Shown here in pieces: positions 1 to 64,000 of a stretch of 64,000 nt of DNA; the stretch's first letter is position 1; each line of letters starts with the position of its first letter. The notes beneath the pieces are model-generated. The model saw nothing but the letters and a program-made list of their open reading frames with translations, was not told the origin of the DNA and did not search any database. Position numbers and translations under genes: made by a program. Location: positions 248,001 to 312,000 of the forward strand of contig JAHQIY010000035.1 in the NCBI GenBank assembly GCA_019054805.1, written 5' to 3'. Source of the DNA: Brachionus manjavacas. Its lineage: Eukaryota; Rotifera; Eurotatoria; Ploima; Brachionidae.

Positions 1-1096
1 AATAGAGTAAATAAGCTAAAAAAATGAAAGTTGAAAAGACATAAATTGGAAAAGATTGTTACATGTGGCACATGTTTAAATAGTTCAAGTTTCAGGAAAA
101 AAAGAAGAAATAGTAAGGTAGCAATTACACAATGGAGTTGGGTATTCAATGTATCTCGATTCGAAACCTTCTTTGTATTCCTCCACCAGTCTTACAACCA
201 ATGGAATAGAATGACTCAGTCCTGTCCCAACATATTTCTCACTCAACTCAAAAAGACGATTCGAGACTATTAGTAATATTAGTTTATTAAAAGCTTCATG
301 TTGCACGATGTTAGAGGGAGCATCATATTTTAACTTAAGGATAGATCTTACTGCTGTATTCTGAATTGCTTGTAGTCTATTGATATTATTTTCTGAAAAT
401 GAATTCAAGCAAGGAAAAGAATAGTCTAAAATCGATCCGACTAAAGATTTATATAAATTTCCTAGTGTGTTTTGATTGAGACCCCATTTTTTGTTTGACA
501 ATATCTTAATAATATTTAGCCTTTTGTTGCAGCGTTCTTTAATTTCGTCTACTAGTATATTAAAGTTTAACTTAGAATCAAATTTAATACCAAGAAACTT
601 GATTTCTTTTTGGTTCACTATTCTGTTTGCATAGATTTTTAAGTTTAGATTATCACCCTCATTTTTGTACCTAGAAAAGACTACTGAACACGACTTTTCA
701 ACTGATATCTTAATTTTCCATTTAATAAGCCATTGTTCTAGTTCGTTGGTGTATTTATTTATCTTTTTTTCTAGGTTCCCTTTCTTGTTATAAATGAAGA
801 ATGTAACTAGATCATCTGCGAAAAGCAGAGAGTATTCATTATTTGTTTTATTTCTTTTGGGGATGTCATTAATATAAATACTAAATAAAAGGGGACTAAT
901 TACTGAGCCTTGAGGAACACCTGCAGTTATTTGGTATTCTTCGCTTAGGTGATCATTCACATTTACCTTAAATGTCCTACTATCTAAAAAGGATCTAATC
1001 CAGTTAGTCAAGTAATGAGGTGGATTCATTTTAATCAATTTAAAAAGTAGACCTTCATGCCAAACCCTATCAAAGACATCATATTTAGATACGTTA
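1..1096 (-). mobile_element. 5'-truncated non-LTR (LINE) reverse transcriptase copy, family A
   Basis: Reading leftwards from about 1096, one open frame (last codon near 85) encodes the core and C-terminal part of a non-LTR reverse transcriptase. Visible motifs are DVFDRVWHEGLLFKL (remnant of the first catalytic block), AGVPQGSVISPLLF, the catalytic YSLLFADDL box and the thumb-side KFLGIKFDSKL. The tail LQAIQNTAVRSILKLKYD is typical of jockey/CR1-like elements. A stop lies directly upstream, at about the point where the first Asp block should begin, so the copy is 5'-truncated as usual for target-primed reverse transcription. The 3' UTR runs off the left window edge. The RT frame of this segment has no stop, unlike the other family A copies here (21950, 26555, 43730, 52535), so it is the youngest-looking. 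The endonuclease-like fragment immediately to its right may be a separate insertion. Confidence 0.85.
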
Positions 1097-1104
1097 ACTT
1101 AGTC

Positions 1105-1490
1105 AACGTGTCGACTGACTGTCCTGTCCTTGTATATAATGTTTATCGAAGGTTGTTAATTTGTCAGCATAATCAGCGAGTTGATTGTCAAAGGTGTTAA
1201 ATAATTTATCAAATCGTTTACCTCGTGATCCTCGCAGTTCAAGTCTCCAATTTTGAGAAAGTCTTCATCTGAATGAATTTCCAATTAAGTTTCAATTGAT
1301 GAAATAATCGACTTAAAATTACAAAGTTTAACGCCGCTGTTGTTATGTAGAATCCAAGCACCAATGATGTTCACAACCTCAAAGACAACTATCACTCTAA
1401 TAAATGAAAAGTCTAATTGATCGAAGTCAAATGCTGGTTGCGTGACCGTAAGCTCACTATTATTAATTGAAGCATGAAACACTTCCTCAT
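1105..1490 (-). mobile_element. APE-type endonuclease domain fragment of a non-LTR retrotransposon
   Basis: On the minus strand, one frame reads FHASINNSELTV ... GAWILHNNSGVKLCNF and continues past a stop into FLKIGDLNCEDHEVNDL. After a frame change it gives DNQLADYADKLTTFDKHY followed by QGQDSQSTR. GDLN/GDFN with a later R/Q-x-S-x-D stretch is the signature of the APE-like endonuclease at the N terminus of non-LTR retrotransposons. At least one in-frame stop and one frameshift make it dead. It could be the 5' part of the element at 1-1096, with the segment between deleted, or a different insertion. Confidence 0.55.
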
Positions 1491-2173
1491 CTTTTAAATT
1501 TTAAAAAGTAATTAAAAGTTTTAAAAATTCAAATTTTATGTAGATTATTGTTTAATTTGTTGACCCCATTTATTATCCTGATTTAATTTATTTTTCGAAA
1601 GAACCTGAAAAAAATTCGAATAGCAGAGTCTAAAATTAGATATTAGAACGAACTTTTTGATCTTCTCTTCAGTTAAAATTAAATAAATAAATGTTGAAGC
1701 ATATTAAATTGAAATCTATAATCTTGCATTAAGTCAAGATTGAAGAGATTATTGAAGGAGGTTCGTGAATTTTTAGGGGCAGACATTTCGTCTTGACTGT
1801 TGAAGAATAATTTGGCAAACAATTTCTGAAAGATACAAAAAATAATTTTAAAAATACCCGAAAAATATTTATTGATACTAGATAAAAAAATTGACTCCTA
1901 TTAAAAAAAATTAATCAATAGTTATAAAGAGAATATAATATAAAATAATTAATTGATATATATTAAGATTAATTCATCTGATAAAATTGGCACTAGATAA
2001 TACAATTTTGAACTCGAGATAGTACCAGGGGAAAATCTACAAGCAACGCTAACTTCAAATCAAGCTCAAGTTGAAAATTAAAATGCGCTAAGAAAAAACG
2101 AAAGAAAAACAAAGATTGTGAGCTCCAAATCGAGTGCCAAAACCATAAAGGAGCGATTGATTATATCAACCTG
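1491..2173. other. A+T-rich intergenic DNA
   Basis: No coding signal or repeat structure recognised on either strand. The less A+T-rich stretch from about 2020 leads into the short ORF at 2174. Confidence 0.5.
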
Positions 2174-2449
2174 TTGACTGCCGAAACCAAATTAACATCA
2201 GTTTACGTGTCGAACGATCAACATCAACATTCAGATGAGCCAAATGCTTTCGAAAAATCGTCGCCAAAAGAGACAAGAGATAAAATTTACGAACTGCTTA
2301 ACACGGGCTTTACGAAAAACAAAAATATATTAAAAGAGATCAAACGCCAAAATGTCCCGAAAATCACAAAGTGTCAACTCACAAACACAAAAGCCTACTG
2401 GAAACGAAAACTATTTGGACCAGCACAATATTTGAAATGGAAGATTTAG
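2174..2449 (+). pseudogene. ORF remnant, possibly from a transposon-encoded DNA-binding domain
   Basis: The 91-codon frame starts with ACG/ATG ambiguity and reads ... ETRDKIYELLNTGFTKNKN, then ILKEIKRQNVPKITKCQLT, then a basic tail ending FGPAQYLKWKI. The pattern (short helix, basic residues, then a K-x-FGPA motif) recalls the region following FLYWCH/MULE-type zinc fingers in invertebrate transposons, but no Cys/His ligands are present. I cannot assign it. It sits directly before a LINE 3' end and is probably mobile-element debris. Confidence 0.25.
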
Positions 2450-2504
2450 AGCCTCTTGAAAACGTTAATTCTCAATCGTCAAATATTATCGAAACCAAAA
2501 AAGT

Positions 2505-3160
2505 GTGGCACGGGCTCTAATTCAAACAAAGTCGCGAGTCAAAAACCAACATCTAAAAGAAGAGACAAAAAAGTTGAACACAACCCAGAACTACTTAATT
2601 AGACTAATGTTTGGTATAAAATATAGCTGTCATATGTCCAACATCCTCAAAGTGTTAAAAATATTTAATTTCGAACAGCTCTACTTATTTTCCAAACTAT
2701 CTTTTTTTTTTAGTAGCTTCTTACATTTTTGAATCAATATGTATAGATACCCCCCCTCTTATGAATGCTATAAACAAATCATTTAAGCATGACATAGCCA
2801 TCCTTGAAAAATATTTTAATAAAGATATAATGTTTATAAAAAATTATATAAATCAACTAAAATTGGTTCTTAAATTGGAACTGGAATTTAATGACGGTAT
2901 AACTGACTCAATAAAGCTATGCTTAGAAAATCTTAGGTTCAAGCACTATAGGATCTTACTTAAAAACCTAGTAAAGTCTTTTAGTAATGGTCTCATTTTT
3001 CTTGGACTCGATCAATTGGATAACTATATACTAGATTATCATTTTTTCTTTTTATTAAATTGTATTTTTCTAATATATAAACTTTTTATTGTATTTAAAT
3101 TTTACTTCTCCAAAATGGAGGTTAATTGCTAATCAATAAATAAATAAATAAAAAAATAAC
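2505..3160 (+). mobile_element. 3' end of a non-LTR retrotransposon, family B
   Basis: Two overlapping frames joined by a frameshift near 2735-2760 encode the C-terminal domain of a non-LTR reverse transcriptase: TQNYLIRLMFGIKYSCHMSN then ILKVLKIFNFEQLYLFSKLS, then after the shift a helical segment ending DGITDSIKLCLENLRFKHY. The last codons are followed at about 3133-3155 by an (AATA)n-type tail, the expected 3' terminus of a target-primed insertion. The polymerase core is absent, so the copy is heavily 5'-truncated. The sequence differs from family A. Confidence 0.6.
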
Positions 3161-4193
3161 AATGCTGACCAAAACGTGTAAGTAATTAAAAGTTAAAGAA
3201 GAAAAATTAATTAGCCTGAATTTAATTAAATTTTTTTTGCTATCTTTTTTCATTTTTTTATCTTGTATTTTTATTTTTTGACTAATGAAATATCAAAATA
3301 AAAAGTCGTTTATCTTTTTATCTAGTGTTTTAATATAATATCTAGTAAAATTCATTATTTAAGCTAGTTCAATTAATTAAATTTGAAAAATATCAATACT
3401 AGTATTAGGTTTAAAATAGAAAAAATAAAAACTTAATAGTCAAACACTTTTTTTAATTAAAAAATATTTTTTTTTTAAAAAAAGTAGAGTTTAAATCCAA
3501 CAAGTTTTATAAAGAAATAATTATAAAAAAAATTACTTTAAAAACAACTTAAAAGATTTTTTAATTTCTCGCTTGAAATTAAAATTTAATTGAAAAATTA
3601 ATTGAAAAATTCATATGAGTAAAAAATTAAAAACGTATAATCTCGATTCTAGTGTCATGTCGTTTAATATCGAACACTGGTTTTCAAAATGATATAGTCT
3701 AAAATGGCCCAAAATTAACTTATTTACAAAATATTTGTCTCGACATAAGTGACATGTCATTAAATCATTTGAAAATCAGTGTTTACCTTTTCGAATATAT
3801 TTCCTATCAATTTTATCAATAAATAAAACAAAATCATAAATGAAAAAAATTTTTTTTTTGATAACTTTTATCCGCCTTAAGAGTAGGGAAAAATGTATTT
3901 AGACCAAAAATATTACTAATTAATTAGAGGCAAGTTTATTTAGAGTTCTAGGACAGCATTAAATTGGAAAATGAGCAGACAAAAAGACTTTTTTTTAATT
4001 TTTATTTTCAAATTAAATAAAAAATGTTGAAGTGTATTCATCTTTTTTAACTTTTTTATTCTAGATGATCGGACTAATTCTAAAATCTACAAACTGAATT
4101 TAAAAACTATTTTTCTGAATAATTGTTAAGAAAATTTAACAAAACTGAAAGCATTATTAAAAAAAAAATTAATATAATTTTTTATTTAAAAAA
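3161..4193. other. A+T-rich intergenic DNA upstream of TRMT61A
   Basis: Long A and T runs and no coding signal. The TRMT61A promoter presumably lies here, but no individual element can be supported. Confidence 0.5.
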
Positions 4194-5168
4194 ATGAGTT
4201 TTTGCCGCACAAATAAGACCATTAAAGAAGGCGATACAGTTATACTTTACTTGTCATTTAATCAATTATATCCAATACAGGTTAAACGAGGACTTAGTCA
4301 TCATACCAAATATGGTTCTCTTAAACATTCTGATTTGATTGGAAAAACTTTTGGATCACGGGTAGAATGTAGCCAAGGATCTGTATTTGTTTTGCAGGGA
4401 TCGCCCGAAATGTGGACAATTTCTTTGCCGCATCGAACCCAAATAATTTATACGCCAAACATTAGTGTTATTACAATGCAACTTGATCTTAAGCCAGGCT
4501 CCATTGTAATTGAGTCCGGAACTGGCAGCGCTTCTTTATCTCATGCGCTAATACGAACTATATACCCAACGGGACACTTGCATACCTTTGAATTTCATCA
4601 ACAAAGATCTGAAACTGCTTCTAAGGAATTTAGGGATCATGAAGTTTCTGATTATGTTACAGTCTATCATCGAGATGTGTGCGCTGAAGGATTTGGAGTA
4701 GAAGATTTGGCGGACGCAGTTTTTCTAGATTTACCCAGTCCTTGGAAAGCGTTGCAGTCAGCCAAACAGGCCCTAAAAAAACAAGGTGGTAGACTATGCT
4801 CGTTTTCTCCATGTATTGAACAAGTGCAAAAAACATCTTTGGAATTAAGCAAGCTTGGATTTGTTAATGTAGTTACTGTTGAATCGTTAAGGAGAATTTT
4901 GAGCGTCAAAAAGTACGACCTGCCAGATTTTGATTTTAACATGGATTGGAAAATAGGAAAAGATGAAGAAGAGAAGTGTTCAAATGATAAAAATAATAAG
5001 CAAAAGCCTGCAGTCAAGAGGACAAAAAATGCTATGAATGACAGCGAAGAAAGTGATGACGAAATTAATGAATCGACTAGTACAAGTTACACCGCCAAGC
5101 CGATAAATATTCAACCAGGACACACAGGCTTTTTAACTTTTGCAACTCTTTTGCATAAAAATTTTTAA
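4194..5168 (+). CDS. TRMT61A: tRNA (adenine(58)-N(1))-methyltransferase catalytic subunit
   Basis: Single-exon gene, 324 residues (human TRMT61A has 289). The family enzyme works with the non-catalytic partner TRMT6 and methylates N1 of A58 in the T-loop of tRNAs, using S-adenosylmethionine. Residues 1-90 form the beta-rich N-terminal domain (VKRGLSHHTKYGSLKHSDLIGK, RTQIIYTPNISVI). The Rossmann fold begins with motif I VIESGTGSASLSHAL at about 103-117, where G-x-G binds SAM. LHTFEFH is the following acidic strand, and DAVFLDLPSPW at about 174-184 is the catalytic D-x-P-x-PW motif. The extra length is a Lys/Asp/Ser-rich insert (about residues 255-305) before the C-terminal strand. ATG 4194 is the first Met of the frame and matches the family start MSFC. 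Its 3' end is followed by AATAAA at 5221 and, 179 nt after the stop, by CNTD1. Confidence 0.95.
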   Translation: MSFCRTNKTIKEGDTVILYLSFNQLYPIQVKRGLSHHTKYGSLKHSDLIGKTFGSRVECSQGSVFVLQGSPEMWTISLPHRTQIIYTPNISVITMQLDLKPGSIVIESGTGSASLSHALIRTIYPTGHLHTFEFHQQRSETASKEFRDHEVSDYVTVYHRDVCAEGFGVEDLADAVFLDLPSPWKALQSAKQALKKQGGRLCSFSPCIEQVQKTSLELSKLGFVNVVTVESLRRILSVKKYDLPDFDFNMDWKIGKDEEEKCSNDKNNKQKPAVKRTKNAMNDSEESDDEINESTSTSYTAKPINIQPGHTGFLTFATLLHKNF

Positions 5169-5220
5169 AAAGTCTTTAAAACTTTTTTTTTAAATTTCAC
5201 TAAACTCAGCTATTCAGCTT

Positions 5221-5270
5221 AATAAAATGTAATTTTAATTTAAGTTTTTTTTTTTTTTTAATTTTTATAG
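5221..5270 (+). promoter_or_regulatory. Poly(A) signal followed by a polypyrimidine/AG acceptor between TRMT61A and CNTD1
   Basis: AATAAA at 5221-5226 lies 53 nt after the TRMT61A stop. It is followed by a run of about 16 T and TTTTTATAG with AG at 5269-5270, 77 nt before the CNTD1 ATG. No convincing donor is seen in the 100 nt between the two genes. The order poly(A) signal, pyrimidine tract, AG, start codon is what a trans-spliced downstream operon gene shows. A 5'UTR cis-intron is the alternative. Confidence 0.4.
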
Positions 5271-5346
5271 CTGCAGTCATACTATTTGATTGGGATCTTA
5301 ATTTAACAAGAAAAAAATCTAGCTTAAGATTTTTTTGTGATTAAAA

Positions 5347-6440
5347 ATGGATCAGAGCACATGGCCTCAATTCAACTTAAAGCCCTACTGTTTCGACACC
5401 GAAATGCTCCAGGAATTCTTATTCTCTCTAGCTGAAAAAAACAAAAATTCCATTAGTAATTGTGTCTCGTTTTGTGTAAATAACTCATGAAAAACATGTT
5501 CAAGCATTTTTACAATTGTCATCTTAGGGCTATTTCAAAGAGAGTTCTGTGGCAGCTTTTATTTTTGAAATGAGTGAAAAGTTTGAATTGGACAACGAAG
5601 CAAGATTCCTGGCCATCGAAATCTTTGATAAGTGAGTTCTTTTTTTTACCAGCCTAATTAAACCGAATTGAACAAGGTTTATGGCAGCTCATTTGACAGA
5701 AATTCATCAAGCAATCAAAAGAAACAGCCTCAAGGACTGGAATCCGATAATCAAAAAAATCAAGGACCAAATTATACTGCGTTCCTTGACGTGCATTCAG
5801 CTGGCAAACAAGTTCAGCAATAGTAAAAATGTGATAAAATTGAGCAACATTCAACATTTGTTAATTGAGCTCGGCTACAAATTTAGCTTTGAATCAATTT
5901 TAAATTCGGAGCTGAGAGTTCTCAAGTATTTGGATTATAGATTAAACATACTGACTCCATATAATGTGGTAGAGACTTTGCTTGAAATTCTTGGTCATAA
6001 TTTAAGAAATTCAGAACCCAAAGCTTTGTACATTATTTCAGTTCGTTTGCTCGAAAGCTTCTACTTTTCAAAGGAAGCAATTTACAAAAGACTGTATGAG
6101 TCATTTTCAGGAAAAGTAAAAGATCTCACAGAACGGTAGTTTAAGTCTCAGATTTTCGAAATTATTTATGTAGTTTTTATTTTTTAGAAAACAACTCGTA
6201 GTGCTTGAAAATGATTACTTGTATTTGGCATCAGCTTTGATTTGTGCGTCAGCTCATGTACTGAATCATAAGGATTCAAACTACAATGAAATGGTGATTT
6301 ATTCTGGCAAAATTTTGGACATTTTTAAACAAATTGATTATTAGATTCTGGATTCTTTGTGTGGTATTTGTCAATTAGAGAAAAGTGACATAAATGAGTT
6401 TAGTCAAATTTTGTGTCATGTCTGCTTAAATTGCCACTAA
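5347..6440 (+). CDS. CNTD1: Cyclin N-terminal domain-containing protein 1 (meiotic crossover factor)
   Basis: Five exons: 5347-5475, 5528-5631, 5677-6135, 6188-6293, 6345-6440. Introns are 45-52 nt with GT..AG ends, and the joined frame is 297 residues (human CNTD1 330). Family hallmarks are in order: MSEKFELDNEARFLAIEIFD, LRSLTCIQLANKFS, LGYKFSFESILNSELRVL, then YRLNILTPYNVVETLLEILG. This is the atypical cyclin box with no sign of a cyclin/CDK degradation box. In mouse, CNTD1 is needed for maturation of meiotic crossover sites together with HEI10/RNF212-type factors. A role in crossover designation here is inferred from orthology. The C-terminal helix ends CGICQLEKSD ... CHVCLNCH. The start codon follows a pyrimidine/AG site by 77 nt. 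The exon 1 donor (TGT|GTAAAT) is the least certain boundary. Confidence 0.88.
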
Positions 6441-6639
6441 AAATAATAAGCTTTTATTTGATGATCAAATATTGAAGAAATTTATTTACTTAAAAGGAAC
6501 TATTGTGATCAATACGATTTTTTTACATTAGAATTATTGTTTTAAATGCCAAAGATAATAAAAATTGCTTCCAATTTTTTTTTAATTCAAATTATGCCAC
6601 ATGATACCTTAACACCAGAAGCACCAAACAATTTTTTTT
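6441..6639. other. 3' flank of CNTD1
   Basis: A+T-rich, no coding signal. Possible poly(A) hexamers only. Confidence 0.4.
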
Positions 6640-6900
6640 TCCTTATTCACTCATTGTGGAGCACAGGGCCATTCCTTTTGATTTCCACTCAAGTCAATCT
6701 TTCGCTTTTAGTCTTTCTTTTCCCCATTTCGTTCCCATTTCGGTGAGTTCTTTGGTGATTGTTGACCTTCATGTTACTGCCTGTCATTCTAAATTGCATC
6801 GACTTTCAGGTGTCCTTTGGAGGGCTCTTTTTTGTATCCGTGTTTCTTTCACTCTAAGTAAATGTCCAAGTCATCGCAGACTCGTTTATAAACAATTTAA
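6640..6900 (-). mobile_element. 3' coding end of an RTE/BovB-like non-LTR element (fragment)
   Basis: The minus strand is closely similar to 29340-29560 on the plus strand. Both carry the degenerate tail RALQ(R/W)TPESR, then ELTEMG(T/N) and KDRLEWKS-type residues that end RTE-like reverse transcriptases. In-frame stops make it non-functional. The apparent plus-strand ORFs here are antisense shadows. Confidence 0.6.
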
Positions 6901-6916
6901 GTCCTCACATCTTTAG

Positions 6917-7405
6917 GACAGGTTTTCAAATAAATAAACTTTACTCTTTTGAATTAAGTAGATTTTAAAATTTTCTCTAAATAAAAGTATTTACTTAAAA
7001 AAGTAGTAAGATAACTTTTATTTATTTAGTAGAATATTTTAGACTAAAAATAGAAGAAAAAATGATTGTTTATATTGTTAAAATACTTCGGTTTGAATTT
7101 AGAATTTTATCTTTTCGGGACACAGTCAAAATTTTAAGATTAATATAAAATGAGAAAAATTTTATATTTAATTTTGTTGTTAAATCTTGGAATATGGAAT
7201 AGTAAATTAAATCCCACTCAAGAGAGAAAAGTACAACAAATTTAAAGAGAAAATAAAACTAATATGCGTGTGAGCAATAATAAGTAAAGTTAGATTTCCA
7301 CCAAATACCTGTCCCAGCTTGGCTATGAGGAGGGTTCCCATAGCTCCTGTTCCGTTTCTCGGCCACCTACTGTTGGATCTGGACGAAGCTATACTATTTG
7401 GTGCG
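6917..7405. other. A+T-rich DNA with a short unassigned lower-A+T island
   Basis: 6917-7267 holds nothing recognisable. 7268-7405 is compositionally different (more G+C) and abuts the direct repeat at 7406. It may be part of an older insertion, but no protein motif was identified in any frame. Confidence 0.4.
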
Positions 7406-7514
7406 CTTCAGAAAGAGAAACCTTGTGGCACAATTTAAGATTTAATGAAAATTTGTGATAGAAATTCGAGTGTATTGTGACCTCTGAAGCTACTATAATA
7501 GCAAGTTACTCTCT
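7406..7514. repeat. Direct repeat, left copy
   Basis: About 109 bp almost identical to 8759-8866 in the same orientation. In the right copy the repeat overlaps the 5' edge of the retrotransposon RT frame (minus strand LCHKVSFSEA), so the left copy is the same 5' end of a second, truncated head-to-tail copy. Confidence 0.7.
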
Positions 7515-7571
7515 TACAATTACAAGGTTAATCAACAGGCTAGTGCCCTTGTCTAGAGATTAACTCTCCAT

Positions 7572-8866
7572 TTATTTAATAAAGATAAAATTTTTTAAAA
7601 ATAAAATAAAATTTAAATCAATTATTAAAAAAAAAAAATTAACTTTAAAAATTAAATTAAGTTTATCAAAAGGCTTTAATGCATCATTAAAAATTAGGTT
7701 GATGTTGTTGAATATTGACAATTTAAATGTGCTAAATTTGAGAACCATTCTGTTAATAAGGAATTTGTTAGCCAACTTTGTGTACACATAACCAAATGTG
7801 TTTTCACCACTTTTTGTTTTCGATTTCGGCACCAGAAATTTACTTTTGTTTCTTAAGTCGTACTCAATTTTACGCGATTCCTTTGTGACTAATTGTTCTT
7901 TGAGCTGAATAGGTGAGTTCTCCATTTTAATGATATTGTATGAAAACGACAGCATTCTCTCCAGAGCTCGATGTTGAAAAGCAAAAAGCCCATACTTTTC
8001 TAGAACATTATTTTAATCATTAAAGTCACAAGAATTCAATTTAACTTTCAATAATTTATAAATACATAAATAGAAACAGTTAGCTAGCCTTTGAATGGCT
8101 TCTTTTGAAAAATAGCAAATTAGTGTAAAAATACAATCAAAATAAGGTAAAATAAAGGTTTTAAAAAATTGAATTTTTACAGATGAATATATTGGACAAA
8201 GATAGAAAAGTCTTTTTATTGAAAATAGTTTCTTGTTTACCGATAAACATGTTTCCGAAACTAATTTCATGAAATTTAATCTGCTATCAATGGTAAAGCC
8301 CAATAATTTAAAATTATCAACAACTTTAATTTTAACCTCTTTTATATGAATAAAATCTGGTACTTCAATTTTTTTCTTTGTAAATACCATAAAGAAAGTC
8401 TTTTCCCAATTAATATCAACCTTATTAAAATAACACCAAGTTTTTAGTTCTTCAATAACCTCACCAGTTTCGCTAATTAATGTGTCCAATTTGTAGCCGG
8501 TCTTTGTAAGGCTTGTATCATCAGCATATAACTCTATATAAGCTTTTAAGATACACAAGGGAAGATCGTTAATAAAGATTAAAAAAAGAAGTGGGCCTAA
8601 TACTGAGCCTTGCGGAACCCCAAGTTTTAGTCTTGCTTGCTTGGATAAGAGACTTTTCAAAAGAAGCTTTTGAGACCTCTCATCAAAGTAGTTTGTCATT
8701 AAAGCTAGAGAGTTGTTATCAAAACCGTAATGAAATAACTTTAGTAGCAAAAGTGAAGCTTCAGAAAAAGAAACCTTGTGGCACAATTTAAGATTTAATG
8801 AAAATTTGTGATAGAAATTCGAGTGTATTGTGAGCTCTGAAGCTACTATAAAAGCAAGTTACTCTC
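7572..8866 (-). pseudogene. Non-LTR reverse transcriptase, family C, broken by a single in-frame stop
   Basis: From about 8786 down to 7572 one frame stays open except for a single TAA at 8013-8015. The frames 8786-8013 and 7955-7572 are in the same phase. Motifs: KLGVPQGSVLGPLLFLIFIN, the catalytic ELYADDTSL box, then NFKLLGFTIDSRLNF and a C-terminal helical domain ending in hydrophobic, A+T-driven sequence. The first catalytic block is lost (5' truncation). VPQGSVLGPLLF plus YADD is typical of jockey/CR1-like RTs. It is distinct in sequence from family A. With only one stop in about 400 codons it is a relatively recent inactivation. The 5' flank is duplicated at 7406-7514. Confidence 0.75.
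8759..8866. repeat. Direct repeat, right copy
   Basis: Pairs with 7406-7514. Its left part is the start of the family C RT frame read on the minus strand. Beyond both copies the flanks are unrelated, so the repeat defines a shared 5' boundary. Confidence 0.7.
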
Positions 8867-8934
8867 GGATAGACTTCTTTTGTAATAAAAAATATACAAG
8901 AACCTCCCTCTCTCAATCTCCTATCCTACCCCTA

Positions 8935-9070
8935 CCCCTCTAAGCTTACAGTATCAAGATTCTGGAAAAAGGACGATTTGAAAGCTTCAAAGTGTGTACA
9001 GGGGTCAGACAAGGGTACGTTCTCTCTCCCACACTATTCCTAATATTGATTTAATATGTTATGAAGAAAA
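8935..9070 (+). mobile_element. RTE/BovB-like reverse transcriptase fragment
   Basis: The plus strand reads ILEKGRFESFKVCTGVRQGY then VLSPTLFLILI, stop, YVMKK. GVRQGCxLSPxLF...IDxxMK is the diagnostic RT block of RTE-like elements. A closely related but more decayed version is at 28800-28920. A run of nine G follows at 9082-9090. Confidence 0.6.
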
Positions 9071-9947
9071 AAAATGCCAGTGGGGGGGGGTATACAATGG
9101 GAGTTCATTCGATAAATAAAATTAAACATAAATCAGTTAGATTTTTTTTAGAAATACATGATCGTTTATCATTAGACATTTTGAATGTTTCAGTTGTTTA
9201 AGATTTTTAAAAAATTTATATAAAATAGAATTTAATTTAAAAAATGTAAGAAAAATATTATAGAAAAAGGAAAATACTATAAAAAATTAAAAGATTAAAT
9301 GAAATCATAAAAAATCCTAATCTCCAAATTAAAAAAAAAAATTGCTTTTACAATGCTTTTATTTTAAAAATAGATATAGAGAAAACATTTTGCCAGCATT
9401 AATTAATGGCTGTCCTAATTTTTTGAATCCATGTTGGTAAAATAAAAATTTTACGATTTGTTTTACATTTAAAAAATAAAAGCTTTTAAAGATAAAATGA
9501 AATGTCTTGGTATTTTGGTTTGCCTTTTTTTAATTGTTTTTGTTCCTTACTCCTTACTTAAAATTAAAAATTAATTATTTTTTTACCAAAAAAAATGTAT
9601 CACTCTAGCAAGACACTCTTTTCCTCAATCGGTTTCGGTGAGTTTGAATTTTACGAAATGAAAAATGCTAAATGTCAAAGTATTGAACAATTTTAATGAA
9701 AGAAAGAAGAAAAAGTAAATAATTAAATTTTTTAGGAATTAATTTCGAATTTTAGTCATTAATAATGTGAATTCTTGTAAGGTAGAAGCTTATCTCGTAA
9801 TAAAATTTATCTTGCCAAATAAAAAATGAAAAAAAAATGAAAAAAAAATGAAACAAAAGACAAAATATTTATTTATAAAATTTAAGCTAAATAATTTAAT
9901 AAATCTTGTTGAGAGTATTTTTATTTCCTTTTTTTCATTGTCAATTT
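9071..9947. other. Intergenic DNA between retrotransposon fragment and UNC45
   Basis: Very A+T-rich. On the plus strand at 9595 an ATG opens a 15-codon stretch ending at a good donor (CGGTGAGT), and an acceptor TTTTTTAGG follows near 9735. Joining them gives only a 20-residue product, so it is not called as a gene. The UNC45 poly(A) hexamer (minus AATAAA) lies about 9919-9927. Confidence 0.4.
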
Positions 9948-12900
9948 TCAATCACTTTGATTCTCAGTGATGAAACTAGCCACCGTGGGCTTGATCAATT
10001 CTTTCTCAAGCGCACTTTTTACAATCTCGCAGGCTAAATTTTTCACCTTTAGCCTTTCTTTTTCAACGTCCAATTTTGACAAAGCAACAATCACGTCCAT
10101 GAGCTCGGAATTGACAATTTGTGTAAAAAAATCTTTATTTTTCGACACAATATTGTCAAGGATATAAAAAATTCTAAATTGAAATTCAATATCGGACGCA
10201 CAGGCCGCTTGTTTAAAAATAGGCAAGAACGATTGAACTTCCAGGATTCGTTTGCAAATCTTTTCACTATTCTCACTTAGCTGCGCTAGAGCACCACTAG
10301 CCGCCAAATTCAACTTTATGTCATCCTCTTCACCACAATAAAGAACCAACAGCTTGATTCTGTCATTATCGGGCTTTTCGTACACAAAAAGGACATCTTC
10401 ATTTTGAGCCATATTGCACAGACATTCAGTGGCAGCGCGCCTTAGATCCTGGTGCTCGTCAAACACATAATGCTCAACATTGCTGATGCCTTGTTCTTTG
10501 ACTATTCGTTTGCGCACACTGTCGTCCACACCTGCCAGGTTCGTCAATGCCATCAGAGACTCAAAATTTTCCAGAGCAGTCTTTTCCGGGTGAAGAAGCT
10601 TGATTAGTGGCCGCACCACCTCCAGAACTCTTTGGCCAGGAAAGGCCAATTCGGGGTTGATACTTATGGCTATTTTGGCGAGAGCTTGTGCAGCTCTAGT
10701 TCGGCCCAGGTCAGTTCCGGACGATGCCAAAGGAATTAGGGCCTTGCCAGCGCCGGCAGCCACCAATTTGCCGCGATTGTCCACTTCTTCGGCAAGAACC
10801 AGATAAACGCTGGCAATGAGTTCTTTGCAGCTTTCAGAGTTGTGCTTGGCCATTTGGGTGAGAGCGTTGGCGACTCCGAGGTCCATTAGCACTTGGCGTC
10901 TTTGCTTAAAGAATGGCTCTTTGTCTTTTTGGTTTTCTTCTGGTATGTGGTGTTTGGCGTACTCTGCCAGCTTGATCATTTCTTCACTTGGTTTTTTGGC
11001 AGCGTTCGCATTGGTCAAATTGGCCAAAATCGAAGCAATGCTGAACAAAATGTTCTTGTCGTCTTTGGTGGCCAATTGGAACAGTGCTGTGACCGAGCTG
11101 TGGTCCTGGATGAGACTGTGTTTGACATCAGCGTCCAAGCTCAAATAGGCAAGACCATCGCAGGCCCACTTTTTGCTATCGAAGTCCAGCGACGAGCACA
11201 TGATTTTTCTGCAAGCTTGCTCGAGTTTTTCAGTCGAGCCGTCAGCCAGCAATTTGACGCTGGCATCGCTGCCTCGACAAGAAGCAAGCTTGCACAAGCC
11301 CACCAAGGCTCGCACTTTTATTGAGTTGTTTTTTGAATTGTACAATTTTTTCAGGATGTCAATGCCTTCGGACAAGATTCCGGTGGCTTTGTCCTTTTTC
11401 GAGGCCGAATAGACAACAGCTTCGACGGCTATTTTTCCTGGATGGCATCATCCGAGTCGGCCAAGTCGAGCATGAGACTGAGCAGATTGTGCTGCATGAT
11501 CACGTTGTTGCCAACGTCAAATGGTCCCTGTAGAATCACACCAATGCATGCTATTGCTTTTAGCTTTGAATGCTGGTCGTTTTCACGCTCGCACAAATCC
11601 TTGACAAACTTGTTCACAGTTTCTTGGTAGGTGTCTCTCTCCAAGTCGGAAAATATGTCATCGTAAACAGCGCTCAGGCAGCACGAGACATGCATCTTGG
11701 TGTGCTCGGTCAATGGCAAGCTATTGGCTAAATTCAACTCTGGAATTGTGGCTGCAACTCGCAGCAATTTGGGAATACCAAACACTATAAATCGCGATGT
11801 CCAGCCACATCCTTGAGCTCTGTCTACAAACTTGAGACACAAATCGATGCAGTTGTCTCTTCCGTAGCCTGAACATTTGGGCTCCATAATGAGCATAATC
11901 ACATTTCGGAATATCTCGTCAATATACTCTTGCACTTCTTGAGCTTTTAAATAAAATAAAATTTATCATTTTTTTTTTCATTTTTTTTTCAATTGAATTT
12001 TTTGTAAATTTTCAAAAAAATACCCAAAAAAGACTACAACTCTACCAAAATGTTTTTTAACCATTTTAGTCATTTTTTTAGGCCCCAGAAATTCAAAACT
12101 AAATTGCTGTCTGAATTTCTAATTTTTGACTTGAAACCCTCAATTTCATATTTTCTTTTTCGAGGCTCAAACCCAGACCCAGGTATTCAATGATAAAATT
12201 GGAATATTTTTTAAAAATTTCATATATTCAGAAATAGAATAAAATTTTATACACTCTGGTGCATTTTGATTTTTATAAAAAGCGTTTGCCAATTTTTATT
12301 ATTTAAAAAAAGTAAAAAAAAACGCTTTTTTTTAAATAACAATATGCACCAGAGTGTATAAATTTTATTCTCTTTCTGAATATATAAAATTTTTATAAAA
12401 TATTCCAATTTAATCATTGAATAACTGGGTTTAAAAGAACTACAAATTTTTAAAAAGTTACCTAATTTTCGGCCCCCGGTTATAAATTTTTTTGGAACGT
12501 CCGAAAATGAAATTAAGGATTCAAGGACGTAGTTTAAGAATTTCAAGTCAAAAATTAGAAATTAAGACTTTAGTTTTGAATTTCTGGAACTTAGTTAAGA
12601 ACAAAATTAAGTAAAAGATTAATTTTAGTTAAAATAAAAAGCTGAAGAGTTTATAAATTTTTGTAAAATTCTGTAGCATAGTTCCAAAATTTAAATTTTA
12701 CTTTAGTCTGTATGATTATAAAATATAAATTTTTTTTCTCTGTTTAATTTAATAAATGGATAAAACGGGTCCTACTAAAACACTGACCCCCAATTTTTTT
12801 TTAATTTCCTGACCCCCAAACGATATACTAAAAAATGGGGGGTCAGTTAGGGGTCAGGTTTTAAAAAATTTAAAAATATTCAATTTTCACAAAAAATAAA

Positions 12901-14330
12901 AATTTTTGGGAAAAGCTAATTTAATTTTCAAAAAAAAAAGAAAAATTCAAACTAAATGATAAATTAAAACTTTTGAAAATATTTTTTCTTTGCAAAAAAA
13001 ATGGGGGTCAGGAAATTAAAAAAATTGGGGGTCAGTATTTTAGTAGGACCCGATAAAACCGACCCTACAAATAGGATTGACTAGTCTATTCGATTGAATT
13101 TAAATTTTTATTAAATTTTTTGTAAATTTTAGAAAGGAACAAATTTGAAAAATTAAAATTAGTTCTGAAAATTAACTCGGCTAGCATAAATGACAAATCA
13201 TTTAGATCCAGTTATCGTAAATCTTATATTAAAAATTAATAATTATTTTAGAAATAAATTTAAAAGACATTAAATTTATTGAATTTTTTAGACTTATTTA
13301 AAAGTTTCAAATTAAAATCAAATATGTCATGTTGCTAAAATAAAAGGGTACCGGTATTTTAGCCAGTAACTGGACCAAGGGAACTTTGAGAACTAATTTT
13401 ATTATTTGGGACAAAAAAAAATCACAATGTCAAGTATAGCAGCAACTTACTGAATTCATAGCTTTGGTTGATTTGCTTTTTTATTTTTCTTTTGTTTTCC
13501 AAATCTGTTAGAGAATAGATCATATTTTGTACTATGAGTGAGGCGGCTGTAGAAATGGTCTCTTTTTGGTGAGATATTAGAGATGCAATAAGTTCTGCTT
13601 GAAGTTGGTTAAACACTACCTTGGCTCTAGCGAACGAGTTTTTGCACAGAGAAGCCAAAATTCTTGTTATGGAGAGCGTAACTTCTTCGCTTGCATCACA
13701 ATCTTTTATTTCTATCAAGTTTTGGACACCGTTGATTGACAAAATTTCGCTGCACCCTGAATCCTCTCTGCTCAAAACAATCAAATTGTTCAAAGCATTG
13801 AGTCGATTTTCACTAGTGCCTGTTTTGGCCAATTCGAACATTTTGGCCACCTGGGTTTTTGTTGACTTTTGCTCATTGGTTTTATCTTGGAAAAGTTTGC
13901 TCAGCGACTGAATTAGATTTATGCAGTCTTTATTTTTGGGCTCTATATTCAGACTTCTTTTGACATCTCTGAGCGACTCATCGAGTAAGTTTAGCTCTTT
14001 TAGAGCCAAACTTCGACGATACAAAGCTTTTGTATCATCCGGAACCGCTAGCAGCACCTTGGTCGCATCATCAACTGCGTCTTGGTAATTTCCTAGTTTT
14101 AAATGGCATTGTGATCTATTGTTAAGACACTTGTGCAGGCAATCATTTGATTTTATCAATTGTTTGATTTGTATCAAATTTTCAGTGTCTGATGAGTCGA
14201 TTTTGGAGTCCAATTTGAGCTTTTCCAGCTCCGGTGATATACTCTCTATGGCTTGTGTGTAGTATTGGACAGCTAGCTGAAATTTAGATTGTTTAAAGGC
14301 GCTATTTCCTTGCTCTTTTAAATCATTCAT
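9948..14330 (-). CDS. UNC45: UNC45 myosin co-chaperone (TPR + UCS), with one apparent 1-nt deletion
   Basis: Two exons: 14330-13451 and 11943-9948, separated by a 1507-nt GT..AG intron in phase 1. The N-terminal 110 residues are three TPR repeats (MNDLKEQGNSAFKQSKFQLA, HKCLNNRSQCHLKLGNYQDA, ALYRRSLALKELNLLDESLR) that bind Hsp70/Hsp90 tails in the family. The C-terminal half is the armadillo-like UCS domain that binds and folds myosin heads (IRVRALVGLCKL-like, ALIPLASSGTDLGRTRAAQA, ALTNLAGVDDSVR, LRRAATECLCNMAQN). The frame breaks once: after DSDDAIQEK a TAG is read at 11431-11429. One extra base in the adjacent T5 run (11432-11436) restores the family sequence (K I A V E A) and a 958-residue protein (human paralogues 931-944). 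Either an assembly homopolymer error or a genuine inactivating indel. The rest is intact, which favours error. ATG 14330 is preceded by AG at 14346-14345. Confidence 0.92.
12085..12587. repeat. Imperfect inverted repeat (foldback) in the UNC45 intron
   Basis: CCAGAAATTCAAAACTAA at 12085 reappears as its reverse complement ending at 12587. The pairing continues inwards through ATTCAATGAT(A/T)AAATTGGAAT to ACACTCTGGTGCAT beside a loop of about 90 bp. The arms differ by several indels (the right arm is longer), so this is an old hairpin-forming repeat or MITE. Exact ends and target duplication are not clear. Confidence 0.65.
12767..13051. mobile_element. 285-bp MITE with perfect 8-bp target-site duplication
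   Basis: Terminal inverted repeats of about 50 bp start GGGTCCTACTAAAACACTGA and end with the matching TCAG ... TTTTAGTAGGACCC. They are flanked on both sides by the identical octamer GATAAAAC (12759-12766 and 13052-13059). No coding capacity. An 8-bp duplication points to a hAT-like (or Merlin-like) transposase acting in trans. CCTGACCCCC motifs recur inside both arms. Confidence 0.85.
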
Positions 14331-14346
14331 TGTTCTAAACAAGTCT

Positions 14347-15624
14347 GAACGAGTGAAATTTTCTGATTAAGGTTTTTTTGTTTTTAAGAAATAATTTTTA
14401 TCTTTTTTAAATAAATCAAAAATATTCTAGAAGTTTATCTAGATCGTCGATATTTATCTAGATTTATCTAAATATTAGCATTTATTCCAACTAGGGAGTA
14501 TGCTAGAGTGAATCATACGGTTAATATATATTTTTTATTTACAATTGGAGGGATCTTGATGATCAATTATTCACTTTTTATTTTGGAGTTCAATTAAAAT
14601 TTAATAATATTTTTTTCTTCATCATAATTTATTCTTAATTATTCAAAAATATTAATTTCTTTTTCAATCTACTTTTAAAAATATAAACTTTTGCCTTTAC
14701 TATGAAATTTGATCTTTTAATTAAGATAATTTATTTTAAAAAAATTTTTTTTATCATCCGTTCCTTCAGAGTCTTTATTTAGTCAGGCTGATCTGATTCA
14801 GACCAACATAAGAAATAGATTGAATCCGATTAATTTAGAAAATCTTAAATTGCTAAAAGAAAATTTTTTATAAAAAAAATAAACACTTTTTAAAAATGTA
14901 GTAAAAATTTTTTTTTTTTGATTTAGTTTGTTTTGAAACATTTCGACTATAAATTTGAGTTTTTTTTTAAAGAATTTTTTAATTTGATTTTTTTTTACTT
15001 AATAGGCAAAAAAACTTTAGAAAAGCTAATCGCGTAAATCATATCAAATTATTAAAGAGTTTAAGAGACCCTAATTCATCGAGCATGTTCTTGAACCAAA
15101 AATTTGCGTTTTAATGCAGAGTAAAACAAACGAAAATCGAAAAGTGATGGTAAATTCCCAAAAACTAAAATGAAATGCCGCTTTTTAGTTTAAACTAAGA
15201 AAGAACTTAAAATTGAAATTCAGATTTAAGAGCGGAAATAAAAATTGAGTTTTTATTACAATAAATTAATCAAAAAACATTTTTTTAATTAATAAACATT
15301 TTAATTTTTAATACGGCACTAAAATTTGAAATTTTTAATTATAAAAATAAAAAATTTTTTTGATTAAGTCTAAAACTTAATCTAAATTTCATATCTTGAA
15401 TAAGAGTAGTGAAATTGGTTATCCATATTTTGTTCAAAAGCCTTATTTCAGTCTTGAGCAAATTTAAGTAAATAAACCCAAAAAAAAAATCAACCCTTTG
15501 AGTTAGACTTGGACCAACAATTTTATTGACATTTTGAATAGTGTTTTCTTAATTTGTTTAATCTATTTAAAAATACAATTTAAATTTCAATACATGATTT
15601 TACGAAAATTTTTTACGTAAATTA
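14347..15624. other. A+T-rich intergenic DNA upstream of UNC45
   Basis: No coding signal on either strand and no clear repeat boundaries. Presumably contains the UNC45 promoter. A slightly lower-A+T patch at about 15060-15200 has no recognisable frame. Confidence 0.45.
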
Positions 15625-16839
15625 CAGTGGTGTTCCGGATTTAGTAATTTACGATAATTTACGTAAAAAATAGTAAATTTACCGAATTTTACGTAAAATA
15701 TTGTAAATTTACGTAAATTTACAAAAGTAAAAAAACGTAAATTTACTTGATTTTACGTAAAATTTGGTAAATTTCGATCATTTTACGTAAATTTATGTAA
15801 AAAAAAAAATGTCCAAAAAATTGAAATAATTTGGCACTTTTTAAAAAAAAATGAATTTTTGTTATCCTTCAATTTATATCCAAAATTATGAAAAAAAAAA
15901 TTACCATAATTTACGTAAATTTTGGTAAAATGTAATCAATTTAATGGTAAAAAATAGTAAAAAATGGTAAAAATGATTATTTAAAATTTTAAATTAATTT
16001 GAAAAAAAATTTTTATTAGGTTGGTTATAATTTTTCAAACACTTAAAGGGTGAAAAATTAATTTTAATTTTCTTTAATTTTTATTATTTTTGTTGAAAGG
16101 CAAAGATTTAAGTAGAGAGCGCATTTGGGTATTTGAAATTGTTAAAAGAGAAATACCAGGTCAAAAGATCAGAGAAAATTCTAAGCTATTTCTAAAGCTC
16201 CTTCAAAAAATAAAAAAAAATAAATAAACTATTAAATAATTTTTAAATCATTAATTTTTGAAGGAGCTTTAGAAATAGCTTAGAATTTTCTCTGATCTTT
16301 TGACCTGGTATTTCTCTTTTAACAATTTCAAATACCCAAATGCGCTCTCTACTTAAATCTTTGCCTTTCAACAAAAATAATAAAAATTAAAGAAAATTAA
16401 AATTAATTTTTCACCCTTTAAGTGTTTGAAAAATTATAACCAACCTAATAAAAATTTTTTTTCAAATTAATTTAAAATTTTAAATAATCATTTTTACCAT
16501 TTTTTACTATTTTTTACCATTAAATTGATTACATTTTACCAAAATTTACGTAAATTATGGTAATTTTTTTTCTCATAATTTTGGATATAAATATTGAAGG
16601 ATAACAAAAATTCATTTTTTTTTAAAAAGTGCCAAATTATTTCAATTTTTTGGACATTTTTTTTTACATAAATTTACGTAAAATGATCGAAATTTACCAA
16701 ATTTTACGTAAAATCAAGTAAATTTACGTTTTTTTACTTTTGTAAATTTACGTAAATTTACAATATTTTACGTAAAATTCGGTAAATTTACTATTTTTTA
16801 CGTAAATTATCGTAAATTACTAAATCCGGAACACCACTG
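15625..16839. mobile_element. 1.2-kb foldback element with Tc1/mariner-type ends (TA duplication)
   Basis: Begins CAGTGGTGTTCCGGATTTAG at 15625 and ends with its exact reverse complement at 16839. TA flanks both sides (15623-15624, 16840-16841). The two arms, each about 585 bp, are nearly identical along their whole length, leaving a spacer of about 40 bp around 16212-16253. The outer 170 bp of each arm is built from repeated TTTACGTAAA / GTAAATTTAC units. The inner part is unrelated single-copy-like sequence (for example CTAAGCTATTTCTAAAGCTC). No ORF. CAGT termini plus TA duplication are the Tc1/mariner superfamily signature, so this is probably a non-autonomous foldback derivative. Confidence 0.85.
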
Positions 16840-16841
16840 TA

Positions 16842-18418
16842 CGTAATTTTACTAATTATGGGTTTTATGTAGAAACATTGCAAAAATGACAAAGCTGCCG
16901 TTGGTCAATTAGTTTCCTTCCCTTTTATTAATGGTAATTTACTACAGAAAATATTTTTTTATTTATTTTCTTATTGAATTATAAAACCACTATCTTGATT
17001 TTTTTATTTGAAAATTTAAAAATAATTGTAACCTGAATACTGTATCAAAAAAATCTAAATAATTATAGATTTCATTAAAGAAAATTTATATTTTAAAATC
17101 GACTATCATGTTTCTTTTATTTTATTTTCTAACGATAAATTATTCCAAAATGATAGTTTACAAAATTAACTTGACTTTTAATTTAAACCAAAAAAAACTT
17201 AAAATTTAAAAATGATCTAAATAAAAATATTTAATAATTAAAGTTTTAATACCATTAGCTTTTAATTTATGTGATAAGTTTAATAAATTACTTAATCATA
17301 ATTTTTTTGATAACATATTTACTGTTCATGCATTTGATGTAAGTTACTAAAAAAAGACATCGACACTTAATTTTTGATATTACACTATGCTAAAAATTGA
17401 TTTAAATTTTTAATTCCCATTTTATTTACTAAATTTGTAGGTCAAATTAAATTTGACTACTACTATTACTACTACTATCTTTTAAAATTCAGGAGAATGA
17501 AGAAAATTGTTTTTTTATCAAAACTAAAAAAATATTTTCAAAATAGTTGTTTTTGTTTTTCTATTAAAATTATCAAAATTTACTTAATTTTATTCGATCG
17601 AATTTAAGGGTCCAAAAGGACCAAATCCCGAGGCCACATCAGATTTTTTTCGTCAAATATTGATATATAATATTAATAATAATAATAATAATAATAAAAG
17701 AAATTATTTATAAAGAATAAAAATACATTCAAAACGCTTAAGTTAGCAATTTAAGAAGAGTTTTTCCGCTAGGATCACTAACACCATTTTAAACCAATTT
17801 CTTTTTTTTCACCTTTTATTTCTCTGATTTCTTTTTTTTTTAAATTTCAACTGTCAGTTTATCATGACTCTTTGGGATCCGTTTAATTTGGTTTAAAATT
17901 TTGTTTTGAATTAAAATGACTATAGTAATCGTAAATAGAATATTATCTTGTGCATTAAAATTTTTGATGTAATAATTTAAATTGAGTCTTTATATTTAAA
18001 AAAGAGCCAGAAAAAATTGTAAAGTTACTTTGTCAGAAAATTCCATTTATTTCCAAAATTCTTGGTCAATTTTTGTTGAATTTCTTGCAAAAATTATTTC
18101 AAAAGGCGTATTATTCTTTGGATTGATGTTCATTTTTAACAAGATTTAAATTTATGAAATTTCAAAAAGAAAATGCATTCTAACAATAACAAAATATTAG
18201 GTCTTTATTTTTGCATTCAATTAATTATACGATTTTATTTTAATTTTTTTAAGAATGATTCTATTTAAAATTTTTTTGAAAACTTTTTGCATCTTGCTTA
18301 TATGTAATAACATGAAATTTTTTTTTTTTTAATTTTAAATATTTTTATTCAGATAATTAAGAAAAAGAAAAAATTAATAAATAAAAACACGTGTTTTTAT
18401 TTTAGATTAATTACAAAA
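16842..18418. other. A+T-rich intergenic DNA with an (AAT)n microsatellite, upstream of NMD3
   Basis: About 1.6 kb without coding signal. A short (ATA)n tract lies at about 17668-17698 and small CTA repeats near 17458-17478. Just before NMD3 the sequence GTGTTTTTATTTTAG ends in AG at 18404-18405, 14 nt before the ATG. Confidence 0.5.
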
Positions 18419-21259
18419 ATGACTAGTTCACAGATTAATTCAAACATTAACAAAATGTAAGTTTTAACAATTTTGTTCCATTGCTGTTTGTTTATCCATA
18501 TTTTGAAGACTTTGTTGTCAGTGTGGCATTTTGACTGATCAAAATCCTCTAAACACCTGTATGCAATGCATTCAATCAAAGATTGACATAACACAAGATT
18601 TGTCAAAGCAATGTTTGCTTCAATTTTGCGGCAAGTGTGAACGTTATCTTCAGCCTCCCTCTACTTGGATAACTGCTACTCTAGAATCCCGTCAATTGTT
18701 GGCCATATGCTTGAAGCGTATTAAAGGTCTAAACAAAGTAAATCTTGTTGATGCCGGATTCATCTGGACCGAGCCACACTCCAAAAGACTCAAAGTGAAA
18801 ATATCTGTTCAGAAAGACATCCAAGGTGCTCTTCTTCAGCAAACAACCATCATAGACTTTCAGATCGTGAACCAAATATGTGAAGATTGTCAACGTGTCG
18901 AAGCCAAAGACTACTGGAAGTGTGTAGTGCAAGTCCGTCAGAGAGCTCAGCACAAAAAGACATTTTTTTACCTGGAACAAATGATCCTCAAGTTAAATGC
19001 CCACCACAAGACAGTGTCCATTAAACAGGCAACTGATGGAATTGATTTCTTCTATGCTTTGCAGCCTGATGCAAGAAAATTGGTTGATTTTTTGCTGAGT
19101 GCAGCTCCTTGCAGATATGATACTTCAAAGCGGTTAATTTCTCATGATATCCACAGCAATGTCTACAACTACAAGCACACGTTTTCTGTAGAAATTGTGC
19201 CCATATGCAAGGACGACATTGTTTGTTTGCCTCAAAAATTGTCAAAAGAATTGGGCGGATTTGGTCCTATTTGTATTTGCTACCGAATTAGTCAAGTGAT
19301 TAGCTTGATTGATCCATTTTCTCTTAGAAGTAATTTTTTAAAAAAATTTCAATTTTATGAATCCTTATTTTGTGACTAGTTGTGGATATTGACGCCAATA
19401 CGTACTGGCGAAGTCCCTTTCAACCAATTTGCAATCCAAAGCAATTAAGAGAATTTACAATTATTGATATTGATACGGATAATAAACGGCCTCATTTCTA
19501 CGGAAAAGAATCCCACAAGGTAATCTAAACTAGTGGCTATTTGTTTTCACCATTTCGTATTTCTGCAACCTTTATTATTATATTTTTCAGACCAAAATTA
19601 GAATTGCTAAAATATTGCGACACTTTTGGTTAGTTAAATTGGAAAAGTTAAAGTCAAGATTGAATTTTTTTTTAATTTTACAAAAACCTCATTCCAGTAA
19701 ATTATCAATTAAATGTAATTTGGCGATTTTTTTTAGTACAAAACTTTCCTTTTGATATTATGTTGAGCCAAATCACTAACTGTAAATAATTTTGAGTCTA
19801 AGTTGGCATCTTTAAGTTGATGATCAATTCAAAGAGTTTATCTTAGGATATTGAAATTAATCCTTTGATTTAATTAAATAATTTTTATATAACATGTAAT
19901 GTAGATTTAAAAAAAAAATCAAACAAAAATATTTTCTGAACCAAATGATAAAATTGATTTTGAAATTTAAATTTTTTTGTTAAGTTTATTTTAAAATTTT
20001 AATTTTTCAAAAGAATTTGTAACTAGCATTAAAATGGAAATTAAAATATTAAATAATATTAAAATCCAAGTTAGCAATAAATTTTGAAATAAAAAATTTC
20101 AAAATCAATTTTTTCAACGGATTGAGAAAAAAATTTTTATTGAATTATTTTTTTTTATGTCTTCATAACATGTTTAGCATGTTACATTAAGATTAATTAA
20201 AATAATTTAAAGATTAATTTTAATCTCTAAAGATAGACTCTTTGAATTGAAATGATATTTTAAATTGGTCATCACCATAAAGATGCCTTTAAGTCTGATT
20301 TTTAAAATAATTTTTAAAAGTCTGATTTTAAAATTTTGTTTAAAACATAAAGCTAAAATATATGCAGAAAATTATCTTTTTAAAAAATTTTGGAATAAAA
20401 TTTTAAAAGGAAATTTTTTTATCAAAAAAAATGCCAAAGCTTATTTTATTTATTACTTTGATAAAATCTAGATTCCACAGTTCCATCTTATTATAACCCG
20501 CAACCTACTGGTACTCCATTGAAAATGAATTGGGGCAAATAACTTTTTAAATTAGATTAATTTTTGTATTATTAATAAATTTTATCCATTAATTTAATAA
20601 GAAGAGATCAGAACAATTTTAATTTTGGTCCAAAAATTATAATAGTGAAAAGTTAAAAAAATTTACATACAAAATATTTGCAAAATGATTCTTAAGTCTT
20701 TAAAAAAATAGCCAAATAAAGATTAAAAAGAGATCAATAAAAAAATTCTTGTTTTTTTAAGCATGAGCTGTCCGATGCTTGGGTCATAAAAACAAGTGAA
20801 ATCACTTCGAACACAAACCAGCTGCACACTAGAACTCATCTAGGTCGGTTGCTGAAAATAGGAGACACTGCTCTTGGTTTCGATCTGGCCAATGCAAATG
20901 TCAATAATGAACATTTGGATGCAATCAAGCCAGAAAATTTGCCGGATGTAATCTTGGTAAAGAAAATTTATGGAGACAAGTTGATTCGTCACAAGAAGAG
21001 AAAATGGCGTTTAAATCGTTTACCAATTGAGAAAGATGGAGCAAGTGTAGGAACTATTGATGACAAGGATTATTTGGACTTTTTAGAAGACCTCGAAGAG
21101 GATCCAAAAGCTAGAGAAAATATTAATATTTACAAAGATCAACGAAAAAAATTTAATGTAGAGACTGAAGAATCTGATGCTGAAAATTTGCCTCAGATCA
21201 GTCTTCAAGAAATGTTAGATGATTTGAAATTAACAGATGAACCGATGGATGACTCTTGA
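18419..21259 (+). CDS. NMD3: NMD3, 60S ribosomal subunit nuclear export adaptor
   Basis: Four exons: 18419-18456, 18509-19329, 19380-19519, 20762-21259. The joined frame is 498 residues (human 503). NMD3 binds nascent 60S subunits and carries the export signal for CRM1/XPO1. Visible features: CxxC zinc-binding pairs at the N terminus (ILCCQCG, NTCMQC, FCGKC, CEDC), the highly conserved WTEPHSKRLKVK and DYWKCVVQVRQR stretches, then RLISHDIHSNVYNYKHTFSV. The third exon carries VDIDANTYWRSPF, and the last exon LGFDLANANVNNEHL, the acidic YLDFLEDLEEDPKAR and a C-terminal leucine-rich export signal (ISLQEMLDDLKL). Intron 3 (1242 nt) contains an imperfect inverted repeat. A pyrimidine/AG site lies 14 nt before the ATG. 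AATAAATAAA follows the stop at about 21278. Confidence 0.96.
19785..20325. repeat. Imperfect inverted repeat in NMD3 intron 3
   Basis: The left segment around 19790-19860 (TTGGCATCTTTAAGTTGATG, TCAATTCAAAGAGT) is matched in reverse complement around 20230-20310 (ACTCTTTGAATTGA, CATCACCATAAAGATGCC), with further weak pairing inside (AACATGTAATGT / ACATGTTTAGCATGTT). Probably a decayed MITE. The boundaries are approximate. Confidence 0.4.
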
Positions 21260-21949
21260 AAATTAATATTTTCAAAATAAATAAAGAGAAAAATTTTACT
21301 CTAGTTTTGTTTTCTTATTCATTTTATGAACTGCTACACATAAAAATTTATGAATTTATATTAAGGTTCGCGCGTAGCAAAACGACATCACTATCTTAAT
21401 CGACAATTTTCGATAGCATATTCGTTATCTACGTATATGAAAACCTAAGAAAACTTGATGCATTAGGGGGGGGGGGGGGGGAAGAAGATTTTTTACTTGA
21501 AGTTAGAATGATTGTTTTTGAAAAAAGTGGTTTAGGTTTTTGAAATTTTTGAGATGAGTTTTCATTCAAAAGTTACTATATCTATATATATTTTTAAAGA
21601 GCGCAAAATTTTCTATTAAATGATATATTTTTCAAGTATTTTAAGTGGAATTAAGTTGCACTTTAAACCAAAAAAACATATTTTTTTTTGGGCAGTTTTT
21701 TTGATTTTCGTCGTAGGATTGACTCAAGACCCTAACTTTTTTATTTGAATTATATAACTAGACAAAATTCTGAACAAGTCTCAGGTTTCACTTTTTTTAT
21801 TTAAAGCTTAATTAATCCAAAAAAAAAAAGTCAAAATAGTTCAATTTCTAAAAAAAATAATTAAAATTTAATTTTCATCTTTTATATTTATTATGTTGCA
21901 ATATTTTATATGATCTTAATTAAAAATTTATCAAACACATAAAAAGTAA
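21260..21949. other. 3' flank of NMD3 with a G16 run
   Basis: Non-coding. Contains an uninterrupted run of 16 G at 21466-21481, striking in DNA this A+T-rich, and a short lower-A+T patch (GGTTCGCGCGTAGCAAAACG) at about 21364. Confidence 0.6.
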
Positions 21950-23045
21950 ATTTTGACAAAATTTTTTAAGCTTTAATCTAAACTTTCATAGCTAAAGACG
22001 GTCTGTTTCATTTTCAGTTGATGGAATATTTAAATGATTTTTACATCAATCTTCTAACTCACTAAGACTTATTTGATAGACACCGTTCTTTCTTTTTTTC
22101 CAAAAGAAACCAAACAAAAAGCCTCTGATTTTACCAAGCGTTCTAGTTTCATTCTTCATTTACAACAAAAAGGGGAACCTAGAAAAAAAGATAAATAAAT
22201 ACACCAACGAACTAGAACAATGGCTTTTTAAGTGGAAAAGGAAGATATCAGTTGAAAAGTGGTGTTCAGTAGTCTTTTCTTAGTTAGTTAAAGAAAGACA
22301 ATGATAACCTTAACTTAAACATTTATGGAAATAGAATCATGAGCCAAAAAGAAATCAAGTTTCTTGGTATAAAATTTTATTGTAAGTTAAATTTAAAAAG
22401 ACTGGTAGACGAAATTAAAGAACGCTGCCATACGAGGCTAAATATTATTAAGATACTTTCAAACAAAAAATGAGGTCTTAATCAAAATACCGAATTTCCT
22501 TGCTTGAATTCGTTTTCAGAAAACAATATCAGAAAACTAAAATAAATTCAGAATACAGCAGTAAGATCTATCCTTAAGTTAAATATGATACTTCCCCCTT
22601 TATCATGCACCAAGAGGCTTTCTATAAATTTAAACTACTTACATTCTCGAATTGACTTTTTGAGTTGAGTGAGAGATATGTCAGGGCAGGACTATATCAT
22701 TCTATTCCATTGATTGCTAGACTGTTGGAGGAATACAAAAGAAGGTTTCGAATCAAGATACATTGAATACCCAACTCCATTGTGTAATTGCTACCTTACT
22801 GTTTCCTCTTTTTTTTCATGAAGCTCCAACTATGTTTACATGTGTCACAAGTTACATTCTATTTCAATGCATGTCTTTTTAGCTTTCATTTCATTTTATT
22901 TTAGCTTATTTTACTTAAAGTTTATACTTTTCAATTATTTTAATTATCTTCTATTTTTAATCATTTTTTATTTTTAATGTTTGATATTTTTATTTTAATG
23001 TGAAAGAGCTTCTGGTCGTCACAGATAAACAAATAAAAAATAAAT
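21950..23045 (+). mobile_element. Decayed non-LTR retrotransposon copy, family A (twin of 52535-53620)
   Basis: From about 22110 the sequence aligns with the coding strand of the 1-1096 element: remnants of the LLFADDL region, then KINKYTNELEQWL, IKFLGIKF(Y)CKLN, EIKERCHTRLNIIKILSNKK, ending near PTPLCNCYLTVSSFF at about 22810. In-frame stops and an internal deletion (the segment corresponding to GNLYKSLVGSILDYS is missing) kill it. The region from 21950 to 22905 is almost identical to 52540-53490, including the same damage. It ends in an (AAATA)n tail at 23020-23045 after the GAGCTTCTGGTCGTCACAGA 3'-terminal signature. Confidence 0.75.
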
Positions 23046-24999
23046 AAATAAAAAAAATTCTATTTTTCAAAAATAAATTTGATAAAAAAAAGTCTTTTAT
23101 TGAAGAAATAATTCCTACTTGAAAGAAAACATTGTCCTGGTCGCTCAAAAGCTACAACATACGCTTTTTTTTATCACCCTAATGAAACTAAAGTCATTAC
23201 CGACATTGGTATCAAAGCGGCGAAAATACGAGTAGAAGAATAAAGAAAAAAGTGAGTCAGTAGCCCAAACGTGTTAGACCTCCTAGATCAAAGAAAAAAA
23301 AAAAAGTATTAATAATAACTTTTGTTTAACAACAAAAATTTTGATTTTTTGTTTTATTTTTGCATCAATTCACACAATTTTTCTCCTTTTTAATTATTTT
23401 GAATATCAATAATTTAAAAAATTTCAAACATCAGTATTTTTTTTCAGTATTATGCATTAAAACAACATAGGTAATAATTATTATAAATTGATAAATTAGA
23501 AGTTAAAAATTTTTTTATCGAAAATAAAAAATAGTATTTTAATTTTATTTTTAAATCGCATAATAAAAATAGAATAGTAAAATAGTAAAAATTAACAAAG
23601 TTAAAATTAAATTTTTCAGCGCACAAATATTCGAACTTAAAAATTTTGTATCTAACAATCTAAAAATTTTCTAATTTTTTCCTCATAGTCAGACTGTGAC
23701 GGCAAATTGAAGTTCATTATCAAATATAAATTTCAAATTAAAATTTATAGTTTAAGATTTAAAAAAATCTATTTTTTATCATTAATCATTTAACGACTAA
23801 ACTTTATTAAATATGATTTGTTTAATCTTTAACAAGGAAGAAAATTAGATGAATTTTTGTCTGAAGTAAAAATAAAATCTAAATCAATACAAAATAAAAT
23901 TCTGTTACGTATTTTTGAGTCATAATTTGAATTGCTTTATGTGGATTTTAATTTTTTCTTTCTAGTTCTCAATTAAAGATCAATTAAAGATCAATTTATA
24001 ATAAGATTTTTTTTAATTTTAAATAATTAACATTATATGTTTAAATAGAATAAAGCTGATTTCATCATTTTTTTAGATTTTTATCAATTAAGTTTTGGTC
24101 ATGTGATCATGAACTTTAAGTGGCCGACTTGACCAAAATTTAAAAAGACACTTATTTAAAAAAAAATAAAGCATTTATTTTGGTCTAAGATGATGGTAAA
24201 CATTCGAAGATAAAAATTGTATTTGCCATTCAATAATATAGCTTTTTAATTTTTTAATTTCCTAAGACAAAATAAAAAGTAATTATGTCAATTATATTTT
24301 TTGTTATTAAAATTTTTTGATTCGAATAAAACAATTTTAATTTTAATTCAGGATTTCTTTAATAAAGTTTTAAGTTTATAATTAACAAAAAAATTGTAAT
24401 AATTTAAATAATCTGTCGCTTTCTATTCTAGAGGATAAAAGGCGCTCATTTTCTTTTCCAGGATTTTTTAATTCGATCTAGAATAGAAGTTTATGTATCA
24501 AAGTTGATCTCATAAACAGCAATTAAACCTAAAAGAATTGGTCATTTTTAAATTTTCTAAAAATAATGATAACTTAAAAAATTATTAAGTATTTTTTACT
24601 GCATTAAAAAAATTAAAAACTCTTATCTGTTAATATATTCAACTAATAATTTGATATATTCCATCAAAAAAAAGTTTGTTTATTTTTAGACAAAAAATTT
24701 TTGTTAAGAGCGAAGTAAATGAATTTTTTAAGAAATTTCGAAAAAAACTTTAACTATTCAATAAATTAAATTTTTAAACTGAGTTTTTTAATTAATTATA
24801 TTTTTAAGATTAAAAATAAAAAAAAATAAAAAAAATGAATGAATACTTATTAGCTAAGCAAAAATTTTTAGAATGTTCAATTTAAAATTTTTTAAATAAA
24901 ATTATTTAAATCAAATAAAACTCAACAACAAAAATAAAATAAGAGCCCTGCTCAGCTTAATTTAATTTAAATTTTAAACGATTTTCAATTGAATTTGAT
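23046..24999. other. A+T-rich intergenic DNA
   Basis: Mostly featureless. 23120-23290 is less A+T-rich, and one frame reads HCPGRSKATTYAFFYHPNET followed by ITDIGIKAAKIRVEE, then stops. This may be a remnant of a transposon zinc-finger or transposase but I cannot assign it. Confidence 0.4.
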
Positions 25000-25430
25000 T
25001 CAATTTTTAGATTTATAGTTTTGATGATCTATAGACTTTTGCCTACGAGAACTTCCATGTTTCTTATTTTCGAAGCATTTTGTTAAATCAATTTGTGAAA
25101 AATATTCTTCCCATTCTTTAAATGTAATATAACCGTCATTTAAACCTTTGGAAAAAAAAACTTTAGTATTTAAATTAAATTTTGATTTGTTTCTCACCAG
25201 TTTTATCTATTAATTCGAAAAGATCATCAATATAATGCAAATTTTCTAGTTTATTCGATTGCATTTTATTAATTCTTTTGTTATTAGCCAAAACATATCT
25301 TTCAGATAATGTTAATGCAAACAAGGTTTTCAGAGTTGAAACTTCGAAATTGGAAAAATAAAATTATAAACATTTTAATATTCAAAAAATTACCGATCAG
25401 CATCAACGAGCCCAATCTTACAAGATTCAT
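25000..25430 (-). CDS. Small secreted protein with an EF-hand-like motif
   Basis: Three exons: 25430-25394, 25341-25198, 25145-25000. The two short GT..AG introns are 52 nt each, giving 108 residues in a continuous frame. The first 20-25 residues (MNLVRLGSLMLIVSTLKTLF) are hydrophobic and look like a signal peptide or anchor. The middle has a helix (LHYIDDLFELIDKT), a loop with NDGYITFKE and a second helix WEEYFSQID, the helix-loop-helix pattern of an EF-hand. The loop appears 14 rather than 12 residues long, so canonical Ca binding is uncertain. The C terminus is a short basic tail with a single Cys. An acceptor-like TTTCAAATAG lies 2 nt before the ATG. No orthologue recognised. It could be a lineage-specific Ca-binding or luminal protein. 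Confidence 0.6.
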
Positions 25431-25434
25431 GTCT

Positions 25435-26447
25435 ATTTGAAATTAATTAAAGAGATTCAGTTATTAATCCTTCAATATGTAAGAATTCCTTAAAAAATTA
25501 TTATTAGTCAAATTCGAAAGATTTTGGTGCTATCTAATACTGAGCTTAAATATTTGAAAATAATCGATTTTGTTTTTCAAAAAAACTTAATTAGGAGTGC
25601 TAATTTATTTTTAATTTTGCTTAAATTGTTTAAAATCTAAATTGATCTCAATAAAGACCGCTTTTTTTTCTAATGACAATAAAAGAATGTCCTTCTTTTA
25701 TATAGTTTAGCAATATGGGTTCACAATTAAATTTAATCAAGTTTATTTTTCCTTTGAAAATCATATGAGATGGTGTCTGATAAAATATACTAACCAGCTA
25801 GATTTCATGTTAATTTGGAAATTTAGTATTAGAAATGTGATCATTTTGAGGCGATTGGTTTTCTTTGGTAATTCGCAAAAATAAATCTAACAAAATATGA
25901 TACTTCCTTGAAATTATGAGGAAAAATGAACTAAAAACCTATTTATGGCAAATAATAAATTTGAAATACCACGCAAAATAATGATAAAAATATCCATAAA
26001 TAGCAGGATAACGTCAAAGAAATGTAAAGATTTCTTGGAAAAATATACATTTTTAATGAGCTAAAATTACCCAGAAATTAAGCAAATTATAGCAAAATAA
26101 TTTTTTAAATCGATTATTTTACTTAGATTGATAAATGGTACCTAAATTTCAGATTAAGCTAAAGAGTCTTAATATTTTTGCACATTATATTTAGTAAAAA
26201 CTACACAGATTTAATAAAAATCCCAAAAAAAAATAAAAATATAATAAAGTGAATATTGTGTCAATTTTTTTATTTAAAATAAACAAAATAAGTTAAAATA
26301 CCAAAAAATTTTTAATTTTTCCATTTTATCATTAAAAAAACATATTTAGTAAAAGAAAACCTAAAAAAAATCTACAAAAATATTTTTTTTCATAGTACAA
26401 CCTTTGGGCAGTAAAACCTCTTATTTTTTTCATGACAGCATTACAAC
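25435..26447. other. A+T-rich intergenic DNA
   Basis: No coding signal or repeat structure recognised on either strand. Confidence 0.5.
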
Positions 26448-26553
26448 TTTAACAAACATTTTCAATAGATAAAACTGCATCATTCGGCTTTTGTTTTTTA
26501 GATGATTTTAGAGCTGGTTCATTTTCTTTAACTATATCTTCTTCGTCGTTTAT
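26448..26553 (-). pseudogene. Orphan C-terminal coding fragment next to a LINE tail
   Basis: The minus strand reads NDEEDIVKENEPALKSSKKQ, then KPNDAVLSIENVC and a stop. The acidic/basic, non-repetitive composition looks like the C terminus of a nuclear protein. It abuts the A-rich 3' tail of the LINE at 26555-27330, and no acceptor with a pyrimidine tract is visible. It may be a host exon split by the insertion or a chance frame. Beyond the LINE, minus-strand 27390-27360 has an ATG frame (MIPKKSSSTQGPNVL) that could be the other side, but this is speculative. Confidence 0.25.
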
Positions 26554-26554
26554 T

Positions 26555-27330
26555 TTTTTTTTATTTATTCATTAATCTGTACAGAGCTAATACTCCGTCA
26601 GAATAAAAAAATATTGAAAATTAAAAAAATTAAAAATAAAGTTAAATAAGATAAAATAAAAAAATAAAAAAAATAAATCTAAGTTATGGAAAGAAAATTA
26701 TAAACCATAAGTTGAGATAGCTAGAGTTAGATATGCTTAAATATTTGATAGTTCAGGAAAAAAAGAAAAAATTGTTAGTTAGCAATTACATAATGGAATT
26801 GAAGATTCGATAACTCTTGATTCAAAACCTTTTCTATGTTCTTCCACCAGTCTAACGACCAATGGAACAGAATGACTCAATTCTGTCCTGACACATCTTT
26901 CACTCAACTCAAAAAGTTGACTTGGGGCTATTAGTAGTTTAATTTTTATTGAAAGCCTCTTGGAGCATAATATTTGAGGGGGTTTCATATTTCAGCTTCA
27001 GAATAGATCTAACTGTTGAATTTTGAATTACTGATATTTTTTTGATTTTAATTTCTGAGAATGAATTTAAACATGGATAAAAAATAAAACAAGATTGATC
27101 CCATCACTGATTTGTAAAGATTCCCTAATGTTTTTGGTTTTAGATCCCATTTCCTATTTGAGAGATATTTTTTTTTATTAAGCCTTGAATTAAATCGCTC
27201 TTTTAATTTATCCAACATAGTCTAGATTGATTTTAACTTTAGTTTTTTTCTCAAAGATAATGTAACATGACTTATCAATAGAAATTTTCATTTTCCATTT
27301 GAAAAGCCATTATAAATTTTTTAAAAATTT
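26555..27330 (-). mobile_element. Decayed non-LTR retrotransposon copy, family A
   Basis: The minus strand aligns with family A. From about 27330, with several stops and frameshifts, it gives the thumb region and C-terminal FELSERCVRTELSHSVPLVV, RLVEEHRKGFESR, IPLCNC. The 3' UTR carries the CTGACGGAGTATTAGCTCTG-type terminal signature near 26575-26600 and an A-rich (AAATA)n tail at about 26555. Truncated 5'. Confidence 0.7.
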
Positions 27331-28115
27331 CTTTCCTGTAAAAAAAAAGTATAAGAACGTTAGGACCTTGAGTGGAAGAAGATTTCTTAGGTATCATGGT
27401 TTGCTATTTTACAGGATTTTGAGACTTGACCTTGTTCCAAAAAATACATAAAAAGATAAATTTTTGCTGGGCATTAACTGAGCTTGCATTTAGAATAAAC
27501 TTTTTACATATTTCGGTTAAGTTAGCCCTGCATCTGGTCCATTAAATATAAATTACAGCCTTGAAAAAAAATGTCCACGCAATTGTTTTTCTATTTTACT
27601 TTTTGAGAGTAGTTGGTTCTAGAAAAGATATTTTCGATTTCCATCATTTTTTGTTCAAACTCAAGATAATTAAATAGAGAATTCAGAATTTATCATGTAA
27701 TAGAATGTTTGAAAAAAAAATATGAATAGAAAAAAAATAAATAAAATAAAAATTAATATTACCAATTTTAACTCTTTTTATGTAGAATTCTTCAAAAAAA
27801 TTTTAAAAGGGGAGAATAAAAAAATTTCAAGCAAAAATATACTTTAACGTAGATACATATTCACGTGTAACAACGTAGAATAGTAAAATTAGAAAAATGA
27901 AGTTTCATAAATTTACTAAGTACTTTTTTTGTACCTCCTAAAGCAGAATTGTCTATAAAATTCATGAAACAATTGAAAAAGCAGCTAATATTCTTGTTAT
28001 TAGAGATTGTTGGAGTAAATTAAAAAAAACAAGCAAAATAAATGAAGACAAGAAGTAAAAATAATATGCCAGAAGTAATCATTGGTAATTTTGTAGTTTT
28101 CCCAATTCTAAAAAA
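27331..28115. other. Intergenic or decayed transposon DNA
   Basis: 27950-28060 in one plus-strand frame reads KIHETIEKAANILVIRDCWS then KLKKTSKINEDKK, which resembles a transposase C-terminal segment but has no flanking ORF. Otherwise A+T-rich and featureless. Confidence 0.35.
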
Positions 28116-28361
28116 TTGCTGACAGAGGTTTCCGCGATCCTAATTTGCGGGATAATTGACTTTACTCATAGTCTTTATGAACTAGCTTGTGAGGCCGAAA
28201 TTTTTTCCGAATTATTTTCTAGAAATTTTTTTGACATAATAAAGGATACTAATGTGGTACCTGATATAGGTATTGATAAAACAGTCAAAGGAATCAGACA
28301 AGCTGTAAATGAGCTATCAATTGGCAATGATCCGCTCCAATTGTACTGGACAATGCATTAA
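28116..28361 (+). pseudogene. 81-codon ORF of unknown origin beside RTE debris
   Basis: Reads LTEVSAILICGIIDFTHSLY then ELACEAEIFSELFSRNFF with an acidic C-terminal half. No family recognised. The position directly 5' of the RTE-like fragment and the absence of splice sites or a convincing start suggest mobile-element debris. Confidence 0.2.
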
Positions 28362-28374
28362 AAATTACAGCACT

Positions 28375-29560
28375 TTCCGCAAAGCATTTCTTTTTAGCAA
28401 ATCAAGATGCCTGTTGACAAAGTTACGACAGAAATGTTGAAAGCTGATGTTAGATCACAAAAGGAATATTACAAGACCACTTCATTAAGATATGGCGACA
28501 AAAATTCTTACTAGAGGAGTGATCAAAAAGCCTCATGGTCAAGCTCCATAAGAAAGGTAACAAAATGGTTTGTGACAATTATGATAAGCAAGCAAGGCGT
28601 TCTGCAGCATAAACCTGGGAAGAATCAGGAACTTTGGATGTCATACTTAGAGGAGAAGAACAAGTCTGGAATGGAATAACCCCTTGTGTCATAACTTCAA
28701 GAAAGCTTTTAATAGCATAAACAGAGAAACATTGTGGGTAATATCTTATGGCCTGCCACAAAAGATAGTCAACTTAAAAAACTCTTCTACGAGAAATTCT
28801 AGTGTAGCGTAATTTTGGAAAAAGGACAATCAGAGCTTCAAAGTGTGAGCAGGAGTCAGGCTAGGGTGCGTTCTCTCACTATTACTGATTGACTATGTCA
28901 TGAAGAAAACTATTTTCAGTGCTATTGAAGGCTAGTCAATGGTGGTTAACATCAAAGCTTGAAGATTTAGACCAAAACGAAAGTCATGTCCATAAACACC
29001 AAATTGAATACCCCGATTACCATTGATTTTACACAAATCGAGAGTGTAAGCGAATTCACATACTAAGGAAGCACCATCAGAACAGCGACGGGAACACACA
29101 AACACATTAAGAAAAGATTTGGTAAAGCAAAAAGTGCCTTTGCATGGAAATCAACAAACAAACCTTAATCAGTACAAACTCAAGTAATAAAAGCGAATGC
29201 TAGGGAATCTGACAAAAAAAGCCTGAATACCATCCAAGCTGGAACCCTGAAGAGGATTCTCGGGATACACTGAAACATTGTCAAAGAACAAATTCAGAGC
29301 CATTAAGTCAGTGTATAAAAGAATAAAAGGCAGCAGTGGCTTGAACATGTAATTAGAGAGAAAGAAACACAGATACCATTGAGAGCTCTTCAATGGACAC
29401 CTGAAAGTCGACGCAAGTTAGGATGACAGGCAGTAACATGAAGGTCAACAATCACGAACGAACTCACCGAAATGGGAATGACATGGAGAAAAACAAGAGT
29501 AAAAGCCAAATATCGACTTGAGTGGAAATCAAAAATAATGACCCTAAAAGAAAAAAAATC
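28375..29560 (+). mobile_element. Decayed RTE/BovB-like non-LTR retrotransposon
   Basis: Across frames and several stops the order of RT landmarks is preserved: MPVDKVTTEMLKADVRSQKE (PAEMLKA-type), KLHKKGNKMVCDNYDKQARR, FKKAFNSINRETLWVIS, YGLPQKIVNLKKLFYEKF, then VSRSQARVRSL (GVRQGC block) with DYVMKKT, ESVSEFTY(x)GSTI, KRILGIH, QWLEHVIREKETQIPLRALQ, WTPESRRKLG, ELTEMGMTWRKTRVKAKYRL. This ordering matches RTE-type elements. Too many lesions to be active. Its 3' end is repeated at 6640-6900. Confidence 0.7.
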
Positions 29561-30209
29561 AATATGCCAAAACGCTCAACTTAATATAAAACTTTTTTTG
29601 CTTTATTTTATTTTTATAAAATTACATTTAATTTCAATAATTTACTGCAATTTAAAAAATAAAAGTTTATTTTGAAAAGTTTATTTTTATATAAATTTAA
29701 CAAATTTATGCATGAGTACCAAAATATATATAAATATATACAGTACTGATTTGTTTCAGTGGTTTTACCAAAATTTTAGTAAATTTACGGCAATTCCGGT
29801 AATTTTACGTAAAATCGCAAAAGAGAAAAACAGTAAATTTACCAGAATTTAACGGATTTTCCGTAAAATTTCGTAAAAACCAAAAGGGCCAAAAAAATCC
29901 AAAAAAATCAAAATTTTTGCAATTTTTTCACTTTTTTTAGTTTTTTTTCAAAATTAATAAAAAAATTTAAAAGAAAAAAAATTGTATTGTTTTACGCAAA
30001 TTTTCGTAAATTTTTATTGATTTTAGTGAAAAATAGTAAAAAAAAGGGAAAAAAAGTTAAAAAAAAGAAAAATTTAAATTAAGTTTTTTTAATATTGAAA
30101 TTATTAGATACATATATTTTAGTGATTTGACCAGTCTCCATTTTTCTCAATTACAATTTCAATCACCTAATTTATCAAAATTAATATTTTAAAAAGCCAA
30201 AACCTTTAA

Positions 30210-30640
30210 TTTAGATTTCAACCTTTTTCAGATGATTTATATATTTTCTACATTTTTCAACTGTTAGTGATTTTTCAAATTCTCTTATAGCCAATGCTGC
30301 ATCAGCTATGGTAAACACCATTTTTTTTCTTGCAAATTTCTTCATTTCATTCCACAGCATTTCAATAGGGTTTAAATCTGGCGAGTTAGGGGGTGATTTA
30401 ATCTTAAATTTAATTACTAAATTAGTTTTTAAATTTTATATTTACTTATTATTTTACCCAATTAGTTTTGTTTATATCTAAAAATGATCTGCATAATAAA
30501 CTACTGTGTTTAGGATCATTGTCTTGGTGCAACTGAAATTCCGAATCGAATTTACTTGCACCAAATGGTAATAAATATTCTGACATTATTTCCCTGTATA
30601 ACACTGAATTCATGTTTTCATTGAATATCAAGTCAAATTT
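30210..30640 (-). pseudogene. Tc1-like transposase C-terminal fragment, apparently with an intron
   Basis: Minus-strand 30640-30458 encodes NSVLYREIMSEYLLPFGASK and FQLHQDNDPKHSS ... LDINKTNW. After a 55-nt GT..AG segment (30457-30403) the frame resumes IKSPPNSPDLNPIEMLWNEM, KKFARKKMVFTIADAALAIR, then EFEKSLTVEKCRKYI. The QD and PIE residues are exactly 34 residues apart, the DD34E spacing of Tc1 elements, once the 55 nt are removed. The N-terminal DNA-binding domain and the first catalytic Asp are missing. The break upstream coincides with the nested palindrome at 30624-30785. Confidence 0.75.
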
Positions 30641-30785
30641 TAGTTAAACGCAAGTACGTCCAAATATGAAGGAAAGCTTAATATTTGAGCTGGTATCTCT
30701 CATAAAGGGGCTACAAATTTTGCAGTTTGAATTTTTTCTACTTTGTATTGCGTTAAACTAAAATTTGACTAGATATTCAATGATC
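30624..30785. repeat. Nested short inverted-repeat element inside the Tc1-like element
   Basis: TTGAATATCAAGTCAAATTT at 30624 and AAATTTGACTAGATATTCAA ending near 30782 are inverted copies with about 35 bp of pairing (through AGTTAAACGCAA / TTGCGTTAAACT). They enclose about 90 bp of unrelated sequence. It interrupts the transposase frame, so it inserted later. Confidence 0.55.
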
Positions 30786-31125
30786 TAATAATTTCAATAT
30801 TAAAAAAACTTAATTCAAATTTTTCTTTTTTTTAACTTTTTTTCCCTTTTTTTACTATTTTTCACTAAAATCAATAAAAATTTACGAAAATTTGCGTAAA
30901 AAAATACAATTTTTTTTCTTTTAAATTTTTTTATTAATTTTGAAAAAAAACTAAAAAAAGTGAAAAAATTGCAAAAATTTTGATTTTTTTGCCCTTTTGG
31001 TTTTTACGAAATTTAACGGAAAATCCATTAAATTCTGGTAAATTTACGGGAATTCCGGTGAATTTACTAAAATTTTGGTAAATTCGCGTAAATTTTGGTA
31101 AAATCACTGGAACAAATCAGTACTG

Positions 31126-31311
31126 TATATTTGGTCATTTAAAAAATTTCCGAATTATTAAAAAAAAAAATTTCTAAAGGCTTTTTATTTTTGGTGCTGC
31201 ATGTATCGAGAAAGAAAGTCAAAATTTTTGTATAAAATTTTTATTCTTTAATAATTATTATTCTAAAAATTAAGAAATTATTAAAACTTGAGTAAATAAT
31301 TTAATCTATTT
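31126..31311. other. 3' flank of TMEM161
   Basis: Short A+T-rich spacer, containing minus-strand AATAAA-type hexamers near 31238-31243. Confidence 0.4.
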
Positions 31312-32994
31312 CTAGACAACATAATGATTATCAATATAATGGTAATAAAGCAAACCAATACAACTTATTGTAAACCAGATTGTGCTTGTCCAAAAAGTAA
31401 AATAACCTATTAGGCTTCTTAGAACATAAGGGGTGAAAATCTTGTTCAAAGCATCGTGGCTTTGGCTTATATTAAAATGTGACGACTCGAGCCGTTTGAA
31501 TAAATTAGGAGAATCGGATGCATTTTGCTTGAAACTCGAACTCCAGCTGGAGAGAAGATCGACAAAAGTGTTGCAGTATTGACTGTCTCCGCACCATGTG
31601 TAATTTCCCAAAGTTTTCAGCAAAAACACCATAAACAAAAGCACATACAATGGCACAATGTACTGGTTTGCAACCACTCCATAATATTGATAGATGGACG
31701 AAATTGAACTCATGTATTTGGTGTTGGTTACTTTGGTTGATTGCTTCCGAATGCTAGCTGCTATTTCGAAAGCCAAATTTAGATAGGATTGCGCATAGTG
31801 TCTGTACAATGCCAATCTCATTAGGAAAAAAATCACAACTAAATAGATTTTTAGATTAGTGGCAAACAGTATGTTAAAAAAGAATATTTTGATTGTGTTG
31901 AAAATATTTGAATTTGTTTTCGGGGAGGTAATTAAATTAATGAACTTGTTGATGGTAGCGTTGGCACTAGTTCCGGTCGCTTTGTTTGCCACTTTTTCAT
32001 TTGGGTCAAACTTGAGCCAGCAGATGGATACCAGAAGGGGCAAAATAAAGCTCAAGTAGAATAGAAATCTTTTGGACTTGGAGCCTTGAGAGTACTTTAG
32101 GGATAAAAAGTGAAGTCTGGCCAGACGAAAGGCAGGAAAAAAAAACAAGGCACCGATGACTGCACTTAGAAAAGCTATGCAGCATGTGAATAACAAGTCA
32201 TTAGTGCTGTAGTATTTGAACTGGGAGTAGATGTTCTGGTTTGTTGTCACAACTTTGGATGTTTTGGCATTTGGGCTGTGAACTAGAGCCAGAGTGCTTG
32301 ATGAAACATTTCTAAAGGCGTCTTTGAGCTGAAAATCAAAAAATTTTGTATCTGCCAGCTGAACCAACAATGAGAGCATGAAGGACACGCCAGCGAAGAT
32401 AAATAGCAAAGCGCCTTCAGATGTTCTCAAATAGTTTCGAGCTATAGATGCAAGAGTGGCTATGCCGTACAAAATTGCCATTACACACCATACCACGCTC
32501 AGATTTATTTCGTCACTAGGCCGAAAAATGGCCATGTAAATTTCTGTGCTTGTGTAGATAATGATTGCAATTAGTGAGACATCTACAAAACTCTGGAAGT
32601 CGTCGGAATACTTGATGAAATGAAGATCATGCGGCAGCACTGGACACATGGATAATTCAATGGTTGCGCCCTCGGGTATGTTGAACTCTTCTTTGTCATC
32701 ATCGATTTCGAACAAGCGGCTCATTTTTTTGCATTTGGCTAAAATAACAAAATTTTGGTTTGAATCAAGAAATTTTTTTTTTCTTTTTTTGTATCTTTTT
32801 TTTGGTCATGCAAACTTACTCTGGTTCTTGTAGTGAGAGCGGACAGATTTTTTTAATTCAGCTGAATTTGGACTCAAATAGCGGTAGAGTTTGTGGCATA
32901 ACAAATATCTTCCATACGAATAAAACTTTCCAAGTTTTGTCAATAAAATAAACATAATAATTGTATAGATAAACTGGGGTCCAAACAGAGCCAT
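31312..32994 (-). CDS. TMEM161B: TMEM161 multi-pass membrane protein
   Basis: Two exons, 32994-32820 and 32738-31312, with an 82-nt intron-class gap (GTAAGT ... TTTTAG, phase 1), giving 533 residues. Human TMEM161A/B have about 480-490. Family signatures: the N-terminal MALFGPQFIYTIIMFILL with GRYLLCHKLYRYL, ISLVWC-like NLSVVWCVMA, FPAFRLARLHFLSLKYSQG, RLALYRHYAQSYLNLAFEIA, the strongly conserved LLKTLGNYTW and IFTPYVLRSLIGYFTFW with a final hydrophobic segment before YYHYI. At least eight hydrophobic membrane segments are visible. The length excess is an Asn/Ser/Thr/Lys-rich loop around residues 255-330 and a loop after KTLGNYTW. TMEM161B is linked to cardiac rhythm and neuronal development in vertebrates. 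The biochemical role is unknown. I cannot tell whether it is A or B. Divergent from eL39, 508 nt away. Confidence 0.9.
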
Positions 32995-33501
32995 TTCAAT
33001 TAGCAAAATTTAACCTCTTCAACAAAATAGCAAACAATTTTCTATTACAAAAATATGCTCAGTTTTATTCTCTTTTTTTTACAAGTTAGATCAAGATTGT
33101 TCATTTTTCAACTGGTTTTGCGTTCATAATTTAGAATTTTCTTTCCATAGTCTTCAATTAGTCTTGAAAAAAAGATACTTTTTGGAAAGGTCTTCAGAGA
33201 ATGCAGAAAAAAACAAGTCAGATGTGGCTTTTTTGCACTCATGAACAAATACATTTTTTAAATTGAAAAATAATGAGAAAAAGGTCTTGAAAAATGTTCG
33301 CCAAGGTTTTTTTCTGAATGTTAACTTTGATTAGAAATTATTTTTGTTCAACTTTAAAAATATCTGCGGTCCTCATTTGAATTATTAATTTTTCTAATTA
33401 GTTTTGCATTCACTATTCAGCTAAAAGACTTGTTTCGGCATCTAACGTGCTTGATTTTTTTCTTTTTTCTTAGTTAAAAAATTAACAAAAAGGGAGCAAA
33501 A
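32995..33501. promoter_or_regulatory. Divergent intergenic region between TMEM161 and eL39
   Basis: 507 nt between two start codons pointing apart, so it must hold both promoters. A C/T-rich stretch TTTTTTTCTTTTTTCTTAG (AG at 33472-33473) precedes the eL39 ATG by 28 nt. It looks like a splice acceptor or a TOP-like pyrimidine tract. Confidence 0.45.
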
Positions 33502-33770
33502 ATGGTAAGTTGATTTTTGGCCGTAAATTAGTCTCTGTGATGTGAAGTAAACTTTTCCAAAGGGTTCGCACAAAACCTTCAGAATCAAAAAGATTCTTGC
33601 CAAAAAACAAAAACAAAATAGACCAATGCCACAATGGATTAGAATGAAGACTGGAAACACCATTCGGTAGGATGTTCACCTTTTGAAATTATTTGAAGTT
33701 TATTTTGTATTTTGTTGCTAGTTATAATGCCAAGCGAAGACATTGGAGAAGAACAAAACTCAAATTGTAG
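33502..33770 (+). CDS. RPL39: Ribosomal protein eL39
   Basis: Three exons: 33502-33504 (the ATG alone), 33563-33666, 33722-33770. Introns are 58 and 55 nt, and the product is exactly 51 residues as in most animals. The sequence [51 protein letters not shown] is unmistakable. eL39 lines the 60S polypeptide exit tunnel. The start codon is split from the rest of the protein by the first intron, a common arrangement for this gene in animals. Longer open frames on the opposite strand are antisense shadows. It is too short and too split to be found by simple ORF calling. Confidence 0.97.
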
Positions 33771-34656
33771 ATTCATTTTCTATTTTTCAAATCGTATTCT
33801 AATCATTGCTCGATCGAATTTGAAATCAATCGTCACAATTGTTCAATAGTTCTAAATTCGATCCACAACTCGATATAAACGATTGTTCATATGAGTTGTT
33901 TTTTATCTATTTGATCAATGATTAAAATATTTGAAAAATAAAAATTTATCTTAAATAAAATTTGTCAAAAAAAATCCTCAAATTTTTAATTATTTATTTT
34001 TTATCAAGCAACTATCATTTCTTTTACTGATTGCTGATCATTCCAATAAACACTCTTATTTTTGGACTTTATTAAATTAAAATTTTTCCTGTTCTGAAAT
34101 ACTTGACAAAAAATAAATACCAAAAAGTGATTAGAAATTTTCAGATTTTTTTCATTGACCCTTAGAATACAAATTGAGAGCTTTCTTAATTTAGTTTTTT
34201 TGGTAATTCTAAAACAAAGCATTTTCCCATTTAATCGGAGTTTTTTTTTCAAAGTCATGAAAATAAATCTGAGATTGTACTGTCAAACTGCAAATTGTGG
34301 AAATTTATATTTTAGTTCATTATTAAATTGTTGTACAAACAATTAAAGAAATTGATAGCTTAGAGGAAAAAAATTCTTATTTTTTAGATAAAGCGAAATT
34401 TTCAAGCATTTAGAATTAAAATAAAATTTTTATTAAACTTATTATTTTTATTATAAAAAAAATTTGACTTGTCTTGATTTATTACTTGTGATTTAAAAAC
34501 AACTCTAGGCGATGTAAAAAAATTAAAAGTAAGTATAAAAATTAAGACAAAAATAAGGATTCGAATAATTCCTGAAAAAAATTCAAATTTGAATTAAAAT
34601 ACGAATTTGAACCTCTATTAAGTTTTCTAAGTTAACACTTCCTGTTATTCTCAGTA
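33771..34656. other. A+T-rich intergenic DNA
   Basis: Non-coding. Small ORFs on both strands are low-complexity (Lys/Asn/Phe) and unsupported. Confidence 0.45.
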
Positions 34657-35137
34657 TTAGAATTTTACTTTGTCAAACTTGTCTTTGAATTCATTTGTTG
34701 ATGTTGTAGAAACTACAGTGTCCGGTAGCTCGTTCCATAAGGAGGCTACTCTGTACGTGAAGAAGTTTTCTCTAGGTTTTGACAAACAGAGTTGCTTCCT
34801 TAGTCTTGGTTTTTTACGTAGATTCATCGATGAGTGATTGATTTTTGGAGTTTGGCTTGAATCTGCGAAGGCATGTAGGCGAACAATGCTCTGTTTACTG
34901 ACAATTTTGAAAAGTTGGATTGCATCACCTCTTTTCCTTCTACTTTCAAGCGTAGGGATACCAATTTTTTCTAATCTTGAGAGATAATTGAGATTTCTGA
35001 GACCAGGCACTAGTTTGGTAGCTCTACGTTGGACTTTTTTCCTTTTAATGTCTTTCTTTTGCAAAGGATTCCAGGTTGCTGTACAGTTTTCAAGATGCGG
35101 TCTTACAAACGCAGTGAAGAGTCTTCTAAATTTTCAT
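34657..35137 (-). mobile_element. C-terminal end of a jockey/CR1-like reverse transcriptase, family D
   Basis: One open frame on the minus strand reads FRRLFTAFVRPHLENCTATW, NPLQKKDIKRKKVQRRATKL, VPGLRNLNYLSRLEKIGIPT, LESRRKRGDAIQLFKI, ending FFTYRVASLWNELPDTVV and a Lys-rich tail. VRPHLEY...W.P...KDI..IE.VQRRATK...GL is the diagnostic C-terminal domain of jockey/CR1 elements. The upstream catalytic core is missing and a stop lies directly 5'. It has no internal stop over about 155 codons, so it is a fairly recent 5'-truncated insertion. It differs from families A-C. Confidence 0.8.
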
Positions 35138-36600
35138 GGTGAAAGGTGTTTGAAGGGTGCCTATTTTGTGACAGCTGAAAACATCATAAGGGTTCATATC
35201 AAAAATAATTTGTGTTTTTGATGGTAATTGTGATTGGTAGCTTACAGTTACAATACTGAAAGCGTTGTAGAAGGATTCGTTTAGACAAAGGATTCGTTTA
35301 AAGAAGTTATTAAAAAGTTTCATCAAAAATCAATATTTTAAGAAAAATAAAAATAAAAACCTAACTTTGTAACTCAATTCAGCTAAACAAGACATTTTAT
35401 AAATCTCTGATTACATTCTTTTTTAATTCCTGCTTCGATTTTTTAAAAATTCGCTACTCAAAAAATTAAAAAACACCTTTTTAATCTTACATTTAAAATT
35501 TTAAGAATTATTGACACATTTCATTAGTGTCGCCACTGAAAAGTGTCTTTTAATAAAATTTTTCTTTACTGCTTTTTTAATTTTCTTCGACAGAGAAAGC
35601 TATATTATTTATGACTAAAGAGTCAACTCCTAAATTATTTTTCAAATAAGTATATCTGCTTTTAATCACATGACTATCAGTTTGGCAACACAAAACACCT
35701 TATATGTAGACATGTTTCCTATCTATTCAAAATTTTTTTAGAGGTATGGTTGATCGAAAATTCATCTTGTAAGTCCGGACGCAACCAAATTTTAAAGCTT
35801 TTGACAAATTTTATAAAGAGTTGGTTAATTTTTTTAATTAATGGGGGAGGTATCAGATGACTTTGGAAATTTTTTTCTCTATTATAAAGACTTGAAAATG
35901 CTGGTAAATTATGGCAACAAGACAAGCAATTAAATTGCTATCAGTGAATAAGCTAAACAAGATGTTGCTCTGTCTCCTTATTTCTTTTTCTTTATTTGCA
36001 TATTTTTGAAATAAAAAATTCTATTTTTTTGTACTTTTTATCAGTAATACTTTAGTAAGGACTTAAAAGAAGCTTTTTTTGTTCATTTTGTGACAATATG
36101 ATCAAGCTCTGGTCAGTTGGTTTGTGATTATGACTGATCACAATAAAATCTTTTACGTTTTGCTTTCAAACTTTTATCTTAAAAAAAAGGTTCATTCAGG
36201 GCTTATATCTACATTTAAATTTTGATTTAAATAAATAATTTTGTTAATATGGCAAGTTTTTTTTTCTATTTAACTTTTTTGAAATTTTGAAATACGTTGC
36301 TTCATTAAATAGAAATAAAAACTTGCCATATTTTGAAATATCTTTTTAATCGAAAATTTCAGTTTTATGGCTGTAAGTTTGATTTCAATTTTAAGTTTTT
36401 AGTTAGGTAATGAAATGGTTTTTCGGCTTTTTGGGCAGCATAAATACATGACCTTAGAATCAAAAAAGGTCTACGCACTATTTGGCAAGGATTTACGGCA
36501 TTTCTTTATTAAAAAAAATTCAAATTTTTTGCAAAATTCTATTTTTTCATTTATTTAAATAAAACGAATCCAAAAATGCAGTTAAAAAATTAAATAAAGT
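35138..36600. other. Intergenic DNA, mostly A+T-rich
   Basis: 35138-35330 is slightly richer in G+C and may belong to the insertion at 34657. A 68-codon minus frame at 35719-35925 (CHNLPAFSSLYN ... LIPPPLIKKINQ) has no recognisable family and no splice or start support. A short inverted pair ATATGGCAAGTTTTT / AAAACTTGCCATAT lies at about 36246-36331. Confidence 0.4.
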
Positions 36601-37448
36601 TTAGTCACTCTCATTATCATAATTCCTGTCACTAGATCGAATTAATTTTTTTGTAAATTTTCTCTTGTCTTCTTCATTTTCACTATCAGTTTCTTTTTCC
36701 TTTAGCATTCCTTTTAATAAAAGTAATCATTTAAAATTGTAAATTACTTTTGAAAAAAAATTTACCTATTTTTATGAGATGTTTTTCTAAAGCCCCAGTT
36801 TGAAAGTTATCAGTGCTTGCAAATAATTCAAAACCAACAATTCTTTAAATATATGTCAAAAAATTCGAAACATTGAACTTCAATTTTATTACCTATGTTT
36901 AAGAATTCCATCTACAAAGCAAAGAATGGCTGGCAGAATTTGAATTTTTAGTTTATTGACAAAAAATTTTGCTTTTTCAACATTTATTTTTGCAAAAACT
37001 ATTTCATTATAGTTTTCAGCCAGAACCTAACAAACACAAAATAAAATGATATCTTTGTTAATAATTTCTTATAAATTTACTTTTAAATGTTTGTGCATAA
37101 TGTCACATCGAGTGAAATCTTCATGAAAAAAATGAACTATACATTTTTTGCTTCCTGTTGTTAACTTTAAAAATTCCTCTTCTGTCAATTCTTTGTAGCA
37201 ATTTAAGCTTGACTCTTTTTTCATTTGAAAATCCCGGTTTTTCATTATTAATTCATTGATCCGTGCCTCCCTGATATGACTTGGAATGTCATTTTCAATA
37301 TCATCAAAAATATTCTCTTCATCCTCTAAATAAACATCCTTATTTATCTGATATTTTTCTTCCGAGCGATTAATATCATTTAGATCGGTTTCTGCATCCT
37401 TTAAGATTCACTTTAATGACTTAATCTTAGTTTATCAATTATTACCAT
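36601..37448 (-). CDS. TXNDC9: Thioredoxin domain-containing protein 9 (phosducin-like)
   Basis: Five exons: 37448-37446 (ATG alone), 37398-37081, 37026-36893, 36842-36766, 36710-36601. All introns are 46-56 nt GT..AG, the frame is continuous and gives 213 residues (human 226). The N-terminal half is an acidic then charged helix (IREARINELIMKNRDFQMKK). The thioredoxin fold follows: ELTEEEFLKLTTGSKKCIVH, FFHEDFTRCDIMHKHLKVLA, FAKINVEKAKFFVNKLKIQI, then LPAILCFVDGILKHRIVGFE. As in the family, the CxxC redox pair is replaced (one Cys, TRCD), so it is not an oxidoreductase. Family members bind the CCT/TRiC chaperonin and assist folding of actin and tubulin. The C terminus is an acidic/basic tail ending NESD. 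The ATG-only first exon is inferred from the donor GTAATA directly after ATG and the matching acceptor. Confidence 0.9.
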
Positions 37449-38003
37449 TTTTAAATATTGGAGATTTATTTTAAAAAAAATTTTAAATGTGTTTTCAAAT
37501 GTTTTATAAACTTTTCGATTTTATGAATGAATCTACTAACCATGACATTATATTTTTGCTGCCTAGCATTTTCAAAAATATTTTATTATTATGTTAAGTT
37601 ACTGTAAACTAAATTTTGTTAATAGCAAAAATTTAAAGCAAAAATTTTGTCCTCATCGCCAAAAGAAGATTAAAATTTGTTTGGTAAAAATTCAACAGTC
37701 TCATTCAGACCAAAATCCATCAAGATGCGTGACGATGGGCAGCATTTAACAAACATTAATTTTTAACTTTTAAAACCATATTAATTTGAAAAAAAAACTA
37801 AAAATCTAATTTTATTTAAAAATAAATCGAAATAAAAAGTTTTAAATTAACTATTGTAAATTAGATCTCGTTAGAATGTCTTTTTATTTGGATAAATAAT
37901 TTTGATCAATTAGATTTATTTACTAGATCTGATAATTTATTTAGGATCAAAATCTACTAAGTAATTTTTTTAATTTTTATAAATAAAAGTACTATCACAA
38001 AAA
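37449..38003. other. Spacer between ATP2C1 and TXNDC9
   Basis: 556 nt separate the ATP2C1 stop from the TXNDC9 start on the same strand. A lower-A+T patch at 37650-37745 has a short minus-strand frame (ILMDFGLNETVEFLPNKF) with no support as a gene. Confidence 0.4.
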
Positions 38004-45548
<7,545 letters not shown>

Positions 45549-46141
45549 TATTAAAATTTGAAATTCTATCGAAAGTATGTCTCTTGCTTTGAGTCAAATA
45601 AAATCCAGAATTATATACGATTATTTGAAAATGTTTAAATTGATTTGATTTTGATTAGTAACGTGTTAATTTCGATTAGTTTAAAAATAAAATTCTGGTC
45701 CAAATAAAAAGCAAAGGGAAAGCTAAAGGCAAGATCAAAAATTTTATTTAAAGCTAGAATGATTAATAATCTCTAAAATTTCATTATCTAAATTTATTAA
45801 ACAATTTTTATTTAAATAAAATTTTGAATATTATAAACATGAAAATTAAGTTAAATTAATTCAACGTAGCTACGTGTCACAACAAAATTTTAAAAATAAA
45901 AAAATAATTTTCATAATTTGGAATTTTTTAATTTCATATCGTGAAATTAACTATTTGCAAAAATAGAATTAATAATTTCTAATCAACTTGGATTTTAAGT
46001 TTTGATTTATTTTGAATTTGTTTTTGATCTTTAAAATTAAAATTAAATTCATTACTAATGTACATTTTAAAATGTACAAATCAAAAAATTTGCAAAACTA
46101 AACTTAAAAAAAATTTAAACTAAAATCTTTTATTCAATTAA
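45549..46141. promoter_or_regulatory. Spacer between KRR1 and ATP2C1
   Basis: 593 nt, A+T-rich. Contains the ATP2C1 promoter region by position. ACTTTCGATAG (AG at 45567-45566 on the minus strand) precedes the ATP2C1 ATG by 17 nt. No other element can be supported. Confidence 0.4.
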
Positions 46142-47163
<1,022 letters not shown>

Positions 47164-48774
47164 CTATTTAGAAATTGAAAATTTTTTCTCTATTATAATA
47201 ATTCAAAAATTTAATATTTAGATGAATACACGATAAATATTAATGTTCATAAAGCGAATAGATTTTAAATTTTCTATGTTCTTTAAATTGTGCACATGTT
47301 AAAAATATTTCAAATTAATATTTACTTTTTGTTAGAACGCAACTATCGGGAAACATAAGAACTCTAAAAACACATTCTTTAAATTTACTATAAAATTTAA
47401 AAGACTAAATTTTTGAATTTTCAAATAAAGTGATGGTTCGATATGGAAGTTTCATCAAATAATACATAAATTGATGTAAATTAGTCTATAAAAAAGTCAA
47501 GAATTAACGAAAAAAATGAAATTTATGTTTTTGTTTATTAATTTAAATGAAATAGAAATTGTCAGAATTTATTGAAAAAATTTCTTAATTTATGGCTCTA
47601 GAGAAATTATTTGTTTTTATATTTTTTACAAATATCTATATCTATTATCTATAATAAATAAATTTTTACCAAAATTTTAATTTTTTACTCAAAGTTAGCT
47701 ATTTTAATCAAATTTTTGTAATTTCATTTTAATTTTATTTTTTTGAAGATAATAATATAATGTAAACTAAATCTCTAATTAATCTGAAATTATTTTTTTT
47801 TCTTTTTATCGCGTAAATTTAAAAATTAAAATATTGAAGTTAGTGAAATCGGTCTATAATTTTAAAGTCCATTTTTGTTCCACTTTTATGTAAAGGAGAT
47901 ACATATGCTTTCTTCCATAATTTTGTCTTTAATTTTTGAAAAAATTTTATTAAGTTTTTTTAATAATGCTTTATTTTCTTATTTAAAAATCAAAAAACAA
48001 AAAAATTAAAAAATATTAATTTAAGATTTAATATGAAATTTAATTAAATTAAAAAAGGCTTCAATTTATACTAGGAGTAAAAAAATGAAAAAGAAAATTA
48101 ACAGTAGGGAAAAAATAAAATAGTAGTTAGCAAAAATTTTTGGTATTTTTAAGAAATTAGTCTTAACTTATATTTAGCAATAAAATTAATTAATTTTAAG
48201 TCTTTTTGAGATTTTTCGAATTCTACTTTTTATTCATTTTAAATTATTCGATGATTTATATTATCATTACAAAATTTTATCAAAAATTGTGTAATTTTAC
48301 GTAAGGAATGTTAAATTTTTTTTAATATTTAGCAATAAAATTAATTAAATATTTTGAAAAGAGGCGAATTTTACATTTTTCTTACCAAAAACCTCATTTT
48401 TTTGGGCCGTAAGAATTTAGAACGATTTTACTAAAAGTTACATATTTTCATGTAAGCTTACGTGATTCTTCGTAAAATTACATATCCTTGCCGACTAATA
48501 TTCACGTAAAGTTCTAAATTTTGTGTGATAATTTCTATAGGCTTTTATTTTTTTTACTAATACGAAAAAATATTTTTTGACTGACAAATTTTTTAATAAA
48601 AAAGTGACTAATTGTATTAAATTTTGACAAAAAAATTTTCATAAAACAAACATAAAAATTTAGTACGACCAAAAAATTCAAAAATTAATAACAAAATTTA
48701 ATTTTTTTCATTAGTCTCTTGAATAAACTCATACACAATACCCTTACCACGCTTTTAAAAAGGTACAACAACAT
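47164..48774. other. Non-coding region upstream of (or an intron within) KRR1
   Basis: Very A+T-rich. Holds a retrotransposon RT fragment (47835-47935) and a stretch at 48290-48500 with TTACGTAA/TTCGTAAAAT units like those in the foldback element ends. If 48775-48854 is the first KRR1 exon, this is its first intron. Confidence 0.4.
47835..47935 (-). mobile_element. N-terminal RT block fragment of a non-LTR element
   Basis: The minus strand reads KLWKKAYVSPLHKSGTKMDF then KIIDRFH. W(K/R)xAxVxPLHKxGxxxDxxNYRPI is the block 0/1 motif that precedes the RT palm in non-LTR elements. About 30 codons only. Confidence 0.5.
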
Positions 48775-48854
48775 CTAACGTCCACGTCATTAATTGAGTC
48801 TACTTGGTTATTATTCGAGTGAAACTCTGGCACTAAAGAATCTGTACTAGACAT
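48775..48854 (-). CDS. Candidate upstream first exon (KRR1 or unknown)
   Basis: The minus-strand ATG at 48854 opens MSSTDSLVPEFHSNNNQVDS then INDVD. This is an unusually non-repetitive, polar frame in A+T-rich surroundings. Splicing at GAC|GTTAGA (near 48777) to the acceptor TTTCTAAATAG at 47164 would keep the KRR1 frame and add 25 residues, resembling the polar N-terminal extension of other KRR1 proteins. A stronger donor, GCGTG|GTAAGG at 48746, would not keep frame with that acceptor. Unproven. Confidence 0.3.
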
Positions 48855-48884
48855 TTTTTAAAGTTATAATGATTAAGCAATTAT

Positions 48885-49065
48885 TATTTATTTATTTATT
48901 TGTTTTCTATACTGAGCTAGAGCTCCTTCAGAATAAATTATAAAAAGATCAAAATCGAGTCAAAAAAGAGTTAAAAAAGAGTTAACAAAATAAGATAAAA
49001 TAAAAATAAAATTAAAGTAAATAAGCTTAAAAAAATGTAAAGAAAGTTTAAAAGACAAATATTGA
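48885..49065 (-). mobile_element. Solo 3' end of LINE family A
   Basis: The minus strand contains CTGAAGGAGCTCTAGCTCAG then TATAGAAAAC and an (AAATAAAT)n tail at 48885-48902. The 3' UTR upstream resembles that of 1-1096 (AAACTTTCTTTACATTTTTT). No coding part. Confidence 0.65.
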
Positions 49066-49992
49066 ATAATGATTAAGCAAAGATTTTAGAAACATATGTA
49101 TGATATTTTTTGAAAATTAGTTGGCAATATAATTTTCAAAAAATTGACAGTACAGATTAATTATTTTGTAATTTAATTATTAAAAAAGTCATAAGAAATT
49201 TATTTATTTGTAAGTTTAAAATTTAATTTGTCAATATTTAATTTGAATAGTCTTCATTTAATTTAATTAGTCCTTTAATAATTTTTTTTGTCAGTTATTT
49301 ATTTTATTTGTCATATGATAATTAATATTTCAGAAAAAAATTTATCAGAAAATTATTTATTTTTGTCAGAAGGCTAAATACACGCCGGTTAAATTAAATT
49401 TTATCTTCAAATCAATATTTTCTGACATAGGTCAATATTTAAAGGTATCTTTTGCTTAAAATGATAAAAACTGGTTACTTTTCTTTAATCATTTTTACAC
49501 AAAATCATGTAGGCAATTGAAATGAGTGTAATTTTTACCCAATTTCGTAGTAGCTTTTTTTGAGCAAAATAAACCAGCTAATGAGCCAAAATTAAAATCG
49601 TATTAAAACAAATGAAGTGAGCACATTTAATATTCTACTAAATAAATTTATTATAGAAAAAAAAAATAGCAACAAAAAAAAACAAACTAAAAAACAAAAC
49701 AAACATTCTGTTAAGTACTTTATTCGATAGTTAAAATCAAAAAGAGAATTATCTAAAAGAGAATTTTAATTCCAATTCCTTTTGATATATATATATATCA
49801 CTAAAAAAAATTTTTTTGAAATAAAATCAAAAATGAATAGCAAAAATAGTTAAAAGACCCTTTAACATTAATTAATAGAACATGATTATTTTTTTAAACA
49901 GTTGCAAAATTTTTACAAAACCAAATAAGTTTACAGTCAAAGAAAAAACAAATATATAAAATCAACAAGAAAATGAACAAAAAAATCAATCT
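49066..49992. other. A+T-rich intergenic DNA, 3' flank of the transposase-derived gene
   Basis: No coding signal. A short (TA)n tract at about 49785-49798. No terminal inverted repeat of a Tc1-type element was found here to pair with the upstream flank of the next gene. Confidence 0.45.
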
Positions 49993-51558
49993 CTAGCTTA
50001 AACTGACCCATTCACCATTTTTCTCCAATACTCGGGGAACAATGCTACAAAGCTTGTCGATAAACTCTGAACACTTTTCTGGCGTCAACGTTTTCCAATA
50101 GTCTTTGACGGCAATGACCACTTGGCCCAGAGTTTTTGGCAGACGCTTCGAAACATTCTGGATCAAATCGGTCCAGACCAGTTCGATGGGATTTAGGTCG
50201 TGACTTCTCGGCGGCGACTTGACCCAGTTGATGCCAGTTGACTCGAGAAACTCCTGCGAAAGCTTGGCCGAGTGCTTGGGATTGTTATCCTGATGAAATC
50301 TGTGACCATTTGGAAAGTTTTCTGCAATAAAGGGCACAACGTTCTCCAGCAAAATCTCCAAGTACATGGCTGTAGTCAAAGAGCCGTCGAATATTTGCAA
50401 TGGCGACGCACCTTTTCGGCTGATTGCGCCCCACAAATGAAGAGTGGTTTGTTGTCTTGGCTGATTGGGGTCTGGCGGCTGTCCTTTCAGTTGGTTCAAA
50501 GAAGCCAAAAAAGGCTTGAGAGACGTTTTTCCTATGAAAATGTCCTGGTCGAATTTGTCTTCGACGTGAGCTTGACACCACTGAATTCTGGACTGGCGAT
50601 GGTTTTCGGTGAGCACAGGCTTGCGTCTCATCCTGCGGTACACAAAGCCGTACTTTTTCCGGTAGTATCTGGCTTTTTTGGCCGTGGTGGCCTCGAGTTT
50701 TTTGCGATACAAATACTTTTGAACATAGCCGTAGCTGACCTTTTCTTCGGGCTTGCACACCATGTTAATACGGCTCACTATTTCTTTGATTGACTTGCCG
50801 TTCGAACTGTGATAATCGATTAGCTCTTTTATTGAGACGGGCAGTCGGCGTCTCAGCTTTTCATGCTCGGCTTTTTTCTGAATTTTACTAATTTGAGTGG
50901 ACACAAGGCCGCCGAGGTGCTCGTTCTCGACGTTTTCTTGATTCGCCGCCGGACTTAGCTGAACATTGTGGTGCGCCAACTCACCCTCCTCGCTTTCGTC
51001 ACTCGAATCACCGCCGCCATCGTCCATTTCTGTTCCCACATCGTCTTCAAAACTCATTTTGACGTCAAGCTTTTCTTTTATGCTCTTGGATATGTTCATG
51101 TCGGCCATGATCTCTTGGATCTCTTCTCGCTGAACAATTATTTGCTCGGTGAGATTTTGGTGAGCTTGTGTGAGCACAACCGGCTCGTCACAACACACAA
51201 TTGACTCGGTCGATTCAGTTTGAGCGTGCTTTTGTTCAGGCTGCTTTCGAATCGTCTCAGTACATTGATCCGCTTCGCACTCATTTTTTTCAATTTTTTC
51301 ATTTCTGTCATTTTTATCATTCTTATCAAGTTTAGCATTTTTTCCCTCTTTATCTTCTTCTTGTTCTTGATCTTGGTCTTGATCTTGTTCTTGTTCTTGT
51401 TCTTGCTTTTGTTCTTGTTCGCCCACACCATTTCTGTCACCGTTTTCATCTTCTCTCAATTTTTCAAGCTCTTCTTGTTGTTTCAATTTAAGTTGTCTCC
51501 GAGTGACTGGTGTCGAAGTTTGAATTTGTTGTCTTATTGTTTTATTATGTCTTGTCAT
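49993..51558 (-). CDS. Transposase-derived (Tc1/mariner) gene lacking the first catalytic Asp; probably domesticated
   Basis: Intact single-exon ORF of 521 residues, clearly richer in G+C than its surroundings. Residues 1-110 are charged and repetitive (Gln/Glu/Asp/Lys/Asn-rich, with EQ and DQ repeats). 110-225 are acidic (DDVGTEMDDGGGDSSDESEE). About 236-330 read like a Tc1 helix-turn-helix region (LPVSIKELIDYHSSNGKSIK, VSYGYVQKYLYRKKLEA). The DDE-type nuclease fold follows: the expected (T/S)DE of the first catalytic block is FIGKTS (Gly343-Lys344), then LHLWGAISRKGASPLQIFDG, HQDNNPKH (Asp424) and PPRSHDLNPIELVW (Glu459), exactly 34 residues between Asp424 and Glu459 as in DD34E Tc1 elements. 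Without the first Asp it should not cut DNA. No flanking inverted repeats are seen, and TTTTTTTTAG lies 10 nt before the ATG, as for host genes here. A role in DNA binding or regulation is inference. Confidence 0.85.
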   Translation of the reverse strand: MTRHNKTIRQQIQTSTPVTRRQLKLKQQEELEKLREDENGDRNGVGEQEQKQEQEQEQDQDQDQEQEEDKEGKNAKLDKNDKNDRNEKIEKNECEADQCTETIRKQPEQKHAQTESTESIVCCDEPVVLTQAHQNLTEQIIVQREEIQEIMADMNISKSIKEKLDVKMSFEDDVGTEMDDGGGDSSDESEEGELAHHNVQLSPAANQENVENEHLGGLVSTQISKIQKKAEHEKLRRRLPVSIKELIDYHSSNGKSIKEIVSRINMVCKPEEKVSYGYVQKYLYRKKLEATTAKKARYYRKKYGFVYRRMRRKPVLTENHRQSRIQWCQAHVEDKFDQDIFIGKTSLKPFLASLNQLKGQPPDPNQPRQQTTLHLWGAISRKGASPLQIFDGSLTTAMYLEILLENVVPFIAENFPNGHRFHQDNNPKHSAKLSQEFLESTGINWVKSPPRSHDLNPIELVWTDLIQNVSKRLPKTLGQVVIAVKDYWKTLTPEKCSEFIDKLCSIVPRVLEKNGEWVSLS

Positions 51559-51570
51559 TATTATATGTCT

Positions 51571-52264
51571 AAAAAAAATTGCAAAAATTGAGTATTTTGG
51601 ATATTAAAATTGCAAATATTTCAACAAGTTGCCTACAAGATTGGCTTACGATAATTTCAACAACAAAAAACTCTCATAAATTTGTCTTACAAGACCAAAT
51701 CGAGTGGCAGCGTCAATTCATAAGACTACGCTTTTGGTAGGCTCATTGAGCTCATGTTCATTAAATGTCTTTAAAAATTAAATAAGCCGTTCTCGGATCA
51801 GACACATTTGGTTCATAGGCAAGCATGTTTTTATTAAAACAAATCACTCATTTCCTATTTAGTTATTTTTTTTTCTATTTTAACAGACAAATTAGACGAT
51901 GATGATTTAGAAAAATGGCTTTTTTCCTCTTCTAAAATACTAGGCAGTATGCTTTTGAAAGTATGTAAGTTGCAAGCTTATTCATTAATTTATGTTCTCT
52001 GTACGTGTGTTACTTATGTTTGTGCTTTGAGGAGTGAGCCAATTGCGTATGTATGTAGAAGATTTCAAAAAATTGCAATTTTGTCAGAGTCGAGTTTAGT
52101 TGAGTTTTTTTTTTTTTCCAACATACATAATAAATAAGTTGCAGTAATTTTATTTTATTTTATTTTAATTTTTTTTTATTAGAACAAGCTTATGGCATAA
52201 TTAATTACACTTATGAATTACACCATATGAAAAGAATTTGGACATTCTTAATCCGAATATTTAT
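51571..52264. other. Intergenic DNA with one exon-like segment
   Basis: Contains the segment at 51887-51960 described separately. The rest shows no supported coding signal. Cys/Tyr/Val-rich small frames at 51949-52137 are unsupported. Confidence 0.4.
51887..51960 (+). other. Exon-like segment of unknown gene
   Basis: A pyrimidine-rich acceptor (TTCTATTTTAACAG) is followed by 74 nt encoding KLDDDDLEKWLFSSSKILGS then MLLK. A consensus donor GTATGTAAG follows. Both splice signals are good and the frame is non-repetitive, but no neighbouring exons were found on this strand within reach. Confidence 0.3.
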
Positions 52265-52375
52265 GCTGTGTTCCTCAAGGCTCTTTTATTTAGTATATAC
52301 ACTAATGACATCCCCAAAAGAAACAAAACAAATAACGAATACTCTCTGCTTTTCGCAGATGACCTAAAATTTAAA
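52265..52375 (+). mobile_element. RT fragment of LINE family A
   Basis: Reads VPQGS, then LLFSIYTNDIPKRNKTNNEY and SLLFADDL, nearly identical to the 1-1096 element but with a deletion after VPQGS and truncated right after the catalytic Asp pair. Confidence 0.7.
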
Positions 52376-52534
52376 ATTTATTAAATCAGCATTTATTATA
52401 TAAAATGTTTATTAAAAAAATAAAATCAAATCGAGGATATAATTATTGAATTCAAGTGTAGAATTATTAAAAAAATTGTGAGTAAAAATTACATTTTGAG
52501 TAAAATAAAATAAAGTATCAAGAACTAACAAATA

Positions 52535-53620
52535 TAAATTTTGACAAAATTTTTTAAGCTTTAATCTAAACTTTCATAGCTAAAGACGGTCTGTTTCATT
52601 TTCAGTTGATGGAATATTTAAATGATTTTTACATCAATCTTCTAACTCACTAAGACTTATTTCATATACACCGTTCTTTCTTTTTTTCCAAAAGAAACAA
52701 AACAAAAAGCCTCTGCTTTTACCAAGCGATCTAGTTTCATTCTTCATTTACAACAAAAAGGGGAACCTAGAAAAAAAGATAAATAAATACACCAACGAAC
52801 TAGAACAATGGCTTTTTAAGTGAAAAATGAAGATATCAGTTTAAAAGTGGTGCTCAGTAGTCTTTTCTTAGTTAGTTAAAGAAAGACAATGATAACCTTA
52901 ACTTAAACATTTATGGAAATAGAATCATGAGCCAAAAAGAAATCAAGTTTCTTGGCATAAAATTTGATTGTAAGTTAAATTTAAAAAGACTGGTAGACGA
53001 AATTAAAGAACGCTGCCATTCGAGGCTAAATATTATTAAGATACTTTCAAACAAAAAATGAGGTCTTAATCAAAATACCGAATTTCCTTGCTTGAATTCA
53101 TTTTCAGAAAACAATATCAGAAAACTAAAATAAATTCAGAATACAGCAGTAAGATCTATCCTTAAGTTAAATATGATACTTCCCCCTTTATCATGCACCA
53201 AGAGGCTTTCTATAAACTTAAACTACTTACATTCTCGAATTGACTTTTTGAGTTGAGTGAGAGATATGTCAGGGCAGGACTATATCATTCTATTCCATTG
53301 ATTGCTAGACTGTTGGAGGAATACAAAGAAGGTTTCGAATCAAGATACATTGAATACCCAACTCCATTGTGTAATTGCTACCTTACTGTTTCCTCTTTTT
53401 TTTCATGAAGCTCCAACTATGTTTACATGTGTCACAAGTTACATTCTATTTCAATGCATGTCTTTTTAGCTTTCATTTCATTTTATTTTTGCTTTTTTCA
53501 ACTTTATTTTGATTTTTATTTGATCTTATTCTATTAACTTTATTTTGAATTTGAATTTTCATTTTTTTTAAATTTATTCTGAAGTAGCTCTAGCTCGGTA
53601 CAGAAAACAAATAAGTAAAT
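52535..53620 (+). mobile_element. Decayed LINE family A copy, near-identical twin of 21950-22905
   Basis: Over about 950 bp (52540-53490) it matches 21950-22905 almost base for base, including the same premature stops, the same missing internal segment and the same non-RT-like lead-in (TTTAAGCTTTAATCTAAACT). After about 53490 the two diverge. This copy ends with the family 3' signature GAAGTAGCTCTAGCTCGGTA and an (AAATA)n-like tail at about 53615. Confidence 0.8.
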
Positions 53621-54129
53621 CTTTAATTTCTCATGCTAATTTTAATTTTCTTTTATGTCATATTTTAGCTTATTTTACTCTTATTTTATTTTTTGTTGAT
53701 TTTCATTTTTATTCTTTTTTCTTTAATCTAAAGGCGGTTTAAAAAATATTAATTGTAAATATTTGAACAAATAAAAATGTGTAGTCTATGCCTGTAGTTA
53801 ATTGGCATAAAGTTTATTTCTTAAAATGCCCAAATTTTCTTTAGCTCGACTCCATATGCCAATTTCAATAATTTCGATTCATAATTCTGAAAATCGTTTT
53901 TTAACATATGCCCAGTAATGATTTGAAAATTTTTAAAAATTATGAATTTTTTTAAAGTCTTTTAGTTTTAACAACAACAACATCAACGAAATGATTTAAA
54001 AAAGATCAAATTAGTCGTATTCCAAGATACTTGATTTTTAAGCTTTTGAATTTTTTTTTAAATTAAATTTTAGTCGATAAAAATATTAGAGCAATTTTTT
54101 GCTGTTTTTTTGATGCGCCAAAATAGATA
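53621..54129. other. A+T-rich spacer upstream of the surface-protein gene
   Basis: No repeat boundaries. GCTGTTTTTTTGATGCGCCA then AAATAG ends 3 nt before ATG 54130 and could be an acceptor or chance. Confidence 0.4.
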
Positions 54130-57100
54130 ATGATTTTTGTTCTAATTTTGTCAATTCATTTTTTTGTGTTCTCAATAGAAGCGGGTTTATTTTGCAATGA
54201 AATGGAAGAAATTCATCATGAAACATGGTGTTACAAATTATACGACATTAATTTACTCATTGATTTCGAGAGCTGTTCGATACAAACCAATTCTCAATTT
54301 AAATCTTGTCTCAAAAGCCAATTAGACAAAATTCTAGACATTTACACACTGAATTCAAAAGTTGGACAGCATTTTGAATTTACGGCTTTGAAATCTCCGT
54401 TCAAAGATGCAATCGCTTCCAAGATTTATTTTCAATTAATTGAAAAGATGTACGTAGCCAAAAATGGTGAATTCAGTTTCATGAGTATTTTATTCAATGT
54501 GTATTCTTACCAAAATCATGGCTACATAAAAAATCAGCCCTTTAAAATCCAAAATCCAAATTTGCTCAAACACTCGGATTCAAATTTGGACAGCTCGCCA
54601 GACAAATGCTTGTTTGTTCATCAGACAAAAAATTTGAATGAAAAATTCTCCTTTAAATACGGCAATTGTGACCAAAATTTCACATTCATTTGCATCAAGA
54701 ATCCAAATGAGGTGAATAGCATTTCAGACAGATGTTCGAGCTACATTGAATCAAGTCCTGGCGGTAAGTGGATTGAGTGTGACAAGTTGTTTGAAATTAT
54801 AAACCAAAACCCCAAGCACTTAATCAGTAGTTCTCAAAAGTGCTGCATGTACAATTTAAATCTGAAGGTGAACTTTTCTACGGCCAACAAGATATGCTCT
54901 CAATTTGACTCTGAAGTTTTTACTTTTGAAGCCAAAGGCTACACATCAATGCTCAATTCGTACGATTTGTATCTTGATTTACATCATGACTACAATTTTC
55001 GAAATGAGACAAAATTTCTGAATTTCTGGACTTCTTGTAAAATAATGAATTATCCTCATAACCGTGAGTTCACTTGTGCAAAGGATTTGAAAAAAATTGA
55101 AAAATTCGACTTTGAGCATCCCTTAGAGAACGGCTTTTTGGTCTATTTTTTACATTACTCTTTCAAAAATCAAACTGGCTTTAGAATACACAAATTGAAT
55201 ATTTCACAAATATTCTACAGCCTTGACAAAATGGATTTGCTATTTGTAAAACCATTCATTCGTAATTTTACCCAAAACATGTTCTTATTAGTACGCAGAA
55301 AAGAAGCTCAAGCAACCAACTTGACAACAAGATTAGTGGGAAGCCAGCACAAGAGCTGCTTCAATTACCATCTGCATCCGGAGGCAAACATTAGTCTGCC
55401 ATTTTTGGATAAATGCTTACATTTCACCACTACAAAAAATTATTCCTTAGCAATTGATAAAAGTAAAATTGTAAATTTTTTTGATATTTTTGACGCTTTT
55501 TGTCAAAATGATAAATCACCTAATGGCTTGACTCAAAGTTTTTTGAGTTTAACTGGTGCTTGTTCAAATTTTGAGCCAAAAAAACATAAAAACAAACAAT
55601 TTCTGATCCTAAATAATTGGTTTGATAAATTTTCGAATTTTTCTGAAAAAAATTTTTTTCTCAAAAACTTGACAAATATTGAAAAGATTCTGGAATTAAA
55701 TTGTTACGATTCAGCAAAAAAAATCCAAAATTTGATTGATGATTGCAAAAAATTTTATGATAACTCATTTTGTAAATACAAATGTCCTGATAATTGTGAG
55801 TTTGATTCCGACACATACCAAGTGACAATTTGGAAAGTTGGCCAATTCAAGTACAGCCCGATGAGCAGTATATGCAAATCAGCATATCATTCAAACAAAA
55901 CAAATGGATTGATTTATTTTTCACGAAACATAAAATGGGAAAATAATATTAACTTAAGCAATAATGGAATTGAAAGCATAAAATGGCCTCTCTTCAATCA
56001 AGATTATCAAGAATTAGATCATTTTCATTTTCCGAATCCAGCTACAATTAAGCGTCGAAAAATTTCTGAAAAATCTGTCAACGCTTTAGTTCTTTTGAAA
56101 GCGATTTATTTTGTGAAAAAAAATAAACTAAATTCAGTCTCTTTGAAAATATTCAGCGATCAAAATATTGGCAAGATTCGGCTGAAATATCTCATACCTG
56201 CTTTTGATGATTTTTATAGCGTTGATTTTACTCAAAATACTCAATTCTCAAAAAATTTCTACGAGACTCACTTGTCAGTAAATTTATCATATAAAAAGTT
56301 GATATTTGTAAACAATTACTTTGAAATACACAACCATGGAATAAAATTTCCAATCAACATAGTAAATATTGATTATGAGTATTTTTTGTTAAAGAACCCT
56401 CCAGTATTGAGAATATTTTCTGATGAAATATCAAAAATAAAATTTCATCAAGTTAGAAATTTAACTCATATAAAAAATTTGAGTTGCTTTTGGTATTTAT
56501 ATAATTTGAACACTTTTAAACCATGTGATCACGACATCTCTTTTAGTTCACACAATTCCACAATAGGCAAAGATTTGCTTTTCTACCCAAAAACTGAAGA
56601 CATGAATCTAAATTTTTTTAAAAAATTAACCAGAGTCATATTTGCAGAGAGCAATTTAGAAGAAAATTGCTCAAAGAGTGGCTACTTTTTTGGCCAAAGA
56701 TGCATTTGTTTTCCCGGATTTGGAGGCAATCGTTGTGAAAAAGTTTGCAAAAGAGGAAATTTCGGCCGTAATTGTGAATTTGAATGTCCAAACAAAGACT
56801 GCGTTGGCTATCTTATTTGTAATAATGATCCCATAGGTTGTTCATGTATTTCCGGATTAGTAGGCTTCTATTGCAATGAAGAATGTCCCGATAACAAATG
56901 GGGACCGTCGTGTTCATTTGATTGTAATCTTTGCCCCCATAATAAATGTGATAGTTTCGATGGAAGTTGTGCATGTAATGAGAAGAGTTTTGGAAAATAT
57001 TGTGATAGTTGTGTGGACGGTTTTTATGGAAAAAATTGTACAGATAAATGCACTCAGTCTTGTGTGAAATGTAATGTAGTTAATGGTGAATGCTTGGATG

Positions 57101-58020
57101 AATCAAAAGCGACAAATGTAACCGCTTCAACATTAGTAAATTCAACAAAAACAATAATAGAAAATCATCATGATGATGTATGTGACCATAAAATGTTAAA
57201 ATGTGAAAATAGTGTTTTTAATGTCTATAGTAGAAAATCTAATAATAAAACGGAAATTAGTTTTTCATGTTTTGTGGATGAGAAGTCAAATTTTCAATAC
57301 TGTAACTTTGTTAAAAAGGAATTCAATGATTGTTCACAAATTTCTACATTCAGATCTGATTCATTGTGTGATATATATGCAGCGAAAAACTTTCATCAAC
57401 TTGTTAAATTAAAATCTCTTGAAATAGATAAAGCCACTTTTACTATACAAAAAACAAAAAAATCTTTTTCTATTAAAAAGATAGTTTTTGTCTTAATGAA
57501 TTCAAGTGATCTAAATGAAAAAATTTTGCTTTCTAAAATATTAAAAAATGAATTTGTTTCATATTTTGTTTTTTGTTTTGCTAGAGATATAGTTTCTTTA
57601 AATTTTTCACTAAAATTTTATGACTCATGCTCAAATTATAAAAAGATTCATGGAAATTTTTTGAAGCAAGGATTCTATGATCTATACTCAATTATTGAAA
57701 CAAATGATGACTCTTCATTTTTTAAAACTTGGATAAAACACAAGAAATACACACTCTATCTAAGCTCTCAAATTGTGGAAAATTGTTCTGGTGAAAAAAA
57801 GAAAATCAAATGCGATTTATTCATAAATTCAAATCTGTCCTTAAACAGTTGCCAGAAAAACGATCTTTTTTTAAATTTCATGGTTCTTTCAAATTTTCTG
57901 TTTTTCTTAATGTTATTATCATTTAACAATTTAAAAGAATTATGCTTCAAAAATAATGCCAAAATTCACGGTTCTATTCTAAATTTTGAAATTAGACATA
58001 AAATAAATTCGTCGTTCTGA
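54130..58020 (+). CDS. Large type I surface protein with lectin-like and EGF-like domains
   Basis: Single uninterrupted exon of 1296 residues. MIFVLILSIHFFVFSIEAG is a signal peptide. Residues about 20-190 are Cys-containing and end CDQNFTFICIKN, the closing pattern of C-type-lectin-like domains. A second similar unit (about 200-330, KCCMYNLNLKVNFSTANKIC) may follow. The middle (330-840) is rich in Asn, Phe, Lys and N-glycosylation sequons without recognised domains. Residues about 843-985 hold four to five EGF-like repeats of the Draper/MEGF/scavenger-receptor style (CICFPGFGGNRCE, CSCISGLVGFYCNEECP, CACNEKSFGKYCDSC, VDGFYGKNC). Another Cys-bearing ectodomain follows to about 1240, then a membrane segment (FMVLSNFLFFLMLLSF, about 1250-1268) and a tail of about 28 residues. 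Lack of introns across 3.9 kb contrasts with its neighbours. Adhesion or recognition at the cell surface is inferred. The orthologue is unknown. Confidence 0.85.
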   Translation: MIFVLILSIHFFVFSIEAGLFCNEMEEIHHETWCYKLYDINLLIDFESCSIQTNSQFKSCLKSQLDKILDIYTLNSKVGQHFEFTALKSPFKDAIASKIYFQLIEKMYVAKNGEFSFMSILFNVYSYQNHGYIKNQPFKIQNPNLLKHSDSNLDSSPDKCLFVHQTKNLNEKFSFKYGNCDQNFTFICIKNPNEVNSISDRCSSYIESSPGGKWIECDKLFEIINQNPKHLISSSQKCCMYNLNLKVNFSTANKICSQFDSEVFTFEAKGYTSMLNSYDLYLDLHHDYNFRNETKFLNFWTSCKIMNYPHNREFTCAKDLKKIEKFDFEHPLENGFLVYFLHYSFKNQTGFRIHKLNISQIFYSLDKMDLLFVKPFIRNFTQNMFLLVRRKEAQATNLTTRLVGSQHKSCFNYHLHPEANISLPFLDKCLHFTTTKNYSLAIDKSKIVNFFDIFDAFCQNDKSPNGLTQSFLSLTGACSNFEPKKHKNKQFLILNNWFDKFSNFSEKNFFLKNLTNIEKILELNCYDSAKKIQNLIDDCKKFYDNSFCKYKCPDNCEFDSDTYQVTIWKVGQFKYSPMSSICKSAYHSNKTNGLIYFSRNIKWENNINLSNNGIESIKWPLFNQDYQELDHFHFPNPATIKRRKISEKSVNALVLLKAIYFVKKNKLNSVSLKIFSDQNIGKIRLKYLIPAFDDFYSVDFTQNTQFSKNFYETHLSVNLSYKKLIFVNNYFEIHNHGIKFPINIVNIDYEYFLLKNPPVLRIFSDEISKIKFHQVRNLTHIKNLSCFWYLYNLNTFKPCDHDISFSSHNSTIGKDLLFYPKTEDMNLNFFKKLTRVIFAESNLEENCSKSGYFFGQRCICFPGFGGNRCEKVCKRGNFGRNCEFECPNKDCVGYLICNNDPIGCSCISGLVGFYCNEECPDNKWGPSCSFDCNLCPHNKCDSFDGSCACNEKSFGKYCDSCVDGFYGKNCTDKCTQSCVKCNVVNGECLDESKATNVTASTLVNSTKTIIENHHDDVCDHKMLKCENSVFNVYSRKSNNKTEISFSCFVDEKSNFQYCNFVKKEFNDCSQISTFRSDSLCDIYAAKNFHQLVKLKSLEIDKATFTIQKTKKSFSIKKIVFVLMNSSDLNEKILLSKILKNEFVSYFVFCFARDIVSLNFSLKFYDSCSNYKKIHGNFLKQGFYDLYSIIETNDDSSFFKTWIKHKKYTLYLSSQIVENCSGEKKKIKCDLFINSNLSLNSCQKNDLFLNFMVLSNFLFFLMLLSFNNLKELCFKNNAKIHGSILNFEIRHKINSSF

Positions 58021-59949
58021 TTTTGAATTAAAAATAATAAATTTTTACGCTGCTAATTGGGCTGAATTGTTTTACTAGGTGCCTTTGCACTCTTTCGGCC
58101 TCAGCATTTTGATCGTCTTGAAAATGCCAAGAACCGTATTTGCCTCATTTACTGCTTTAATTTTACTCTATTATTAATTTTTTGAATAAAATAGTTTTTC
58201 TTTAATCATATTGAAATTGTAAAAAAAAAAATTTAACGTAAATGCTGGAAAAAATTGTCGAAATTTATTTTTCAAATTTCAACAGCAATTAATGGAAATG
58301 AGACGAAAAAATTCTTTTTTTTTTCAATTCTTTTAATTTGACTGTTAAATGTTGAAACCAAAATAAAGAGAAAAAAAAAATTTTTGATGAGCTCTTTTCA
58401 GCTGTGGTAAAGCTTATTCTTTACAAACAAAAACATAAAATCGAAAAAAGTTTTTTTTAAGAAATACATTTAATACATATATATATATATATATTTTAGT
58501 TGTTCGCTTTTTTTGCATGCAAAATTGATTGTTTTCTATTAAAATTATATTCATTCCCGATAAAAACAAGTTTACTTATTTTATTCAAAATTCACGTCTT
58601 TTGTGTAACCTAAATCTCAAATTTTAATAAATTCTGTAAAAAATTTATTCAAACAGTTTAAAAATTGCTAAATCTTAGGGAAAAATAAGTACACCATAAC
58701 AAAATGTCAGAGCCCATTTTTCTTTTAACGGCTGCGAATCTTGAAGTCTTTAAAATTTCTATTTACTTAACACTGGAAAGCCCGTAGTTTTTTTAAAACC
58801 AATTTTTCAAAAGTTTATAATTAAATATTATCTAATAGGAATAAAGTTTAAAAAAACTACTCAAAGAAACTAAAAATCAACTTGTTATACTCAAAAAAAA
58901 AATTTTATTTTTTGTTTCAATTTTTTTTCTTTTGAAATTTTAATTTGAAACTTTTGTAAATAATCAGTCGGGTTTCTATTGCTAAAATGAAAAAATAAGT
59001 TTTTATGGTTACTTTTTATCTTTTATTGTAGAATTTTATGTTGTAATGTTGTAATTTTATGTTGTAATTAATTAATAAATCCAAATATTTTACAAATTAC
59101 TGAATCTAAGGAAAAAATTAGTAAATACGATTAGAAAATTTTTGAAAAGTCTAAATAAATTTTGGTGCTAAAAAATTAAATTTTAAAAAAATGTTTAATT
59201 ATTTTTAAAATTTTACTTTATATTTGTTAAATTAATTTAAAAAAAATGCAAAATTAATTTTGATGAAATAAACTAATTGTCGAAATTGAACTAATTTTTA
59301 CTAATTGCATCGATTATTCATTTTTGGTGACTTGGTAAAAATATCTATAGGAAACGATTCTTTAGCTCCCGTGACTGTTTCTCTGACTTTATTGAGTAAC
59401 TCAAGTGTCTAAGCAACTCAAGATTTATAAACTACAGAATTTTATTAAATAAAAGCATTGAACCAGATTCCATATAAATATAAATGTAAATTGTTAAATA
59501 TAAATTTGTAAGAATAAATTTATTATTATATTATATTTTAAACTTCTCCTGATCGAAGTTATTCTTAAAAAAATTATTTTTTTTTTAAAATTTAGTTCTA
59601 TAGGAACTATTTAACCCATTTATTAGGAGAAAATTTTAGAAACATCATAAATATTAAATATTGACAATTCAATTAAAATATTAATTATCAATGGATTAAG
59701 CGAATAATTAGTTGCCGCGATTTTATACTTTAATCGAGTTAAAGTATATAACATCGATTTTGTATGCTGAAAGAGTGGTTAATATTCAAAATTATTACAA
59801 ATAAATTTTATTTGATAATCAAAAAAAGTAAAGATAATTTTGCATTTTTAACTATTTTCAATTAAGCATTTAAAAATATACTCGATTTAAATTAACAAAA
59901 CTAAGCGTTGCCTTTTTTATATTAGAAAAAACAGGTTTTGATTTATCTG
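58021..59949. other. A+T-rich intergenic DNA with an (AT)n tract
   Basis: An AATAAA hexamer lies at about 58036 just after the surface-protein stop. An (AT)n microsatellite is at 58478-58496. No coding signal in the remaining 1.9 kb. GCCTTTTTTATATTAG (AG at 59924-59925) precedes NDUFB5. Confidence 0.5.
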
Positions 59950-60756
59950 ATGATTGCCCAAAGCAAATTGCTAAATTTGGTGCCAATGGTTGCCCGATCA
60001 ACAATGCACCAATGCCAAAAAACAAATTTATCAAAAGCAATTTATTCGAGTACCAATTTTTATACCCAATTGAGAGGAAGTCATGCCAGAACAATGTTTA
60101 TTAGACCCGGAAAGTTTTATACCAAAAAATATTTTGACATGCTAGTATTGATTCATTATTTTCAAATTTGTTTTCTTATTATTTTTGTATGATTATTTAG
60201 CATTTTCATTTTTGCTTAGCCGGGCTACCATTTCTTCTTTTTATTACATATCAGAACTTTTTTGTTGGTAATTTTTTATTTTTGTAATTTTAAGATTTAT
60301 TTATGATTTATTTTCAAGGACCGGCTGTTCTAAATGATACACCAGAGGGATATGAACCAAGATATTGGGAATTTCATAAGGTAAACAACTTAGCTCAATG
60401 TTTAAAATTATTATTAGTAATTTAATAACAATGTCTAGAACCCGATCAAAAGATTTTTAGCACGATACGTTTATGAAATTCCCGAAAGAGCTTACGAGCG
60501 GAATCTTCACTATATTTATGTCGAAAACTGCAAACAAAAGATGAGGTGGGTAGTTTAATCTATTTTAATAAATTTATTCAAACTTTAAGTTTTAAATTTA
60601 AGAAATTTGGAGAATAAAGTTAAAACAATGATGAAAGAAAATCAAGATTATAAAGCATGGTATTATGTCCCAGTACCTAAGGAAACGTTAGAAATGAAAA
60701 AAGAGTTCCATGAAAAATATGCTAGTTTAGGATATGATTCAAAATTTACCAAATAG
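59950..60756 (+). CDS. NDUFB5: NADH dehydrogenase (ubiquinone) 1 beta subcomplex subunit 5
   Basis: Five exons: 59950-60169, 60220-60267, 60319-60380, 60439-60545, 60603-60756, giving 196 residues (human 189). This accessory membrane-arm subunit of mitochondrial complex I has the family pattern: a mitochondrial presequence (MIAQSKLLNLVPMVARSTMH), then RTMFIRPGKFYTKKYF, a single hydrophobic segment (GLPFLLFITYQNFFVG), and DTPEGYEPRYWEFHK|NPIKRF with LARYVYEIPERAYERNLHYI and a WYYVPVPKETLE tail. Exons 2-5 have clean GT..AG borders and agree with the human protein throughout. The exon 1 donor (ATTT|GTTTTC) is the only phase-compatible GT and is weak, so that boundary is uncertain. ATG 59950 is preferred over the in-frame ATG at 59986 because it gives a longer presequence. 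Confidence 0.88.
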
Positions 60757-61714
60757 AAGACTTGAGTTAGAATCGCAACAAGTAAAAGATTGATACTTTT
60801 AAAATTTTATTTGAATAAAAAAAATTAACAATAACATTTGTTTATCTAATAATATAGCTTCAAATATTCTAGTGTATGTATTTTATTTTTTAATGAAAGA
60901 TTTAAATATAAAATAAATTAATATCTTTAATGTTATAAAAAAAAACATTGATAGAGCATTTGCTCTGTTTTTCTTTTTTATCTTCAGAGCAAACAAATTA
61001 GCTGTGTATTCAGTTAAAATTGACAAAATTGCGCTGCACTTTTTAAAAAAAATGATAAATCATTTCATGTTTATCATGTCTTTAACTTCAATACTGTATA
61101 AGTTAATGAAAAGCATAATAAAAGCTATAATAGAATATTTTTTTAAGATTTCTAGATAAATGGTCTTTTAATAGGATAACAAAATGAAGTTGTCAAATCG
61201 TGTACCTTAAGTCTTTGGAAATGCTTGATTTCGTGTCATGTTAAGAAAACAGCACTTCAGTTCATTCAATTCTGCTAAATTTCTATCAAATTATTTTAAC
61301 TAATTGAGTTGATTTCATCCTTAATTAAAAGTAAGATACTCGGGCTCAAATGTCCAACTCTTGAAAGTCTTGAAAGTTAAGTTTGCATTTTGGTGTTCAC
61401 TTTTTTAACCTGATTGTAATTGAAATTCAGTATTAAAAAATAAAAAATAATGTCTAATGTAATTTAGTTGTTTTTTTTTTTAATTAAAAATAAGTTCTGT
61501 CTGAGTGAAACAAAATTCAATAAATGTTGCTCTAAAAATTCTTAAATTTTTGCATTAATTTAATTCTAAATATTTAAACTAATTTCATTGTGCATAAATA
61601 TTTCACCTGATGAGCATTGTTTGCTGCATCAAAATAATTGAAAAAAAAATCCATTTTTATTATTTATTTAGAAGATCGATTGAAAAATTATTAAATTGAT
61701 TCTTATTTAAAAAA
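60757..61714. other. Convergent intergenic DNA between NDUFB5 and PPIL6
   Basis: Both neighbours end here. Several AATAAA hexamers, for example about 60820 (+). No coding signal. Confidence 0.45.
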
Positions 61715-64000
61715 TTAAAATTCATATTTAAAAATTCCGCACTCGTTAATCTTGCATTCTTTTTGTGGTCTTTCATTAATAGTTGATAGATTTTCTAATT
61801 TTGTCAAAGTTTCACTTCCTTCCACAACTTGACTATATTAAAATAGAAAACATTAGAGGTAAAAAAAATTAAGTAATTATTTTCTTTAATAACGATTAAA
61901 AGATGCTATTATTAATAAATTTATTAATTTATAATATAACTATATCCTTGGCTTAATAATTAATATTTTCTTTTATTTTTGAATATTTCAAAATAAGCAA
62001 CTTTTAATCTTTTATGTGTTAAATTGTCATACCCAAAAGCAACATATTTTTTATCCATCCATGGTGTTGATTGCAAAGTAATATAAAATTGTGAGCCGTT
62101 TGTATGTCTACCATTATTCGCCATTCCTAAAACACCTCGTTTTGAATTTGATATTTTAAACGATTCATCTAGAAATAAAAAATATTGATAATTTCGGTCT
62201 ATCAACAAGTAACAGAAAATCGCATAACTAGATCTAATCAATGTCATATTGCATTAGAAAGAATTTTTTCATAGATCTTTAATTGTATACTAGTGTTTCA
62301 AATCAAATTCGATTCTTTAAAAATCTACTTTCAATTGCAATTTAAAATAAAAAAGAAATTAATTAAATTTAATTAAAAAAAATTTCTAAAATTTTAGAAA
62401 ATGAGTTTTTATATAAAATTTAGGTAATTATTTGATTTTATTAATTATTAATAAATAAAAATATGTATAATCGAGATTAATAAATTTTGAATAAATTAAA
62501 ATTATGCAAAAATACAAAAAATTAGTCTAATTTAAATTTTATGATTTAACAACTGTTTTATTTATTAAATTTAAAATTTTGAGGTTAACTCACTTGGAAA
62601 ATATTAATGAGTTTTTGAAAGAAAATAAAATCAATATAAAATAATACTTTAGAAAATTCTCTGTCTATTTTTAAAAAAAAAATGAAATAATTTTTAATTT
62701 TTAAATTTTCTTTTATTACTTAATTTTTCTCACTAATAGACTTATTTAAAAGGTAACAATAACTATTTAAATAAACTTTTTGATATTAAAGTAGTATCTC
62801 GAGCAAGATTTGCATCGAAATATGCTTGAAGATGTTCTTGATTATTATAGGAAGCCTGAAAAATTAAACACATTTATGATACAGTTATATATTTAATAAA
62901 AATATTTATCGGCAGCTATTTTTTTGTAATTTTAGGTTTAAATGTGCTTAGATATTTAATATTATAACTATTGAGAATATGGAAATAATGAAATATAGAT
63001 AATTTCTGTTTGATTTTTTGTTTATTTTGACACATAGCTTACCTTCAAATAATCCACCATAAATTGATTCACTTTCGTTTCCCGCACCCTTTCCAATATC
63101 TTAAAATCTTAGATAATAACAAAACTTCAGAATATTAAAAATTATTCAGACCGCCTCCTTGAATCCAACCATTTGGAACAATTCGATGAATTAGTGTATT
63201 TTTGTAGTGTAATTTTTTTGAACCATCTTCCGAACGGCCTTTTTCGCCCGTACATAACAATCGAAAATTTTCACTCGTTTTAGGTAATTGATTGCTAAAA
63301 AGCTATATCAAATTTAGAAATAAACATTTGATCTTATTTTTATAATTTTAATTTAACTAACCTCTATTAAAAGTCTACCAACTTTTTGATCCTCCTGAAT
63401 AATATCAAGATATACAAAATCATTCTTTAGATTAAAGAATTAGTTTCGTAAATTTTCATGTTTTTTTTTTTTTTTTGATTGACTAACTATTTAAATTAAA
63501 TTATTTAAAAAAAATAACTACTTTTGTTTCTAGAAAGTAATTAGCATATTCTTCTTTTGAAAGAGTTTCATACAAAACGTCGTTACGAAAATCCTCATAA
63601 TTATGATTTTCTTGGGCCCATTTCAAGAAATCTTTAGTATTCCCGACTAGTTGACCGTCTATAAATATCATTACATTATTTGCGAAAGCCCACGTATTTC
63701 CTTTTAATTCCTTCAATAAATATAAACAAATTTTAATTAAAATTTGAAATTGTAAATTTTGAAATTGTATTTTTTAAAATAAAAGTTGTTAAAACCTTTT
63801 TTTTTGCCAAGATCCATTCCGACCATTCAAATTCCAACATTCCATTTAGCAATGGTTTATTAATTGCTTCGATATTTTTTTTAAAAAGATCCTACAAAAT
63901 CCTCAGATTAATGAAAAAATAAAAATAAAAATGAACGTTTACCATGGCACAGCATCTAGCTTTTTGATATTCAATGGAAGATAAAAGACCGTATATAAAA
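61715..64000 (-). CDS. PPIL6: PPIL6, cyclophilin-like peptidyl-prolyl isomerase family protein (5' end outside window)
   Basis: Eight exons seen: 64000(+)-63943, 63891-63796, 63710-63522, 63424-63362, 63302-63152, 63099-63043, 62168-62033, 61832-61715. All junctions are GT..AG and phases agree. The N-terminal region specific to PPIL6 is present (LEFEWSEWILAKKK|ELKGNTW, FANNVMIFIDGQLVGNTKDF, LYETLSKEEYANYFLETK). The cyclophilin domain follows: FVYLDIIQEDQKVGRLLIEL, KTSENFRLLCTGEKG, HRIVPNGWIQGGDIGKGAGN, GLFEDESFKISNSKRGVLGM, ANNGRHTNGSQFYITLQSTP, KKYVAFGQVVEGSETL. The usual HRV/IP-F-MIQGGD catalytic patch is changed (HRIVPNGWIQGGD), as in vertebrate PPIL6, so isomerase activity is doubtful. 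PPIL6 is mainly expressed in ciliated cells in vertebrates. One donor (exon 2, GTTTTAAC) is weak. The first coding exon(s) lie beyond 64000. Confidence 0.93.
62763..62855 (-). other. Exon-like segment in the large PPIL6 intron
   Basis: After a good acceptor (TTTAATTTTTCAG) the minus strand reads ASYNNQEHLQAYFDANLARD then TTLISKSLFK and a stop. It is in the wrong phase for PPIL6 (joining it would stop after three codons). It could be a terminal exon of a nested gene, a poison exon or a chance frame. Confidence 0.3.

Follow-up and report, generated by a model that had tools for sequence, protein, structure and literature searches.

A Tc1-Clade Transposase Gene Without the First Catalytic Aspartate, Probably Domesticated as a Host Gene

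Gene A (positions 49993..51558, minus strand, of the window, that is, the whole 64-kb stretch of DNA analyzed here) derives from a Tc1-type transposase. It has lost the first aspartate of the catalytic triad, a loss it shares with a duplicate, gene B, and it keeps the predicted transposase fold under constraint, while no terminal inverted repeats (TIRs) were found around it. We consider that a Tc1-clade transposase has here been domesticated as a host gene, with a probability of roughly nine in ten. Given domestication, a DNA-binding regulatory role is somewhat favored, and the whole account, in which domestication weighs most and to which the DNA-binding regulator is added, appears fairly likely.

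Results

Locus, Frame, and Composition

The first-pass annotation had claimed an undamaged frame of 521 codons, and gene A is indeed an intact, stop-free ORF of that length. Its G+C-richness also stands as an observation (0.447 versus 0.276 for the window), but it is weak as sole evidence because third-position GC is similar in the UNC45-like gene of this window (0.507, versus 0.487 for gene A). GC content by itself was thus discarded as an indication of a host gene. Third-position GC of the domains was 0.566 in gene A and 0.798 in gene B, the yardsticks being 0.20–0.28 in four transposon first exons and 0.268–0.649 in eight actin genes; such values are only suggestive, since the lowest actin falls inside the transposon range, and the codon usage of genes A and B is likewise no more than suggestive of expression. 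The T-rich acceptor-like site (T8-AG; 51569..51578, minus strand) ends 10 nt before the ATG, where it had been annotated, and two donor-like sequences lie further upstream, GTAAGC starting 91 nt and GTAAGA 132 nt before this ATG. An intron in the 5′ UTR, predicted from these splice-like sites, is therefore possible. An Rfam search of the 64-kb window gave no matches.

Catalytic Residues

Among solved structures, phmmer matched gene A to the Sleeping Beauty transposase SB100X (PDB 5cr4, E = 3.2e-17), the triad of which is D153, D244, and E279 (PMC4820933); chain positions in the alignment were matched to this published numbering by counting. The first block of gene A reads Q-D-I-F-I-G-K-T, in which G343 aligns to the first Asp of the S-D-E-T block of Sleeping Beauty and K344 to the following Glu, and the proposed loss of the first Asp is thus borne out. 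The two codons (50527..50532, minus strand) are GGA AAA, and GGC AAG in gene B, which also reads F-I-G-K-T. The annotated retention of the two other residues holds as well: D424 (50287..50289, minus strand) and E459 (50182..50184, minus strand), with 34 residues between them, align to the second catalytic Asp and the Glu of Sleeping Beauty. An alignment restoring the first Asp nearby was looked for and not found; no shift restores it, because resident Tc1 copies read I-F-V-D-E-T at this block in a gap-free alignment. In 16 of the 28 resident loci (L003–L030), the match extends across the first block, with Asp in 16/16 and the following Glu in 15/16 (a stop in L024).

A complete D-D-E triad is thus absent from both genes, which have Gly343 at the position of the first Asp. 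The codons of Gly343, Lys344, Asp424, and Glu459 differ synonymously between A and B, indicating that each residue was kept during codon drift. As the Gly-Lys pair is common to both genes, the loss is most simply older than their split, and the constraint since then acted on a protein without the first Asp. Two-metal DNA cleavage would no longer be possible for such a protein.

DNA-Binding Region and DDE Domain

The RNase H-like DDE domain comprises residues 315–521 and the stop codon (49993..50616, minus strand); Pfam DDE_3 matches at residues 356–477, and the predicted fold resembles those of Sleeping Beauty, Mos1, and SETMAR. DDE_3 was the leading Pfam match in gene A residues 226–521 (56.1 bits, cut-off 28.6) and in gene B. 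This profile, together with the similarity to SB100X by sequence and fold, identifies a Tc1/IS630-type DDE domain. The Pfam matches listed for this stretch and for gene B included no DDE_1, CENP-B, or Tc5-type domain, a negative that holds at the sensitivity of program filters that drop most weak matches.

The helix-turn-helix region had been described as kept, and this is upheld in part. The predicted model supports one such motif at most (residues 236–300; 50659..50853, minus strand), with helices at about residues 243–252, 257–267, and from 276 onward, whereas the Pfam match is partial: HTH_Tnp_Tc3_2, at residues 301–332, spans only positions 40–71 of the 72 in the profile. It scored 33.2 bits on residues 226–521 (cut-off 31.5), and 26.9 and 29.0 bits, below the cut-off, on full-length proteins A and B, respectively. 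The second helix-turn-helix of a bipartite PAIRED-like domain was not seen in the predicted model. The basic linker KKLEATTAKKARYYRKKYGFVYRRMRRKP (residues 286–314; 50617..50703, minus strand) shows one difference in the paralogue, K287R. Overall, A and B differ at 4/79 residues in 236–314 versus 24/207 in 315–521 (Fisher p 0.12). At 50617–50703 of the window, the two genes also share some 15 additional residues, most of them basic (ATTAKKARYYRKKY). There, between the helix-turn-helix and DDE parts, resident Tc1 copies apparently contain another intron, and it is conceivable that these residues are an exonised intron.

Acidic N-Terminal Extension

Residues 1–235 (50854..51558, minus strand) form an acidic, Gln-rich extension, with 25% Asp + Glu, 12% Gln, and a net charge of −27, in line with the Gln/Glu/Asp-rich N-terminus reported previously. 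GC at the three codon positions of this part (0.604, 0.264, 0.387) follows a coding-like pattern. The extension is 235 residues long in gene A and 117 in gene B. Genome searches with gene A residues 91–225 and with the whole N-terminus of gene B each returned only the query itself (E up to 0.001). Similarity between the two N-termini was not above that given by composition (301 of 2000 shuffles scored as high), and their homology was rejected as unproven.

Paralogue and Selection

A six-frame search of the whole genome (114 Mb) gave at least 87 matches to gene A, match counts being lower bounds as 83 of 383 candidates were scored. Among these, the only close match was gene B on contig C32 (G000:C32; L002 1498-2706), an open frame with a likely protein of 403 residues that is 88% identical over gene A residues 224–520; the next match by E-value was 34% identical. 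When about 10 kb around each gene were compared by blastn, the shared domain (848 columns, 78%) and one 69-bp match were found, and nothing else.

Over 286 codons, genes A and B show 195 nucleotide differences (38 at first, 13 at second, and 144 at third positions) and 28 amino acid differences, and 58 of 100 shared fourfold sites have diverged. The first-pass annotation had named a dN/dS near 1 as contrary to exaptation; the ratio between the paralogues was about 0.08 by LWL85 (dN 0.093, dS 1.22) and about 0.03 by NG86 (dN 0.087, dS 3.18), values that are approximate because dS is near saturation and third-position GC differs (0.487 vs 0.814). The maximum-likelihood dS of 11 was unusable, and YN00 gave no estimate. 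In neutral simulations run to equal third-position divergence, protein identity was at most 32% and a stop arose in 500/500 runs, against 90% identity and zero stops observed. As a yardstick, eight actin genes (28 pairs) were 86.6–100% identical in protein, with LWL85 dN of 0 to 0.094 in the 26 pairs with values; of six transposon exon pairs, the three with LWL85 values had dN 0.22–0.31, dS 0.83–1.40, and a ratio of about 0.18–0.29. The A/B domain is thus under tighter constraint than the transposon exons compared, at about the level of the more divergent actins. The dN/dS alone is no proof of host use, because selection also acts between the copies of active transposase lineages.

Two further observations concern these yardsticks. 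Third-position GC of gene B (0.81) exceeds that of the eight actins (up to 0.65), the fetched loci averaging 28% GC. Also, a pair of actin genes separated by about 6 kb (G000:C48:100422-101540 and 107849-108967) is identical over the 1119 bp compared.

Inverted Repeats and Resident Tc1 Copies

TIRs were defined as inverted matches of at least 40 bp at 89% identity or more. In keeping with the annotation, no TA-flanked inverted repeats were found around gene A by blastn of its 3-kb flanks; those of gene B gave none either (best 30 columns at 83%). The only long inverted match around gene A (about 48890-49057 and 53459-53620), 171 columns at 79%, lies below this level. It joins a dispersed repeat present on both sides of the gene in opposite orientations (48883-49057 and 53459-53627) and was rejected as a TIR pair, since the repeat has at least 40 matches in the genome (40 scored, self included, of 1667 candidates). 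Reverse-transcriptase fragments nearby lead us to guess that these repeats may be ends of a non-LTR element. The many near-identical copies with TIRs that would speak for a mobile element were not found: a single close paralogue came up, and neither gene showed TIRs. Loci L003–L030 were submitted to the same test, apart from L013, L018, L022, and L023 (4/28). With about 1.5 kb of flank on each locus, TIRs at this level were present in 11 of the 24, and several of them begin with T-A-C-A-G-T. The 13 others gave none within about 1.5 kb, and missing TIRs alone are therefore weak evidence.

The window also contains a Tc1 relic (30131-30628, minus strand; 29736-31130 with its repeats) with inverted repeats at 29736-29988 and 30903-31130 (253 columns, 84%) that start with ATATACAGTACTG (A-T-A-T-A-C-A-G-T); they are below the 89% level but located at the ends of the element. 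Its DDE pieces (30229-30402 and 30452-30628) lie 49 bp apart, which fits the introns of related copies. The earlier statement that all other transposons are broken may go too far, as frame interruptions in the four related copies inspected in detail (L012, L014, L025, and L027) coincide with GT-AG-like introns read from the sequence, and six-frame stops there are thus not necessarily damage. These introns are about 40 to 120 nt long and occupy two conserved places of the transposase (1243-1284 and 1463-1504 in L025), both in the DDE domain, where genes A and B are continuous. An exploratory tree, for which we chose the farther group as root, places A and B outside the resident families with the FVDE block; given this position outside the intron-bearing group, their continuity may reflect either intron loss (retrocopy) or ancestral absence. 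Protein identity of A and B to pieces of resident copies is 28–47% for the nearer and 21–24% for the farther ones.

Discussion

Gene A thus combines an intact frame, purifying selection (ratio of about 0.08), and immobility, with no TIRs found and flanks unrelated to those of gene B bar 69 bp. The exaptation as a host gene put forward by the first-pass annotation is supported: numerous near-identical copies with TIRs, a dN/dS near 1, and an alignment restoring the first Asp were each sought, and none was found.

Other explanations were considered. Genes A and B might be trans-repressors of resident Tc1 elements, unable to cut and either occupying TIRs or forming inactive mixed complexes. The loss of the first Asp, the conserved helix-turn-helix-like region, and the presence in the same genome of related Tc1 copies with long TIRs would all suit such a function, but the low protein identity to these copies and the position outside the FVDE families make cross-binding doubtful, and we hold this explanation to be improbable. 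Still less probable is a selfish or recently dead low-copy Tc1 lineage, intact because it is young, with TIRs missed or deleted. Its transposase ancestry is clear, transposase lineages also show dN/dS below 1, and 13/24 related loci likewise had no TIRs at the level used. However, the first Asp is missing in both genes, TIRs were found at neither while the window relic shows them, the flanks share nothing past the domain but the 69-bp match, and both frames are still intact after the divergence of 58/100 fourfold sites.

The persistence of D424 and E459 in both genes, although free to change in a protein that only binds, speaks against a purely scaffolding role and gives an altered chemistry a small probability. 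It is nevertheless very unlikely that the protein is a functional nuclease whose active site has been rearranged, with D339 or D337, also kept in A and B, substituting for the first Asp: D339 is located where the first strand of the model begins, four residues off the Asp position, the nearer resident elements have Y or F there, Lys344 replaces the neighboring Glu, and retention of D424 and E459 may be structural. As the initial reading rested on one sequence, chance open frames or an assembly artefact were also considered; this idea was already refuted by the paralogue, the domain occurring on two contigs with strongly synonymous divergence, and 225 open codons would arise by chance at the N-terminal base composition with a probability of about 6e-7.

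Under domestication, this animal lineage would have recruited a Tc1-clade (DD34E) transposase as a host gene, which gained the acidic N-terminal extension and lost its inverted repeats. The first catalytic Asp and the adjacent Glu would have become Gly-Lys before duplication into A and B. The helix-turn-helix-like region, the basic linker, and the RNase H-like domain may form a DNA-binding, perhaps dimeric, module, and the fast-changing acidic tail may contact other proteins, so that the product could regulate chromatin or transcription much as CENP-B or the TIGD proteins do. This DNA-binding or chromatin role is suggested by the modeled motif and intact predicted fold, the linker, and the tail. 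More speculatively, it might be a sequence-specific chromosomal protein that arose independently of the vertebrate pogo-derived genes and either binds particular sites, like CENP-B, or guards the genome against resident Tc1 elements. A scan of genome-contig and viral-contig collections, with no related animal genome among them, confirmed no relatives.

Compared with Tc1/Sleeping Beauty elements (DD34E), A and B have Gly-Lys in place of the first Asp and the next Glu, no TIRs found, one supported helix-turn-helix at most, an acidic N-terminal extension, and just one close paralogue each. In SETMAR, the transposase partner is a SET domain and the triad is DDN; A and B lose the first triad residue, not the last, and their partner is an acidic tail without a recognized domain. 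Anthropoid primates carry SETMAR (Metnase), a domesticated mariner transposase, as a chimeric gene (PMC7325037). More generally, catalytically degraded domesticated transposases are well known, among them SETMAR, CENP-B, TIGD1-7, and POGK (PMC7386202; PMC7325037), and triad variants are also described in PMC7325037. Ka/Ks values of 0.093 for TIGD2, 0.055 for JRKL, and 0.068 for POGZ have been reported (PMC7386202). Genes A and B resemble CENP-B, JRK/JRKL, TIGD, POGK, and POGZ as domesticated transposases of the wider group, in which the triad is often degraded. However, those are pogo-derived (DDE_1, CENP-B_N/Tc5-type) and found in vertebrates, whereas A and B are of Tc1 type (DDE_3) and seemingly invertebrate. 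No domesticated Tc1-clade gene of an invertebrate surfaced in a search of the open-access literature, mainly of titles and the opening lines of abstracts and with few subscription journals covered; Imagin, derived from Ginger1 in crustaceans, is an invertebrate domestication of another transposon (PMC12863088). An invertebrate example from the Tc1 clade, in which two paralogues share one catalytic loss, would constitute a natural experiment, in that the first triad residue is gone and the fold and the two other acidic residues are still under selection.
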